NCBI RefSeq assembly: GCF_000245015.1
Contig: NZ_JH600070.1
Coordinates: forward strand, 310,001-374,000
DNA: 64,000 bases
DNA from: Beggiatoa alba B18LD
GTDB lineage: Bacteria > Pseudomonadota > Gammaproteobacteria > Beggiatoales > Beggiatoaceae
Reading direction: 5' to 3'
Below are positions 1 to 64,000 of this stretch, in pieces; the stretch's first letter is position 1; every line of letters begins with the position of its first letter. The position numbers were made by a program, and so were the translations under genes. The notes under the pieces were generated by a model. That model had not been told where the DNA came from, did not search any database, and was given only the letters and a program-made list of their open reading frames with translations.

Positions 1-2994
1 CAAGCGTTTTTTATGCGCGTTGCAATGGGTTTAGCCATTAATGAAATTCAACGCGAAGAACGGGCGATAGAGTTTTATAAACTCCTCTCCAGCTTTGACT
101 TTATGAGCAGTACCCCGACGTTATTTAACTCAGGTACGCTCCGCTCACAACTCTCAAGCTGTTTCGTTAGCACTGTACCCGATGATTTAGATGGCATTTT
201 TGGCGCGATTAAAGACAACGCCATGATGCAAAAATGGGCGGGCGGTATCGGTAACGACTGGACACCTGTACGTGGCATGGGGGCGAGAATCAAAGGCACT
301 AACGGCAAATCGCAAGGCGTTGTTCCTTTTCTAAAAGTTGCGAATGATACACTGGTCAGCGTTAATCAAGGTGGGAAGCGCAAGGGGAGCGGGTGTGCTT
401 ATCTTGAAACATGGCACATAGATATTGAAGAATTCCTTGAATTGCGGAAAAACACAGGCGATGAACGCCGTCGCACTCACGACATGAATACCGCAAACTG
501 GATTCCTGACTTATTCATGCAACGGGTGATGGAAAACGGGCATTGGTCTTTATTCTCTCCCGACGAAACCCCTGATTTGCACGAATTGCATAGCGAAGCC
601 TTTAAAACCGCTTATGAAGCCTATGAAGCCCTTGCTGAACAAGGCAAACTGAAGATTTTTAAACGAGTTTCTGCGGTTGAACTCTGGCGTAAAATGCTGA
701 CCATGCTATTTGAAACGGGTCATCCGTGGATATGCTTTAAAGACCCCTGCAATATTCGCTCACCGCAACAACATGTCGGTGTTGTGCATTCTTCTAACTT
801 GTGTTGTATTGCGGCTGACCAACGTGTTGTTACTGACCGTGGATTATTGACAGTAGGCGAGTTATATCAATTGGGTGGAGAAAATAAAGTTGTTGGCTTA
901 GATGGTATTTATGCAGCATCAAAAATGTTACTTCCACGTCCTAATGCGCCAATAGTACGCATCAATACCAGTGAAGGTTATACCCATAAAGTTACGCCTG
1001 ATCACAAGGTATGGGTGAAAGATATAGGTTGGGTAGAAGCTCAACATTTAAAAGCTGGTGATAAATTGCTAATTCAACAGCTAGAAGGCTTATGGGGAAC
1101 AGAACATAAGCCAGAACTGAGTTACCTTATGGGATTGATTGCGGGAGATGGTACTTTTGATAAAAACAAAGGTAAGGTTTACATTGATGTATGGTCAAAT
1201 GATTTCGATTATTTACCCTCTATTGAAAACAGTGTTCATCATTTGCTTGATGGTAATACTGTTTTACGAACAACTTCAACAAATACCCCTGCTTTTGCGA
1301 TCAACGAGAAGCTAAAACGTGCTCGTCTTAGCTCTGCACCACTCTATCGTTTGCTAGAACAACATGGTTTTACACCACAAAATAAATTACAAGTACCTGA
1401 AATAGTATGGCGTGGTGATCGTGAAACTGTTATGGCTTATCTAAAAGGTCTTTATCAAGCCGATGGTAATATTTTAAGCAGTCATGAAGTGACAACGCTT
1501 GCATTAGCATCTACAGACCTAGCATTTATTCAATCATTACAGATTCTCTGGGCAAACTTTGGTGTAAAAAGCTCGATTAATCAAATGCGTGGTCATGAAC
1601 TACACCCTATGCCTGATGGTAAAGGTGGACATAAGGAATATTGGAGTAAACCATTATACCGTTTACTTATCACCTCTATTAAAGGCTGTCAAATTGCTGA
1701 AAGTATCACGCAATTAGCAAGTAATAAATCATCACTTGCGGCTAAACAGTATTTAGATAATTTACAAAAAAAGGGATACAGTCAAAAACTGTATGCGACT
1801 TTTACTGAATTAACGAAATTGCCCAATGAAGATGCTTACTGTTTAACGGTTGACTCGGACACTCATGCATGGACAGTCAATGGCATGATTACCAAGAACA
1901 CAGAAATAACTTTAAATACATCACGTTATGAAATCGCTGTTTGCAATTTAGGCAGTGTCAACCTTGCACGACATATCAATAACAACCGTTTAGATGTCGA
2001 AAAGTTACAACGCACGGTGAAAACGGCGATGCGGATGCTCGATAACGTTATCGACATCAACTATTACGCAGTGCCACAAGCCCGCACCGCTAACTTACGT
2101 CATCGTCCAATCGGCTTGGGTATCATGGGTTTTCAAGATGCCCTTTATCAACTACGTATTCCTTATAGTACCGATAAAGCCGTCGAATTTGCTGATGAAT
2201 CGATGGAATATTTAAGCTATTTTGCCATTGAAGGCTCGACAGAATTAGCCGTAGAACGGGGCAAATACTCCACGTTTTTAGGCTCTTTATGGAGTCAAGG
2301 CATATTGCCCATTGATAGCATTCAAGCATTGCGTGGCACACGCGGACAATATTTAGAAATGTCTGATAGTTCCAGCTTGGATTGGGAAAAGTTGCGCGAG
2401 AAAGTCAAACGCGATGGGATGCGCAACTCCAACTGCATGGCGATTGCGCCAACGGCGACGATTTCCAACATTGTCGGCGTGACCCAATCTATTGAACCGA
2501 CTTATCAAAATCTGTTCGTGAAATCCAATTTATCGGGCGAATTTACCGTTGTTAATCCGTATCTTGTCCGCGATTTAAAAACCCTGAATTTATGGGATGA
2601 TGTCATGGTCAACGACCTAAAATATTTTGACGGTAGCGTGCAAAATATCGACAGAGTGCCTAATGAATTAAAAGCCTTATACGCGACTGCATTTGAAGTT
2701 GACCCGTCATGGTTGATTGAAGCGGGTTCGCGTCGGCAAAAATGGATTGACCAATCGCAATCGTTGAATTTATACCTATTAGAACCGTCAGGACGCAAAC
2801 TCGATTTACTCTATAAACTCGCATGGATACGCGGTTTAAAAACCACATATTACTTACGCACAATGGGCGCGACTCATGTGGAAAAAAACACAGTACGTAG
2901 TAGTAAAAACGCGATTGTCGAACAGCAAGACGATGATAACGAAATCCCCAAAGCGTGCTTAATTGACGACCCTGATTGCGAGGCTTGTCAGTAA
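1..2994 (+). CDS. nrdA: Ribonucleoside-diphosphate reductase alpha subunit, intein-containing, 5' end outside window
   Basis: Large subunit of aerobic (class I) ribonucleotide reductase, which makes deoxyribonucleotides from ribonucleoside diphosphates. The frame is open from base 1 (Q-A-F-F then M at 13), so the N terminus lies upstream of the window. The Met at 13 is internal to the family. Active-site landmarks are visible: SQLSSCF holds the first redox cysteine. N-L-C-T-E, interrupted by the intein, is the Asn/radical-Cys/Glu triad, and AVCNLGSVNLA holds the partner cysteine. TTYYLRTMGATH carries the tyrosine pair of the radical path, and the C-terminal CEAC is the usual redox shuttle pair. 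Without the intein the visible extein is about 630 residues. nrdB is not in the window. Identification is very secure. Confidence 0.97.
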   Translation, partial: QAFFMRVAMGLAINEIQREERAIEFYKLLSSFDFMSSTPTLFNSGTLRSQLSSCFVSTVPDDLDGIFGAIKDNAMMQKWAGGIGNDWTPVRGMGARIKGTNGKSQGVVPFLKVANDTLVSVNQGGKRKGSGCAYLETWHIDIEEFLELRKNTGDERRRTHDMNTANWIPDLFMQRVMENGHWSLFSPDETPDLHELHSEAFKTAYEAYEALAEQGKLKIFKRVSAVELWRKMLTMLFETGHPWICFKDPCNIRSPQQHVGVVHSSNLCCIAADQRVVTDRGLLTVGELYQLGGENKVVGLDGIYAASKMLLPRPNAPIVRINTSEGYTHKVTPDHKVWVKDIGWVEAQHLKAGDKLLIQQLEGLWGTEHKPELSYLMGLIAGDGTFDKNKGKVYIDVWSNDFDYLPSIENSVHHLLDGNTVLRTTSTNTPAFAINEKLKRARLSSAPLYRLLEQHGFTPQNKLQVPEIVWRGDRETVMAYLKGLYQADGNILSSHEVTTLALASTDLAFIQSLQILWANFGVKSSINQMRGHELHPMPDGKGGHKEYWSKPLYRLLITSIKGCQIAESITQLASNKSSLAAKQYLDNLQKKGYSQKLYATFTELTKLPNEDAYCLTVDSDTHAWTVNGMITKNTEITLNTSRYEIAVCNLGSVNLARHINNNRLDVEKLQRTVKTAMRMLDNVIDINYYAVPQARTANLRHRPIGLGIMGFQDALYQLRIPYSTDKAVEFADESMEYLSYFAIEGSTELAVERGKYSTFLGSLWSQGILPIDSIQALRGTRGQYLEMSDSSSLDWEKLREKVKRDGMRNSNCMAIAPTATISNIVGVTQSIEPTYQNLFVKSNLSGEFTVVNPYLVRDLKTLNLWDDVMVNDLKYFDGSVQNIDRVPNELKALYATAFEVDPSWLIEAGSRRQKWIDQSQSLNLYLLEPSGRKLDLLYKLAWIRGLKTTYYLRTMGATHVEKNTVRSSKNAIVEQQDDDNEIPKACLIDDPDCEACQ
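805..1899 (+). other. Intein with LAGLIDADG homing endonuclease inside NrdA
   Basis: In-frame 365-residue insertion splitting NrdA between the catalytic cysteine (SSNLC) and TEITLN. It starts with the nucleophile Cys (CIAADQRVV). Block B is T-P-D-H near the N terminus. Two LAGLIDADG-type helices follow (YLMGLIAGDG and YLKGLYQADG). The end is AWTVNGMITKN, followed by Thr as the +1 residue. The terminal Asn is present, but the penultimate residue is Lys where most inteins have His. The insertion point is a known hot spot for inteins in ribonucleotide reductases, because it lies in the most conserved active-site stretch. The frame is intact, so splicing and endonuclease activity are both plausible. 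Boundaries are set by continuity of the flanking NrdA sequence. Confidence 0.95.
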
Positions 2995-3067
2995 TTAACC
3001 TGAGTACGGCGAGGTTTTAAGGATAAAACAGAGACCTGCTAGGTTTTTAAAACCTAGCAGGTCTTTT
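2995..3067. repeat. Fold-back repeat fragment with 31-bp palindrome, possible nrdA terminator
   Basis: Begins one base after the nrdA stop with the repeat end TTAACCTGAGTACGGCGAG. It then contains a palindrome at 3033-3063 with 14-bp perfect arms GACCTGCTAGGTTT and AAACCTAGCAGGTC. TTTT follows, so the hairpin could act as an intrinsic terminator for nrdA. The same palindrome recurs at 27823, 58180 and 62333. Confidence 0.85.
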
Positions 3068-3098
3068 GCGATGCGTGCCAAAGATTAGGAAAAAACAC

Positions 3099-4577
3099 AT
3101 GGCTACGATTGAAACGCCAACATTAAGAACCCATCCCAGCGTGCCTGCGTTACAAAGAGACGCAATGCGCGATAAATTCCCTTATCCTGCCAAACCTGAT
3201 ACACAAACCGCACTTGGTTATCCCGCCAAACTTATCGATAACTGGCAAACTGTCGCCATTGCTAAAATGGGCGAATTAGTCAGTCACAATAAAGCCTTAA
3301 AAGTCTATTTAGATGCTTGTGTCAAATGTGGCGCGTGCACGGATAAATGCCATTACTTTATCGGTACTGCTGACCCTAAAAATATGCCTGTTGCCCGTCA
3401 GGACTTATTCCGCCAAGTGTATCGCCGTTATTACACGTGGACAGGGCGATTTTTTCCGAAACTGGTCGGTGCGAAAGATTTAACTCCCGCAATTCTCGAT
3501 GATTGGTATAACTATTTTCATCAATGTTCACAATGTCGCCGTTGTGCCGTTTTCTGTCCTTATGGTATTGATACAGCAGAAATATCAATGGCAGCCCGTG
3601 AAATTTTAGACCACATCGGCAAAGGGCAAAAATACTGTAATGAAATTGTGCATAAAGTCCATAAAGTCGGTAATAACTTAGGCTTACCTGCTCCTGCTTT
3701 GCGCCACACTTTAGAAAGTTTAGAAGAAGACATTTTGCAAGAAACAGGCGTTGCCGTGCGTTTACCTTTAGATGAAATAGGTGCAGAGGTTTTGTTTATT
3801 ACACCGTCAGCAGATTTTTTTGCAGAACCGCATGTCGACGGTTTAATTGGCTATGCAAAAGTCTTTCATCAAGCAGGCATTTCTTGGACATTAAGCACTC
3901 ATGCGAGCGAAGCCGCTAATTTTGGCTTATTTATTGGCAGTCAGGAACATTTGCAAAAAATTGCCTTACGCATTCGTGACGCTGCGCATGATTTAAAAGC
4001 GAAGCGAATTGTTTTCGGCGAATGTGGTCATGCGTGGCGAGTGGCTTATAACTTCTTAAAATCGCTGGTGGGCGAGTTTGAATTTTTAGATGCCCGTTAT
4101 CCAATTCCGCAACATATTTGCGAAGTAACACATGATTTATTACAGCGTGGTGCGTTACATATTGATAAAACAGCAAATGATGCGCGTGTCCTCACTTTTC
4201 ACGACTCTTGTAACATCGCCCGTGCTTCGCGTATGGGACATACAAGTGGCGGACAGTTCAGTATTCCCCGTGAGATTATTCGCGCCGTTGCGAATCATTT
4301 TTATGAAATGCCTGCAAAGACAAGGCATGAGAAAACATTTTGTTGTGGCGGTGGCGGGGGGTTATTAACGGATGAATTGTTAGAATTGCGGGTTAAAGGC
4401 GCGTTACCACGGATGGAAGCTTTGCAAGCCGTGACACAAGCGCATAATGTGACGCATCTTGTAACCATCTGCGCGATTTGCAAAACGCAATTTAGTAAAG
4501 TTCTGCCTTATTATGGATTTAACATGAATCAAGTCATGAGTTTGCATCACTTAGTTGGCGATGCGTTAATTCTTTAA
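3099..4577 (+). CDS. dsrK: DsrK-like iron-sulfur heterodisulfide-reductase-type subunit
   Basis: Predicted cytoplasmic catalytic subunit of the DsrMKJOP membrane complex, which handles electrons for sulfite reductase and DsrC trisulfide chemistry during sulfur oxidation. Two 4Fe-4S binding motifs are visible: ACVKCGACTDKCHYF near residue 80 and QCSQCRRCAVFCPYG near residue 150. The C-terminal half has CCG-type elements: FGECGHAWR, FHDSCNIARASR and FCCGGGGGLLTDE, the last typical of the noncubane cluster of HdrB/HdrD/DsrK. The reading frame can be extended to a TTG at 3066. The ATG at 3099, preceded by AGGA at 3087, gives 492 residues and a more typical start. dsrJ follows 15 bases downstream. 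DsrL and DsrM are not adjacent. A related HdrD-type protein is the main alternative, but the dsrJ neighbour favours DsrK. Confidence 0.9.
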   Translation: MATIETPTLRTHPSVPALQRDAMRDKFPYPAKPDTQTALGYPAKLIDNWQTVAIAKMGELVSHNKALKVYLDACVKCGACTDKCHYFIGTADPKNMPVARQDLFRQVYRRYYTWTGRFFPKLVGAKDLTPAILDDWYNYFHQCSQCRRCAVFCPYGIDTAEISMAAREILDHIGKGQKYCNEIVHKVHKVGNNLGLPAPALRHTLESLEEDILQETGVAVRLPLDEIGAEVLFITPSADFFAEPHVDGLIGYAKVFHQAGISWTLSTHASEAANFGLFIGSQEHLQKIALRIRDAAHDLKAKRIVFGECGHAWRVAYNFLKSLVGEFEFLDARYPIPQHICEVTHDLLQRGALHIDKTANDARVLTFHDSCNIARASRMGHTSGGQFSIPREIIRAVANHFYEMPAKTRHEKTFCCGGGGGLLTDELLELRVKGALPRMEALQAVTQAHNVTHLVTICAICKTQFSKVLPYYGFNMNQVMSLHHLVGDALIL

Positions 4578-4592
4578 GGGGTTGGATATGCA

Positions 4593-4982
4593 ATGAAACG
4601 ATACGGTTATTATGGGGGAATAAGTTTAATATTTGCTTGTTTATACATAATTTTAGTTAATAATCATATTGTTGCGAGTCCACCTGTATTGTCTCCTGCA
4701 AAACAAGCATTTTCTGCGACGCAAGCCTGTGTTGAACCTATAGAGACGATACGCCGTCAACATGGCGATGCACTCAAATATCGACATCGTTTAGCGAATA
4801 AGGGTATTTATACAAGTGGTTATCGTTTTATAGATTGTATTAATTGCCATATCACGCCGACAGCAACGGGACAATATCCCATAAAAGACAGTCCGCAACA
4901 CTTTTGCAATGCGTGCCATACCTATGTTGCTGTGCAAATAGATTGTTTTAATTGTCATGCCAGCACGCCACGAGGGAATTAG
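4593..4982 (+). CDS. dsrJ: Triheme cytochrome c DsrJ
   Basis: Periplasmic triheme subunit of the DsrMKJOP complex, 129 residues. Three CXXCH heme sites are visible: CINCH (82-86), CNACH (105-109) and CFNCH (118-122). An N-terminal hydrophobic stretch at about residues 8-22 serves as signal or membrane anchor. Cys46 (TQACVEP) sits where the Allochromatium vinosum protein has the unusual cysteine proposed as a distal heme ligand. The RHRLANKGIYT segment is also family-like. It lies 15 bases after dsrK, so the two are very likely co-transcribed. A repeat follows immediately, and no dsrO or dsrP is found here. Confidence 0.9.
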   Translation: MKRYGYYGGISLIFACLYIILVNNHIVASPPVLSPAKQAFSATQACVEPIETIRRQHGDALKYRHRLANKGIYTSGYRFIDCINCHITPTATGQYPIKDSPQHFCNACHTYVAVQIDCFNCHASTPRGN

Positions 4983-5000
4983 TAGTTTGTTGCGGTTAAT

Positions 5001-5250
5001 ATTAACCTGAGTTCGGCGAGTTTCTTTTAAAAAGACAACAGCTTGTCTGAATCAGAATTCACCGAATTTTCAGAATTAGCAGAATTGAAAGGCATGATTC
5101 ACCTTAAATTTTTGGGTTAAGGGTTTTAAATCCTGCTAATCCTGAAAATCCTGATTCAGGCAATGTTTTAATCTTGTCTGGTCAACCCTTTTCGCGTGTT
5201 CCGTCAGACCTGCTAGGTTTTTAAATCTTGCAGAACTTGGGTTACTTTTT
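5001..5250. repeat. Fold-back repeat copy with degenerate palindrome
   Basis: Starts with ATTAACCTGAGTTCGGCGAG, continues with a TTGTCTGAATCAG arm and its counterpart CCTGATTCAGGCAA near 5145-5162. It ends with a decayed copy of the GACCTGCTAGG palindrome at about 5207-5234. It fills the gap between dsrJ and the convergent reductase gene, and probably forms long hairpins in either transcript. Confidence 0.8.
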
Positions 5251-5256
5251 AACCAG

Positions 5257-6270
5257 TTATTTCTTATCTTTCGCAAATTCGAAAGGGTCGGAATAAAATT
5301 GTGTTGCGGGTAATCCTCGAGCAATAAAATGTTGATGTGCAGTTGCAACCATCACAGGCGGGCCACTGGCGTAAACGACATAATCCATTAAATGAGGAAT
5401 ATCTTGTAAAACAACCTCGTGTACTAAACCTGTTTTACCTTGCCATTGGTCTTCCGCTAAAGGTTCTGATAAAACGGGAACATAGTGGATAAAAGGATAA
5501 TCTTTTGCCCATTGGGTAATGGTGTCGTGCATGTATAAATCTTGTTGATGGCGCACGCCCCAGTAAAAAATCATTTCCCGTTGTCTATTTTCTGCTAATG
5601 CCTGTTGAATCATCGCTTTAACAGGTGCAAAGCCAGTTCCACCTGCAACAAATAAAATGGGTAACTGGGTATCCTGACGTAGGAAAAATGCGCCTAATGG
5701 CAGTTCTATCCGCAAAATGTCTTTGACTTTCAAGCTATCAAAAACCTGTTGGGTAAAACAACCATCATTAACTCGACGAATATGTAATTCAATCAGGGGT
5801 AAATCGGCAACGGTTGAGGCAATGGAAAAACTGCGTTTTCGTCCATCGTTCAACAAAATATCTAAATATTGTCCTGCTTGAAAGTGTAGGGCTTCATGCT
5901 CAGGAATTTTCAGCCATAGTTGCATGACATCTTCAGATAATTTTTGCAATTTCTCCACACGACACGGCATTTTTTTAGTGTCTGTTATCCCCTGCGTTGA
6001 TTGCGTTAGCGTGCTGGCAATCTCAAGGTCTGTTTGTGCCGTTGCAAGACATAACAGAATTTCGTCTTTTGCTAATTGGCTCTTGTAACTGGGGGGAATT
6101 AAGTAATCGATTTGACCACTTAATAACTTAGCTTTACATGCGCCACAACTTCCCCCGCGACAACTATAGGGAAGGAGTAAGTGCTGTTTTAAAGCGGCTG
6201 TTAATAAGGGTTCTTGCGGTTCAACATAAAAATGTTGATTGCTGGGACGTAAGTAAACAGTGTAAGTCAT
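5257..6270 (-). CDS. 2Fe-2S ferredoxin / FAD / NAD(P)H oxidoreductase
   Basis: 337-residue reductase of the ferredoxin-NADP reductase superfamily with an N-terminal plant-type 2Fe-2S domain. The cluster motif CRGGSCGACKAKLLSG lies at about residues 36-51, with the fourth cysteine in LLCLA. The FAD domain has the RSFSIAS motif and the NAD domain has VAGGTGFAPVKAM. The layout matches the proteins often annotated as CDP-6-deoxy-delta-3,4-glucoseen reductase, or as electron-transfer components of oxygenases. Which partner it reduces cannot be told. The start is at MTYTVYL, where the ferredoxin domain begins. A longer frame to a TTG at 6315 adds only non-conserved residues. It is convergent with dsrJ. 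Confidence 0.85.
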   Translation of the reverse strand: MTYTVYLRPSNQHFYVEPQEPLLTAALKQHLLLPYSCRGGSCGACKAKLLSGQIDYLIPPSYKSQLAKDEILLCLATAQTDLEIASTLTQSTQGITDTKKMPCRVEKLQKLSEDVMQLWLKIPEHEALHFQAGQYLDILLNDGRKRSFSIASTVADLPLIELHIRRVNDGCFTQQVFDSLKVKDILRIELPLGAFFLRQDTQLPILFVAGGTGFAPVKAMIQQALAENRQREMIFYWGVRHQQDLYMHDTITQWAKDYPFIHYVPVLSEPLAEDQWQGKTGLVHEVVLQDIPHLMDYVVYASGPPVMVATAHQHFIARGLPATQFYSDPFEFAKDKK

Positions 6271-6511
6271 TGTTATTAAGTGATTAGCGTTATAAGTAAT
6301 GAATGTACTTAACAAGATGTCATCATCATTGAAGTGATGTTAAATAGGGTTAAGCACGTATAAAAAAGCGGTTGTTCACATTATAAAGAGAAAGAAATAC
6401 ATTCTATATGGTTAGCAATAGTTTTCTGACCCGACAAAATCCGACAAAATAAGTAACTTATTAAAATTATTATTTATTTTATGTATTTGCTTGTGCCTAT
6501 GTGTTATGTGT

Positions 6512-6527
6512 TGTCACCTTCCCTACA
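6512..6527 (+). promoter_or_regulatory. Candidate NifA upstream activator sequence
   Basis: TGT-N10-ACA (TGT at 6512, ACA at 6525), the classical NifA-binding pattern, centred about 80 bases upstream of the expected nifE transcription start. The motif is short and could arise by chance in AT-rich DNA. Its position next to a good sigma-54 promoter and nifE raises its credibility. Confidence 0.6.
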
Positions 6528-6571
6528 ATTCAAATTACAGATAATAGTTTGAAAATATTTAATTTTTTAAA

Positions 6572-6587
6572 TGGCATAGCCTTTGCT
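6572..6587 (+). promoter_or_regulatory. Sigma-54 (RpoN) promoter of nifE
   Basis: TGGCAT-AGCCT-TTGCT matches the -24/-12 consensus TGGCAC-N5-TTGCW with one change. The invariant GG (6573) and GC (6585) have the required spacing. It sits 46 bases upstream of the nifE start, predicting transcription from about 6598. Confidence 0.85.
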
Positions 6588-6632
6588 ATAACTTTACATA
6601 CTAATCTATCAACGACAGAACGGGGTTAGCCC

Positions 6633-8036
6633 ATGACCATGAAGGCGAAAGATATAGCTGAATTGCTCAATGAGCCAGCATGTACGCACAACAAGAAAGA
6701 AAAATCAGGCTGTGCACGTCCTAAGCCAGGTTCGACAGCAGGTGGTTGCGCATTTGATGGTGCACAAATCGCATTATTACCGATTGCCGACGTTGCGCAT
6801 ATTGTCCATGGGCCTATCGCTTGCGCGGGGAGTTCTTGGGACAATCGTGGTACGCGCTCCTCTGGTTCTACTTTATATCGTCTTGGTATGACAACGGATT
6901 TAACCGAAAACGATATTATTATGGGTCGCGCAGAAAAACGTTTATTTCATGCGATTAAACAAGCGATTGATGATCATAATCCCGCTGCGATTTTTGTATA
7001 TAACACTTGTGTTCCCGCGTTAATTGGTGATGATATTGAGGCGGTCTGTAAATCTGCACAAGCCCGTTGGGGTACGCCCATTGTCCCTGTTGATTCCGCA
7101 GGTTTTTACGGAACAAAGAATTTAGGTAATCGCATTGGGGGTGAGGCAATGGTCAAATTCGTGGTTGGTACACGTGAGCCTGACCCGTTACCTGCCTGTG
7201 CACAAGACGCTGGAATGAAAATTCACAGCGTGAATTTAGTCGGCGAATACAATATTGCGGGTGAATTCTGGCACGTTTTACCCCTCTTAGATGAACTGGG
7301 TTTACGGGTGCTCTGTACCTTATCAGGCGATGCACGTTATCGTGAAGTGCAAACCATGCACCGTGCAGAAGTGACCATGATGGTCTGTTCTAAAGCCATG
7401 TTAAACGTGGCACGTAAACTCGAAGATCAATATAAAATTCCTTGGTTTGAGGGAAGTTTCTACGGCATTACAGATACCTCTCAAGCCCTCCGTGATTTTG
7501 CACGTATTATTAATGATCCAGACTTAACCGAGCGCACCGAAAAATTAATCGTGCGTGAAGAAACGCGCATTCGTGCAGCCCTTGCTCCATGGCGGGAACG
7601 CTTAAAGGGTAAACGGGTACTGCTCTATACGGGTGGCGTTAAATCGTGGTCAGTGGTGTCTGCGTTGCAGGATTTGGGCATGGTTGTTGTTGCAACAGGC
7701 ACAAAGAAATCCACGGAAGAAGATAAGGAACGGATCAGGGAAATTATGGGCAAGGATGCCAAAATGATTGATGATGGCAACCCGCGTGCTTTACTGAATA
7801 TCTTTAAGGACTACAAGGCAGATATTCTGATTGCGGGTGGTCGAAATATGTACACCGCGCTAAAAGCAAAAATTCCGTTCTTAGATATTAATCAGGAGCG
7901 TGAATTTGGTTATGAAGGTTATGAAGGTATGTTAGAACTGGTGCGTCAATTGGCTTTAACCATTGAAAGTCCAATTTGGTCAGCCGTTCGTCAACCTGCC
8001 CCTTGGAAAACCCCCTTGCAACCGTCTATTGCTTAG
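6633..8036 (+). CDS. nifE: Nitrogenase FeMo-cofactor scaffold protein NifE
   Basis: NifE pairs with NifN as the scaffold on which the nitrogenase iron-molybdenum cofactor precursor is completed. Length (467 residues) and sequence match closely: [18 protein letters not shown] at the start, [15 protein letters not shown] near residue 60, [28 protein letters not shown], and the [13 protein letters not shown] segment. The Cys of that last segment falls at position 250 when counted from the MKAK Met, matching the Cys250 of Azotobacter NifE. Starts at 6633 (MTMKAK) or 6639 (MKAK) are both possible. Expression is expected to depend on sigma-54 and NifA. nifN does not follow; a terminator ends the unit, so NifN must be encoded elsewhere. 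Confidence 0.97.
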
Positions 8037-8053
8037 TCAGTAGACATTTCACT

Positions 8054-8092
8054 TTCCCACTCAGTTGGTTGAGTGGGGAAGTCTTTTTTTTT
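8054..8092 (+). terminator. Intrinsic terminator of nifE
   Basis: Hairpin TTCCCACTCA / TGAGTGGGGAA with a 6-base loop and one bulged G. It is followed by GTC and a run of nine T, 18 bases after the nifE stop. Confidence 0.9.
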
Positions 8093-8203
8093 ATTTTTAC
8101 TGCTTTGCCAAATTATTATAATATTAGCGTGCTGTTGTACCACAGATAACTTACATCATAAACTTTTTACATTATTCACACCCACTATTATTAAGGTCGA
8201 TAT

Positions 8204-8773
8204 ATGAGTAACTTTTTAGAAAATATCAAGGCACAAAATTTAACGTGGCAAGTCTCTATCTGTGAAAAAGCAGAAAGCTCTGATGCCTTAGTGTATCGTG
8301 GTGACTTAATTCTCCAAGAAGGAAAATTAACTGTTCATAATACCCGTGGTACACCAGAAGCTTTGATTAAACAAGTTGTTTTAACCGCTCATGGTGAGAA
8401 AGTGACATTCTTCGCTGGGCATTTAACCAAATTAGAACATGTTAATCTGTTTATCGAAAAATACCTTGGTATGTTTGAAGTTGGGACTCCTCTGTATTTC
8501 TTCGTAGAAAACATCAAAGAGAAGTTAGTAACTGATATTCAAGGTCATGCTACCTACTTATATCCTTTAGTAGAAGGCGTTGTTTGGAATGAATTTGCCG
8601 AAATGGTTGGTTTAGAAAAAGGGGATTTCAAAGGCTTAGGGGCTGGTGACAAAGTGGTTAAAGTTGCTAATGAAGCTAAGACTTTAAAACCCAAAAATAT
8701 GACTGCCGTTTCTTTAGAAGAAGCCTTAGCCCGCACCGTCGTTGTGCATAAAGAAATGCGTGGTCCTATCTAA
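8204..8773 (+). CDS. Protein of unknown function, 189 residues
   Basis: Not recognised. It is a soluble-looking acidic/basic mixed protein without signal peptide or membrane segment. It is bounded by its own terminator and by the nifE terminator, so it is a single-gene unit. The start ATG has AAGG 9 bases upstream. The N-terminal half looks beta-rich (VYRGDLILQEGKLTVHN, KVTFFAGHL). The C-terminal half contains GDFKGLGAGDKVVKVANEA and a helical end. Codon use resembles the neighbours, so it is probably real. Position after nifE hints at a nitrogen-fixation link, but this is only proximity. Confidence 0.8.
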   Translation: MSNFLENIKAQNLTWQVSICEKAESSDALVYRGDLILQEGKLTVHNTRGTPEALIKQVVLTAHGEKVTFFAGHLTKLEHVNLFIEKYLGMFEVGTPLYFFVENIKEKLVTDIQGHATYLYPLVEGVVWNEFAEMVGLEKGDFKGLGAGDKVVKVANEAKTLKPKNMTAVSLEEALARTVVVHKEMRGPI

Positions 8774-8809
8774 GAAGAGAAACTGACGCATTTGCTTTGA
8801 GCGTGATAG

Positions 8810-8855
8810 GGGGAAATGGCTATTTTGATGATGGTCATTTCCCCTTTGTTTTTTC
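8810..8855 (+). terminator. Intrinsic terminator after the 189-residue gene
   Basis: GGGGAAATGGC pairs with GTCATTTCCCC (one G-T pair), loop of 13 bases, then TTTGTTTTTTC. The convergent kinase gene ends at 8869, so it may insulate both. Confidence 0.85.
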
Positions 8856-8868
8856 TGTGTTACGCAAC

Positions 8869-11800
8869 TTAGCGTTGTTTTAATACCAATAAGGTAATAT
8901 CGTCAGCGATTTTTTGCTGTCCGATATGTTGTTGTACGTCATCAATAATGGCTTGTTTAATGTGTTCTGCATTGTGATGCCAATGCTGGCTAACAACATC
9001 GCAAAGGCGTTTAATATCATAAAGTTGCTTTTGTGTATTACGGGCTTCTGTAATACCGTCTGTATATAAAACAATACCGTCGCCTTTAGCAAGCTGGATT
9101 TCTTTTTGTGTCACCCAGTTTCCAATATCCGACTCTAAGCCAATCATAAAGCCTAAGTTTTGGGTATCAATGCGTTCCACATCCCCATTTTGGCGTACAA
9201 CCAGCACGTCTTCATGTTGTCCGGTCAATTGTAGTGTGCCGTTGTGATAATCCAGTAGTGATAAAGTGAGATTTTTATCTGTACGCATCCGTTGTGCATT
9301 TTCATAAATGGTGCGGTTGACGATATTAATAAATTCACTGGGGCAGGTAATGCCTGCAAGTAATAATGCCCGTACAGTTGTCTGTACCATCAGCATCAAT
9401 ACGCCGCTTTCTAAGCCATGTCCTGTTACGTCACCAATCCCAATTTTAATATGCCCTTGATGGTTCAATACCTCGTAATAGTCCCCGCCGACTTCTTCCG
9501 CAGGTTCCATAAAGCAAGCAATATCTAACTCTTTGATTTGCTGTAGCTCTTCATAACGCGGTAAGACCATTTGTTGTAATTGTCGCGCAACGCTTAATTC
9601 AGCCCCCATGCGTAAATTTTCCGCTTTTAACTGCGTATTCAACGCCATAATTTGCTGATTGGCTTCGGCTAATTCAGCGGTACGTGTGGCAACCTTACCC
9701 TCTAAAGTACGGTATAATAAAGCATTTTCTAAGGAAATTGCCGCTTGTGATGACAACATTTCAAGCAGTTTTAAACGAGCAGGTGTAAATGCACCATCAA
9801 TCATATTGTTTTCTAGGTATAACACACCTGTTAATTTACCTTGATGAATGATAGGGTTACATAAGATAGATTTGAGCTTGTGGTGCTGTATGTAACTGTT
9901 ATTTGTGTACATCCCTTCTTGACGTGCATTTGCTAATACAACGGATTCGCGGGTACGAATCACATAATTCACAATTGCTGTTGGTACACGCCCCTCTAAG
10001 GCAAGCGATTGTAAAACAGTCACCTCTTCTGTATGAAATGCCCCTTCTGCTTCAATCAACCATTGTCCCTCTTGCTCTAAAATGAGCAATCCACGTTCAG
10101 CCCCTGCATTTTCAATCACGATATGCATCATTTTTTCTAACAATTGGCTTAAAACCATTTCGCCTGACAAGATTTGTGTGGCTTTCATCACACTTTCTAA
10201 ATCAAGCCAGTTAGAAGCCCGTAAACGAGTACGTGTTCCCATCACCGTAATCGTGCTGGTACTCACTTCATGCACGGTCGGAATAATCGGCGCAGTTTTT
10301 GTCCCGTTTAACCATTGGACATATTTTTCTTCTAGTTGTGCAACTTTAGCCAACGCGCCCCATTGTTGATAATGATAACGTGCATCAAGCAAGTATGTTT
10401 GTGCAAACTTATCCATCCCTTGAACAAGATAAAAACGTGCAGCAAGTTCATAGGCTAAAGCCTTTTCTTGAACATATTCATTTTTAGTCGCGGTTTGAAT
10501 CGCTTGCTCATAATTCTGTGTTGCTAACCATTGTTTTCCTAACACTCGAGCTAATTCTGCTTCTACCAACTGATATTTATGCAAATGGTTCATTGGCGCA
10601 GAGCTTGCGAATGTTTTAAGTAACTTCTGATTTTCCAGCACTTTTTCATGCAGGATGACTTGTCGGCGGGAATTGCTCCGCGAATACAGTTGTAAACAAG
10701 TGAGCGATTCGTAAAAGTTCAACACAGGCACGGAAATCATGGCGAACATGCCACCCTTGTGAATTGTTGCTAATGAGCAGTTTTCCAGTGCTTTTTCATA
10801 ATCTTCAAATAGATAGCATAAAATCGCCGTATTCACATAAAACGCGGCTAACGCAGATTGATTATTAGTGCTTTGCAATAAGGCTAAGGTTTCATGTTGC
10901 GAAAAGGCATCACCGTCTAAAAGTTGGGGGACAGACTGGGCTTGTCCTTGAAGATTCAAGACCGCTTGTAAAAAAGAGCTTTGCCAACGAATGCCTACTT
11001 CTGCATGAATGCGTTGCATCCCTTCTTTATAAGAAATCATTTGACGCGCTAAATTAGACAGTTCTTGTCCTGCAAAATAGGCATTGCAAGAGAAAAAGAA
11101 GGCATTATAGCCCGCATATTCTAAATCGCCTGTTTCTAAACCGCTGTGATAACCCTGTTCTAAACTAGGTAATGTGCTTTTAAGCGATTGTTTAAAATGC
11201 CAAACATGCCCATTAACCACTTCTAGCGTTTTAGATTTAAATTTCTTATCGCCTGACTTATCTAGCAATTTAGCGGCAAGTTGTCCAAAGCAATAACCTT
11301 CATCTATCTCATTCAAAAATCCACATAACAGTAGTGCATAGCAAGCATACATATAAGTAGATTCGCTCGTATTTCCGCTGTGGATAGAAAGTTGTACCTG
11401 ACGAATGATAAAGAGTAAAAATAAACTGGGTCTGCCAATATAAGCAGCGGCGGTCGCTTTGGTAATAACGCGCATAATGGCAAGTTTAGTTTTATCTTGC
11501 ATTTCAGGTAAATCAATCAAGGATTCTATGGCAATATTGGCATATTCCGCTTTTAATTCCTTCAGTGCTGTTTTTACAGCAATATCATCAGGTTGAGTGG
11601 GTAAAGATAGCCCTAGACGCTCTAACACTTCTAAGGCAATATCTAAAGATTCCTGTAACTTACCTTCAGACATATAGCCATGAATTTTACTTTCATACAC
11701 ACCCGCCATATCTATCGGCGTTCTTGCATGTTGCACAACTTGAGTAAAGCAATGATTAAGTTGGGTACTATCCCCTGTTAAACTTGCCATTTCAGTGGCT

Positions 11801-14133
11801 AAACAGTGTAAGTCTAAACATAAAGGGTACTGATGTTGCCATGCATTATCATCTAATAAACGTAAGCCAAATAAGGCATATTTAAGTGCGGCATCAAATG
11901 CAGCGGATGATTTAGCACGTTTTGCCGCGAGCAAATTTAATTCAGTGCTTACTAATTTTTCTGTATTGTCCAACAGACACGAGCCAATATTTAAATGGTC
12001 AACCACTTCAAACAAGCGTTCCTCTGCAAAATTATCCGCTAACAATAAACGCCCAATCCGCCAATGTAAGGCAGGTTTATCTTCATCAGGGATAAGCTCA
12101 TAAGTTGATTGTTGTACGCGGTCATGAACAAATTTATACAAATTGCTGACGGTGATAATCATGCCCTCAGCTAATGCCTGCCAAAGATAAGTTTGTGTTT
12201 CGTTGACAAGTTGGTCTGCTATTTTGGCTAGAATGGGTAATTCAAAAGTATTGCCTAAACAAGCAGCAAGTTTTAAAACTTCTTGTGTTTTAGCAGGCAG
12301 TTTTCTGACTTTCGCGCTCATCAATTCCACAACATTATCCGTGATATTTCGCGCTTGAATGTTTGATAAATCCCATTGCCAAACACGGGCTTGATAGTTA
12401 AAAGTCAATAAACCTTCTGTATATAACGTTTTAACAAACTCACCCAAGAAGAAAGGATTTCCCCCTGTTTTTTCTAATAAAAGCTCGGCTAAGCCTTGAA
12501 TAGCAATGGCATTCGCAGTTTCTTTTCTTAAACTTAGGGTATCCATTAAGAATTGCGTGATATGGGGTAGTCCTAATGGTTTAAGCGTCACCGACTTAAA
12601 CACAAACTCACCAACATGCATCTCATTAATTAATTTCATTAACGGATGCGTCGCATTAACCTCATTATCACGATAAGCCCCAACTAAAAACAGGTAAGGA
12701 ATATTGCCCACCATCAAATTTAATAAATTGAGACTTGCCAAGTCAGCCCATTGTAAATCATCCAAAAAGATAACTAAGGGGTGTTCTGCTTGGCAACAAG
12801 CTTGCACAAAAGATTGAAAAACTAGATTAAAGCGGTTTTGAGCTTCTGCGGGCGATAAGGGCGGAACAGCGGGGAGTTCACCTAATAATAGTTCTAGTTC
12901 GGGAATAACTTCACTTAATACCCGTCCATTGCGACCAATCGCATTGATTAAACGTTGTTGCCATTGTTGTAAATGTGTCGTTGATTCTGCAAGAATTTGC
13001 TGTGTAAATTGCTTAAATGCTTGAATTAAAGCAGAATATGGAACATTGCGTTGTAATTGGTCAAATTTTCCTGCACAAAAATAACCACGTTTTGCTGTAA
13101 TTGGGCGATAAATTTCTTGTACCAGCGCAGTTTTACCAATCCCTGAATAACCTGCTATCAGTAAAAAAGCAGATGTCCCTTGGCTCACCGTGTTAAATGT
13201 TTGGCAAAGCAATTGCGTTTCATTTTCGCGTCCGTAAAGTTTTTGGGGCAGATGGAAATTACCAGAAATATCTTGTTGCGCTAACTCAAAATTTGTACTG
13301 GATAAATCTTGTAAATTGGCTAAACAAACCTGTAAATCATGTTTCACCCCATAAGCGGATTGATAACGATCTTCAGCATTTTTAGCAATGAGTTTCATCA
13401 CAATATCAGACAAAATCAGCGGAATATCGGGATTCAGTTGATGTAGAGGAATGGGACGTTTTGCAATATGACCATGAATAATTTCTAGTAAATCATTAGA
13501 AGCAAATGGAACTTGTCCTGTTAGTAATTCATAAAATGTAATTCCTAAAGAATATAAATCCGTTCGATAGTCCAACACACGATTCATCCGCCCTGTTTGC
13601 TCAGGCGATAAATAGGGCAATGTGCCCTCTAACTGTTCAGGACTTTTGAGGGTAGGATTTTCACGGGGTAAACGGCTAGCAATACCAAAGTCGATGATTT
13701 TGAGCTGATTTGTTTCAGGATTCCAAACAATATTGGCGGGATTAATGTCTTTATGAATCACATGATCTGCATAAAGATGATCTAAGCTATCCGCAATTTT
13801 GATGGCTAAAGGTAAAAACTCAGCAACAGTGAGCCGTCGTTTTACCATGAGACGTTTGAGCGATTCGCCACCAAAGTCTTCTAACACAATGACGAGGGTA
13901 TTCTGAATTTTCTCCAAGTCATAAGCTTTAATCACGCATTCCGCTTCTTCAAGACAACGTGTAATTTCGTACTCTTGGCGATAACGCATTAACTCTTCAG
14001 GCGAAGGGTAATCTTCTTTCAGCACTTTCAGGATAACTTTGAGATTATCCTTTTTTCGAGAACCACGATAGATAATAGAATTCGCACTTTCGTAGATTTG
14101 TGCTTGTATTTGATAATTAGGCAAATTCAACAT
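8869..14133 (-). CDS. Giant Ser/Thr kinase - AAA ATPase - GAF - PP2C/SpoIIE-type signalling protein
   Basis: 1754-residue multidomain signalling protein. Residues about 7-270 are a Hanks-type kinase: Lys36 in VILKVLK, the catalytic loop HKDINPAN at 127, and DFG at 148-150. An AAA/STAND-type ATPase follows, with the P-loop GYSGIGKT near residue 328 and the Walker B-like VIFLDDLQWAD. A long helical, TPR-like middle section comes next. A GAF domain lies around 1290-1440 (ERGLLILEQEGQW, CNPIIHQGKLTGVLYLEN), then a coiled coil (about 1450-1500). The C-terminal SpoIIE/RsbU-like phosphatase has EEVGGDYYEV, GIGDVTGHGLESG and ADDITLLVLK. Such kinase-plus-phosphatase chains act on anti-sigma-factor-type switches, but the target is unknown. 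It stands alone, divergent from a long intergenic region. Confidence 0.93.
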   Translation of the reverse strand: MLNLPNYQIQAQIYESANSIIYRGSRKKDNLKVILKVLKEDYPSPEELMRYRQEYEITRCLEEAECVIKAYDLEKIQNTLVIVLEDFGGESLKRLMVKRRLTVAEFLPLAIKIADSLDHLYADHVIHKDINPANIVWNPETNQLKIIDFGIASRLPRENPTLKSPEQLEGTLPYLSPEQTGRMNRVLDYRTDLYSLGITFYELLTGQVPFASNDLLEIIHGHIAKRPIPLHQLNPDIPLILSDIVMKLIAKNAEDRYQSAYGVKHDLQVCLANLQDLSSTNFELAQQDISGNFHLPQKLYGRENETQLLCQTFNTVSQGTSAFLLIAGYSGIGKTALVQEIYRPITAKRGYFCAGKFDQLQRNVPYSALIQAFKQFTQQILAESTTHLQQWQQRLINAIGRNGRVLSEVIPELELLLGELPAVPPLSPAEAQNRFNLVFQSFVQACCQAEHPLVIFLDDLQWADLASLNLLNLMVGNIPYLFLVGAYRDNEVNATHPLMKLINEMHVGEFVFKSVTLKPLGLPHITQFLMDTLSLRKETANAIAIQGLAELLLEKTGGNPFFLGEFVKTLYTEGLLTFNYQARVWQWDLSNIQARNITDNVVELMSAKVRKLPAKTQEVLKLAACLGNTFELPILAKIADQLVNETQTYLWQALAEGMIITVSNLYKFVHDRVQQSTYELIPDEDKPALHWRIGRLLLADNFAEERLFEVVDHLNIGSCLLDNTEKLVSTELNLLAAKRAKSSAAFDAALKYALFGLRLLDDNAWQHQYPLCLDLHCLATEMASLTGDSTQLNHCFTQVVQHARTPIDMAGVYESKIHGYMSEGKLQESLDIALEVLERLGLSLPTQPDDIAVKTALKELKAEYANIAIESLIDLPEMQDKTKLAIMRVITKATAAAYIGRPSLFLLFIIRQVQLSIHSGNTSESTYMYACYALLLCGFLNEIDEGYCFGQLAAKLLDKSGDKKFKSKTLEVVNGHVWHFKQSLKSTLPSLEQGYHSGLETGDLEYAGYNAFFFSCNAYFAGQELSNLARQMISYKEGMQRIHAEVGIRWQSSFLQAVLNLQGQAQSVPQLLDGDAFSQHETLALLQSTNNQSALAAFYVNTAILCYLFEDYEKALENCSLATIHKGGMFAMISVPVLNFYESLTCLQLYSRSNSRRQVILHEKVLENQKLLKTFASSAPMNHLHKYQLVEAELARVLGKQWLATQNYEQAIQTATKNEYVQEKALAYELAARFYLVQGMDKFAQTYLLDARYHYQQWGALAKVAQLEEKYVQWLNGTKTAPIIPTVHEVSTSTITVMGTRTRLRASNWLDLESVMKATQILSGEMVLSQLLEKMMHIVIENAGAERGLLILEQEGQWLIEAEGAFHTEEVTVLQSLALEGRVPTAIVNYVIRTRESVVLANARQEGMYTNNSYIQHHKLKSILCNPIIHQGKLTGVLYLENNMIDGAFTPARLKLLEMLSSQAAISLENALLYRTLEGKVATRTAELAEANQQIMALNTQLKAENLRMGAELSVARQLQQMVLPRYEELQQIKELDIACFMEPAEEVGGDYYEVLNHQGHIKIGIGDVTGHGLESGVLMLMVQTTVRALLLAGITCPSEFINIVNRTIYENAQRMRTDKNLTLSLLDYHNGTLQLTGQHEDVLVVRQNGDVERIDTQNLGFMIGLESDIGNWVTQKEIQLAKGDGIVLYTDGITEARNTQKQLYDIKRLCDVVSQHWHHNAEHIKQAIIDDVQQHIGQQKIADDITLLVLKQR

Positions 14134-14749
14134 AAAAACTTACTCCTCTTCATCTTATTATTATGTTAGTTGACAAAGCATTAACCTGAAGGTTTATCAG
14201 GTTTTTATGATTTTAGTCATTAATGGATTACATTGTTCTCAATCATTGTGAGCCTGATAATATCAAGAAATACTCATCAAATTATCGAAATAAAAGAATT
14301 AATAGTAACAGCTCAATGACTTAACACATCTTGAACCGTATAGTTACTTTCTTAATTTTTATGAGAACGATGACTGTTTTAAGCAAGAACTTAACCAAGC
14401 TATTGTCGGTAAGCTAGTTTTCTAAAGATGTTTGTTATTTTGAATAGTTAGCGAGATAGGGGGGAAATATGGTTTATTTTTACTGATTTATAAAATAGCT
14501 GTTAATTAATTATTTAATTTTAATTAAAAATTAAAAACAAGACCATATGACAAAATTCAATAAAAGTACAAGTTTTTCTGCTGAAAATTGGCAGATATTG
14601 CCCAGACTCAGATTAATTTAAGCACATTATTTAGTAAGATTCGAATTAAGTGCGTTTAAAAGTGATAAAGATAAAATGATAAAAAAAGCGTGTGATTATA
14701 AAAATCACACGCTTTATTATTACAACATAATGATAAATTTACTTATTCA
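14134..14749. other. Long intergenic region between the giant kinase and acs
   Basis: 616 bp, AT-rich, with no convincing coding sequence. It should contain the promoter of the kinase gene on the minus strand. Near 14607 there is a short fragment resembling a fold-back repeat end (ACTCAGATTAATTT). The acs terminator is at its far end. Confidence 0.5.
14681..14715 (-). terminator. Intrinsic terminator of acs
   Basis: Perfect 13-bp stem AAAGCGTGTGATT / AATCACACGCTTT with a 5-base loop. Read on the minus strand it is followed by seven T, and it lies 35 bases beyond the acs stop. Confidence 0.92.
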
Positions 14750-16684
14750 TTATTTAACAGCGCGGTTAGTAATTAAGTGATCAACCACGGTTGGATCTGC
14801 TAGGGTGGAAGTATCGCCTAAATTTTCTAATTCATTTGCGGCAATCTTCCGTAAAATACGGCGCATAATTTTGCCTGAACGGGTTTTCGGTAAGGAAGGT
14901 GCCCATTGAATCACGTCAGGAGAGGCAATAGGACCAATCTCTTCACGCACTAAACGGACTAAATCCTTTTTCAGCTCGTCGCTAGGCTCAATATCCGCCA
15001 TTAAAGTCACATAAGCATAAATGCCTTGACCTTTAATATCATGAGGATAGCCAACAACTGCCGCTTCAGCAACGGCTTCATGTAACACTAACGCGCTTTC
15101 TACTTCAGCCGTCCCCATGCGGTGACCAGAGACGTTAATCACGTCGTCAACCCGACCAGTAATCCAGTAGTAACCATCCGCATCGCGGCGTGCGCCGTCG
15201 CCTGTGAAGTAAGTACCAGGATAGGTTTTAAAGTAGGTATCGATGAAGCGGTTATGATCACCGAATACCGTGCGCATTTGGCTTGGCCAAGGACGAGTAA
15301 TGACTAAGTTACCTTCAACAGCCCCCTCTAACACTTCCCCTTCGTTAGAGACTAAAGCAGGGACTACGCCGAAGAATGGCAATGTTGCAGAGCCAGGTTT
15401 TAACTTAGTTGCACCTGGTAAGGGAGAAATTAAAATACCGCCTGTTTCTGTTTGCCACCATGTATCAACGATGGGGCAACGGTCTTCACCAATAACATGG
15501 TAGTACCATTCCCATGCTTCAGGGTTGATGGGTTCACCAACGCTACCAAGTAAGCGTAAGCTCTTACGGCTGGTTTTGGTCACTAATTCATTACCTTGAC
15601 CCATTAACGCGCGAATGGCGGTTGGAGCGGTATAGAAAATATTGACTTGATGCTTATCAACGACTTGCCAGAAGCGACCCGCATCAGGATAGGTGGGAAC
15701 GCCTTCAAACATCAGGGTGGTTGCGCCATTGGCTAAAGGACCATAGACAATGTAAGAATGCCCTGTAACCCAACCCACGTCAGCGGTACACCAATAAACA
15801 TCACCTTCATGATAATCAAAGACATACTTGTGAGTCATGGCGGTGTAAAGCATATAACCGCCTGTGCTGTGCAATGCCCCTTTAGGCTTCCCTGTAGAAC
15901 CAGAGGTATAGAGAATAAATAAAGGGTCTTCTGCGTCCATGTGTTCAGGTTCGCAGGTTGCGGAGACTTTTTCGACTTCTTCGTGATACCAAATATCGCG
16001 CCCAGCGACTAAGTCCATATGGCGACCTGTGTGGCGTACAATAATAACTTTACGCACATTAGGGCATTGAGCGACCGCTTTATCAACGTTGGTTTTTAAA
16101 GGAACAGGACGACCACCACGCAGACCTTCATCGGCTGTAATAACCACTTCACAACCAGAGTCTAACACGCGATCTTTTAAGGCTTCAGGAGAGAATCCCC
16201 CAAAAACGATGGAATGAACTGCCCCAATACGGGCGCAAGCCAACATTGCGACGGCGGCTTCAGGAATCATGGGTAAATAAATACAAACCCGATCGCCTTT
16301 TTTCACGCCTTGTGCTTTTAACACATTGGCTAAACGACAAACTTTTTCATGTAATTCACGATAGGTAATTTTTTTATCAGAAGCAGGATTATCGCCTTCC
16401 CAAATAATAGCTACTTGGTCGCCACGTTTTTCTAAATGACGGTCTAAGCAATTATAAGATACGTTTAACTTGCCCCCAACGAACCAGTTAATTTTCCCTT
16501 CGTGGTAATTCCAGTCTTGGACTTTATCCCATTTTTTAAACCAAGAGACAAACTTGTCTGCTTGTTCAGCCCAAAAATTGTCTGAATCATTCACAGAGCG
16601 TGCATACATTTCTTTGTATTGCTCGGCATTGATGTAGGCATTCGCAGCGGCTTGTGGTAACACATCATAGACCTTTTCAGACAT
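14750..16684 (-). CDS. acs: Acetyl-CoA synthetase (AMP-forming)
   Basis: Activates acetate to acetyl-CoA through an acetyl-adenylate; 644 residues, the usual length. Motifs: [20 protein letters not shown] (ATP/AMP loop), [24 protein letters not shown], and [29 protein letters not shown]. The C-terminal [11 protein letters not shown] contains the lysine that is acetylated to switch the enzyme off in this family. It is a single-gene unit with its own terminator, divergent from ntrBC. The start lies just after AGGAGAGTAAGC (minus strand), a good ribosome binding site. Confidence 0.97.
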
Positions 16685-17146
16685 GCTTACTCTCCTTTGT
16701 TGTGTGTTGCTCCACCCCTTGAGGGCAGGGTCGTTTAAGTGACTAGAAAATTTTAATTTTAAGCCCAGTTCAATCGTATTTATTCATTAAGCGTTATTGG
16801 CAATTCATCAATTTTCTGAGCTTTATTAGCACAGATAACCCATAAATCTATTTTAAAATCAAGGTTATCATATTAGTTCTGCACTAGGGACTACCATTTA
16901 TCTTAAGCACTAGCGCATTGTAATCTGCTTTTTATAACGTCTCCTTAATATAAATAAATTTTAATGGTTTTCATAATATTTTTGATAGATGTAATGGCAT
17001 TATTTATGGAAAATTTATTTTTCCAAATGCACTACAATAGTGCAACTATAAGATTTCTTCGCTTAAAGATACTTGGCTTCTGTTGGCTAATTATTTAATT
17101 TTTAAATAAATAATGCGAATTTTCAGAGCGGCATATTTATTGCGAT
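16685..17146. other. Intergenic region between divergent acs and ntrB
   Basis: 462 bp, AT-rich. It must contain the divergent promoters. No clear sigma-54 site or terminator was seen, and no coding sequence is supported. Confidence 0.5.
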
Positions 17147-18247
17147 ATGCGCCATAATTCACTTTGGACATTGTGCATGATACAGGCAAAACTCGCGCAG
17201 ACTATTTTTGAAAATCTTACCATTGCTGTTTTATGGTTTGACCAACAGTTCCGTTTGCAAGCAATCAATCCCGCAGCAGAAACTCTGCTCGAAATCAGTG
17301 CAAAACAAGCAAAAGGGCAATTGATTTCTGAATTATTTCCCGATATGAGCCTATCAGGGCGGTCTTTGCTGGAAGTGTTACAGAATCATCACACGGTTAT
17401 CGAGCATGGGATACGACTACATCTCCCGCTTGCACGTCTCATCACCGTTGATTGCAGCATTACGCCCTTACAAGATGAACATGCAAAGACTTATTTTCTC
17501 ATGGAATTAACCGCGATAGACCAACATTTGCGCATTGCCCGTGAAGAAAATTTATTACTACAACAACAAGCCGCTAGAAATATCGTGCGCGGGCTTGCCC
17601 ACGAAATTAAAAACCCACTTGGGGGACTACGCGGTGCAGCGCAGCTCTTAGAACGCGAGCTCCCAGACCCACGATTAAAGGAATATACCACGATTATCAT
17701 TGGCGAAGCGGACAGACTACAGAATTTAGTCAACCGTATGTTAGTGCCAAATACCGTCACGCACAAAAAATGGGCAAATATTCACCAAATCCTTTTACGG
17801 GTAAGTCAATTAATTGCCTCTGAAGCGGGAGAAGGCATCATTATCGAGCACGATTTTGACCCCAGCATTCCCGAAATCTGGGCAGATTCTGACCAATTAA
17901 TTCAAGCAGTTTTAAATATCATGCGTAATGCTGTTCAAGCGATGAATGGCATCGGACAAATTACCCTACGCACGCGCATCAGCCGTCAAATGAATATCGG
18001 TAATAAACGCCATAAGTTAGTTGTTCGCCTTGAAATTATTGATAATGGGCCAGGTGTTCCAGAAGACATGATTGATCATATCTTTTACCCACTGGTAACA
18101 GGACACGCACAAGGGACAGGCTTAGGACTTTCAATTGCACAATCGCTGGTAAATCAACATGGTGGACTGATTGAATGCACCAGCAAACTGGGTGAAACGG
18201 TGTTTACCTTATGGTTGCCAATGGAATATGGAGAGAATGGGGTATGA
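17147..18247 (+). CDS. ntrB: Nitrogen regulation sensor kinase NtrB
   Basis: Sensor kinase/phosphatase that controls NtrC according to nitrogen status, normally through PII. It is 366 residues with no membrane segments, as expected. A PAS domain spans about residues 20-120 (IAVLWFDQQFRLQAINPAAE). The phosphoacceptor box GLAHEIKNPLGGLRGAAQLL lies near 150. The ATPase region has NIMRNAVQAM, DNGPGVPEDM and GTGLGLSIAQSLVNQHGG. The start is uncertain: Met at 17147, or Met at 17177 (MIQAKLAQ), which fits the family alignment better. It overlaps ntrC by four bases (ATGA), implying translational coupling. Confidence 0.95.
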   Translation: MRHNSLWTLCMIQAKLAQTIFENLTIAVLWFDQQFRLQAINPAAETLLEISAKQAKGQLISELFPDMSLSGRSLLEVLQNHHTVIEHGIRLHLPLARLITVDCSITPLQDEHAKTYFLMELTAIDQHLRIAREENLLLQQQAARNIVRGLAHEIKNPLGGLRGAAQLLERELPDPRLKEYTTIIIGEADRLQNLVNRMLVPNTVTHKKWANIHQILLRVSQLIASEAGEGIIIEHDFDPSIPEIWADSDQLIQAVLNIMRNAVQAMNGIGQITLRTRISRQMNIGNKRHKLVVRLEIIDNGPGVPEDMIDHIFYPLVTGHAQGTGLGLSIAQSLVNQHGGLIECTSKLGETVFTLWLPMEYGENGV

Positions 18248-19662
18248 AAAAAATCGTAGATGTTTGGGTGATTGATGATGATAAATCTATCCGTTGGGTG
18301 CTAGAAAAAGCCCTCACACAAGGCGGGTTTCAAGTCACATGCTATGACAGTGCAAACGGCATATTGGCAAAACTCAACCAGCAACAGCAACAACCACAAG
18401 TCATCATGACCGATATTCGAATGCCTGGTATGGATGGCTTTACCCTGCTTGAAAAGTTGCACGATTTATATCCACATATTCCTGTCATTATCATGACGGC
18501 TTATTCAGATTTAGAAAGTGCGGTTGCGGCTTATCAAGGCGGTGCGTTTGAATACCTGCCCAAACCTTTTGATGTTGACGATGCCGTCGAATTAGTTCGA
18601 CGTGCCATGCAAAAAAGTGAAGAAAGCAATACCACCATAGAAGCAGACCCCAATGTCAAAGCCAGCGAAATCATCGGTTCAGCCCCTGCTATGCAAGAAG
18701 TTTTTCGCGCCATTGGTCGTCTTTCTCGCTCAAATATCACCGTATTAATTACAGGCGAATCAGGCACAGGTAAAGAACTGGTTGCCCGTGCTTTACACCG
18801 TCACAGCCCGCGTGCGGATAAACCCTTTATAGCCCTGAATACTGCCGCCATTCCCCGCGAATTACTCGAATCAGAATTGTTTGGACATGAACGCGGTGCT
18901 TTTACGGGAGCACTCACCCAACGGCGCGGACGCTTTGAACAAGCCGATATGGGCACACTTTTTTTAGACGAAATCGGCGATATGCCCGCAGAATTACAAA
19001 CCCGTTTACTGCGTGTATTAGCTGATGGCACTTTTTTCCGCGTTGGTGGACACACCGCATTAAAAGTCGATGTTCGCATCATTGCTGCAACCCATCAAAA
19101 TTTAGAACAACGGGTACAAGAATCCTCATTTCGAGAAGACTTATACCACCGTTTAAACGTCATTCGAATCCATTTACCGCCTTTACGCAAACGCCGTGAA
19201 GACATTCCCGCCCTGATGCGTCATTTTCTACTCTCAGCTGCCCGTGAATTGAGCGTTGAAGTCAAAAGCCTACACCCCACCACAGAACGCTATCTCACCC
19301 AATTAGATTGGAATGGAAATGTGCGCCAACTTGAAAACGCTTGCCGTTGGCTCACAGTGATGGCATCAGGGCAAGAAATTCTCCTCGATGATTTACCGCC
19401 CGAACTCCGTTTGCCTGTCGTCCCTGCCTCCGAACATCTTGGTTGGGAAGAAGGATTAAGCCAATGGGTAGAACAACGCCTTGCATTGGGTGAAGAAAGT
19501 TTATTAGATGATGCACTCCCCCGTTTTGAACGGGTCATGATTAATATGGCATTAAAACAAACAGGGGGGAAACGCCAAGAAGCAGCCAAATTACTCGGCT
19601 GGGGACGCAATACTTTAACGCGGAAAATTAAAGAATTAGGCATGGGAGATGACACAGAATAA
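18244..19662 (+). CDS. ntrC: Nitrogen regulator NtrC, sigma-54 activator
   Basis: Response regulator that activates sigma-54 promoters when phosphorylated by NtrB. The receiver domain (residues 1-120) has VIDDDKSIRW and phospho-Asp in MTDIRMPG. The AAA+ domain has GESGTGKELVARALH, the sigma-54-contacting GAFTGA loop and LFLDEIGDMP. The C-terminal Fis-type helix-turn-helix is QEAAKLLGWGRNTLTRKIKE. The start at 18244 overlaps the ntrB stop and gives the standard MKKIVDVWVIDDD start. No glnA lies upstream. Together with nifE and its sigma-54 promoter it indicates an active nitrogen-response circuit. Confidence 0.97.
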   Translation: MKKIVDVWVIDDDKSIRWVLEKALTQGGFQVTCYDSANGILAKLNQQQQQPQVIMTDIRMPGMDGFTLLEKLHDLYPHIPVIIMTAYSDLESAVAAYQGGAFEYLPKPFDVDDAVELVRRAMQKSEESNTTIEADPNVKASEIIGSAPAMQEVFRAIGRLSRSNITVLITGESGTGKELVARALHRHSPRADKPFIALNTAAIPRELLESELFGHERGAFTGALTQRRGRFEQADMGTLFLDEIGDMPAELQTRLLRVLADGTFFRVGGHTALKVDVRIIAATHQNLEQRVQESSFREDLYHRLNVIRIHLPPLRKRREDIPALMRHFLLSAARELSVEVKSLHPTTERYLTQLDWNGNVRQLENACRWLTVMASGQEILLDDLPPELRLPVVPASEHLGWEEGLSQWVEQRLALGEESLLDDALPRFERVMINMALKQTGGKRQEAAKLLGWGRNTLTRKIKELGMGDDTE

Positions 19663-19742
19663 AGTACAGTAAACATACGCTTACGAGAACACCGCTGTAA
19701 ATCGTATTATCCACGTGCATAGGCTGGGAATAAAAGCGTAAA

Positions 19743-19863
19743 GTTTGATTGTCTGAATCAGGATTTTCAGGATTAGCAGAATTAACAGGATTAAAACCCT
19801 AGAACAAAAAAACAATGTGAATGAATCTTTTAAATTCTGCTTAATCCTGATTAAGCTGACAAA
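19743..19863. repeat. Fold-back repeat copy, core arms only
   Basis: TTGTCTGAATCAGG at 19749 and the converging arm AATCCTGATTAAGCTGACA near 19844-19862 flank a degraded centre. The outer AACCTGAG ends are absent. It sits between convergent ntrC and the flavoprotein gene and could terminate both. Confidence 0.75.
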
Positions 19864-19867
19864 AGCC

Positions 19868-20437
19868 TTAATATTCCGCTTGCCACGTCGCTATCCGTTG
19901 CTTAATCACCTGTTCTAAATCGGGCAAATTTTTTACAACCGTTGTCCGCTCAAACTCACATAAACGCTCTGTATTCTCTAAATCAATTTTACGCGGATAC
20001 ACTTTAACAATGCGGTCAGGCGCGGGCGTTTCCATCACAGGCTCAGTATCACAAGCAAAAACAATAGAAGGAATCAAACATTTACCCGCTTGCGCAAAAA
20101 TATTCGTTACTAAGGTGTCAGAAATACCAACGACACATTTAGCCACCGTGTTAGAAGTCGCGGGGGCAATCACTAAAGTGTGATAATCGCCACGATAAAA
20201 CAGCCCCACAGGCGGCGCGCTCGCTGCCGTATCACGGAAAACTCGCACGCCCTGCTGTTCTTGCCACGCTTGAATATGATGTTCTAACTCATAAATGCGG
20301 AACACTTCATAAGCGGCTTTACTGAAGAAAAAATCGACATCTTGTAATTGATTCGCAAGGGTCAAGCATTCGGTTAAATAATGCCCTGAGCCTGTAAATG
20401 CCCAAGCGACTCGTGGTTTTTCAGGTTTGATTGACAT
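19868..20437 (-). CDS. Flavoprotein of the HFCD/UbiX-like fold (AfpA/DmrB-like)
   Basis: 189 residues with the flavoprotein-family layout: AWAFTGSGHYLTECL at the FMN phosphate loop, and APATSNTVAKCVVGISDTL, the conserved asparagine-containing segment. Members include UbiX, the Dfp/CoaC decarboxylase, and the archaeal-type flavoproteins AfpA/DmrB (dihydromethanopterin reductase). The C-terminal half, with ACDTEPVMETPAPDRIVKVYPRKIDL (read in parts), looks closer to the AfpA/DmrB group than to UbiX or Dfp. That would suggest a role in tetrahydromethanopterin-linked C1 metabolism, but this is only an inference. It overlaps the end of lpxB by 17 bases, so the two are co-transcribed. Confidence 0.75.
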   Translation of the reverse strand: MSIKPEKPRVAWAFTGSGHYLTECLTLANQLQDVDFFFSKAAYEVFRIYELEHHIQAWQEQQGVRVFRDTAASAPPVGLFYRGDYHTLVIAPATSNTVAKCVVGISDTLVTNIFAQAGKCLIPSIVFACDTEPVMETPAPDRIVKVYPRKIDLENTERLCEFERTTVVKNLPDLEQVIKQRIATWQAEY

Positions 20438-21566
20438 GGCTTAATAAATCAATAATCGCGTGCGCAGCCTGTTCACTGGCGTTGCATCGCAGTTGTTGGT
20501 GGATTTGTAAATAACGTTTTTGTAGCGCATAAACCTGCTCAGGATGTTTAAGCCAGTCCTGTATCGCATGAGCCAGATTAGCAGGTGTTACCGCATACTG
20601 TAAGAATTCAGGGACTAACGCCTCATCCGCCAATAAATTCGCCATCGCAAAATAAGGCACTTTGACCAAAGGCTTAAATAAATAATAAGTGAGCCATGCG
20701 ACTTTATACGCAACGACCATCGGACGCTTACTTAATAAAGCCTCTAACGTCGCTGTGCCTGACGCGGTTAGCACAACATCAGCGGCAGCCATCGCAAGGC
20801 GAGCTTGTCCGTCCAAAAGCGTGACGGGTAAGGCGGGAGAAAATTGCGCAAGTTGTTGTTCAACCAAGGGACGCAAATGCGCGTTTGCAACAGGGATAAT
20901 AAACTGTAAATGCGGATTTTGTTGCAATAATAATTGTGCTGTTTCACAAAAAATAGAGCCAAGTTTTTGCACTTCGCCGTAACGACTGCCAAATAATAAT
21001 GCGATATAAGCTGAGGCTTTAGGGAGTTTTAATTGCTCGCGGGCGTGTGCTTGGTCAACGGTCAACGGCATTTCATCAGCTAAAGGATGCCCAACAAAAC
21101 GCACATTGACGGGATAGTTTTTATAAAAATCAACTTCAAAGGGGAAAATGGATAAAACGAGGTCGCAGGAACGAATGACTTTTTTAACCCGATAGCGTCG
21201 CCACGCCCACACGGTGGGGCTAACATAGTGAACGGTTGGAATATTTGCTTGTTTTAGTTCGTATTCTAAGCGTAAATTAAAATCGGGTGCATCGATACCG
21301 ATAAACACATCAGGCGGGTTTTGTCGCCATCTATCGCGCAATTGGTTGTAACAATGCTTAATACTTCGATACTGTTTTAAGACTTCGACTAAATCCATGA
21401 CGGATAGGGTTTCGAGCGGGAAAAGTCCTTGCAAGCCTTCGGCTAACATTTGCGCCCCGCCAATGCCTTCAAATTGTGCATTGGGATAATGAGCGCGTAA
21501 GGCTTTGATTAAGCTCGCGCCTAAGATGTCCCCTGACATTTCCCCCGCAACGATGGCAATTCGCAT
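20421..21566 (-). CDS. lpxB: Lipid-A-disaccharide synthase
   Basis: Glycosyltransferase joining UDP-2,3-diacylglucosamine and lipid X in lipid A synthesis, a peripheral inner-membrane enzyme. It is 381 residues, the usual length. Diagnostic sequence: AIVAGEMSGDILGASLI at the start, FEGIGGAQMLAEG, MDLVEVLKQY, IDAPDFNLRLE, HYVSPTVWAWR and LTASGTATLEALL. It is unusually detached from lpxA/lpxD/fabZ, and is followed instead by the overlapping flavoprotein gene. The presence of LpxB confirms a Gram-negative envelope. Confidence 0.96.
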   Translation of the reverse strand: MRIAIVAGEMSGDILGASLIKALRAHYPNAQFEGIGGAQMLAEGLQGLFPLETLSVMDLVEVLKQYRSIKHCYNQLRDRWRQNPPDVFIGIDAPDFNLRLEYELKQANIPTVHYVSPTVWAWRRYRVKKVIRSCDLVLSIFPFEVDFYKNYPVNVRFVGHPLADEMPLTVDQAHAREQLKLPKASAYIALLFGSRYGEVQKLGSIFCETAQLLLQQNPHLQFIIPVANAHLRPLVEQQLAQFSPALPVTLLDGQARLAMAAADVVLTASGTATLEALLSKRPMVVAYKVAWLTYYLFKPLVKVPYFAMANLLADEALVPEFLQYAVTPANLAHAIQDWLKHPEQVYALQKRYLQIHQQLRCNASEQAAHAIIDLLSHVNQT

Positions 21567-21761
21567 AGTTTTCCCCTACCCGCATATAGTGAGGGCGTGA
21601 ATGTAGCATTTTTGCGAGGCGTGGGACAATGATATTGATAAATACTTAGATATGGTAGTGATAGACAAGAAAGGATATGTCTATGTTCAAAAAACTACAA
21701 ACTGAGCCTAAAGATAGGCGTATCCTTTTTGTTTAGCACTACTCTTAAATTAAACTTAGCG

Positions 21762-24422
21762 TTATTTCGCTTTATTGGATGTTTTCCGATTTGAAACTAC
21801 TATATAGGATTCAAAACTGTACATATTATTTTGAGGACTATCATTGAGAGTAAAAATAGTAATTGGTATTTTACCCATATCTTCATTAGATGGAGTATAT
21901 TCAACAATATACGGAGACTCTCCCATTATAGGAATTAGGGTGCTACCAATTCGGAATATAGCTCCTTTTTGGGGTATCCCTCCTTGAATATCAAAGCGAA
22001 GTGTTATTTTCTCATCAGGTTTGACAACAGTTCCTTCTATTGGTTCAAATGTACCCGTAACAAGACTTGTTGGCTGAGTAGTGTATGTTGATGTTGTAAC
22101 AACAGCATACGCTGGTGTAATAAGTGAAATAGACTTCAAAAAATCAAAAATTAATTCGGGAAAGTAAAATGCGTTTACATTATTTTGTGAAACAGTACAA
22201 CGTTCTTTATCTAACTCAAAGTTTTTATTGCTATAGTTTTCTAAGTTAGCCTTAGGTAATCCTTGAGCAAATACCTGAGAAGTAGTTGGTGTATTTAAGA
22301 GTTTCTTAACTTGCATCCAAACTTCTGTAGATTTAGTTTCTTGTGTATGAGTGACAAGATTTTGTAATATAGTTATATTATCTCCAGTAAGTCCACCTTG
22401 TTGGCTTGAAACAGGCACAGTCGAATCGTGTGCTTCGCCACGAAACAATTCATTTATAGTATCAACAGGAGCAGTAGAGTTATAAGGATTATCTTTTCTA
22501 TTATCACCAATGGCTGTTATATTAAATGCCTGAATTAAATATTCATTCACAAATCGCAATTGACTAACTGCATCAAAAATAAAATCAATCTCATTGAGCT
22601 TTTCTGAATCTGTAGTTTCAATGGGAATAGGAATAAGAATAAAAACAGGAGTAGGAACAAGAACAGGAACAGAATAATAAAAAATAGGAACAAAAATAAA
22701 ATGTATAGGTAAAGGAGTAATTCCTGCAATAGTGTGAGCATAAACATCGCTGGCTCCTAAATGTTGCAAGGCTGTACTTCCTGTTTGCAGATCATAAACT
22801 GCTGGGCCAATAGGATGCCCCAACCCTTTAAAAAAGGCTTCTAATGTCATATCTTCACAAAGACCAAATGTCATTACTTTAGGCTCTTTTTTTGTAGGAA
22901 CTTTACCAAAACAAACTTGTTTAGTATGACATTTATTATGAACTAATAAGTCAGCTACTCGAGTACCACTATGAGGTGTTCCAACAGTAATTAGTCTAGC
23001 AAAATCCCCCTTCATATAATTATCTAAACGTTGATATTCATACTGATTTTTTTTATATTTAATCAATGAACGAGCAACAAGCCCTCCCATACTATGGGCA
23101 ACTATATTGACTTGGCTAGTAGCGATTCCTGCATCTCTCTGTTTTTTTAGCTCTTGCTCAATCCCTTTTTTTAGTTCTGGCGGCCCAACAGGATTATTTT
23201 CAGGATCAAATGTTTCGGCACCTGGATATTCACCGGGAACTATGCTTGGACTATACCCAACAGATATTGCTGGATAGCCACTTTTGCTTAACTCCGATGC
23301 CAAACCATCCCATGCATGGCTATTACTCCATAAACCATGTAGCAGTATTACTGGCTGTTTATAAAGGGTTATACTTGTTTCAGTTGTAGTTTGTTGGTCT
23401 TGAATTACTTTATATTGAAATGTAGCCTTGGACTGATCTTGAGGAAAAGTATTAGGAGCTTCATAAATTGCAAAAACACATTTCCCACCATCACCCGTAT
23501 CTTCAGGCTCTATCTTCAAAGTTTTGCAACTACTAGTTGTCAAATCTCGCGTTTTTAACACTCCTAATTTACAATCAGAATCATTATTTTTAATACTAAA
23601 TTCAACTGGTTTGTCTGTTCTCAATCGTAAAAGCAACTTAGAAATACCATCAGTTACAATGCCAGTACGTTCAACAATCATTGAGGTATTAAGTTCTCGT
23701 GGTGATTTTGGAACAACTATATTATCTTTGTTTTTAGTCAATAAAGAAGTTCCTTTACACTCTGATTTATCTTCACATGCTAAATCTATTATTTCCAATG
23801 TTTGTGGTGCTAGAGTCACCTCTTTTGTTGCAGTTGAAGAGGTTTGCCCGTCTACAACCAGACTAATTTTATATGTTCCTGGTTTTTTGAATGATACTTC
23901 AGTGTTTTTTCCTTGTACTTTTTGACCATCAGATATAATCCACTCAAATCTGCTTCCATTTGTTTGAGCATCAAGTGCCACTGTTAAGCTTTTACAAGGT
24001 ATTATTCTATATTTAAAATATATCATTTTTTGAGGAACAATTCCCAAATAACATGCAGGACTTGAAGTTTGTACAACCCCCATACGTTGCATAGCATCTG
24101 AGTCTTTAGCCACTTGAAAGACATCAATACCTATGCCCTTATAGTCCTCATCACTTCGCATTGCATACCAACCATATTTTTCACAACTTGATAAAAATTG
24201 TTTAAGGTGTTCTGCTCTATTTTCTACTGCCTCATTGGAAGCACACATTATATTCCAATGGCACAATGCATCATTCTCATTTAAAAAATTGCAACGATCT
24301 TTTTTACACCACTCAACTCCCTTTATATAACTATTTTGAGAGTCAGCAAAAACATAATTACTAATACAACAAAAAAATATAATTAGTAGGTCGTAACGAC
24401 GAAAATACAAAGTTAATTCCAT
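21762..24422 (-). CDS. Secreted lipase/esterase-like alpha/beta hydrolase with PKD-like domain
   Basis: 886-residue exported protein. The signal peptide is at residues 1-26 (LLIIFFCCISNYVFA-DS). A PKD-like domain lies around 150-205 (RFEWISDGQK-type strand, PGTYKISLVVDG). The alpha/beta hydrolase region begins at VILLHGLWSNSHAWDGLA, with the nucleophile elbow NIVAHSMGGLVARSL and TVGTPHSGTRVADLL, as in triacylglycerol lipases and PGAP1-like enzymes. A Pro/Ile/Val-rich low-complexity patch (residues about 555-600) and a C-terminal Ig-like domain follow. Substrate unknown. The gene is more AT-rich than its neighbours and is flanked by AT-rich spacers, which may mark acquisition. Confidence 0.82.
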   Translation of the reverse strand: MELTLYFRRYDLLIIFFCCISNYVFADSQNSYIKGVEWCKKDRCNFLNENDALCHWNIMCASNEAVENRAEHLKQFLSSCEKYGWYAMRSDEDYKGIGIDVFQVAKDSDAMQRMGVVQTSSPACYLGIVPQKMIYFKYRIIPCKSLTVALDAQTNGSRFEWIISDGQKVQGKNTEVSFKKPGTYKISLVVDGQTSSTATKEVTLAPQTLEIIDLACEDKSECKGTSLLTKNKDNIVVPKSPRELNTSMIVERTGIVTDGISKLLLRLRTDKPVEFSIKNNDSDCKLGVLKTRDLTTSSCKTLKIEPEDTGDGGKCVFAIYEAPNTFPQDQSKATFQYKVIQDQQTTTETSITLYKQPVILLHGLWSNSHAWDGLASELSKSGYPAISVGYSPSIVPGEYPGAETFDPENNPVGPPELKKGIEQELKKQRDAGIATSQVNIVAHSMGGLVARSLIKYKKNQYEYQRLDNYMKGDFARLITVGTPHSGTRVADLLVHNKCHTKQVCFGKVPTKKEPKVMTFGLCEDMTLEAFFKGLGHPIGPAVYDLQTGSTALQHLGASDVYAHTIAGITPLPIHFIFVPIFYYSVPVLVPTPVFILIPIPIETTDSEKLNEIDFIFDAVSQLRFVNEYLIQAFNITAIGDNRKDNPYNSTAPVDTINELFRGEAHDSTVPVSSQQGGLTGDNITILQNLVTHTQETKSTEVWMQVKKLLNTPTTSQVFAQGLPKANLENYSNKNFELDKERCTVSQNNVNAFYFPELIFDFLKSISLITPAYAVVTTSTYTTQPTSLVTGTFEPIEGTVVKPDEKITLRFDIQGGIPQKGAIFRIGSTLIPIMGESPYIVEYTPSNEDMGKIPITIFTLNDSPQNNMYSFESYIVVSNRKTSNKAK

Positions 24423-24626
24423 CTTTAATACTCCTAGCTTTACTAAAAATAATTAAACGTTAATTTAGATTCTAAGTTATATAGTGTATAACTTTGTTAA
24501 GTTAAATTTTAAGCAGTTCTATATATAGAACACTTAAATTATTAGAAATATTTTATATGCATTTAATTGAAAAAACGATAATGTTCTATAAAATCCTAAT
24601 CCTATTTTCTAAAAATATATCTTATC

Positions 24627-26333
24627 GTGCCATTTTCCCGACTTCTTTCTTTATTTCGTCCTAAACAACCTGAACCCGCGCCTGTTGTGCCCTTAGTCGA
24701 TAAACCGACCGCGATTGATTTAAAACGTTGGGCAAGCAGTGAATGGATTGAATATCAAGCATGGCTATTTCACTACAGTTTTTTAAGTTTAGAAGAGTGG
24801 CAACAACAGCGTGATGAATCCTGTACGTGGGAAAATCCGCTTAAAATTAGCCTTGTAACCCCTGTTTATAATACCCCACCTGACTTTCTCCGCGAATGTA
24901 TTTATTCTGTGCAAACACAGAGTTATCCGTATTGGGAATTGTGTTTAGTCGATGATGGCAGTTCAAGTGCAGACAGTTTACATTGTTTACAAGCCTTAAC
25001 AGAACACGATACGCGGATTAAAGTCCATTACGCCCCACAAAATTTAGGCATTTGTCCCGCGACGAATCAAGCGATTGCGATGGCTACGGGCGATTATGTC
25101 GCGTTTTTAGACCATGATGACCGCCTCGCACCCGACGCGCTTTATTGGGTGGCAAAAACCCTGCGAGAGATGCCAGAAACCGATATTGTTTACACCGACC
25201 GCGATATGATTTCGCCGACTGGGTTTCGCTTTATGCATCTGTTTAAGCCTCAGTGGTCGCCAGAAACGTTATTGTCAGGAAATTATTTATTTCATTTAAT
25301 GGTTTATCGTCGTACTTTATTAAATGAATTAGGCGGGGTACGTCCTGAATTTGAAGGCTCGCAAGATTATGATTTGATTTTACGAGCGCGGGATAAAGGC
25401 GTTAAAGTACAGCATATTGCGCGGGTTTTATATCATTGGCGACAACATCAACATTCTGTTGCGTTAGCACATAATGCGAAAGAGTATGCTTATCAAGCGG
25501 GTATTCGTGCGTTACAAGAATCTTTAGCACGTCAACAAGTTGTAAATGCACAAGTAACGGAAAATAAAGCCTTATGGCGTGGGAATTATCAAATTACATT
25601 CGCGCCCGTCCCTGCCGAGCATTATCAGATTTTAACGTTACCTGTCGATGTAGATTATGTAAACTGTCTGAATCAAGCAGTAGAAAACGCGCCGACGGAA
25701 GTGGCTTATTTTGTGATTCTTGCCGACGATTTACAGCCTTTAGACGACACAGCGATTCAAGCCTTATTGGGTTGGTTGCAACTGTCTGCCGTTGGCATGG
25801 TAACGGGAAAAGTATTAAATGGTGAAAAGCAGATTTTGCACGCGGGTTGGGTACAGCGTCCGAATGGTTTACCGCTTGCTTTGTATCAGCATCATCCTGA
25901 AACTGCACCGAATTATATGGCAATGACGGCTATCGCGCATAATGTCAGCATTCCGCATCCATTTTGCTGTGCGATAAAGCGTGAAACAGTCCGCGCATTA
26001 ACAGGCTTAACGATGGATTATCACAGTCCTTATGCCTTGTTTGATTTTGCATTGCGGGCATTGCAAGCGGGTTGGCGCACGGTTTATACGCCTTTTGCCC
26101 GCTTTCAGTCAGTAGAATACTGGCAAGAACCTTGCGATTGGTCAGCAACAGACCGTCAACAATTTTGTGAACAGTGGGCAACGTGGTTGCAACAAGGCGA
26201 CCCATATTACAATCCTTTTTTAACCACTGATTTAGTGGACATGGGTTTAACGATGTATTGGCAACTGGCTCAACCTGCGGGCTGGGCAGTGGAAATGCTT
26301 GCCCCTAAGACTTTAGTACCTGAACACACATGA
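24627..26333 (+). CDS. Family 2 glycosyltransferase
   Basis: 568-residue GT-A glycosyltransferase. Visible elements: KISLVTPVYNTPPDFLREC (nucleotide-sugar binding strand), LCLVDDGSSS, GDYVAFLDHDDRLAPDAL (DXD-type metal site) and FEGSQDYDLILRARDKG (acceptor/catalytic region). The N-terminal 70 and C-terminal 250 residues are less familiar; the latter may be a second, degenerate GT-like module. The start codon is GTG at 24627. It overlaps the next gene by four bases. Donor and acceptor cannot be assigned. Confidence 0.9.
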   Translation: MPFSRLLSLFRPKQPEPAPVVPLVDKPTAIDLKRWASSEWIEYQAWLFHYSFLSLEEWQQQRDESCTWENPLKISLVTPVYNTPPDFLRECIYSVQTQSYPYWELCLVDDGSSSADSLHCLQALTEHDTRIKVHYAPQNLGICPATNQAIAMATGDYVAFLDHDDRLAPDALYWVAKTLREMPETDIVYTDRDMISPTGFRFMHLFKPQWSPETLLSGNYLFHLMVYRRTLLNELGGVRPEFEGSQDYDLILRARDKGVKVQHIARVLYHWRQHQHSVALAHNAKEYAYQAGIRALQESLARQQVVNAQVTENKALWRGNYQITFAPVPAEHYQILTLPVDVDYVNCLNQAVENAPTEVAYFVILADDLQPLDDTAIQALLGWLQLSAVGMVTGKVLNGEKQILHAGWVQRPNGLPLALYQHHPETAPNYMAMTAIAHNVSIPHPFCCAIKRETVRALTGLTMDYHSPYALFDFALRALQAGWRTVYTPFARFQSVEYWQEPCDWSATDRQQFCEQWATWLQQGDPYYNPFLTTDLVDMGLTMYWQLAQPAGWAVEMLAPKTLVPEHT

Positions 26334-27598
26334 AATTAACCATACCTCCTTTATTGAAACGTAGCGCGACAGCACAAAAAGCCGATATTTGCTTGATTGT
26401 ACGCGGTAATGCTTTATTCCATGCAGAAAAACAAGATTTAATTGCGCAAGATGATGAGTCTTTACTAAAACTCACCGCGACTGAAATTGCTGAAGCGGCT
26501 CGCCGTTTATTGCCGAATACTGACCAACAAGCCCGTATTGCGTTGGCGTTACCGAATGATGAATTTGTGGCGACCAGTTTAAATTTACCCACTATCGCGC
26601 CCGCTAATTTAAAAAATGCGGTGCATTTGCAATTGCCAACTTTATTACCCGGTGTTGCAGACCCGTTGTTACTTGCGGTGCAACCACAAAATCATACAGG
26701 CGCAACCGTCGCGCTTTGGCTTTCAGCACGGCGAGCGGATGAATTATTTACCGAGTTTGAAAAACAAGGCTTATTCCTCGCAACTATTTTTCCTCGTATT
26801 CTTATCATGTTACCTAGTCCAGCAGATAAGGCGGGTTATTTAATTGATGAAGATGATAATACCGTCACTGCCATTGAATGGTCAGGCAGTGCCATTCGTC
26901 GCTGGTTACATGTGTTAAAAGCGGATTGTGCAGATGAGGAATTTAATAAGCAGTTTCAGACGAATTTAGCTGCGTTTAATCAGGATAATGCGTTGTATAA
27001 AGGGAATACGGAAGCATGGGACAGCTTGCCGATGCCTATTTCAGCCGTTTATGGGTATGGTTTTTTACCGACAGGTACTCAAAAACATACCCAACAATTG
27101 CAACAACGGAAAAAACGCCGACAATTAGCCGTTATGGCGGGGGTTATCGTCGGGCTTGGTATCTTAAGTTTGGGTTATGCTATCCATCGTGAATTACGTT
27201 TAGAACGCAAACTTGCAGAGGTAAAAAGTCGTACTGTTGACGTGACACAATTACGCAATGAAGTGGTTGAAATAGAAGATTATCTCGCGTCTGTGAAAAA
27301 CTTTCCACAGCAACATATTACTGATTTAATGAATAAATTAAATGAGTTAATTCCAAAAAATAGTTGGATAACGGGGTTAAAAATAGAAACAGGGGTTGCG
27401 GAATTAGAAGGCTATAGCCCTAATCCGCCTGCTTTGTTGGAAATTTTAACGAATAATCCTGCTTTTACTGAGGTTGCTTTTATTCGTCCAACTCAGAAAG
27501 AAGCCGATAAAATGGAAGAGCGTTTTGGAATTCGTTTTAAACTAGTCGGCGTTGATTTTCCGACTTATTTGGCAGAGCATTTCAAGGTTGAACAATAA
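26330..27598 (+). CDS. GspL/PilN-like membrane assembly protein
   Basis: 422 residues with the architecture of type II secretion GspL or fused PilM-PilN proteins. The N-terminal cytoplasmic region (1-255) is beta-rich and actin-like (RIALALPNDEFV, LKNAVHLQLPTLLPG). A positively charged stretch precedes a single membrane helix at about 265-284. The periplasmic part has a coiled coil and the PilN-type ferredoxin-like segment (LNELIPKNSWITGLKI, LEILTNNPAFTEV). It is coupled to the glycosyltransferase by an ATGA overlap. No other gsp or pil genes are adjacent, so its partner machine is unclear. Confidence 0.8.
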   Translation: MKLTIPPLLKRSATAQKADICLIVRGNALFHAEKQDLIAQDDESLLKLTATEIAEAARRLLPNTDQQARIALALPNDEFVATSLNLPTIAPANLKNAVHLQLPTLLPGVADPLLLAVQPQNHTGATVALWLSARRADELFTEFEKQGLFLATIFPRILIMLPSPADKAGYLIDEDDNTVTAIEWSGSAIRRWLHVLKADCADEEFNKQFQTNLAAFNQDNALYKGNTEAWDSLPMPISAVYGYGFLPTGTQKHTQQLQQRKKRRQLAVMAGVIVGLGILSLGYAIHRELRLERKLAEVKSRTVDVTQLRNEVVEIEDYLASVKNFPQQHITDLMNKLNELIPKNSWITGLKIETGVAELEGYSPNPPALLEILTNNPAFTEVAFIRPTQKEADKMEERFGIRFKLVGVDFPTYLAEHFKVEQ

Positions 27599-27892
27599 TC
27601 AACCTGAGTTCTGTGAGAATTTACCCATTAAACAGGGCGTTCAGGCGTAAAATCGCTTTAGCTATTTTAATCAGGATTCACCAGACAAGATTACAACATT
27701 GTCTGAATCAGAATTTTCAGAATTAACAGAATTAGCGGAATTTAAAACCCTTAAACCAAAAAGTAAGATGAATCATGCTTTTTAATTCTGAAAATTCTGT
27801 GAATTCTGATTCAGACAAAAAAGACTTGCTAGGTTTTGAAAGCCTAGCAAGTCTCTGTTTTATTTTATAAAACCTGCCGAACTCAGATTAAT
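27599..27892. repeat. Fold-back repeat copy with palindrome
   Basis: Fills the whole gap between convergent genes. One end is AATCAACCTGAGTTCTGTGAG (in part) at 27599 and the other CTGCCGAACTCAGATTAATTT. Internal arms are TTGTCTGAATCAG (about 27699) and CTGATTCAGACAA (about 27806-27818). A variant palindrome GACTTGCTAGGTTTT...CTAGCAAGTC lies at 27823-27853. The palindrome carries matched changes in both arms compared with the 3033 copy. Confidence 0.85.
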
Positions 27893-29815
27893 TTATTCAT
27901 CGGCATACATTTGTTGAATCACGGCTTGATATTTTGCTGTAATCACGTGGCGTTTTAATTTAAATAAATTGGTTAATTCATCACCGACTTCAAAGGGTTT
28001 ATCCAATACATACACATCTTGAATGACTTCAAAGGGTTTAAAGCCTTGTTTCGTAGAAATTAAGGTTTTCACCGCTTGTACTAAATGCTCACGGACAGCA
28101 GGTTGTTGACTTAATTCCGCTACGTTTTCCGCCGTAATGCCTAATTTCTTAAATCCTTCTAAAGCAGGCACTAACAAGACCCCAATTGTTTTTTTATCTT
28201 GCCCCACTAACATGCATTGTTCAATCAAATCTGATTGACATAAACGGGTTTCTATCGGCACAGGTTCTACATTTTCTCCACCTAACAATACAATTGTATC
28301 TTTTGAACGTCCTGTGATTTTCAAACTATTGTTAAAGGTAAAAATCCCTAAATCCCCCGTATTGAGCCATCCATCTTCTTTAAACGCTTTGGCAGTTGCT
28401 TCATCATTTTTATAATATGAATGCATGACTTGCTCACCTTTTACGTGGATTTCGCCTTGCAAGCCACGCCCTTCGCCTTTTTTGGCAGGATTGGGGTATA
28501 ACACTTCGTTGGTATTAATATCGACAATGCGAATGGTTGTAATGGGGAATAAAACCCCGACAGTGCCAATAACCCGTTGTCCAAAGGTGCGCACTGATAG
28601 CACCATGCCTTCTGTTAAGCCATAGCCTTCTAAAATCGGAATGCCGATAAAATTGAAAAACTCATCGATATGACGCGGTAACGCGCCACCGCCTGACACT
28701 GTTCCGCGAAAACATCCCCCCGTCACGGCGCGTAATTTACTGAGCACAATGGTATCTAATAGTTTGTATGGTAGGAAAAAGATAGCTAATCGTCCTAGAT
28801 TTAAAACGGTTAGCCCTGCCGATTCGGCGGCACTTCTACCCGTGATGTCTAGTTGATTGCCTTTTAAAAAATCTTGTGCCAGATGAAATTGACGAGCGCA
28901 GGCATAAGCTAGATTAAACAAGGTTTTCCGTATAGGGCTGGCATTTTTTAGTGTGGCTAAAATACGTTGGTAAATGCTTTCCCATAAACGGGGGGCAGAT
29001 GCCATTAATGTTGGGCGAACGGTTTTTAAATCTTCTGCTAATTGGCGAACATTGGTGTAATACGTTGGCGCACCGTAATAAACGGCAACCATTTCAATCA
29101 CTCGCTCAAAAATATGCCAAACGGGCAGAATGGATAAAAAACGGTCTTCTGGCACAACTTGAATCGGCAAGTCTTGCACGCTGGCAATCTGTGCAATCAT
29201 ATTAGAATGAGGCAACATCACGCCTTTCGGTGTGCCCGTTGTTCCAGAGGTATAGATTAAAGTAAATAAATCACTGGGCAAAATCCCCGCAACACGCTCC
29301 TCTACTTGTCTATCCCCTTGTGCACGGCGTTGTTTGCCTAATTCCATCAGGGTATATAAGGATTGTACACGCGGGTCTGAACCTTCTGTATAGCCCTGAT
29401 TATCCATTAAAATAATGATTTTGATTAATGGTAACTCAACGGCTTGCACTTTTTTCAGCAGGGCGACATCCTCCACAAATACGACGCTGACTTCTGCATG
29501 TTGCAGAATGTAAGCAATATCCGCTTGTGAAACATCGCTCCCACGCGGTACATCCGCCGCCCCGCACAATTGCACAGCACAATCCGCATAAATCCATTCG
29601 ATACGATTATCCGCTAATAAACCCACATGGCTACGTGCTTCTACCCCCACGCTAATTAAGCCTGTTGCGAGATTTAATCCTGATTCGTATAAATCTTGAA
29701 AACTGACGGGTGTCCATTCCTTATTTTTTTTATACACAAATGCGGGGCGGTTTCCATAAGTTTGCGCAGTGATGCGATATAAATCAGCAAGATGAGAAGC
29801 ATTTAAACGTGGCAT
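27893..29815 (-). CDS. AMP-dependent long-chain acyl-CoA synthetase
   Basis: 640-residue acyl-adenylate-forming enzyme activating fatty acids to acyl-CoA. Motifs: LIYTSGTTGTPKGVMLPHSN (ATP loop), ILPVWHIFERVIE, EGYGLTEGMVLSV and WLNTGDLGIFTFNNSLKITG. The terminal lysine motif takes the FAAL/FACL form (VYVLDKPFEVGDELTNLFKL). Length and the HIFER motif match the bacterial FACL group usually called FadD-like or long-chain acyl-CoA synthetase. Preceding codon context on the minus strand shows no strong ribosome binding site. It is a single-gene unit. Confidence 0.92.
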   Translation of the reverse strand: MPRLNASHLADLYRITAQTYGNRPAFVYKKNKEWTPVSFQDLYESGLNLATGLISVGVEARSHVGLLADNRIEWIYADCAVQLCGAADVPRGSDVSQADIAYILQHAEVSVVFVEDVALLKKVQAVELPLIKIIILMDNQGYTEGSDPRVQSLYTLMELGKQRRAQGDRQVEERVAGILPSDLFTLIYTSGTTGTPKGVMLPHSNMIAQIASVQDLPIQVVPEDRFLSILPVWHIFERVIEMVAVYYGAPTYYTNVRQLAEDLKTVRPTLMASAPRLWESIYQRILATLKNASPIRKTLFNLAYACARQFHLAQDFLKGNQLDITGRSAAESAGLTVLNLGRLAIFFLPYKLLDTIVLSKLRAVTGGCFRGTVSGGGALPRHIDEFFNFIGIPILEGYGLTEGMVLSVRTFGQRVIGTVGVLFPITTIRIVDINTNEVLYPNPAKKGEGRGLQGEIHVKGEQVMHSYYKNDEATAKAFKEDGWLNTGDLGIFTFNNSLKITGRSKDTIVLLGGENVEPVPIETRLCQSDLIEQCMLVGQDKKTIGVLLVPALEGFKKLGITAENVAELSQQPAVREHLVQAVKTLISTKQGFKPFEVIQDVYVLDKPFEVGDELTNLFKLKRHVITAKYQAVIQQMYADE

Positions 29816-30039
29816 GATATTTTTTTTAAGTAATGAATGGAGAATATGCTTAAGCGTAATGAAGATTTGCGCAGATGTGTATAGGGAAAACAGCGGGGTT
29901 GATTGCTAAAGCGTTATTTTTACAAAATTAAGATAGTCTTTGACGCGCATAAGAGGGTTCTCAAAAAAGCGGGATTTATTAACTTTTAACATAAAGCCAA
30001 CTCATTCCGCTTTTATTAAAACAACCCAACAGAATAAAA

Positions 30040-30270
30040 CTAATTGATTTTTAACTCTTCCAACTCAATCGCCTGCACAATATGACGCTTATTAATGATG
30101 TGCGCTTTATCCTCATAATCCATTAAGACGATAAAGTCTTTTGCGTTATTCAACACATCAGATAATCGAGAATTACGCTCGATTAACAAAGTCCCTTTTA
30201 ATAAATTCCCATCAGGGATTTGAATAATGACATGAATTGTTCTACGTGTTAATGTATCCATAATCTCCAT
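30040..30270 (-). CDS. Small conserved-looking protein, possibly Sm-like
   Basis: 76 residues (72 if translation begins at the MDTL methionine, 30258). Pattern: RRTIHVIIQIPDGNLLKGTLLIERNSRLSDVLN (in parts). A strand-turn-strand with a GxL-type core is followed by FIVLMDYE and IINKRHIVQAIEL. This resembles small beta-barrel proteins of LSm-like type in other bacteria, but the assignment is tentative. It lies 58 bases upstream of gltX in the same direction, separated by the chain order gene-then-gltX stop. It has no signal peptide. Confidence 0.65.
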   Translation of the reverse strand: MEIMDTLTRRTIHVIIQIPDGNLLKGTLLIERNSRLSDVLNNAKDFIVLMDYEDKAHIINKRHIVQAIELEELKIN

Positions 30271-30328
30271 TCTCTACAATGCGATACATTCATATCGCAT
30301 GTTAATACGGTTACTGTGCTACACGCTT

Positions 30329-31729
30329 TTATACAACAATCAAGCCAATCGCTTGCTGTAAGCGTTTTAATGTTCTTTCTTGTCCAATTAATGCCAGCGT
30401 AATGTCTATCGATGGGGAAACCGTGCCCCCCGTCACAGCGACCCGCAACGGTTGCGCTACCTTACCCATTTTTAAGCCTAACTGCTCACTAACTGCATGA
30501 ATCACCGCATGAATAGGCTCTGCCTGCCATGTTGTCAATGTCGCAAACTGCTCACATAATGTGCTTAACGTCGTTTTTGTATCCGCTGTTAAATGTTTTT
30601 GAACGGCAGTCGTATCATAATCAACAAGTTCTACATAAAACATCCGACTACTTTCCGCCATTTCCCGCAACGTTTTTGCCCGCTCGGCTAAAGCCGTAAC
30701 AACACGCGGTAACGCAACACCATTATTCGCATCAATACCTAATAATTGAAATTGATAAGCCAAATGTTCAGCAATTCTTTCAGGATTCCCCGTTTTAATA
30801 TAATGCTGGTTTAACCATAACAACTTATCTGTGTTAAACGCAGATGGCGCGCTATTAACATTCTCGATTTTAAACAATTGCAGCATGTCCTCAATTGAGA
30901 ATATTTCCTGATCCCCATTTGCCCAACCTAACCGAATGAGATAATTCAATAAAGCCTCAGGTAAAAAACCATCCTCTTTATAATTCATCACACTAACCGC
31001 GCCATGACGTTTCGACAAACGTTGCCCGTCATTACCTAAAATCATCGGCACATGCGCATATTTCGGAATTTGCGCCCCTAATGCCTGTAAAATATTAATT
31101 TGTCTTGGTGTATTATTCACATGGTCATCACCACGAATCACATGAGTGATACCCATATCCCAATCATCCACCACCACACAGAAGTTATAAGTTGGCGTAC
31201 CATCAGCGCGAGCAATGATTAAATCATCTAACTCCTCATTGCTGACACTAATTTGTCCCTTAATCATATCGTCAAAAACCACATTGCCCGATAACGGATT
31301 TTTAAAACGGACAACGGGTTGCACATCGGCGGGCGGTGTTTCCTGACGGTCGCGCCAATAACCGTTATAACGCGGTTTTTCCTTACGCGCCATTTGCTCG
31401 GCACGCATTTGCTCGACTTCCTCTTTTGAACAATAACAATAATAGGCTTTACCCTCGTCTAACAACTGCTGAATTACCTGTTTATAACGGTCAAAACGCT
31501 GGGTTTGGCGGGGGACATCGCCATCATGATTTAAACCACACCACGCCATCCCCTCTAAAATCACCTGTACGGCTTCCTCCGTTGAGCGTTCGCGGTCAGT
31601 ATCTTCAATGCGCAGAATGAACTCACCTTGATGCTGACGTGCATAAAGCCAAGAATACAAAGCGGTACGAACACCGCCAACGTGTAAATAACCTGTCGGA
31701 CTAGGGGCAAAACGGGTGCGAACTGTCAT
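30329..31729 (-). CDS. gltX: Glutamyl-tRNA synthetase
   Basis: Charges tRNA-Glu in the cytoplasm. It is 466 residues from [13 protein letters not shown]. The class I HIGH-type motif is [19 protein letters not shown], and the KMSKS-type motif is [13 protein letters not shown]. Other family elements are [13 protein letters not shown] and [16 protein letters not shown]. The frame extends upstream to 31864, but that segment is AT-rich, unconserved and lacks a good start. The Met at 31729 has AGAAG 8-12 bases upstream. It is the first gene transcribed before the small 76-residue gene and may form an operon with it. Confidence 0.96.
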
Positions 31730-32051
31730 AATTGAGCTTCTTTTTTTAAGGAATATTTTTAGAGTGAAAAAGTCGGTATTTATTATAAGGTGAAAATAAG
31801 AGATACAAATGAGGTTTTTATAGTCTATTTGGATTAACAAGGGCTTATTGTAGAGAATAAGCACAGAATAAGGTGAAATTTAAAAGCAGAGGGGAATGAC
31901 TCAAACAATTGTGTTAATCGTTGGTGTACAACAGCATGAAAAAAAGGAATTAAAAAATTTAAATGCGACTATTTCAGAAATTTGCAATTTATGCAAAATT
32001 GCGTGAAATCCATCAAGCAAGGAAAAACACAACAATACTTTTTGGGGAAAG
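31730..32051. other. Intergenic region between gltX and the SLOG gene
   Basis: 322 bp, very AT-rich. It contains only short open frames on the plus strand, including a 36-codon one beginning at 31896 after GAGGGGA and a second overlapping 32-codon one. Neither is recognised or strongly supported. The gltX promoter should be here. No terminator with a clear T-run was seen for the upstream operon. Confidence 0.45.
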
Positions 32052-32579
32052 TTAGGCGGTTGGTTGAAAAAGTGAAAGTGGCGTTTGTATGGAAATAATT
32101 TCTTCTTTTTGTTTTTCCTGCTCAATAATTGTTTGTATCTCGCTAACTGTTCGCAAAGTATGAAAAAGTTGTTTAGGTGCAAAATAAAGTAACACTTTTT
32201 TCTGTTGTGTTAATAATGTAACGATATTGTTAAAAGCACCTTGGCTTTTTCCATCCCAAATAACAAAACCATAATCGGCTATGTCTGCCATTGCTTTATC
32301 TTTCTGTGTATAAAAAGCGCGTCCCGATAATTTAGGGTCAACGATAACGTGCTCAACTTCCCAATTGCCGATATTATTTCGACAAACATGCCCCGCACAA
32401 AATACTTTTACAGACGTATAGTGTTGACTGTATAAGTAATGTTGCACTGCCTTATCTGCACCATTTGCATCGCCCACAACAATATTAAATTGCAACATAA
32501 TTAAATTTTGTAATCGTGCAGAAACTGGTGAAGTTAAACGACTCAGGTTTCTTGAGCCTGAAATAAAGACCGTGCTCAT
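32052..32579 (-). CDS. SLOG-fold (YpsA/DprA-related) nucleotide-binding protein
   Basis: 175 residues. The N-terminal FISGSRNLSRL and the NIVVGDANGADKAVQHYL segment are the two hallmark loops of the SLOG/LOG Rossmann-like superfamily, which binds nucleotides or nucleotide-derived ligands. GFVIWDGKSQGAFNNI is the later conserved strand-loop. The C-terminal 30 residues look like a charged tail. The start overlaps the stop of the upstream phosphoribosyltransferase gene by four bases, so the two are translationally coupled. The reaction is unknown; LOG relatives hydrolyse nucleoside monophosphates, other SLOG proteins only sense. Confidence 0.75.
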   Translation of the reverse strand: MSTVFISGSRNLSRLTSPVSARLQNLIMLQFNIVVGDANGADKAVQHYLYSQHYTSVKVFCAGHVCRNNIGNWEVEHVIVDPKLSGRAFYTQKDKAMADIADYGFVIWDGKSQGAFNNIVTLLTQQKKVLLYFAPKQLFHTLRTVSEIQTIIEQEKQKEEIISIQTPLSLFQPTA

Positions 32580-33148
32580 GTTTTACTCCGCGTCTTAGTC
32601 ATGGTTAAAACAAAAACGTTTTTTACTTTAGCTTGTTTATAAAGAATATCTGTTGCAATCCGCAAAGTCGAACCAGAACGATATAAATCATCTAGCAATA
32701 AAACATTTTTATCTGAAAGCATAACATCTTGATGTAAAAATAAACTTTTATACAAAAGTGTTTCTCTTTCAATAGGGTTTTCTATATTTTTTAATTCTTG
32801 TTCGATGGGATGCTTATTTAAAACAGGTTGAAGAGGAACATTGATTTTTTTGCTTAACGCTTTTGCGATTTCATAAACAGGTTGAATTTCTCTCTGCTTA
32901 CTGGGGGGGATAGGAATAATAGCATCTAATGTGTTTAATCCTTTATAAATATTAAGTAGTTCAATGATTTTATCAATAACAGCTAAATTGTTCTGATATT
33001 TAAGTTGGTAAATCAACTCTCCCATTTCGGTACGAGTCGTATCCCATTGTTCATGTCCACGCTCATCACATCCCATATAAATACTACTTAATGTATGCAC
33101 ATCATAAGCAAAACCTTTTTTCCAATTTCCTTTTAATTCAATGCTCAT
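32576..33148 (-). CDS. ComF-like phosphoribosyltransferase
   Basis: 190 residues from MSIELKGNW. NVLLLDDLYRSGSTLRIATD is the PRPP-binding loop of type I phosphoribosyltransferases. IIPIPPSKQREIQPVYEIAKAL and the N-terminal RTEMGELIYQLKY resemble the ComF family, though the zinc-ribbon N terminus of full ComF is lacking. The frame extends to a TTG at 33160, but the ATG at 33148 is the natural start. It is the first gene of a two-gene operon with the SLOG protein, overlapping by ATGA. It is too divergent to be called a specific purine or pyrimidine salvage enzyme. Confidence 0.8.
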   Translation of the reverse strand: MSIELKGNWKKGFAYDVHTLSSIYMGCDERGHEQWDTTRTEMGELIYQLKYQNNLAVIDKIIELLNIYKGLNTLDAIIPIPPSKQREIQPVYEIAKALSKKINVPLQPVLNKHPIEQELKNIENPIERETLLYKSLFLHQDVMLSDKNVLLLDDLYRSGSTLRIATDILYKQAKVKNVFVLTMTKTRSKT

Positions 33149-33183
33149 TATCAACACCAAACTTAAATTAAACGTTATTTATA

Positions 33184-33358
33184 AAAATGAATTAATATTA
33201 ACTTGAGTTTTGCAAGTTTCTTTTAAAAAAGACAACAGCTTGTCTGAATCAGGATTCACAGAATTAGCAGGATTAAAAAGCGTGATTCACCTGACTTTTG
33301 GGTTTGAGGATTTTAAATTCTGCTAATTCTGAAAACTCTGTGAATTCTGATTTAGACA
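33184..33358. repeat. Fold-back repeat copy
   Basis: Left end AACTTGAGTTTTGCAAG (decayed), inner arms TTGTCTGAATCAGG (33240) and CTGATTTAGACAA (about 33346). It lies between the htpG terminator and the start region of the phosphoribosyltransferase operon. Confidence 0.8.
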
Positions 33359-33381
33359 AAAAAAGGACGGCAGAGCCGTCC
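33358..33381 (-). terminator. Intrinsic terminator of htpG
   Basis: Perfect 7-bp GC-rich stem GGACGGC / GCCGTCC with a 3-base loop. On the minus strand seven T follow, about 30 bases after the htpG stop. The T-run merges with the end of the adjacent fold-back repeat. Confidence 0.92.
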
Positions 33382-33411
33382 TCTAAAACTTACTGATTGG
33401 GATTTCTAAAA

Positions 33412-35322
33412 TTACGCACTTTTGCTAAGTTGTATCAGCATTTGATTTAAGCGACTAATAAAACTGGCAGGGTCTTCTAACTGTCCACCTTCGCTGAGTA
33501 AGGCTTGATCAAATAAAATCAGTGCCCAATCACTAAAGCGATTTTCGTCTTGTTCTTGTTCCATCGCTAAAATTAGCGGATGGCTAGGGTTAATTTCAAT
33601 AATGGGCTGGCTGTTGTTGATGCTTTGCCCTGCTGCTTTGAGTAAGCGTTCTAAGCTCGCATCCATACCGTTTTCATCTGCCACTAAGCAAGCGGGCGAA
33701 GTGGTTAAACGGTAGGTTGTGCGCACTTCTTTAACTTTGTTACCCAATACTTTTTGAATCCGTTCTAATAAGGGTTTCTTTTCGGTATTGGCTTTTTCAA
33801 CTTGTTCCTTTTCGGCTTGGTCTTCTAAAGAGCCTAAATCTAATGAGCCTTTTGTCACTGATTGTAGTTGTTTACCTTCAAACTCAGTGAGGTGCATCAC
33901 TAGCCATTCATCTATCGGCTCTGACAGTAAAACAACTTCAATGCCTTTTTTGCGGAAAATTTCCAAGTGGGGGCTATTTTTCGCGGCGGCAAAAGTTTCG
34001 GCAGTGATGTAGTAAATCTTTTCTTGCCCTTCTTTCATTCGTCCAATGTAATCATCTAGGGAGATTGCAGGGACGTTGTTGTCGTCGTGAGTGGTTGAGA
34101 AGCGGAGAAGTTTGGCGACTTTTTCGCGGTTGCTGTGGTCGTCGACAATGCCTTCTTTTAATACTTTGCCGAATTCACGCCAGAAGGTAGCATATTTTTC
34201 GGGTTCGTTTTTCGCTAATCCTTCTAACGCACTGAGAATTTTTTTCACCGTGCCTGAGCGGATGGATTCAATTTGTTTGTTTTGTTGCAGAATTTCGCGG
34301 GAGACGTTGAGCGGTAAATCGCTGCTGTCCACAACCCCACGGACGAAACGCAGATAAGGTGGAAGCAGTTGTTCACTGTCATCCATGATGAAGATACGGC
34401 GAACGTAGAGCTTCATGCCTTTACGGGTGTTTCTATCCCACAGGTCAAACGGCGCACGACTGGGAACGAAGGCGAGTAAATTGTATTCCAGTGTGCCTTC
34501 TACTTTGTTATGGATGGTTAATAAGGGCGGTTCGAAATCGTGGGCAACGTGTTTGTAGAATTCGTTGTATTCTTCTTCAGTAACTTCGGATTTATTACGT
34601 ACCCAAAGCGCGGTCGCGCTGTTGATGATTTCTTCTTTAATGACTTTTTGATTTTCGTCGTTTTCGTCCACGCTAACGCTGGGCATGACGATGGGTAACG
34701 TAATGTGGTCGGAGTATTTTTTGATAATACTTTTTATGCGATATTCTTGTAAAAATTCGTCTTCGTCAGCGCGTAAATGTAGGATGATTTCCGTACCGCG
34801 TTGAGCTTTATCAACAGTTTCGATGGTATATTCGCCATCGCCTGCGGATTCCCAACGAACGCCGTGTTCGGCGGTAAGCCCTGCGCGACGGGTTGTCAGG
34901 GTAACTTTATCCGCGATGATAAAGGAGGAGTAGAAACCAACGCCAAATTGTCCAATCAGTTGGGCATCTTTGGCTTGGTCGCCTGTTAAGGATTTGAAGA
35001 ATTGACGTGTCCCTGATTTGGCAATCGTTCCAATGTTTTCAATCACTTCTTCACGTGACATGCCGATACCATTATCGCGGATGGTTATGGTTTTCGCGTC
35101 TTGATTGAGTTCTACCCAGATTTTTAGTTGACTGTCGCCTTCATACAGTCCGTCATCAGAGAGGGCTTCGAAGCGGAGTTTATCGGCTGCGTCGGAAGCG
35201 TTAGAAATCAGTTCGCGTAAAAAGATTTCTTTGTTGCTGTATAAGGCGTGAATCATTAGGTCTAGCAGTTGTTTAACTTCTGCTTGGAATCCAAGTGTTT
35301 CTTTATGGTTATCGACCACCAT
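33412..35322 (-). CDS. htpG: Molecular chaperone HtpG (Hsp90)
   Basis: ATP-dependent cytosolic chaperone, 636 residues. The GHKL ATP-binding domain shows [38 protein letters not shown] and [12 protein letters not shown]. The middle domain has [18 protein letters not shown] and [16 protein letters not shown]. The dimerisation domain ends without the eukaryotic MEEVD tail. A good ribosome binding site AAGGAG precedes the ATG on the minus strand. It is a single-gene unit. No CIRCE or other heat-shock operator was recognised upstream. Confidence 0.97.
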
Positions 35323-35468
35323 TGCATTATTCTCCTTGTTGTTTTGAAGTGGTGTCGATGTAGGGGTGTCGTTGTGGATTTCAAGAAAATTTACTGTTTT
35401 GCTGTTTTATTGGGTTGAATGGCTGTATTTGTTTTCTTTTCTTTCATTTTCTTACTTAAGTATTGTTT

Positions 35469-36335
35469 ATGGTGATGTCATTGGAATTATTGGAATATCC
35501 TGCCTGTCCTTTGTGTGGGCTTAATCAGCCTAAGCCTGAAAGTCCTTATCAGTTTTCACCGTATCAGGTGGTCGAATGTGGGGGCTGTGGCTTATGGTAT
35601 TTGTCGCCCCGCTTGAAGGAGGCGGAAATTTTAAAAATTTATGCAAATTCTGATTATTTTAAAGGTGGTGGCGCACATGGGTATGCACAGACGCAGGGGT
35701 CTTATTTGGAGCAGGCGACGGGTTTGCGTTTAACCTTTCGGCAGTTGTTGAAAAAAATCAGGCAACAGGGCTTATTAGGCGAGGATTTGTTAGAAATTGG
35801 TTGTGGTTATGGGTTTTTATTGGCTGAGGCAAAACCATTTTGTCAGCGGTTGAGCGCGACGGATTTTGATGCGGAGGCGGTTGCGCGGGTGCGTGAAACG
35901 GGAGTAACGGTGTATTTAGGCGGTGTCGATGCCCTGCCTGAAGGTCAACAGTTTGATACGGTAATTTCTACAGGTGTTATCGAGCATATTTACAACCCAC
36001 ATGAATTTTTACAGCGGTTAAAACCACATTTAAAGCCTAATGCGTGGGTAATTCTTGCCGCACCCCCGATGAATAGTTTTTGGTTGAAATTGCAGGGGAA
36101 AAATTGGGCTTCGTTTAAAATTCCTGAACATGTGGTGTATTACGATAAAAATACGTTAAAACAGCTATTTGTTATGAATGGTGCGGTTGAAACACGTTAT
36201 ATTCCTTATTCGCAGGCTTATCCTTTAGGCATGATTGCGGAAAAATTGGGGGTTGTTGTACCGCGTTGGGTGCAAGGATGGAATATTTGGCTACCTGCAA
36301 CGATGTTTGCAATGGCGGGGCGGTTTACGACATAA
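35469..36335 (+). CDS. SAM-dependent methyltransferase with N-terminal zinc-ribbon-like motif
   Basis: About 289 residues. The N terminus has two cysteine pairs (PACPLCGLNQ and VECGGCGLWYL), typical of methyltransferases acting on sugars or peptides in envelope biosynthesis clusters. Motif I is DLLEIGCGYGFLLAEA, motif II QRLSATDFDAEAV, and post-I FDTVISTGVIEHIYNP. It belongs to the Methyltransf_23-like class. Starts at 35463 (TTG), 35469 or 35475 (both ATG) are possible; 35469 or 35475 are preferred. Substrate unknown. Confidence 0.85.
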   Translation: MVMSLELLEYPACPLCGLNQPKPESPYQFSPYQVVECGGCGLWYLSPRLKEAEILKIYANSDYFKGGGAHGYAQTQGSYLEQATGLRLTFRQLLKKIRQQGLLGEDLLEIGCGYGFLLAEAKPFCQRLSATDFDAEAVARVRETGVTVYLGGVDALPEGQQFDTVISTGVIEHIYNPHEFLQRLKPHLKPNAWVILAAPPMNSFWLKLQGKNWASFKIPEHVVYYDKNTLKQLFVMNGAVETRYIPYSQAYPLGMIAEKLGVVVPRWVQGWNIWLPATMFAMAGRFTT

Positions 36336-36406
36336 CATTGATGGTTATTAGTGTTGGCTTTCGTTTTTCTTTTTTAGACTTATTCGCTTTAGTGTGAGTT
36401 CAAACG

Positions 36407-38527
36407 ATGACTTTAAGTATTCGCAGTAAAGTTTTATTGTTATCATTGAGTTTATTATCAGTCCCTTATGTAGGATATGAATATGTGCGTGAAATGGAAA
36501 TTTATTTGCGCGAAAATTTGGAAACCTCTTTAAAAGATAGCGCGAAAGCCATTGCCAGCGTTTTAAATGATAAACCTGATTTATTTAATCGTACTTTATT
36601 AGATACTGTTCAAGCAGACCCCTTTATTAAACTGCCTGAATATTCCTTGCGTAATTCTATCCAATTAGATGGCAATATTGATGATTGGCGAGAAGTCATT
36701 GATTATATAAAAGAGTATGACGATAACTATTTATTATACAGTCACAGTAGTTATATGCCTTACTCATCTAGTTTTCAGTTAATACTCAGTCGTAGCAAAA
36801 GCCATTTGTTTGCTTTATTTATCGTGCGTGACGATAAAATTATTTATCGCCCTTCTTCAGGGGTGAACGTAGAGCAGGGCGACCATATCGAAATTGTTTT
36901 ACAAGAAATAGATGGACGTTTTTATCGTCATCTGATTCCCCCCACAAATGACGGTTGGGTTACAGGCTATAAAGTATCTAACCGTGGCACTTATTACATT
37001 CCTGATACAGATTCTCGAATTCAAGCGCATTGGTCAGTCACAAAGGCGGGTTATGTGGTTGAGGTGCGTATCCCCTTACAGATTCTAAGCGGTGAGCGCA
37101 TGGGTTTTGCTGTTGCGGATGTCGATGATAATAACGAGCGCGTCTTACGCAGTGTTATTGGAACATCAGCGATTCGTTATCGAGATGAAAACAAAAGTCG
37201 ATTCGTTTATGAGCCTGAGGCTGAAGGTATTTTAACCGCTTTAGGGGAAACCGCAGGGCGACGAGTGTGGGTTTTAGACCAACAGCGACGAGTATTAGCC
37301 AAACGGGGCGATTTACAGCGCGATTTAGGCGAAAACCCCTTAAATTCATTTTTTAGCTTGTTATTACCCTCTAATTTAGAAGAATTTAATGAAGCACATG
37401 ATAACAATCCTGAACGAATAGAGGAGGGGATAGAAGTGAATAAAGCCTTATTGGGTGAGCCAGAAAAACGGTGGCGTGGTACAAAAGATGAACAAGTCGT
37501 GATTGTCTCATTTGCGCATCCTGTTTGGGTAAATAAGCAAGTTGCGGGGGTTGTCGTGGTGGAAGAAACCAGTAACCGCATTCAAACCTTACAGCGTCAA
37601 GCAATTGCAAATTTATTTACTAAAACCTTGTTAATGTTCTTTTTTGTCGCTTTATTGCTAGTCTTTTTTGCAACCCGTTTGTCTTTCCGCTTGCGACGCT
37701 TACGTAATCAGGCAGAAGCCGCGATTGATAATAATGGACGTGTCACAACGACTAAAATCGGTTCTACTGCTAAAGATGAAATTGGCGATTTATCCCGCAG
37801 TTTCTCTGCAATTTTGGAAAAATTACAACAATACAATACCTATTTAGAAGGGATGTCTAGCCGACTATCGCATGAATTACGCACACCGATTGCTGTTGTC
37901 CGTTCTTCTTTAGAAAACTTAGAACAAGAAATTTTAGATAAAGAAGCAGCTATTTATATCGAACGTGCAAAACAAGGTATAGACCGCTTAAGCACTTTAA
38001 TTACCCGTTTAAGCGAAGCTACACGGTTAGAACAAGCATTACAAAATGTAGAGCGGGAAAGCTTTGATTTAACAGAATTAGTGAATAGCTGTATTTCTGG
38101 TTATCGCCTTGCGTACCCACAGCAACGATTTTGGGCAGAATTAATCACTTATCCATTATCTATTGATGGCGCACCTGATTTAATTGCGCAAATGTTGGAT
38201 AAATTAGTGTCGAATGCGGTAGATTTTTCTGACCCTGATATTCCTGTTCGGATTGAGTTACAACAAGAACGTAATACCGCGCGTTTACGAGTTATTAATC
38301 AGGGCACACCTTTACCACTAGATATGCAGGAACGTATTTTCGAATCGATGGTGTCTTTGCGAAATCATGCCCATAAAAAAGAACCTCATTTAGGCTTAGG
38401 CTTATATATGGTGCGTTTAATCGTCTGGTATCACGGCGGGAGTGTGAAAGCGGAAAATCAGGATGAAAAGATGGTTGCGTTTACGGTCAATTTACCTTTA
38501 AAACCTACTGAATTATTAATCAATTAA
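36407..38527 (+). CDS. Membrane histidine kinase with CBM9-like periplasmic sensor
   Basis: 706 residues. A membrane helix lies at about residues 8-25. A large periplasmic region follows, containing IQLDGNIDDWREVIDYI, which matches the opening of CBM9/DOMON-like domains, and then a second part (VWVLDQQRRVLAKRGDL). A second membrane helix is at about 400-425 (LLMFFFVALLLVFFATRL), then HAMP and the phosphoacceptor box SRLSHELRTPIAVVRSSLENL. The ATPase region ends LGLGLYMVRLIVWYHGGSV. The arrangement and length resemble kinases of the proteobacterial dedicated sortase system. No sortase, LPXTG-type target or response regulator is adjacent, so this is only a possibility. Confidence 0.85.
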   Translation: MTLSIRSKVLLLSLSLLSVPYVGYEYVREMEIYLRENLETSLKDSAKAIASVLNDKPDLFNRTLLDTVQADPFIKLPEYSLRNSIQLDGNIDDWREVIDYIKEYDDNYLLYSHSSYMPYSSSFQLILSRSKSHLFALFIVRDDKIIYRPSSGVNVEQGDHIEIVLQEIDGRFYRHLIPPTNDGWVTGYKVSNRGTYYIPDTDSRIQAHWSVTKAGYVVEVRIPLQILSGERMGFAVADVDDNNERVLRSVIGTSAIRYRDENKSRFVYEPEAEGILTALGETAGRRVWVLDQQRRVLAKRGDLQRDLGENPLNSFFSLLLPSNLEEFNEAHDNNPERIEEGIEVNKALLGEPEKRWRGTKDEQVVIVSFAHPVWVNKQVAGVVVVEETSNRIQTLQRQAIANLFTKTLLMFFFVALLLVFFATRLSFRLRRLRNQAEAAIDNNGRVTTTKIGSTAKDEIGDLSRSFSAILEKLQQYNTYLEGMSSRLSHELRTPIAVVRSSLENLEQEILDKEAAIYIERAKQGIDRLSTLITRLSEATRLEQALQNVERESFDLTELVNSCISGYRLAYPQQRFWAELITYPLSIDGAPDLIAQMLDKLVSNAVDFSDPDIPVRIELQQERNTARLRVINQGTPLPLDMQERIFESMVSLRNHAHKKEPHLGLGLYMVRLIVWYHGGSVKAENQDEKMVAFTVNLPLKPTELLIN

Positions 38528-38556
38528 GGCAATTTTAAATTTATAACTTTGGTAGA

Positions 38557-38920
38557 GCTAACTTGAGTTCTGCGAGTTTTTTAAAAAAGACAACAGCTTG
38601 AATGTTGTAGGGTGGAATAGCGAAGCGTATTCCACCTTGAAATTCTGCAAAAACTGAGCAAAAACAGATTATAAATCGTAGGGTGGAATACGCTTTGCTA
38701 TTCCACCCTACATTTTTTAGAAAAATTCTAAACGGTTTTCGCCACTCGCCGAACTAGCGTAAAGCAACCTGAGCTTGGCGAGTTTCTGTTAAAGAAACAA
38801 TGGCTTGTCTGAATCAGAATTCACAAAATTTTCAGAATTAGCAGAATTAAAAAGCGTGATTCATCTTACTTTTTGGTTTAAGGGTTTTAAATCCTACTAA
38901 TCCTGATTCAGACAAAAAAA
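38557..38920. repeat. Composite fold-back repeats with nested hairpin doublet
   Basis: Begins with AACTTGAGTTCTGCGAG and the usual ACAACAGCTTG segment, then runs directly into the hairpin doublet at 38600-38760. A second partial fold-back follows (ACCTGAGCTTGGCGAG near 38769, TTGTCTGAATCAG at 38815, CTGATTCAGAC near 38903). The layout suggests stepwise insertion or recombination among repeats. Confidence 0.8.
38600..38760. repeat. Hairpin doublet repeat (REP-like), copy 1
   Basis: Two imperfect palindromes built on GTAGGGTGGAATAGCGAAGC / GCTTTGCTATTCCACCCTAC are separated by about 50 bases. One unique flank contains GTTTTCGCCACTCGCCGAAC. A second copy lies in opposite orientation at 52902-53072. 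REP-like elements of this kind are often mobilised by RAYT transposases; none is visible here. Confidence 0.85.
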
Positions 38921-38953
38921 GACCTGTGTCGTTTTAACACTACGCACGATGAT

Positions 38954-39193
38954 TTAAGTCATTGCAGGCGCACGAATAACGGCTTTAGTCCCTTCCCATG
39001 TTAAAACACCATCACAGGATAAGTGCCATTTATAAACCCCTTCCGCAATTTCATCTTTAGTCCCAAATGTGGGCACTAAACATAAAACATCTGTTGCTAA
39101 ATGTTCTTTTCCATCCACGATAATACGCCAAACATAGGCTTGATTTTCAGTGTTTTCATATTGCGTATTAAAACGTAAGCTAATCATGTTCAT
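38954..39193 (-). CDS. Small protein of unknown function
   Basis: 79 residues from MNMISLRFN (the frame opens further to 39235). Not recognised. Predicted soluble, strand-rich: AYVWRIIVDGKEHLATDVLCL and GVYKWHLSCDGVLTWEGTKAVI in two blocks. It is enclosed by fold-back repeats on both sides and has GGG shortly before the start. Codon use looks native, so it is probably real, but it may be lineage-specific. Confidence 0.6.
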   Translation of the reverse strand: MNMISLRFNTQYENTENQAYVWRIIVDGKEHLATDVLCLVPTFGTKDEIAEGVYKWHLSCDGVLTWEGTKAVIRAPAMT

Positions 39194-39293
39194 CCCAAGC
39201 ATAAAGCGTTTATAAAAATATCCCCAGTCTAACAAAAATTATTTTGTATTGTCAGACTGTTTCTTTATAAGGGTATAGATTTAAATACCTTAC

Positions 39294-39507
39294 ATTAACC
39301 TGAGTTCTGCGAGTTTCTTTTAAAAAGACAAACATTTGTCTGAATCAGGATTTTCAGAATTAACAGAATTAGCAGAATTTAAAACCCTCAAACCCAAAAG
39401 TCAGGTGAATGACGCTTTTTAATCCTGCTAATCCTGAAAATTCCTGTGAATCCTGATTCAGATAAGCTGTTGTCTTTTTAAAAGAAACGCGCCGTACTCA
39501 GGTTAAT
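39294..39507. repeat. Complete fold-back (MITE-like) repeat, 214 bp
   Basis: Best-preserved member of the family. The perfect 12-bp terminal inverted repeats are ATTAACCTGAGT (39294) and ACTCAGGTTAAT (39496). Pairing continues inward through TTTCTTTTAAAAAGACAA / TTGTCTTTTTAAAAGAAA and through TTGTCTGAATCAGGATT / AATCCTGATTCAGATAA. No reading frame of consequence. It lies 4 bases beyond the stop of the beta-propeller gene and probably folds in its transcript. Confidence 0.92.
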
Positions 39508-39511
39508 AATA

Positions 39512-41653
39512 TTAGCGGATTGTAATATCTATCGGATTTGCACTATAGACAACTGTATGGTCAGCCAGTCGATAACCAAAACGAACAATTAAACGTCCTG
39601 TCGCAACAAAATTACCGCTGTACATGGTCACGTAGTAATCCCCTGATAATACATCAGATGTTAGTGAGGTTAACGCAGATAATTGGTTATTCCATAAAGC
39701 AGGGTTGTACCCATCCATCATAAATGGGGCAATCTCTGTAATATTTGGCGGTGAGTAATACGCAAAGACAAGAATTTCTGCTACTTGAGTACGGTGTGCA
39801 GGTTCAACAGTAACCCGCCCCTTGACGACAACAGATTGCGCTAAAACAACGCTTTGTACAGGTAAAAAAGTCCCTTGATTGACAGCAATGCCACCATAAA
39901 AAGTAGAAACAGAACTAATCGAATTATTTGCGCCATCATACGCAACCGCGCCACCCAATAAGGGAACATTAGTTACTGTTGCGGACGTATTTTGTTCACT
40001 GCTGACGGTATAGCCTGTGTCATCAGGGGGTAAATCACCATAACTGGTGTTAATTTCCCAACTGCCCTCAGCGGGAAAACTGGTGTCATACTGGGCGTTA
40101 TTCTCTTCTTCCAGCGTGACATCTGTTTGCGTGGGTTGTAACGTATCAGGATTGCCATCCCATGGTTGCCATTCCCACGATTCAGGCTCGCTCCCTGTTG
40201 GGACTAACATCCAATCGCCTGCATCATCATCCGCACGTAATAAGGTTTTACGTAGTTTTGCCGTTATGTAAATATTGACGCTTGACCCAATTTGCTCAGG
40301 ATTTCTAATACTAATAGAGAGCTGCGTTTTTTCGCCCAGTCCAATCGTATTTTGTAATAAATTACCAACGAATAAGTTACCGAAGAAACTGGCTTGAGAG
40401 CGAAATGAGCCGATGATTTGCCCGTCTTTATCAATATTAAAACCTAGTCCCAAGCCTAAAAAATCCGTTGGATAATTGGCAATGCTGAAAATCACTAATG
40501 CATTGTCTTTACTAGAAGCGACATATAAGGAGTGACCATCAGGGCTAATACTCATCGCCCGCGCCTCAGTCAGCACGGTATCCGAACTTGTAAACACTTC
40601 GTCCAGCAAAACCTTACCTGTTAATAAATTACGTGATAAAGAGGCAACTTTCCCCCCCAAACTCGCAATATACAATGTTCTATCATCATCACTGACGGCT
40701 AACGTCATCGGTTGGTCTAAAAAAGCTGTTTCCGTATTTTCATTGCCCACAGCTTCTACAAAACTTAAAAAGCCTGTGTCTGTGTTACGACTAAAGATAA
40801 CTAATTTATCGCTACTTAACCCTAAGGCATATAAAAAACGATTATCACGACTTAAGAGTAATGCACTAACGCCTTCCAAGCCTGTGACGTTATCAATATC
40901 ACTGCTTACTGTTTGTAAATACGCTAAATTTCCAGCACTTAAACGACGAAAAACCACAATACTATGACTATTTTGTCCAGAAACATAAACATATTGACCA
41001 TCTGTTGTGGTAATCACTGTATTTGCACCAGTTAACCCACTCACTCCATTAACACCATCTTGCTGCATTTCTAATAAGGTTAAATGACCGCTGGATAAAT
41101 CTCTTTTAAAAACAAACAAAATAGATTCTGATTGACTAACAACATAAACAAACTGACCATCAGGGCTTGCAACTAATGATGTTAACGTGCCGAACGTCAA
41201 TAATCGCCCACTTTGCTGTACTTCTACAAAAGTTAATAACCCTGTTTCTACATCACGGCTAAACACAACAACTGCATTATCTGCCGCCACATAAAGATTT
41301 AAGCCGTCAGGGCTAAACACCACTGCTTGAATGGCAGAAAGCCCCGAAATATTTTGAATAGAATCATTATTAAAATAACTGGCTAATAAACTTAATTTAC
41401 CTGTATTCAGATTACGCTCAAACAATAACAATGCATCATCCGCAAGACTAGCAACAACCACCTGTTTATTATCAGGACTTACCGCAACTGCCCACGGACT
41501 ATTCAAAAAAATATCGCTATTGCTATCCACAACACCTGTAATATGTAATTTTTCAGCCGCGCTCTGTGTACCAAACCCCATGAAGCCAAACATAACCAGC
41601 AAACAACAACCGTACACAATATTTCGCGTTAAGGGTAAATAAATGTTCATCAT
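39512..41653 (-). CDS. Secreted beta-propeller (lactonase-like/YVTN) protein
   Basis: 713 residues. The N-terminal signal peptide is at residues 1-32 (CCLLVMFGFMGFGTQSAA). Residues about 40-400 contain repeated blades of the form VSPDGxxLYVAxxxxxxVVFSRDxxTGxL, for example FSPDGLNLYVAADNAVVVFS and ISPDGHSLYVASSKDNALVI. This is the pattern of the lactonase/YVTN seven-bladed propeller family. The remaining 300 residues are beta-rich and unrecognised, with a repeated mention of T and V strands. A lactonase activity cannot be claimed; a surface or periplasmic binding role is as likely. Confidence 0.8.
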   Translation of the reverse strand: MMNIYLPLTRNIVYGCCLLVMFGFMGFGTQSAAEKLHITGVVDSNSDIFLNSPWAVAVSPDNKQVVVASLADDALLLFERNLNTGKLSLLASYFNNDSIQNISGLSAIQAVVFSPDGLNLYVAADNAVVVFSRDVETGLLTFVEVQQSGRLLTFGTLTSLVASPDGQFVYVVSQSESILFVFKRDLSSGHLTLLEMQQDGVNGVSGLTGANTVITTTDGQYVYVSGQNSHSIVVFRRLSAGNLAYLQTVSSDIDNVTGLEGVSALLLSRDNRFLYALGLSSDKLVIFSRNTDTGFLSFVEAVGNENTETAFLDQPMTLAVSDDDRTLYIASLGGKVASLSRNLLTGKVLLDEVFTSSDTVLTEARAMSISPDGHSLYVASSKDNALVIFSIANYPTDFLGLGLGFNIDKDGQIIGSFRSQASFFGNLFVGNLLQNTIGLGEKTQLSISIRNPEQIGSSVNIYITAKLRKTLLRADDDAGDWMLVPTGSEPESWEWQPWDGNPDTLQPTQTDVTLEEENNAQYDTSFPAEGSWEINTSYGDLPPDDTGYTVSSEQNTSATVTNVPLLGGAVAYDGANNSISSVSTFYGGIAVNQGTFLPVQSVVLAQSVVVKGRVTVEPAHRTQVAEILVFAYYSPPNITEIAPFMMDGYNPALWNNQLSALTSLTSDVLSGDYYVTMYSGNFVATGRLIVRFGYRLADHTVVYSANPIDITIR

Positions 41654-41993
41654 TTTTGTCCTAACGGTTTAAAAGAATTCACTCTTTACTGCTACTTCTT
41701 CCTTAAGTGTAGTGGGATTAAAATAAGCCGAGAGAACAATCTGTTAATTCAATCTTTATAATCATCAATATTGTGGGTTAAAAGTTTTATGATTTAGTTG
41801 GCTTTTATACCCAGCAATAGGCATGAGGAGACCTAAAACAGAAATATTTTTACAATTCTTTCTGTCTTATTGCCTTGGGAATACATTCGAATGAAGATGA
41901 TTCAGTATATAAAACGCTTCAAGCGTTCTATGCGCTTGAGAGAAGGAAAGGTGAAATACTGTTTGATGACATTGATAATTCTGAGCTTTTTAA
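41654..41993. other. Intergenic region with a possible decayed coding fragment
   Basis: 340 bp. On the plus strand, a stop-free stretch without a start codon runs from about 41829 to a stop at 41995-41997. It would read LIALGIHSNEDDSVYKTLQ and then AFYALERRKGEILFDDIDN. It looks protein-like, but it is not recognised and has no upstream part, so at most it is a gene remnant. The propeller promoter must lie near 41660-41760. Confidence 0.3.
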
Positions 41994-43109
41994 TTAAGCG
42001 TCTTTCGCAGGCAATGTGAAATAAAAAATACTCCCTTTATTTAATTCACTCTCCACACCAACTTGTCCATCTAATTTATGGATAATACGTTGAACAATAG
42101 ATAAACCTAAGCCATGCCCTTCTTCAGAACCTGTTGTTACGCGGGAAAACGGTGCAAACAGTTTCGCTTGTGCATCTGGCGTTAAACCCTTGCCATTATC
42201 ACGCACCCAAAAACGCACGAAACGCCCTTCACGAGTTGACCCCAAATGTAAATAAGGGGGTTTTCCGCCATATTTCAATGCATTGCTTAAATAATTAGCC
42301 CAAACTTCCTCAATCCATTGCGGATAACCAACAGCCTGCTCCCATTGTTCAGGTAAAACAATTTGTCCTTGATGCTCAATAAATAACTGCATCAAGCGTT
42401 GTTGTACATTATTAATAATTTGCGTCATGTCTAAAGACTCAGTTTTAATCTGCTCTTTAGAAATTTTTGCTAGTAACAACAAGCTATTAACAATCTCAAC
42501 CATTTTCTGTCCCGTTTGGAACATGATTTGTAGATAGTTCAATGATTGAGCATCTAACTGATTCATATTTAATAATAAATCAGTAAGTCCTATCATCGCA
42601 CTTAATGGATTTTTTAAATCATGTGCAACCGTATGAGCAAATGCATCTAACTCACTATTTTTATCGCTCAACTCTTTATTTTTTCTAGCTAACTCGTTAT
42701 TATTACTCTCTAATTCCTGTTGTAAACGGCGAATCGTTAAATGCGTATTAATACGGGCTAAGACTTCTTCTTGATGAAATGGCTTAGTCACATAATCGAC
42801 CGCCCCCATCTCTAACCCTTTGATTTTATCGACAGTATCAGCTAAAGCAGTCATAAAAATAACAGGAATATCAGCCGTCTTAGGATTCGATTTTAAATAT
42901 TGACAGGTTTCAAACCCATCAATACCAGGCATCATAATATCTAATAAAATCAAGTTTGGGCGAATAGATTCAGCAATTTGTAAAGCATTCTCACCATTAC
43001 GTGCGACTAATACTTCAAAGCCTTTTTCGCTGAGAAATTCGAATAAAATACCCACATTTGCAGGTACATCATCGACAATTAAAATATTTGGCAACTCTTT
43101 ATTTAACAT
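41994..43109 (-). CDS. Response regulator-histidine kinase fusion
   Basis: 371 residues, soluble. The N-terminal receiver (1-120) has Asp57 in LLDIMMPGIDGFE and Lys in VTKPFHQEEVL. A coiled coil at about 125-155 follows. The HisKA box is FAHTVAHDLKNPLSAMIGL and the ATPase has WVRDNGKGLTPDA and GHGLGLSIVQRIIHKLDG. The receiver is closely related to that of the upstream GGDEF protein, which suggests duplication. It is the second gene of a two-gene operon (32-base gap). The input probably arrives by phosphotransfer from another sensor. Confidence 0.92.
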   Translation of the reverse strand: MLNKELPNILIVDDVPANVGILFEFLSEKGFEVLVARNGENALQIAESIRPNLILLDIMMPGIDGFETCQYLKSNPKTADIPVIFMTALADTVDKIKGLEMGAVDYVTKPFHQEEVLARINTHLTIRRLQQELESNNNELARKNKELSDKNSELDAFAHTVAHDLKNPLSAMIGLTDLLLNMNQLDAQSLNYLQIMFQTGQKMVEIVNSLLLLAKISKEQIKTESLDMTQIINNVQQRLMQLFIEHQGQIVLPEQWEQAVGYPQWIEEVWANYLSNALKYGGKPPYLHLGSTREGRFVRFWVRDNGKGLTPDAQAKLFAPFSRVTTGSEEGHGLGLSIVQRIIHKLDGQVGVESELNKGSIFYFTLPAKDA

Positions 43110-43141
43110 AATTAAAATTCGCTTAAATAAATACTAGATTC

Positions 43142-44131
43142 TTAAGAAGCAAGCTTTTCAAAATCTTGAAAAACCGTTTGATTTCTGCCTTGCTCTTTTG
43201 CCATATATAAAGCCCTATCTGCAACATAGATTAACTGCTCTGCATTAATTCCCAATTTAGGAATGACCGTACTAATACCAATGCTTAACGTAATATAATT
43301 CGAGATTTTTGATTTCTTGTGCTGAACTTGCAAGGTTGCAATGGCTTGATGAATCGCCTGAGCAATTTGCATTGCACCCTCTTGATGCGTATTAGGCAAA
43401 ATAATTGCGAACTCCTCCCCCCCATAACGTGCTGCTAAATCAATAGAACGCTTTACACAATTGCTTAAGGTATTCGCAATTTGTTTCAAGCATTCATCTC
43501 CTGCTTGATGTCCATACGCATCGTTATAATCTTTAAAAAAATCAACATCACACATCATTAAAGTTAAGGGATACGCAACTCTCAACATTTGCGACCACTG
43601 TAGTTGCAAATACTCATCAAAGCGTCGTCGATTAGCGATTTGGGTTAAACCATCCTGACTGACTAAATCGGCTAATTCTTTATTAGCTTTTTGTAAAGCA
43701 ATTTCTTTTTCTTGCAGTTCTCGATTTTTTTTCTGTAATTCTGTCTGCAAATAATGAATTTTTAAATGTGTACTAACCCTTGCTAAGACTTCTTCTTGAT
43801 GAAAAGGTTTCGTTACATAATCTACTGCACCTAGTTTAAACCCTTTTACTTTATCAACAATATCTGTTAATGCCGTCATAAAAATAATAGGAATTTCTCG
43901 ATTTTTTTCATCTGCTTTAATACGACGACAGATTTCAAATCCATCAATACCTGGCATCATGATATCTAATAAAATTAAATGAGGATGGGCACTGTCGACG
44001 ATTTGCAACGCACTTTCCCCATTACGTGCAACCAAGACTTCAAAGCCATTTTCTGACAAAAAGTCAAATAAAACACCCACATTCGCAGGGACATCATCGA
44101 CAATTAAAATAGTTGGAGCTTCTTCTTGCAT
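43142..44131 (-). CDS. Response regulator with GGDEF diguanylate cyclase domain
   Basis: 329 residues. The receiver (1-120) has Asp56 in LLDIMMPGIDGFE. A helical linker at 125-165 follows. The GGDEF domain has the intact active site ARYGGEEFAIILP, the preceding MCDVDFFKDYNDAYGHQAGDE and the later LSIGISTV. It should make cyclic-di-GMP when phosphorylated, like the WspR/PleD type. An allosteric inhibitory RxxD was not obvious before the GGEEF. It is the first gene of the operon with the receiver-kinase protein. The upstream region 44132-44330 is shared with the divergent nuclease gene. Confidence 0.94.
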   Translation of the reverse strand: MQEEAPTILIVDDVPANVGVLFDFLSENGFEVLVARNGESALQIVDSAHPHLILLDIMMPGIDGFEICRRIKADEKNREIPIIFMTALTDIVDKVKGFKLGAVDYVTKPFHQEEVLARVSTHLKIHYLQTELQKKNRELQEKEIALQKANKELADLVSQDGLTQIANRRRFDEYLQLQWSQMLRVAYPLTLMMCDVDFFKDYNDAYGHQAGDECLKQIANTLSNCVKRSIDLAARYGGEEFAIILPNTHQEGAMQIAQAIHQAIATLQVQHKKSKISNYITLSIGISTVIPKLGINAEQLIYVADRALYMAKEQGRNQTVFQDFEKLAS

Positions 44132-44330
44132 GGGGGTTTAATTGAAAAATTCAAAAGTAGTGCACTTGGTTAGCTTATCAAAGCCGTTTCATTAAGGAAA
44201 CCTGAATAACCTATTTTTATAAAATATTGATTTAGTTAAAATCACCTGATTGGTAGTTTCACTAAAAGATTGTTCACGCTACTATGTCATTTTTCCTCCA
44301 TTCATTTCGACGCTGTAGTGATAATTGCTG

Positions 44331-44915
44331 ATGTCAACTAAAAAAAACTTATTAGAAGCTAAAGTAACACATGTATCCGATGGGGATACATTAAAAGCAA
44401 ATTGTGATAATGGACTCACGATTACTGTCCGCTTAGACAGTATTGATGCCCCTGAAAAAGCGCAACCTTATGGTGCAGAGGCAAAAGAGGCTCTAGCTAC
44501 GTTAGTACTGAATAAGGACATTAAAATCGAACAAACTGCACAAGACCGTTATGGGCGTATTGTTGGTAAAGTGTATCGTGGTCGAACTTATGTCAATGAA
44601 GAAATGGTTAAAAATGGTCATGCTTGGGTTTATCAACAGTATGCAAATGAACCTACTTTTGCAAAGTTGGAAGAAAAAGCTCAACAAGCAAAATTAGGAT
44701 TATGGGCGTTACCAAAGGCAAAACGGATGCCACCATGGGAATGGCGCAAACTCCAAAAAGAGAAGAGTGAGGCAATTCAAGCCGTCAAAGAGATGAATAA
44801 AAAATCATCAACCAGTTGGTTATCTTGGGTATTAGGGATTATTGGCGTTGGTGCAGTTGCGGGTGTTGGCTATTTGTGGTTTACAGGACAATTGAGCCAA
44901 TTATTGGGTGGCTAG
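44331..44915 (+). CDS. Thermonuclease-family (SNase-like) protein with C-terminal membrane helix
   Basis: 194 residues from MSTKKNLLEAKV (a TTG 6 bases upstream is less likely). The SNase/OB-fold nuclease core has VSDGDTLKANC, VRLDSIDAPEKAQPYGAEAK, QDRYGRIVGKVY and MVKNGHAWVYQQYA. These cover the metal-binding Asp and the catalytic Arg/Glu positions. The C-terminal LSWVLGIIGVGAVAGVGYLW is a membrane helix at about 165-185. There is no N-terminal signal peptide, so it is probably tail-anchored with the nuclease facing the cytoplasm, unlike secreted SNase. Confidence 0.85.
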   Translation: MSTKKNLLEAKVTHVSDGDTLKANCDNGLTITVRLDSIDAPEKAQPYGAEAKEALATLVLNKDIKIEQTAQDRYGRIVGKVYRGRTYVNEEMVKNGHAWVYQQYANEPTFAKLEEKAQQAKLGLWALPKAKRMPPWEWRKLQKEKSEAIQAVKEMNKKSSTSWLSWVLGIIGVGAVAGVGYLWFTGQLSQLLGG

Positions 44916-44925
44916 ACGGGTCGCA

Positions 44926-44958
44926 AAACCTGCTAATTGCATGAATATTAGCAGGTTT
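44926..44958. terminator. Hairpin between convergent nuclease and slipin genes
   Basis: Perfect 12-bp stem AAACCTGCTAAT / ATTAGCAGGTTT with a 9-base loop and no long T-run. Probably a weak bidirectional terminator. The stem resembles part of the GACCTGCTAGG palindrome family. Confidence 0.6.
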
Positions 44959-44982
44959 ACAGCAGTTAACCAAACGTGATTT

Positions 44983-45771
44983 TTAACCCTTCGCGCTTCT
45001 ATCCTCGGCATAGGCTTTTAATGCACCTTGCAAAGGCGTAATTAAATCCATGGGAAGTGGGAAAACAATTGTATGGCTTTTATCATCTGAGGAAATATCA
45101 TTCAGCGTTTGCAAATAGCGTAATTGCATCGCTTGTGGTTGTGTTGCCAAAATTTTCGCCGCTTGTACCAACTTTTGCGAAGCCTGCAATTCCCCGTCTG
45201 CATGAATGATTTTTGCCCGCCGTTCCCGTTCGGCTTCGGCTTGTCGTGCCATCGCACGAATCATATTTTCATTTAAATCAATGTGTTTAATTTCCACATT
45301 GCTGACTTTAATACCCCAGTCATCTGTTTGTTTATCCAGTATTTCTTGAATATCTTTATTTAACTTATCTCGTTCTGACAACATTTCATCTAATTCATGA
45401 TGTCCTAACACAGAACGAAGTGTGGTTTGTGCTAATTGACTGGTTGCTTGTTGATAATCTTCAACTTGAATCACCGCTCTTTCAGGCTCGATAATCCGAA
45501 AATAAATCACCGCGTTTACTTTGACAGATACGTTATCGCGGGAAATCACATCTTGACTTGGCACATCCATCACAACAGTGCGTAATTCCACCTTCATCAT
45601 CTGTTGCAGAAAAGGAATCAGGATAATCAAACCGGGCCCTTTAACGCATTGATAACGTCCTAAAAAGAATACAACCCCGCGCTCATACTCCCGTAATATC
45701 TTAATTGTGTTGTATAAAAAAATGATAACTACGACAGCGAAAAAAACCATCAGATTAAAATCTACACCCAT
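44983..45771 (-). CDS. Slipin/stomatin-like SPFH (band 7) membrane protein
   Basis: 262 residues from [10 protein letters not shown], chosen because AGGAG precedes it by 8 bases (a longer frame begins at 45795). One membrane helix lies at about 5-25. The SPFH domain shows [39 protein letters not shown] and [21 protein letters not shown] charged coiled coil with [17 protein letters not shown] follows. Slipins scaffold membrane microdomains and often associate with NfeD-type proteases. No NfeD gene is adjacent; the upstream neighbour is a DUF815 ATPase. Confidence 0.92.
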
Positions 45772-45855
45772 CAGTTCAACTCCTATATGACGCAATAATA
45801 GATAATGAGATAAATCGCACAGATGATGAATAACTAATGTGACTCAATAAATACA

Positions 45856-46737
45856 CTATTTTTCAATAATGCCCTGCTGTCCTGCCCAATCTCGCGCAAA
45901 CTGCCAAGCTGAACGCCCACTTCTTGAACCGCGTGTTAATGCCCACTGTAACGCCATTTTACGCATTTCAGGATTTTCAAGGTCGGTTGCACCTAACTGC
46001 ACCAACCAATAGCGTACAATTGCTAAATATTCATCCTGATTAAAAGGATAGAAGGAGAGCCATAAGCCAAAGCGTTCTGATAAAGAAATTTTTTCTTCAA
46101 CGGCTTCGCCTTGGTGAATTTCGCCTTCGGGCGTATAAGTTGCTTCTAAATTTTCCTTCATATATTCAGGCAATAAATGCCGACGATTAGACGTTGCATA
46201 AATCAAAACATTGCGTGGTGGCGCGCTGATAGAACCATCTAACACACTTTTTAATGCTTTATAACTCGCATCTTCTTTTTCAAACGACAAATCGTCACTG
46301 AAAATAATAAAGCGTTCAGAACGATTATATAAGTTATCAACAATATCAGGTAAATCAATTAAATCCTGTTTATCTACTTCAATCAAACGTAAGCCTTGCG
46401 TGGCATATTCATTTAATAACGCCTTAATTAATGAGGATTTACCTGTACCACGAGACCCCCACAACAACACATTATTGGCAGGACAATGACGGATAAATTG
46501 TTGTGTATTACGGTTTATTAAGGCTTTTTGCGCATCTATCCCTTGTAAATCCGCTAAACGAATATCATGCGGATGATAAACCGCTTGTAACTCTCCATAC
46601 TGCTGGCGTTTACGCCAACGACAAGCTCGGACATTTTCCCAATCAGGCGATGAGGGGGCTGGCGGGAAAAAGTGTTCTAAACGGTTTAATAAAAGTTCAG
46701 CACGTTCTAATAAAGGTTTTAAAGAATCGTTCATCAT
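45856..46737 (-). CDS. DUF815 family AAA+ ATPase
   Basis: 293 residues from the double ATG at 46737 (a TTG-started frame to 46770 is possible). Walker A is LLWGSRGTGKSSLIKALL, Walker B-like FIIFSDDLSFEKED, and sensor LIYATSNRRHLLPEY. RFGLWLSFYPFNQDEYLAIVRYW is a family signature. RSGRSAWQFARDW forms the C terminus. DUF815 ATPases are widespread and of unclear function. It precedes slipin in the same direction with an 84-base gap, so an operon is possible. Confidence 0.92.
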   Translation of the reverse strand: MMNDSLKPLLERAELLLNRLEHFFPPAPSSPDWENVRACRWRKRQQYGELQAVYHPHDIRLADLQGIDAQKALINRNTQQFIRHCPANNVLLWGSRGTGKSSLIKALLNEYATQGLRLIEVDKQDLIDLPDIVDNLYNRSERFIIFSDDLSFEKEDASYKALKSVLDGSISAPPRNVLIYATSNRRHLLPEYMKENLEATYTPEGEIHQGEAVEEKISLSERFGLWLSFYPFNQDEYLAIVRYWLVQLGATDLENPEMRKMALQWALTRGSRSGRSAWQFARDWAGQQGIIEK

Positions 46738-46806
46738 CAGGTCTTCAAAGCGTTTGACTTTAACCGCCAAACGCTAACGAGTGGAAAACTGAAAAAACAG
46801 GTCAAC

Positions 46807-47328
46807 TTATGCAGATGTTGAAATAGGTTGAAACCGTTTAACTATCTGATAAATAGCTAAAAGCGCAAAAAAACCAAACCAGATAAATGTCCAACCCGCC
46901 ATTGATAACCCTAAAAATTGCCAAGTGACCTCTGCACAAGAACCTGACCCCCGCCATAACGTTTCAACTGTTTTTAAAATCGGGAAATTATTCACCATAA
47001 ATTCAAAATCAGGGCCACAAGCGGGAACTTGGTCTTCAGGTAAACTTTGCAACCATAACTGTCTGCCTGCAATTGCCATCCCACCGACTGCAAATAGGAA
47101 TAAGAAAAAACTATAAATTTTATTCGCCCAGCCAAAAGAACCATGAATTAAACCAATCAGCGCGGTTAACCCAATCGCAATCATAACCAAGCGTTGCGCC
47201 ATACATAATGGACAAGGTTCTAATCCAAGCACATACTGAAAGTAATAAGCAGCCATCATTAAGCTGACACATGCCAAAAAGATAAAAGCGTAAATGCTAC
47301 GACGATTTGCCAAAATACTTTGTAACAC
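46807..47328 (-). CDS. dsbB: Disulfide bond formation protein DsbB
   Basis: Inner-membrane quinone reductase that re-oxidises DsbA. It is 173 residues from a GTG at 47328 with GAGG 9 bases upstream; the longer TTG frame adds an unsuitable hydrophobic start. Four membrane helices are apparent. The first periplasmic loop has the CXXC pair GLEPCPLCMAQRL. The second has the paired cysteines VPACGPDF and GSGSCAEVTW, both essential. It supports periplasmic cytochrome and exported-protein maturation, for example DsrJ. Confidence 0.93.
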   Translation of the reverse strand: MLQSILANRRSIYAFIFLACVSLMMAAYYFQYVLGLEPCPLCMAQRLVMIAIGLTALIGLIHGSFGWANKIYSFFLFLFAVGGMAIAGRQLWLQSLPEDQVPACGPDFEFMVNNFPILKTVETLWRGSGSCAEVTWQFLGLSMAGWTFIWFGFFALLAIYQIVKRFQPISTSA

Positions 47329-47367
47329 GTTATAAAACCTCAAAAAGATAAATAGAAATAAAGTCAA

Positions 47368-47742
47368 TTACAGCTTAATCATCATGACTTTGTGACATGA
47401 ATTTTTTCTATTATAAGCACAATTAATGCGTGTGATATTTACGAAAAATTTATTTGCTATCTATGGCGATAAATCAGGGATTATTCCAACATAGCCGAGT
47501 TGTTTTTCTACTGTTACAATGGGTATTGCTTTATTTCAGTGAAATAGATAGTTTTAAGGAAAATGAATGATTATCAAATAAGAACTTGAGCAAAATTACA
47601 CAAAAATCTATTAATTAGTAAAAAGTAAAAACAGCGTTTCAAACAGTGTCAGCCAGTGATGATATAGTATTGAAAAACTGTAAATTGATTAACCTAACAT
47701 TTTTTTACTCGTCATTCGTTCCCATTAATACCCAAAACCCCA
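47368..47742. other. Intergenic region between dsbB and rlmE
   Basis: About 400 bp of AT-rich DNA between divergent genes. No coding sequence, repeat or clear operator was seen. It must hold both promoters. Confidence 0.5.
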
Positions 47743-48363
47743 ATGTCCAGAAGCAAAAGTAGTCATTCATGGTTGCAAGAACACCATTCCGATATGTATG
47801 TAAAACGTGCCCAATCTGAAGGGTATCGCTCACGAGCAGTGTATAAACTCGCTCAACTTGATGAAAAAGATAAACTCTTTCATCAAGGAATGACCGTCAT
47901 CGATTTAGGTGCTGCACCAGGTGGCTGGTCTCAATGGTTAAAAAGTCATTTAGGCGACCAAGTGCGAATTTTCGCCCTTGATATTTTAGATATGGAACCT
48001 CTTGCAGGCGTTACCTTTATTAAAGGGGATTTCCGCGAACAAGTCGTTTTAGAGACATTACTGGCTCAATTAGGTGAGCATAAAGCCGATCTTGTAATGT
48101 CTGACATGTCCCCCAATATCACGGGCATAAAGGCAGTCGATCAACCCAGTGCGATGTTATTAGCGGAATTAGCGCGGGATTTAGCACTGCAAGTTTTGGC
48201 TAAAAATGGGCATTTTCTCGCAAAAATATTTCAAGGCGAAGGTTTTGACATGTTTGTTAAAGACTTACGCCAACATTTTAAACAAGTTGTGATTCGTAAA
48301 CCTGATGCATCTCGTGCTCGTTCACCAGAGATTTACGTACTCGCAAAGTGTTATACTGCTTAA
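47743..48363 (+). CDS. rlmE: 23S rRNA 2'-O-methyltransferase RlmE (FtsJ/RrmJ)
   Basis: Methylates U2552 of 23S rRNA in the 50S subunit. It is 206 residues with family landmarks: YRSRAVYKLAQLDEKDKLF, VIDLGAAPGGWSQWL (SAM loop), DLVMSDMSPNITGIKAVDQ and LAKIFQGEGFDMFVKDL, giving the K-D-K-E catalytic set. It is followed 43 bases later by ftsH, the conserved rrmJ-ftsH heat-shock pair of gammaproteobacteria. The start ATG at 47743 lacks a strong ribosome binding site. Confidence 0.96.
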   Translation: MSRSKSSHSWLQEHHSDMYVKRAQSEGYRSRAVYKLAQLDEKDKLFHQGMTVIDLGAAPGGWSQWLKSHLGDQVRIFALDILDMEPLAGVTFIKGDFREQVVLETLLAQLGEHKADLVMSDMSPNITGIKAVDQPSAMLLAELARDLALQVLAKNGHFLAKIFQGEGFDMFVKDLRQHFKQVVIRKPDASRARSPEIYVLAKCYTA

Positions 48364-48406
48364 TTCTTCTTTTTTTTATTTGTTTGTAGTCTAAAGAGGC
48401 AAGTCA

Positions 48407-50341
48407 ATGAACGACATGGCAAAAAACCTCCTGCTCTGGGTCGTTATCGCCCTAGTGTTGATGATGGTGTTTAACAATTTTGGTCCTCGCACCACCACTG
48501 CACAGGCAATGGAATATTCAGAGTTTATTCGAAAGGTTCAGCAAAATCAGGTAACAAAAGTCGTTATCGAAGGTCGGATAATTAAAGGCTCTACCACCGA
48601 TGGGCAAAGTTTTACAACCTATAACCCTGGTGACGACGGTTTAATCAATGACTTGCTGAAGCATCAAGTGCAAATCGACTCTCGTGCACCTGAGCAACAA
48701 TCTTTATTGATGCAAATCTTTATTTCATGGTTCCCCATGCTGTTGTTATTTGGTATTTTGATTTTCTTCATGCGCCAAATGCAGGGCGGTGGCGGACGTG
48801 GCGCGCTGTCTTTTGGCAAAAGTCGCGCACGCATGATTGAAGAAGATCAGATTAAAGTCACCTTTGCTGATGTAGCAGGCGTAGAAGAGGCGAAAGAAGA
48901 AGTTGCCGAGTTAGTCGACTTTCTCCGTGACCCTGGAAAATTCCAAAATTTAGGCGGAAAAATTCCACGCGGTGTCTTAATGGTTGGCTCACCTGGTACA
49001 GGGAAAACTTTATTAGCCCGTGCCATTGCTGGTGAGGCAAAAGTCCCGTTTTTCACCATTTCAGGTTCTGACTTTGTTGAAATGTTCGTGGGCGTGGGGG
49101 CATCACGGGTGCGCGACATGTTTGAGCAAGCAAAAAAACACGCGCCTTGTATCATCTTCATCGATGAAATTGATGCCGTCGGTCGTCATCGTGGTGCGGG
49201 TTTAGGCGGTGGACATGATGAACGTGAACAAACCTTAAACCAATTACTGGTCGAGATGGATGGTTTTGAAGGCAATGAAGGGATTATCGTCATTGCGGCA
49301 ACAAACCGCCCTGACGTGTTAGACCCTGCTTTATTACGTCCTGGTCGTTTTGACCGTCAAGTGGTTGTGCCCTTGCCTGATATTCGTGGACGTGAGCAAA
49401 TTTTAAAAGTGCATATGCGTAAAGTGCCTATTGCTGAGGATGTCGTACCAAGTCTTATCGCACGGGGTACACCGGGTTTTTCAGGAGCGGACTTAGCTAA
49501 CTTAGTCAATGAAGCCGCTTTATTTGCTGCACGGGCAAATAAACGACTGGTTGAGATGGGAGACTTTGAAAAAGCAAAAGATAAAGTCATGATGGGCGCA
49601 GAACGCCGTTCTATGGTGATGAGCGAAGATGAAAAACGCTTAACCGCTTATCATGAAGCAGGACACGCGATTGTAGGGCGTTTAGTACCAGAACATGACC
49701 CTGTGTATAAAGTCTCTATTATTCCACGCGGGCGAGCATTAGGCGTGACTTTCTTTTTACCTGAAACAGACCGTTACAGCGCGAGCAAACAACGTTTAGA
49801 AAGTCAAATTTCTAGCTTATTTGGCGGACGGATTGCCGAAGAGTTAATTTTTGGGGCGGACTATGTGACAACAGGCGCATCTAATGATATTCATCGGGCA
49901 ACAGAATTGTCTCGCAAAATGGTGACAAAATGGGGCTTATCAGAACGGATGGGACCCTTAGCCTATGGGGATGAAAGTGGCGAAGTTTTCTTAGGACATA
50001 CCGTCACTCAGCATAAGATGATGTCTGATGAAACCGCCCACATTATCGATGAAGAAATTCGTTCTTTTATTGACCGTAACTATGATCGGGCTAAAACGAT
50101 TCTAACGGAAAATGTCACCATTCTGCATAAAATGGCTGATGCGTTAATGAAGTATGAAACCATCGACGCAGAACAAATTGATGCCTTAATGGCAGGAAGA
50201 GAGCCAGAACCGCCAAAAGACTGGGATGACCGTAGCAATCGGAACAATAAAAAACCTAACTCTGATGGCGATGTAGGTAATGTATCCTTGCAACCGAAAG
50301 AGCCTGATAGCCCCATTGGTGGCGCAGCTAGCTTACACTAA
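48407..50341 (+). CDS. ftsH: ATP-dependent zinc metalloprotease FtsH
   Basis: Membrane-bound AAA+ protease for quality control of membrane proteins and regulators such as LpxC and sigma-32. It is 644 residues. Two membrane helices are at about 5-22 and 103-123, with a small periplasmic domain between. Walker A is [18 protein letters not shown], Walker [17 protein letters not shown], and the second region of homology [20 protein letters not shown]. The zinc site is [10 protein letters not shown]. The C-terminal region is acidic and polar. The start is preceded by AGAGG. It is co-transcribed with rlmE and ends with a strong terminator. Confidence 0.98.
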
Positions 50342-50369
50342 TTAGCCATAGCTGAAGGTTGTTCCAATC

Positions 50370-50412
50370 AAAACGGATAACTGTCCTTAAAAACGGTTAT
50401 CCGTTTTTTTTT
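50370..50412 (+). terminator. Intrinsic terminator of rlmE-ftsH
   Basis: 12-bp stem AAAACGGATAAC / GTTATCCGTTTT with a 14-base loop, then a run of T, 29 bases after the ftsH stop. Confidence 0.92.
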
Positions 50413-50492
50413 GAGCGATTTTTTATAATGGCTTGTCTTTTCAAAAGATTTAAAATAGCGTGAAGTCGTCCGATAAAATTTATTTTTTTTCC

Positions 50493-50521
50493 TTGAAATT
50501 TGCGAAGTCTAGTCTTATTTT
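50493..50521 (+). promoter_or_regulatory. Sigma-70-type promoter of groESL
   Basis: TTGAAA (50493) and TATTTT (50516) are spaced by 17 bases, with the predicted start at about 50528 next to the CIRCE operator. A clear sigma-32 -10 box (CCCCAT-like) was not seen. Confidence 0.65.
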
Positions 50522-50528
50522 ATCATTA

Positions 50529-50555
50529 GTAGCACTCACTGGCTAAGAGTGCTAA
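50529..50555 (+). promoter_or_regulatory. CIRCE operator (HrcA binding site)
   Basis: GTAGCACTC-N9-GAGTGCTAA, differing from the consensus TTAGCACTC-N9-GAGTGCTAA at one base. It lies 52 bases upstream of groES over the expected transcription start, indicating repression by HrcA. Confidence 0.95.
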
Positions 50556-50606
50556 TTATTTATCCGATTTCAATACACTAACACCAATAACCGCAGGGAG
50601 TTTTTA

Positions 50607-50894
50607 ATGAAAATCCGTCCTTTACACGATAGAGTCATCATCAAACGTATGGAAGAAGAACGTAAAACCGCAGGTGGTATCGTCCTTCCTGATAGCGCGA
50701 CTGAAAAACCTATTCGTGGGAAAGTGGTTGCTGTTGGCAAAGGTAAAATTTTAGAAAACGGCGATATCCGTCCTTTAGATGTCAAAGTTGATGATGTCGT
50801 TTTATTTGGTAAATATTCAGGGACTGAAGTCAAAGTTGACGGTGAAGATTTACTCGTCATGCGTGAAGAAGACATCATGGGTGTCTTAGCCTAA
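50607..50894 (+). CDS. groES: Co-chaperonin GroES
   Basis: 95-residue lid of the GroEL chaperonin. Family features: [18 protein letters not shown], the mobile loop region [19 protein letters not shown], and [16 protein letters not shown]-like strands ([19 protein letters not shown]). The ribosome binding site GCAGGGAG precedes the ATG. It is first in the groES-groEL operon, 54 bases before groEL, under a CIRCE operator. Confidence 0.98.
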
Positions 50895-52601
<1,707 letters not shown>

Positions 52602-52638
52602 GCCCTATCGTTTTAAACTCGCCTTTTAATTGCTGTTA

Positions 52639-52668
52639 AAAAACCTCGCTATTCAGCGGGGTTTTTTT
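52639..52668 (+). terminator. Intrinsic terminator of groESL
   Basis: AAACCTCGCT / AGCGGGGTTT stem (one G-T pair) with a short loop, then seven T, 40 bases after groEL. Confidence 0.9.
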
Positions 52669-52826
52669 ATGGGTGAGTGTTTCTTAAAAAAAAACAGTGA
52701 CTTGTCTGAGTCAGAATTCGCAGGATTAACAAGATTTAAAATCTTTAAATAACCTAACGCGAGTACGGCGAGATAATAGATATAAAACAGAGGATTAATG
52801 ATAAAAGCGGACTGGAAGAAATAAAA

Positions 52827-52900
52827 AGTTGTACCTAAAGGAAAAATAGGAATAATGGAACATCACCAAACGCCCATCAGGACTTTCCAAAGGTACAACT
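52827..52900. repeat. 74-bp element with terminal inverted repeats
   Basis: Perfect 10-bp ends AGTTGTACCT and AGGTACAACT, extended imperfectly to about 18 bp on each side (AAAGGAAA / TTTCCAAA). It has no coding capacity. It could be a very small non-autonomous transposon remnant or a structured RNA. It directly abuts the hairpin doublet. Confidence 0.65.
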
Positions 52901-52901
52901 A

Positions 52902-53072
52902 ACGCTAGTTCAGCGAGTGGCGAAAACCTTTTAGAATTTTTCAACTAAAAAATGTAGGGTGGAATAGCGAAGCGTATTCCACCATACGATTTATAATCTT
53001 TTTTTGCTCAGTTTTTGCAGAATTTCAAGGTGGAATACGCTTCGCTATTCCACCCTACAACATTCAAGCTAT
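52902..53072. repeat. Hairpin doublet repeat (REP-like), copy 2
   Basis: Inverted copy of the element at 38600-38760: ACGCTAGTTCAGCGAGTGGC at one end, then two palindromes on GGTGGAATAGCGAAGCGTAT and AATACGCTTCGCTATTCCAC. The spacer between the palindromes (GCTCAGTTTTTGCAGAATTTC, read in part) is also shared. Confidence 0.85.
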
Positions 53073-53200
53073 TGTTTTTTTAAAAGAAACTCTCCGTACT
53101 CAGGTAGAATTAAAAAACGTTATTCGCATTAATCTTTTGGTTTAAGGGGTTTTAAATTCTGCTAATTCTGAAAATTCTGTGAATTCTGATTCAGACAAAA

Positions 53201-53236
53201 AAAAGCCTCAGTATATTGATACTGAGGCTTTTTTAT
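53201..53236. terminator. Bidirectional terminator adjoining the CRISPR array
   Basis: Perfect 14-bp stem AAAAGCCTCAGTAT / ATACTGAGGCTTTT with a 4-base loop and T-runs in both directions (T6 on plus, T8 on minus). On the minus strand it lies 13 bases beyond the last repeat, so it fits as the end of the CRISPR precursor transcript. Confidence 0.88.
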
Positions 53237-53248
53237 TTCTATCGTCTT

Positions 53249-53415
53249 CAATAAACCGCCTGCTTTGGCGAATCAGCTGTAACATTTGAGCGATTTATAT
53301 GATTGAACTCTCAAGTTTCAACCGCCTGCTTTGGCGAATCAGCTGTAACAGCGCGTCCTCTACGTAAATAATTCCTGTGCGTTTCAACCGCCTGCTTTGG
53401 CGAATCAGCTGTAAC
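53249..53415 (-). CRISPR. Short CRISPR array, three repeats and two spacers
   Basis: 35-bp repeats at 53249-53283, 53315-53349 and 53381-53415, with two different 31-bp spacers (53284-53314, 53350-53380). The last two repeats are identical. The first differs at four of its first five bases, as expected for the leader-distal end. Read on the minus strand, the repeat begins GTTACAGCTGATTCG and ends GCGGTTGAAAC, typical of class 1 repeats. It contains a small internal palindrome (CGCCAAAGCAGGCG). The leader is then expected from about 53416 upward. No cas gene is in the window. An open frame across the array is an artefact. Confidence 0.92.
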
Positions 53416-53790
53416 CCCGACGGTCAAAATAATCACATATTTTTCACTTGCTTGCAAGCCAAAATTTTCACGAAAAATCACCCAAAAAAGTAGAACTCTT
53501 TTGCATATTTCTTGCATAAGAAAATATATAATTAAATCAATGAAATATAAATACCGCTTTTCAAAAAAACTACCCATTTTACGACCCTCGAAAAGTAGAA
53601 CTCTCTTCTTGATTTTAAAGGACTATTCTATTATTCCCGTTTATCCCGACGAGATGAATAACTCAATATTGATACAACTTCATTAAAAAAACAGCAAAAC
53701 TCGCCAAACTCAGGTTAAATTAGGACTCAGACAATTACCGCATATCATGCGACAATACACGCATTTCCCTGATGATTGAGTGCATAACGT
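53416..53790. other. Presumed CRISPR leader and oplAH upstream region
   Basis: 375 bp, very AT-rich, especially 53416-53560, as is usual for CRISPR leaders read on the minus strand. The 16-base string AAAAGTAGAACTCT occurs twice (near 53486 and 53591, in part). A lone fold-back end AACTCGCCAAACTCAGGTT is at about 53697. No gene is supported. Confidence 0.5.
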
Positions 53791-56700
53791 ATGAATACAA
53801 AACCTGCTTGGCATTTTTGGATAGACCGTGGTGGCACGTTTACTGATATCGTCGCTCGTTCTCCCGATGGACAATTATTCACACATAAATTGCTGTCCGA
53901 AAATCCTGAACAGTATGATAACTCAGCTATTCATGGCATTCGTACCTTATTAAAACTCAATCCCGATGAAGCCATTCCGCCCGTTATCGCAGAAGTACGC
54001 ATGGGCACAACCATCGGCACCAATGCCTTACTAGAACGCAAAGGCGATGCGGTTGCTTTAATCACAACACGCGGATTTGCCGATGCCTTACGTATCGGCT
54101 ACCAAAACCGTCCGCAAATTTTCGCCCGCGAAATCATTCTACCCAGCCAGTTATATCAAACAGTTATCGAAGTCGAAGAACGTCTCAACGCACAAGGGAA
54201 AGTCTTAACCCCGCTCAATGAAAATCAAATAAAACAACAATTAACAGCCATTTATACACAAGGTTATCGAGCGTTAGCCATTGTCCTAATGCACGCTTAT
54301 CGCTTTCCACAGCATGAACAGCGCATTGCAGAAATAGCGCGAACAATTGGCTTTACTCAAATTTCTACCTCTCACGCTTGTAGCCCCCTGATTAAATTTG
54401 TTGCACGGGGTGATACCACCGTTGTTGATGCTTACCTTTCCCCCGTCTTGCGCCGTTATGTCGATACTGTTGCGCAATCCTTAGGCAATACACGGGTTTT
54501 CTTAATGCAATCCAATGGCGGACTTGCGACAGCGGACGTGTTTCAAGGGAAAGACAGTATTTTATCGGGTCCTGCGGGGGGCGTGGTCGGTGCAGTAGAA
54601 ACCAGTCGACAAGCAGGGTTTCATCAACTCATTGGCTTTGATATGGGAGGCACATCGACCGATGTTTCCCATTTCGACGGGGTTTACGAACGGGCATTTG
54701 ATACCCAAGTCGCAGGCGTGCGTTTGCGTGTGCCGATGCTGTCTATTCACACCGTTGCCGCAGGCGGTGGCTCTTTGTGTACCTTTGATGGCATGCGTTT
54801 CCGTGTTGGTCCTGAATCAGCAGGCGCAAATCCAGGCCCAGCTTGTTATCGACGGGGGGGAGATTTAACCGTTACCGATTGCAATGTGTTATTGGGCAAA
54901 ATTCAGCCTGATTTGTTTCCTGCGGTTTTCGGCAAACATAACGACCAACCTTTAGATTTTGAAATTGTTAAAGAAAAATTTAAAATCCTTGCGCAATCTA
55001 TTCAGCAAACAACAGGACAGATTTTAAGCCCTGAAGCCATTGCCGAAGGGTTTTTACAAATTGCCGTCGATAATATGGCAAACGCGATTAAATACATTTC
55101 TACGCAACGCGGTTACAACGTCACACAGTACACCTTGTGTTGTTTTGGTGGTGCAGGTGGGCAACATGCGTGCGCGGTGGCAGATGCCTTGGGTATGGAA
55201 ACGATTGTGATTCATCCTTATGCGGGGGTTTTATCTGCGTATGGCATGGGCTTGGCGGATATTCGTGTCCTGCGTGAACAAAGTGTCGAGCAAGTGTTAA
55301 AAACAGCGTTGCTCGATACCTTAAATCAGTTATTTGCACAATTAAGCACGCAAGCCCAGCAACAAGTACAAAGCCAGCAAACCGAAGTGGGACAAATGAG
55401 CCTGATACAACAGGTACATTTACGTTATCAAGGCACGGATACCGCTTTAATTGTGCCCTACGCGGATATTGAAACCATGCAAGCGCGTTTTCAACAAGCC
55501 CATCAACAACGTTACGGCTTTACGATGTCGAATTGTCCGTTATTGGTGGAAGCAGTTGCGGTGGAAGCCATTGGACATACTGCATTTTCAGCCATCACCG
55601 TGCAAAATTTAGCCAAAACCCGCGCACAACCTGCAAGCATGAGCCGTTTTTACAGTCAGGGACAATACCACGACGCGCCAATTTATTATCGAGAACAATT
55701 AGCAGTCGGTACAGTGATTGAAGGCACAGCGGTGATTGTAGAAAGCATCGGCACGAATATCATCGAGGCAGGCTGGCAAGCAGAAATTCACCCTCAAGGA
55801 CATTTAATTTTAAAACGGGTGAAACCACGCGAGACGATGCACGCGATTGGCACACAGGTTGACCCCGTGATGTTGGAAATTTTCAATAATTTATTTATGT
55901 CTATCGCCGAACAAATGGGCTTAACGCTGGCGAATACGGCGTATTCGGTCAATATCAAAGAACGCCTTGATTTTTCTTGTGCCTTATTCACGGCTGAAGG
56001 CAATTTAATTGCTAACGCGCCTCATATTCCCGTACATTTAGGTTCTATGGGTGAAAGCGTGCGCCAAATTATTCAGCAAGAAGATATCCATTATGGCGAT
56101 GTATTTTTATTAAACTCCCCCTATCACGGCGGGACACATTTACCTGATTTAACCGTGATAACCCCTGTTTTTCTCTCAGAAACTGAGGCAAAACCACATT
56201 TTTATGTCGCTTCACGCGGACATCATGCCGATATCGGCGGAATTTCCCCTGGTTCTGTACCGCCCCACAGTCGCACGATTGCGGAAGAAGGCATTTTAAT
56301 TTCAGGCATTAAGATTGTTGAACAAGGGATTTTTCAAACAGAACGTTTACAAACCTTGCTCACAGATAATCCTTATCCTGCCCGCAACCCCGCGCAAAAT
56401 CTCGCCGATTTACGCGCACAAATTGCCGCCAATGAGCAAGGCATACAGGCATTACGGGCAAAAGTGGCGCAATTGGGTCTCGACGTGGTTTTAGCCTATA
56501 TGCAACATGTACAAGACAATGCTGAGGAATGCGTCAGACGGGTTATTGACCGTTTACAATTTGCCGATAATAGCGACACTGCACGCTTTACTTATCCAAT
56601 GGATAACGGCGCAGTCGTACAAGTTCATTTACAACGTGACCGTGCCAAACGGCAAATGTTTATCGATTTTTCGGGCACATCCGCCCAACAAGAAAATAAT

Positions 56701-57408
56701 TGGAACGCACCGAAAGCGGTTTGTATTGCCGCTGTGTTATATGTCTTCCGTACCTTAGTCGACCAAGCGATACCCTTAAATGAAGGCTGTTTAAAACCAC
56801 TAACTATCCATATTCCTGACGGCTGTTTACTCAATCCTCGCCCCCCTGCGGCAGTGGTTGCGGGCAATGTGGAAACCTCGCAAGTCGTGACAGATGCCTT
56901 GTATGGTGCGCTGGGTGTGATGGGAGCAGCACAAGGAACAATGAATAATTTTACCTTTGGTAATGACCGCTATCAGTATTACGAAACCATTTGTGGTGGC
57001 GCGGGCGCGGGTGATGGGTTTGCGGGGGCAAGCGCGGTACAAACACATATGACCAATTCACGCTTAACCGACCCTGAAGTTTTAGAATGGCGTTTCCCTG
57101 TGATACTAGAGACATTTGCAATTCGTCACGGCAGTGGTGGTGTGGGACGTTGGCGCGGTGGTGATGGTGTTGTGCGTCGTTTACGTTTTCTTGAACCCAT
57201 GACAGCGGGGATTTTATCTGGACATCGACGTATTCCGCCTTATGGCATGAATGGGGGAGAAGCAGGTGAAGTGGGTAAAAATAGCGTAGAGCGGATGACG
57301 GGCGAACGAGAAATCTTAGACGGTATCGCCAGCGTTTCCATGCAAACTGGGGATGTTTTTATCATTGAAACACCCAGCGGTGGCGGATATGGCAAAATTG
57401 AGTCGTAA
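53791..57408 (+). CDS. oplAH: 5-oxoprolinase / hydantoinase A-B fusion protein
   Basis: ATP-dependent 5-oxoprolinase-type enzyme that opens 5-oxoproline to glutamate, part of the glutathione-recycling route. It is 1205 residues. The N-terminal HyuA half starts with [18 protein letters not shown] (phosphate-binding fold) and has [16 protein letters not shown] and [18 protein letters not shown]. The C-terminal HyuB half starts near residue 690 ([20 protein letters not shown]). It continues with [20 protein letters not shown] and ends [15 protein letters not shown]. The fused layout is typical of OplAH. Activity on hydantoins cannot be excluded from sequence alone. Confidence 0.93.
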
Positions 57409-57454
57409 TTGTTAGCGTATTATCTGTTTATATTGACGAAAGGAGAATGTAAAA

Positions 57455-57886
57455 ATGCAAATCAGTGCCAGAAATAAATTTACTGGAAAAATCAGCTACA
57501 TCAAGCAAGGGCAAGTCGACGCGGAGGTTGGGGTAAAAATTGCCGATGATTTTGAAATCGTCGCACAAATTACACAATCTAGCGTTGCTCGTATGGGATT
57601 AGCGGAAGGAGTAGAAGTTCACGTATTTATTAAATATTCCAACTTGATGCTGATGTCTGCGGAAGAAGACATGCTATTAAGTGCTCGCAATCAGTTATTA
57701 GGCACGATTACCGCCATTCAAAACGCACGGATTAGTGCGGAAGTTGTCTTAACTCTATTTGATAAATATGCGTTAAAAGCCTTTTTATCTCAAGAAGCGG
57801 TAGAGGAAATGAATTTAAAAGTTGGTGATAAAGTGTATGCGGTTTTTAAAGCGGGCAGTGTGATTTTAGGCAGAGCGAAAGCGTAA
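57455..57886 (+). CDS. Two-domain Mop/TOBE molybdate-binding protein (molbindin-like)
   Basis: 143 residues made of two tandem Mop domains: residues 1-70 (QISARNKFTGKISYIKQGQV) and 74-143 (LSARNQLLGTITAIQNARIS). The paired SARNxxxGxI starts and the VGDKVYAVFKAGSVILG end define the family, which binds molybdate or tungstate in the cytoplasm. AAAGGAG lies 9 bases before the ATG. It probably buffers molybdate, which would suit a nitrogen fixer. It lies 46 bases after oplAH. Confidence 0.92.
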   Translation: MQISARNKFTGKISYIKQGQVDAEVGVKIADDFEIVAQITQSSVARMGLAEGVEVHVFIKYSNLMLMSAEEDMLLSARNQLLGTITAIQNARISAEVVLTLFDKYALKAFLSQEAVEEMNLKVGDKVYAVFKAGSVILGRAKA

Positions 57887-57887
57887 A

Positions 57888-58420
57888 AAAATCTGAGTTT
57901 TGCGATTTTTATAAAATAAAACAGAGACCTACTAGGTTTTTAAAACCTAGTAACCTGAGTTCGGCGAGATTTTTAAAAAGACAACAGCTTGTCTGAATCA
58001 GGATTTTCAGGATTAAAAGATTGTCTGAATCAGAATTTTCTGAATTAACAAAATTTTCAGAATTAAAAAGACAAGAATTAAAAAGACAAGAAAATTAAAA
58101 GAATAAAAAATTATGTTTTTAATTGTTTTTAATTCTGCTAATTCTGAAAATTCTGTGAATTCTGATTCAGACAAAAAAAGACCTACTAGGTTTTTAAAAC
58201 CTAGCAGGTCTGTTGAAACACGCGAATCAGATTCACCAAACAAGATTAAAACCTTGTCTGAATCAGGATTTTCAGAATTAACAGAATTAGCAGGATTTAA
58301 AACCCTTAAACCAAAAATTTAAGGTGAATCATGCTTTTTAATTCTGCTAATTCTGAAAATCCTGTGAATTCTGATTCAGACAAGCTATTGTTTTTTAAAG
58401 AAACTAGCCGAACTCAGGTT
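57888..58420. repeat. Cluster of at least two fold-back repeats with palindromes
   Basis: Contains, in order: a truncated palindrome (57926-57952) fused to a fresh AACCTGAGTTCGGCGAG end; and several copies of TTGTCTGAATCAGG / CTGATTCAGACAA arms (57989, 58020, 58160, 58255, 58370). A complete palindrome GACCTACTAGGTTTT...CTAGCAGGTC is at 58180-58210. The end AGCCGAACTCAGGTT is at 58406-58420. An internal purine-rich stretch (AAAAAGACAAGAATT twice) is a small tandem duplication. This is the densest repeat block in the window. Confidence 0.85.
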
Positions 58421-58438
58421 ATGGTTATCAGTCATGCG

Positions 58439-59776
58439 TTAGCTGAGGAATGAAATGCAAACACCAGCAGTACCACAACCTGCTAATAATATTAAAATAT
58501 TCCATTGATATCGAAACAATCCCCACAAGGCAATTAACATTAAAACCGCAGAAAAACCATCAAGCCTTCCAGACCAGCCTTGTGGGTATAACACGTGGTA
58601 AGTAAAAAATAAGCCCAGTTTGATAATAATCCCCACCACAGCAGCAGTAATTCCTGTGAGTGGGGCAGTAAATGCCCTGTTATTCTGTGTTTTTTCAATC
58701 AACGGCGCGCCAACCAGAATAAAAATAAACGAGGGTAGAAAAGTAAAAAATGTCGCAACACTTGCCCCTAAGATTCCCATCCATCCCGCATGTTCTGCAC
58801 TGACTGACTGCCAACCGCCCACAAAACCGACAAACGTTACTAACATAATCAACGGGCCGGGTGTTGTTTCACCAAGTGCTAACCCATCCATCATTTGCTG
58901 CGCACTTAACCATTGATAATCCATAACGCCCGCTTGATAAATATAGGGCAAAGCGGCATAAGCACCACCAAAAGTTAAAAGTGCAACTTTTGTAAAAAAC
59001 CATGCCATTTGTGATAAAACATGCTGAGTACCATAATAAAAAATAATAATAACAATACTCACCAGCCAAACCAAACAACCAATACTTAACCATCGCCAAC
59101 TATCACGTTTCGTTGTCGCCGTTGTTGTGATTAAAGGCGTATCATTATCAATGACAGTTGGACTAACTTTTGAAGAAAGAGATGGATTAATCGGTAGGGG
59201 TAATACCGCTGTTGGATATAAGCAACTGCCCCAATATCCCAGTAAACCCGCACTGATTACAATAAATGCATAAGGTAGATTAAAAAACGTAATGGCGACT
59301 AATGCACTCAGTGCAATTATCCATAACCATGGCGTTTTTAACACTCTTAGACCTATCCGATAGGCAGCAAAGAAAATAATCGCTGTCACAGCGGGTTTAA
59401 TGCCGTATAAAATCCCTGCGATAACAGGTAATTCTCCCCAACAGATATAAACCCACGCAAATATCATGAGTAGGAAAAATGCAGGGAGTATAAACAGCAA
59501 ACCCGCCACAATACCGCCCCATGTGCCATGCAGTAACCAACCAATATAAGTTGCCAGTTGTTGTGCTTCAGGGCCGGGTAAAATCATTGTGTAATTTAAT
59601 GCATGAAAAAACCGTTTCTCAGAAATCCAACGACGTTGCTCTACTAACTCCTGATACATCATACTAATTTGTCCAGCAGGGCCGCCAAAACTGATAAATC
59701 CCAGCTTGAGCCAATACCAACAAGCTGTTTTAAAAGATAAATCTTTTTTAGGGGTATCTAAGGGTTGTAAAGACAT
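58439..59776 (-). CDS. chrA: Chromate efflux transporter, ChrA family (long-chain type)
   Basis: 445-residue membrane protein with two homologous halves (about 1-190 and 230-445), as in fused ChrA. Landmarks: FGGPAGQISMMYQELVEQRR, the PGPEAQQLATYIGWLLHGTW segment, and in the second half FGGAYAALPYIYQAG with GETTPGPLIMLVTFVGFVGG. It exports chromate by proton coupling in known members; other anions may be the natural substrate. About ten membrane helices are apparent. The start at 59776 is followed by the conserved first amphipathic region. Single-gene unit. Confidence 0.93.
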   Translation of the reverse strand: MSLQPLDTPKKDLSFKTACWYWLKLGFISFGGPAGQISMMYQELVEQRRWISEKRFFHALNYTMILPGPEAQQLATYIGWLLHGTWGGIVAGLLFILPAFFLLMIFAWVYICWGELPVIAGILYGIKPAVTAIIFFAAYRIGLRVLKTPWLWIIALSALVAITFFNLPYAFIVISAGLLGYWGSCLYPTAVLPLPINPSLSSKVSPTVIDNDTPLITTTATTKRDSWRWLSIGCLVWLVSIVIIIFYYGTQHVLSQMAWFFTKVALLTFGGAYAALPYIYQAGVMDYQWLSAQQMMDGLALGETTPGPLIMLVTFVGFVGGWQSVSAEHAGWMGILGASVATFFTFLPSFIFILVGAPLIEKTQNNRAFTAPLTGITAAVVGIIIKLGLFFTYHVLYPQGWSGRLDGFSAVLMLIALWGLFRYQWNILILLAGCGTAGVCISFLS

Positions 59777-59993
59777 CGTGTAATCGTAGAAAATAGTTGG
59801 TATGGTTACCGTGTAATGATACGAATGGCGTAAATATTGCCTATCGGGTAAACATCATAGAATAGTCGTGTTAATCCAATAACATCAATTATTCTAATGA
59901 CGGGTATATGGCTGTCAAATTTAACTTTATCTTTAACACAAGCCTGATAAAGTTTTTCCGTTAAATCATAATCATATTATAAGGAATGTTGAC

Positions 59994-61439
59994 ATGAAGA
60001 AATTACTTCACCTGAGTATTGCCGCTATTTTAGCGAGTTCTGTAACACTTTCTCTCCCTGTTTATGCTGATAAAAAAGCCGCAGAACCTGCTAAAGCCGA
60101 AGAGTCGGCAAATACGGGAGGCGATTTCAAAGGGTTTTCCGTAACCCATACCGTTGGTGGCAAGGCTCAACCTGCTTCTGAAGTTGATGGCGACCCACTG
60201 GTGTTATTAGGCAAGTTAAAAGCGGATCTAGCCGAACAAGTCAAAAAAGGCAAACCGCTGGAAATGACAACGGAAATTAAACCCGTTTTCAGCGACAAAA
60301 AAACAGCTAAAGATCTAAAAGATTTACCACCACTGACTGTCAAAACCACTGTTGGTGCTGATGGTAAAGGGGTAAGCGACATTTCCATGCCCGCTTATCA
60401 GAAAAAAGACAAAGATGCCTCTCTGGATTGGCAAGGTTTAACAGGGACATTAAGTTATCCTGAAGATTTCAGCACTATCTCTCAATCTTTTGAAATTGCT
60501 GGCTTAACCTTTGACTCAAAAGATTTCAAAGCCACCCTCGATAAAACCACTTTTTCCGCTGATTTAGACGAAACTTTATACCCCACCAAGTTGAGCTTAA
60601 ATTTACCCTCCCTCGTTGGCGGGGATGACAAATCACAATTTGCGCTCAGTAAAATTATCGTTGATTTCACAGGTAATAAAGGGGCAAGCGGTTTAGAACT
60701 GGGTAAAGGCGATATCAGCATTAGTGATATTAGCGTTGACAACAAAGCAGAAGAATCTCAAGTCAAACTGAGCGATCTCTCTATTAAACTGGATGCCTCC
60801 GAAGAAAAAGACCTCGCCAGCTATGCCATGCATTTTGCGTTAGGTAAATTACTGATTACCGAACAAGAATTAGATGTTAGCTTTGTCTCCGATTTAGAAT
60901 TCCGCAAATTAGACGTTGCTGCTTTATTAGAAGTCCAAAAAGCCGCCGCTGAAATGCGTAAGCAACAAATGGAAGGCAAAATGGACGAATCCATGATGGG
61001 CATGGCAATGATGGGAACTCTCATGCAAGCCTTACCCAAACTGATTGCTAAATCTCCTGAAATTGCCTTAACCAAATTAAACGTTAAAACAAGCGAAGGC
61101 GAATTAGATGGCGGTTTCACCATCAGCTTAGATGGTAGCAAACCTTTAAAAATGGATGACCCTGCCGCTTTAATCGCCGCGCTTTCTGGTAAAGCGGACT
61201 TCACCATTGACAAAGCCTTGATTGAACAAATCATGTGGATGCAAATGGCAGAAGGCATGGGCGACCAAGAAATGACGGAAGAGCAAGAAAAGCAAATGCA
61301 AACCATGATTGACCAACAAATTGAAAGCGTGGTTAAAGAAGGCTTCTTAGCTCCTGCTGGCGAGCAATTCAAACTGAATGCTACCCTGAAAGCGGGTAAA
61401 CTCATGGTTAACGGTAAAGAAATGCCTTTACCCATGTAA
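59994..61439 (+). CDS. DUF945 (YdgA-like) exported protein
   Basis: 481 residues. The cleavable signal peptide is at 1-25 (SIAAILASSVTLSLPVYA-DK). The Lys/Ala/Glu-rich linker follows. Then come repeated amphipathic strands of the DUF945 type (SISDISVDNKAEES, ISLDGSKPLKMDD), ending with EQFKLNATLKAGKLMVNGKE as in that family. A methionine-rich patch is at 330-350 (MMGMAMMGTLM). Function unknown; the family appears in the envelopes of gammaproteobacteria. The ribosome binding site AAGGAATG precedes the start. Strong hairpins follow the stop. Confidence 0.8.
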   Translation: MKKLLHLSIAAILASSVTLSLPVYADKKAAEPAKAEESANTGGDFKGFSVTHTVGGKAQPASEVDGDPLVLLGKLKADLAEQVKKGKPLEMTTEIKPVFSDKKTAKDLKDLPPLTVKTTVGADGKGVSDISMPAYQKKDKDASLDWQGLTGTLSYPEDFSTISQSFEIAGLTFDSKDFKATLDKTTFSADLDETLYPTKLSLNLPSLVGGDDKSQFALSKIIVDFTGNKGASGLELGKGDISISDISVDNKAEESQVKLSDLSIKLDASEEKDLASYAMHFALGKLLITEQELDVSFVSDLEFRKLDVAALLEVQKAAAEMRKQQMEGKMDESMMGMAMMGTLMQALPKLIAKSPEIALTKLNVKTSEGELDGGFTISLDGSKPLKMDDPAALIAALSGKADFTIDKALIEQIMWMQMAEGMGDQEMTEEQEKQMQTMIDQQIESVVKEGFLAPAGEQFKLNATLKAGKLMVNGKEMPLPM

Positions 61440-61472
61440 TCCCTAAAACATGTCAGAAAATCGACAGTTTTC

Positions 61473-61521
61473 CCGCTCTCAGTCAGAGAGCGGACAAAGG
61501 GGCACTTATACTGCCCCTTTG
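61473..61521 (+). terminator. Tandem hairpins after the DUF945 gene
   Basis: First stem CCGCTCTC / GAGAGCGG (loop AGTCA), second stem CAAAGGGGCA / TGCCCCTTTG (7-base loop), both perfect and one base apart, with only a short pyrimidine tail. They could terminate or attenuate transcription into the next gene. Confidence 0.75.
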
Positions 61522-61551
61522 TTCTCGACAACCGTATTACTTAATACGCCA

Positions 61552-62241
61552 ATGTCCAATGGCTACAGCCTGTTGCGACTCTCTTGCCTGCCCGAACTTT
61601 TCCCACAAACCACATCAACCTTATGTTTTATCTTCATTGACAAGCAACTGCTGGCGGTGATGCAAGTTTTTCCACAACAATCCGCTGTTGAGGTGTTATG
61701 CCTCGAAAATGCACGCTATCAACGAGGAACAGAACACAAAGCGCGTTTTATCAGTATTCCAATACCGACCATAGAAACAACCGCAATCCCGTTATTCATC
61801 GCGGAAGATATTTATATCGGCGCACTGGTTTTTTTCCTACAACAACAAGGCTTACAACGCTTAAGAACGACTCAATCGCTTTGTTTACTCTATACAAATC
61901 AATATTTCCCCTTTAATCAACGCCCTTCTTTAATCCATTGCCCCGCGATGCCACACGGTGTCATTGGTGCGATGCCGTTACTTGACGACTGGGGTATTGT
62001 GAGCCGTTTAGCCAGTGAACAAGAACTGATAGGCTGTTATGAAGGACATATTAGTCATTTATTGCGCTATTATCTCAATGAACAAAATAAATTTTCTACC
62101 GATTATCGCTATCACCTGTATTGTATCGGCTCATCCGAATTGAGCCAACGAGTGCAACAAGATTTAACCCTGCTAACACATCCTAAAGTCGTTACCTTTA
62201 CAAACTTAATTCCCAAAGAATTACAGCAATTTCAGGCGTAA
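61552..62241 (+). CDS. Protein of unknown function, possibly a flavin-reductase-fold relative
   Basis: 229 residues from MSNGYSLLRLSCLPELF; an upstream start at 61450 would run through two strong hairpins and is unlikely. Not recognised with confidence. The segment IGAMPLLDDWGIVSRLASEQ followed by LIGCYEGHISHLLRYYL vaguely recalls the NAD-binding part of ferredoxin reductase-like proteins, and YCIGSSELSQRVQQDL resembles their C-terminal turn. No redox motif is complete. It has no signal peptide. It lies downstream of DUF945, but tandem hairpins separate them. A fold-back repeat follows its stop. Confidence 0.7.
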   Translation: MSNGYSLLRLSCLPELFPQTTSTLCFIFIDKQLLAVMQVFPQQSAVEVLCLENARYQRGTEHKARFISIPIPTIETTAIPLFIAEDIYIGALVFFLQQQGLQRLRTTQSLCLLYTNQYFPFNQRPSLIHCPAMPHGVIGAMPLLDDWGIVSRLASEQELIGCYEGHISHLLRYYLNEQNKFSTDYRYHLYCIGSSELSQRVQQDLTLLTHPKVVTFTNLIPKELQQFQA

Positions 62242-62402
62242 ATCAGGATTCACTAGACAAGATTAAAACATTGAAGGTGAAAAACGCTTTTTAATCCTGA
62301 AAATCCTGTGAATTCTGATTCAGACAAAAAAAGACCTGCTAGGTTTTGAAATCTAGCAGGTCTCTGTTTTATTTTATAAAATCTCGCCGAACCCAGCTTA
62401 AT
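62242..62402. repeat. Partial fold-back repeat with palindrome
   Basis: Contains only the right arm (AATTCTGATTCAGACAA near 62309-62325), the palindrome GACCTGCTAGGTTTTGAAAT...AGCAGGTC (62333-62362) and the outer end CTCGCCGAACCCAGCTTAAT. It lies between convergent genes and reaches the glyA stop. Confidence 0.8.
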
Positions 62403-63682
62403 TAAGCTGCATTTGCTTGGCGTGTATCCTCTGCATAAACAGGGAATTGTGCGCATAGTTGTTTGACTTGATGACGGACACGGGCTTGTACGTCGGTATT
62501 GTTCAAGTCATCTAAAATGTCACAAATCCAATTTGCAATCTGCTTCGCTTCATTTAAGCCCATGCCCCGCGTGGTAATCGCTGGCGTACCAATGCGTAAA
62601 CCACTGGTGACAAATGGCGATTGTGGGTCGTTTGGCACTGCGTTTTTATTCACGGTGATATGAGATAAGCCTAACGCCGCATCAGCCGCTTTACCCGTAA
62701 TGCCTTTATTGATTAAATCAACTAAGAACAAGTGGTTATCTGTACCACCAGAGACAATATTGTAACCGCGTTCAATAAAGACGCTAGCCATAGCGCGAGC
62801 GTTATCTAAGACTTGTTGTTGATAGGCTTTAAACGCGGGTTGTAAGGCTTCTTTAAATGCAACGGCTTTCGCCGCGATAACGTGCATTAAAGGGCCCCCT
62901 TGAGTACCAGGGAAGACGAGAGATTGCAGTTTTTTCTCAATTTCAGGGTTTGCACGGGCTAAAATCATGCCACCGCGAGGGCCACGCAGGGTTTTATGCG
63001 TTGTCGTCGTGGTTACGTCAGCAATCGCAACAGGGCTTGGATATAAACCCGCTGCCACTAAGCCCGCAACGTGTGCCATGTCGACGAATAAATACGCGCC
63101 CACTTTGTCCGCAATGTCGCGGAATCGTTGCCAGTCGACAATACGAGAATACGCGCTAAAACCTGCAACAATCATTTTCGGTTTATGTTCTAGGGCTAAA
63201 CGTTCGACTTCTTCATAATCAATTTCACCCGTCGCAGGGTTTAAGCCATATTGTACTGCGTTATAGATTTTGCCTGAGAAATTGACTTTCGCACCGTGGG
63301 TTAAATGTCCACCGTGGGCAAGGCTCATGCCTAGTACGGTATCGTGTGGCTCAAGTAACGCCATGTAAACGGCGGCATTAGCTTGAGAACCTGAATGGGG
63401 TTGCACATTGGCATAATCCGCATTAAATAGTTGTTTCGCGCGGTCAATTGCCAGTTGTTCAGCGATATCAACAAATTCACACCCGCCATAGTAACGCTTG
63501 CTCGGATAACCTTCTGCATATTTATTGGTTAAAACAGAGCCTTGCGCCTCTAACACGCACGGGCTGGTGTAGTTTTCTGAGGCAATTAATTCTAAATGGT
63601 CTTCTTGGCGTTGTTGTTCTTGTTGAATCGCATGGAACAATTCGGGGTCAAACTCGGCAATAGTCATATTTTTTGAGAACAT
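62402..63682 (-). CDS. glyA: Serine hydroxymethyltransferase
   Basis: Interconverts serine and glycine with transfer of a one-carbon unit to tetrahydrofolate; PLP enzyme, cytoplasmic. It is 426 residues. Motifs: [38 protein letters not shown], and the PLP-lysine site [16 protein letters not shown]. The start at 63682 ([12 protein letters not shown]) is chosen because GAGGGT lies 9 bases before it, and the layout mirrors the E. coli enzyme's M-LKREMNIADYD start. Met at 63667 is the alternative. Confidence 0.97.
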
Positions 63683-64000
63683 AAATTTTTACCCTCATGA
63701 TTAAAGCGTTAAGGAGAAGTACAAGAATTTTGTCTGACTGGCTAATAAATGAAAATGAATTTTGAAAAAATCGTGACGAGAACAACAGTCATTGAATGAG
63801 GTAGGCGCAGTTAATAACGTTAAAAGTTTAGTAAAACGGTAGCAAATTACAATAAATCATCGATTGCAATCGTTTATTTTACCTGACATCAGACAGAGAA
63901 GATATGTTTAATCAGCGCATGGACTATTTTAGGCAAAATCGTTGTTAAGAGTTGAAAAAACTGATTTTTTATATTGTTTTTTGCTTAAAGCGACTATAAT
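63683..64000. other. Upstream region of glyA
   Basis: 318 bp, AT-rich, reaching the window edge. The glyA promoter on the minus strand must be here. No riboswitch, operator or gene was recognised. Confidence 0.5.

Follow-up and report, generated by a model that had tools for sequence, protein, structure and literature searches.

Probable nested mobile palindromes in Beggiatoa alba: an IS982-type outer frame around a core hairpin of the type that flanks GxxExxY genes

The window, that is, the whole stretch of 64,000 nucleotides of Beggiatoa alba B18LD DNA analysed here (contig NZ_JH600070.1, positions 310,001 to 374,000), carries between its genes a fold-back repeat of 214 nt at 39294-39507, the reference copy, with a perfect 12-nt terminal inverted repeat from 39294. 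The segment 39280-39520 folds with an MFE of -99 kcal/mol, against -39.5 +/- 4.2 kcal/mol in shuffled sequences (n=200; z -14.2), so that the perfect 12-bp ends and the nearly end-to-end pairing of the original prediction are both borne out. No ORF of at least 100 aa lies within 39294-39507, and a transposase gene is absent from the reference element, which is built as follows:

39294..39507, unstranded: reference composite, a core hairpin between two IS982-type frame ends
39294..39335, plus strand: left frame end (module E), an IS982-type terminal inverted repeat with an inner stem
39336..39465, unstranded: core hairpin (module C), whose arms consist of 9-bp CAGRATTNN units and have TTGTCTGAA as their tips
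39466..39507, minus strand: right frame end (module E)

Five modules are distinguished: E, the frame end TTAACCTGAGTNCGGCGAG; C, the core arm TTGTCTGAATCAGRATT with its CAGRATTNN units; H, a terminator-like hairpin GACCTGCTAGG...; B, a joint preceding C; and S, the GGTGGAATAGCGAAGCG... hairpin. The reference copy reads E>-22-C>-96-C<-22-E< (E-C-C-E), and a recurrent module grammar, with usual spacings E-22-C, E-19-H and H-5-C, runs through a 454-kb sample composed of the 64-kb window and 20 evenly spaced stretches of the same genome. The 114 core arms of this sample have E (40), H (29), B (21) or none of these (24) as neighbour at fixed spacing, and the core loops, aligned with one of the 39 core copies omitted, are of at least two sequence types, each found in both orientations. 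The repeats had been described as a single family, which is wrong: they consist of no fewer than four modules with separate distributions, joined to one another or nested. They are nested mobile palindromes, with an outer frame from an IS982-type element and an inner hairpin of another type. Related sequence does occur at all ten further positions named for the family, but it consists of different modules, the copy at 2995, for example, having no core. The other copies in the window are:

2996..3063, unstranded: frame end and terminator-like hairpin H, core absent
5003..5244, unstranded: E-C-C-B-H-E composite
19749..19862, unstranded: core hairpin without frame, right arm partial
27600..27890, unstranded: E-B-C-C-H-E composite that fills a convergent gap
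33199..33359, unstranded: E-C-C composite adjoining the terminator-like hairpin of the HSP90 gene
38559..38762, unstranded: E-S-S-E, a frame around the REP module S
38765..38915, unstranded: frame end and core, after the E-S-S-E at 38559..38762
52702..53198, unstranded: core split by IS982 and REP inserts, left arm at 52702 and right arm at 53182-53198
52754-52899: IS982 left-end fragment in the split core, 87% identical
52900-53107: E-S-S-E insert in the split core
53700..53734, minus strand: frame and core fragment
57889..58421, unstranded: chain that starts with a frame-like end, H and E, continues with nested cores and closes with H and E
62253..62400, unstranded: B-C-H-H-E composite fragment

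Homology with the sister species stops at both ends of the E-B-C-C-H-E composite (27599-27892) and resumes at two distant loci; to judge from the two sequences, this composite is an element at a rearrangement breakpoint.

The whole-genome consensus search proposed with the original prediction (4,265,146 bp, three contigs) gave 979 core-arm matches (489+490) with 1 in the reversed control (1+0), and 647 frame-end matches (326+321) with 3 in the control (1+2). A similarity search of the same genome with the reference copy scored 40 of 501 candidates. Across 36 genomes of the family, the number of core-arm matches ranges from 3 to 979, is at least 20 in 25 of them and has 327 as its second highest value, while 21 genomes of other families gave at most 7, the low counts being near the control. 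The frame was counted 42 times in the relative G015 (control 8), 31 times in G016 (control 11) and 15 times in the sister species (control 2), and stayed at about control level in the remaining searched relatives, against 647 in the B. alba genome; a stricter frame-end variant gave 11 in the sister species, 4 in G015 and 0 in G016.

The terminal inverted repeats of the outer frame are those of an IS982-family insertion sequence. At locus L332 of the sister species, located by a frame-end (E) variant search of three relatives, an IS982 transposase in two open pieces lies between the ends TAACGCGAGTACGGCGAG (NF033520 scores of 108.8 and 28.5 bits, the cut-off for the whole protein being 130). 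IS982 is present in the examined part of the B. alba genome only as pieces, in L026 and in L013/L031; the copy in L026 is 92% identical to the sister element, and L031 holds a remnant. The L026 copy is interrupted by an E-H-B-C-C-E composite flanked on both sides by TATGATA (7 bp), and the sister IS982, which lacks this insert, gives the empty site. Among 50 composites, a non-random sample in that those of L001-L030 came from the similarity search with the reference copy, 7 show a 7-bp duplication (at most 1 mismatch) at the ACC...GGT boundary, against a shuffled mean of 1.16 and maximum of 5 (n=300), and 2 of 20 combinations of boundary and length exceed every shuffle. Some duplication of 5-9 bp was seen in 14 of the 50, a count that has no combined expectation. 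An alternative boundary gave no excess in 51 composites (at least 5 bp in 3, with 2.97 expected). Target-site duplications, which had been suggested as a check, are thus present at L026, with its empty site, and above expectation among the composites, and none was found at the reference copy. Given the IS982 ends, the duplications above shuffle and the one empty site, the composites behave as non-autonomous IS982 elements (MITEs), and the suggestion that the repeats are MITE-like holds for the outer frame, since an IS982 element shares its ends and a composite is inserted with target duplication. MITECca01 of Cardinium is also an IS982-family MITE (PMC9769881). Like the composites, it is short, without transposase gene, and has the ends of an IS982 parent in the same genome; unlike it, the composites enclose a palindromic element of a second type that occurs in many phyla, and they chain with REPs and terminator-like hairpins (PMC9769881).

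The exact 23-base arm of the core, TGTCTGAATCAGGATTNNCAGGATT, was found in at least 119 stretches of named genomes from about ten phyla; placed by genome names, these include Bacteroidota, Poribacteria, Chloroflexota, Cyanobacteria and Chlorobi/Ignavibacteria, as well as Kapabacteria, Desulfobacterota, Latescibacterota, Fibrobacterota and Thiotrichaceae. In a profile of 117 arms, of which the first 16 bases were fixed by the search and some arms share a genome, the information outward of the tip drops from 1.13 bits at the adjoining base (a T in 97 arms) to 0.29 and 0.11 at the two that follow, so that conservation ends at the core tip, as expected of the end of an element. For the core alone, neither a target duplication nor an empty site was found. 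The outer flank of cross-phylum arms is T-rich in 26/177, against 87/1441 random positions, and terminator-like in 16/177, against 24/953, the random positions not being limited to gaps between genes; since such flanks are found in a minority only, a preference of the core for terminator T-tracts as targets was rejected. The exact core arm was also seen in five viral contigs (L176-L180).

Hairpins of the core type flank GFQEVIYQ-type GxxExxY genes, both in the B. alba genome and in several other phyla, a link that the original prediction had not anticipated. Arm pairs 200-900 nt apart were considered. When the paired arms are 417-587 nt apart, a GxxExxY ORF is present in 5/5 loops, from four genomes and two phyla (three Pontibacter pairs in two genomes, one Mucilaginibacter and one Fibrimonadales), and when they are 200-293 nt apart, an ORF of at least 60 aa is present in 0/4. 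GFQEVIYQ genes lie beside arms also in Poribacteria, Cyanobacteria, Chloroflexota, Latescibacterota, Chlorobi and Desulfobacterota. The B. alba genome encodes two GxxExxY genes, at L183 and L182. The first sits between core hairpins, with a hairpin loop 90-96% identical to nine dispersed places in the 454 kb, one of them the window core loop at 58082-58143 (92% identical); the second lacks core arms and is flanked by inverted repeats of a different unit (CACGAAA; p 0.005). A GTCTGAAY tip lies within 400 nt of 42/56 GFQEVIYQ genes, on both flanks in 30, against 5/56 at 700-1100 nt, and within 400 nt of 1/11 genes of the LLES type and 0/10 of the others. On the protein tree, many forks of which are unresolved, the labels 'none' and 'both flanks' are clustered (0/500 shuffles as low), and the label 'one flank' shows no clustering (260/500 shuffles as low). 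L174, a false motif hit, was excluded from the tip and tree counts, and 34 of the searched genomes were chosen for holding the core arm, from 40 loci of which several share a genome, L064 was not included and L141 does not figure in the result.

Most of the examined GxxExxY genes, in every clade, lie between inverted repeats, many of these made of units of about 9 bp whose sequences differ between clades. A motif-free test placed 70/97 GxxExxY genes between significant inverted repeats, against 15/309 control ORFs (100-300 aa, from the same loci), leaving 27/97 genes with no significant inverted flanks; an alignment score of at least 40 was reached by 66/97 genes and by 8/309 controls. This final test left out 7 duplicates and 4 short-flank rows. 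An earlier one left out loci with N and flanks under 200 nt, and in a smaller earlier control set 0/9 ORFs were significant. By type, inverted flanks are present in 40/54 GFQEVIYQ, 10/13 LLES, 10/12 double-domain and 10/18 other genes. The LLES-type arms are made of different units (e.g. CACAGAG or CGCAAAG, about 9 bp), and the flanks of the double-domain genes are of sequence other than the core. The double-domain proteins, of about 260-300 aa, were observed in this bacterial family (L200, L201, L203, L216, L219-L223). GxxExxY relatives are also present in 8 plasmid records, of which four were examined and one (L329) has significant inverted flanks, and there were none in the viral contigs or phages searched.

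Matched changes in the two arms, also part of the original prediction, are found in diverged elements of other genomes and not among the core copies of B. alba. In 20 gene-enclosing elements, the mean arm score was 20.8 with the own partner and 8.8 with others (0/5000 permutations), and the own partner was the best of all for 11/20; as arms match their own partner across diverged elements, the palindrome appears to be kept while its sequence changes, although such a match would also be expected from shared ancestry of both arms or from arm correction. Among the B. alba core copies (35/39 usable, 4 with fewer than two units in an arm being excluded) the covariation was rho 0.20, and 640/5000 permutations were as high.

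To our knowledge, the GxxExxY proteins are a widespread PD-(D/E)XK family without a known role. They match the profile PF13366/TIGR04256 (PF13366 122.6 bits, cut-off 22), and a loosely spaced D..ExK pattern is found in 77/77 of them. A structure model built from six sequences (pLDDT 72.6) has SSO0001 as its nearest fold (Z 8.2, rmsd 3.8, 99 residues), followed by lower matches to restriction enzymes and to the Holliday junction resolvase Hjc (1gef, Z 6.3), with a best Foldseek E of 2.2e-3. The model would thus stand nearest to PD-(D/E)XK proteins, and a Z near 8 is only suggestive. No description of a link between core and GxxExxY was found in the open-access literature, subscription papers lying mostly outside that search; an earlier text mentions GxxExxY beside a reverse transcriptase.

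The explanation that we consider probable is that of nested palindromes, in which an IS982 MITE frame carries a core of GxxExxY type that was amplified as its passenger. The parent would be a GxxExxY element, with the nuclease gene between palindromic arms, from which the ORF-less hairpins would derive. In the B. alba genome, the core would have entered an IS982 MITE and then multiplied within it, and such passenger amplification would explain why the core is 3 times more abundant here than in any searched relative. The simplest reading of the 90/114 core arms locked at fixed spacing to the frame, H or B is likewise that the core is cargo of the IS982 MITE. Copies would persist chiefly downstream of genes, presumably because insertion is least harmful there. 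The least certain step concerns the spread itself, in which GxxExxY may recognise and cut the extruded palindrome, be it a cruciform or a single-strand hairpin. GxxExxY would then move the hairpins, and core-rich relatives without a clear GxxExxY gene speak against this. A broader proposal, which is possible but to which we give somewhat less than even chances, is that a superfamily of palindromic mobile elements has the GxxExxY proteins as its enzymes, each clade recognising its own extruded arms, as a counterpart to RAYT/REP. If this were true, one nuclease gene between inverted arrays of 9-bp units would go together with hundreds of ORF-less hairpins, and a nuclease-based counterpart of the RAYT/REP system would have crossed about ten phyla. 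The results place a protein family of unknown function in a genomic context for the first time, tie an intergenic repeat common to about ten phyla to a candidate gene, and mean that ideas on how such repeats arise can be tested with a single small enzyme and the palindrome cognate to it. Moreover, a palindrome riding in an unrelated MITE is a route by which a repeat can multiply in a genome.

It is rather unlikely, though the first alternative to be weighed, that the GxxExxY genes are themselves passengers in palindromes moved by another enzyme (e.g. IS982 or RAYT), the nuclease being inactive on the repeats. The relatives G015, G019 and G025 have 171, 327 and 134 core-arm hits and no clear GxxExxY gene (none, 1 weak and 1 weak match, respectively), which indicates that copies persist without that gene and is what passengers would look like. 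GxxExxY remnants were looked for in L291 and later loci, where there were only two weak tblastn hits, in overlapping loci, read as repeat translation, and none was found in the examined B. alba loci. A core loop of about 440 nt in G025 (L315, about 1500-1980) holds an unrelated small ORF, possibly cargo. Strong inverted repeats also surround two DUF559 genes and one 23S-intervening-sequence-type (four helix bundle) gene (L057:4762-5133, L079:4182-4538 and L071:4461-4850), so that GxxExxY may be one among several cargo or partner genes, and the core does ride in an IS982 frame in B. alba. Against the passenger role stand the GxxExxY ORF in every loop of 417-587 nt, the 70 of 97 genes between inverted repeats, the arm sequences that differ among protein clades, and the clustering on the protein tree of genes with no tip and with tips on both flanks.

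A less probable alternative, indeed an improbable one, is that selection keeps the hairpins at gene ends as RNA elements, be it as terminators or as mRNA stabilisers, with mobility being incidental. Their placement in B. alba speaks for it. No core arm lies inside a called gene (0/114 in the 454 kb, the genes being calls of a simple purpose-made caller) and only one weak E match, with 3 mismatches, does, in agreement with the earlier claim that all copies lie between genes. Convergent gaps hold 64 of the 114 arms, tandem gaps 45 and divergent gaps 3, and 2 lie at stretch ends; counted by gap, a core arm or frame end is present in 30/48 convergent, 19/174 tandem and 2/48 divergent gaps (convergent against the rest, Fisher p 2.6e-14). 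The 21 clusters in tandem gaps lie at a median of 71 nt from the upstream stop and 234 nt from the next start (p 0.019). Both the frequent position between convergent genes and that just after stop codons are therefore as they had been described. The H module, in addition, is terminator-shaped: 57800-58500, with two cores inside, has 2 terminator-like sites against 0.2 in shuffles, both of them H hairpins, and the terminator-like outer flanks of cross-phylum arms, given above, point the same way. On the other hand, the convergent bias is not clear outside this genome, where 103 core loci fall into 42 tandem, 23 convergent, 15 divergent, 13 edge and 10 within a naive ORF, that is, 23/80 placed sites are convergent against 21% of intergenic bases. 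Folding has no strand preference, sense equalling antisense in 17 copies between tandem genes (p 0.55), the B. alba copies lack arm covariation, and the terminator-like hairpin of the HSP90 gene is present in the sister species without the 33199..33359 element, being there with or without it. Rfam gave 0 matches in the window at gathering thresholds. A terminator function, as once suggested, is thus supported in shape only and for the separate H module, the core having no strand asymmetry in folding, and a role in mRNA stabilisation or as regulatory RNA is unsupported by the equal folding of the two strands and the Rfam search.

That the genome's own RAYT moves the core, as a REP/REPIN element, can hardly be right: a RAYT gene is present (C2:3963125; NF047646, 187 bits; the genome's sole match to a Y1 transposase) and RAYTs typically have palindromes as partners, but the 3.3-kb RAYT locus L181 has no core arms, module S flanks the gene instead, and the core has, by eye, no GTAG or CGTC tag; RAYT was accordingly rejected as partner of the core. 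Since S copies lie on both sides of the RAYT ORF, module S is of the RAYT/REP kind.

Among known systems, the REPtrons and TIRtrons of REP/RAYT are described as palindromes that are numerous between genes and whose cognate gene has the repeat on its flanks (PMC3733652). The present repeats resemble them in placement between convergent and unidirectional genes, and module S is of that kind; the core differs from what that text describes in that its gene encodes a PD-(D/E)XK protein and not a Y1 tyrosine transposase, and in that its arms are arrays of 9-bp units ending in TTGTCTGAA, without GTAG tag (PMC3733652). The nearest prior idea is the MITE in hupL of Ca. Thiomargarita nelsonii with its PD-(D/E)XK_2 gene, this MITE being tentatively derived from a PD-(D/E)XK_2 YhgA element (PMC4853749). 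It would belong to the same bacterial family and is tentatively tied to a PD-(D/E)XK nuclease, but the nuclease family is another one, and the comparison with the core is by description only (PMC4853749). The 23S rRNA intervening sequence with its S23 ORF, a selfish insert that spreads horizontally, is similar in having a small ORF in a selfish inserted element, and different in its protein family and in its location in rRNA (PMC4990558).

Some further features of the window were observed. Three 35-nt direct repeats with a spacing of 66 nt, resembling a minimal CRISPR array, are located at 53249-53415. Direct repeats of the sequence TAACTGA have reportedly been found in Beggiatoa and are different from the repeats described here. 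The ribonucleotide reductase large chain encoded at 13-2994 contains a LAGLIDADG domain as an insertion, probably an intein, the intein-splicing match being 32.5 bits, under the cut-off of 35.8. Finally, an adjacent gene pair at 42699-44116 has common long direct repeats, 75-79% identical, as a tandem duplication.
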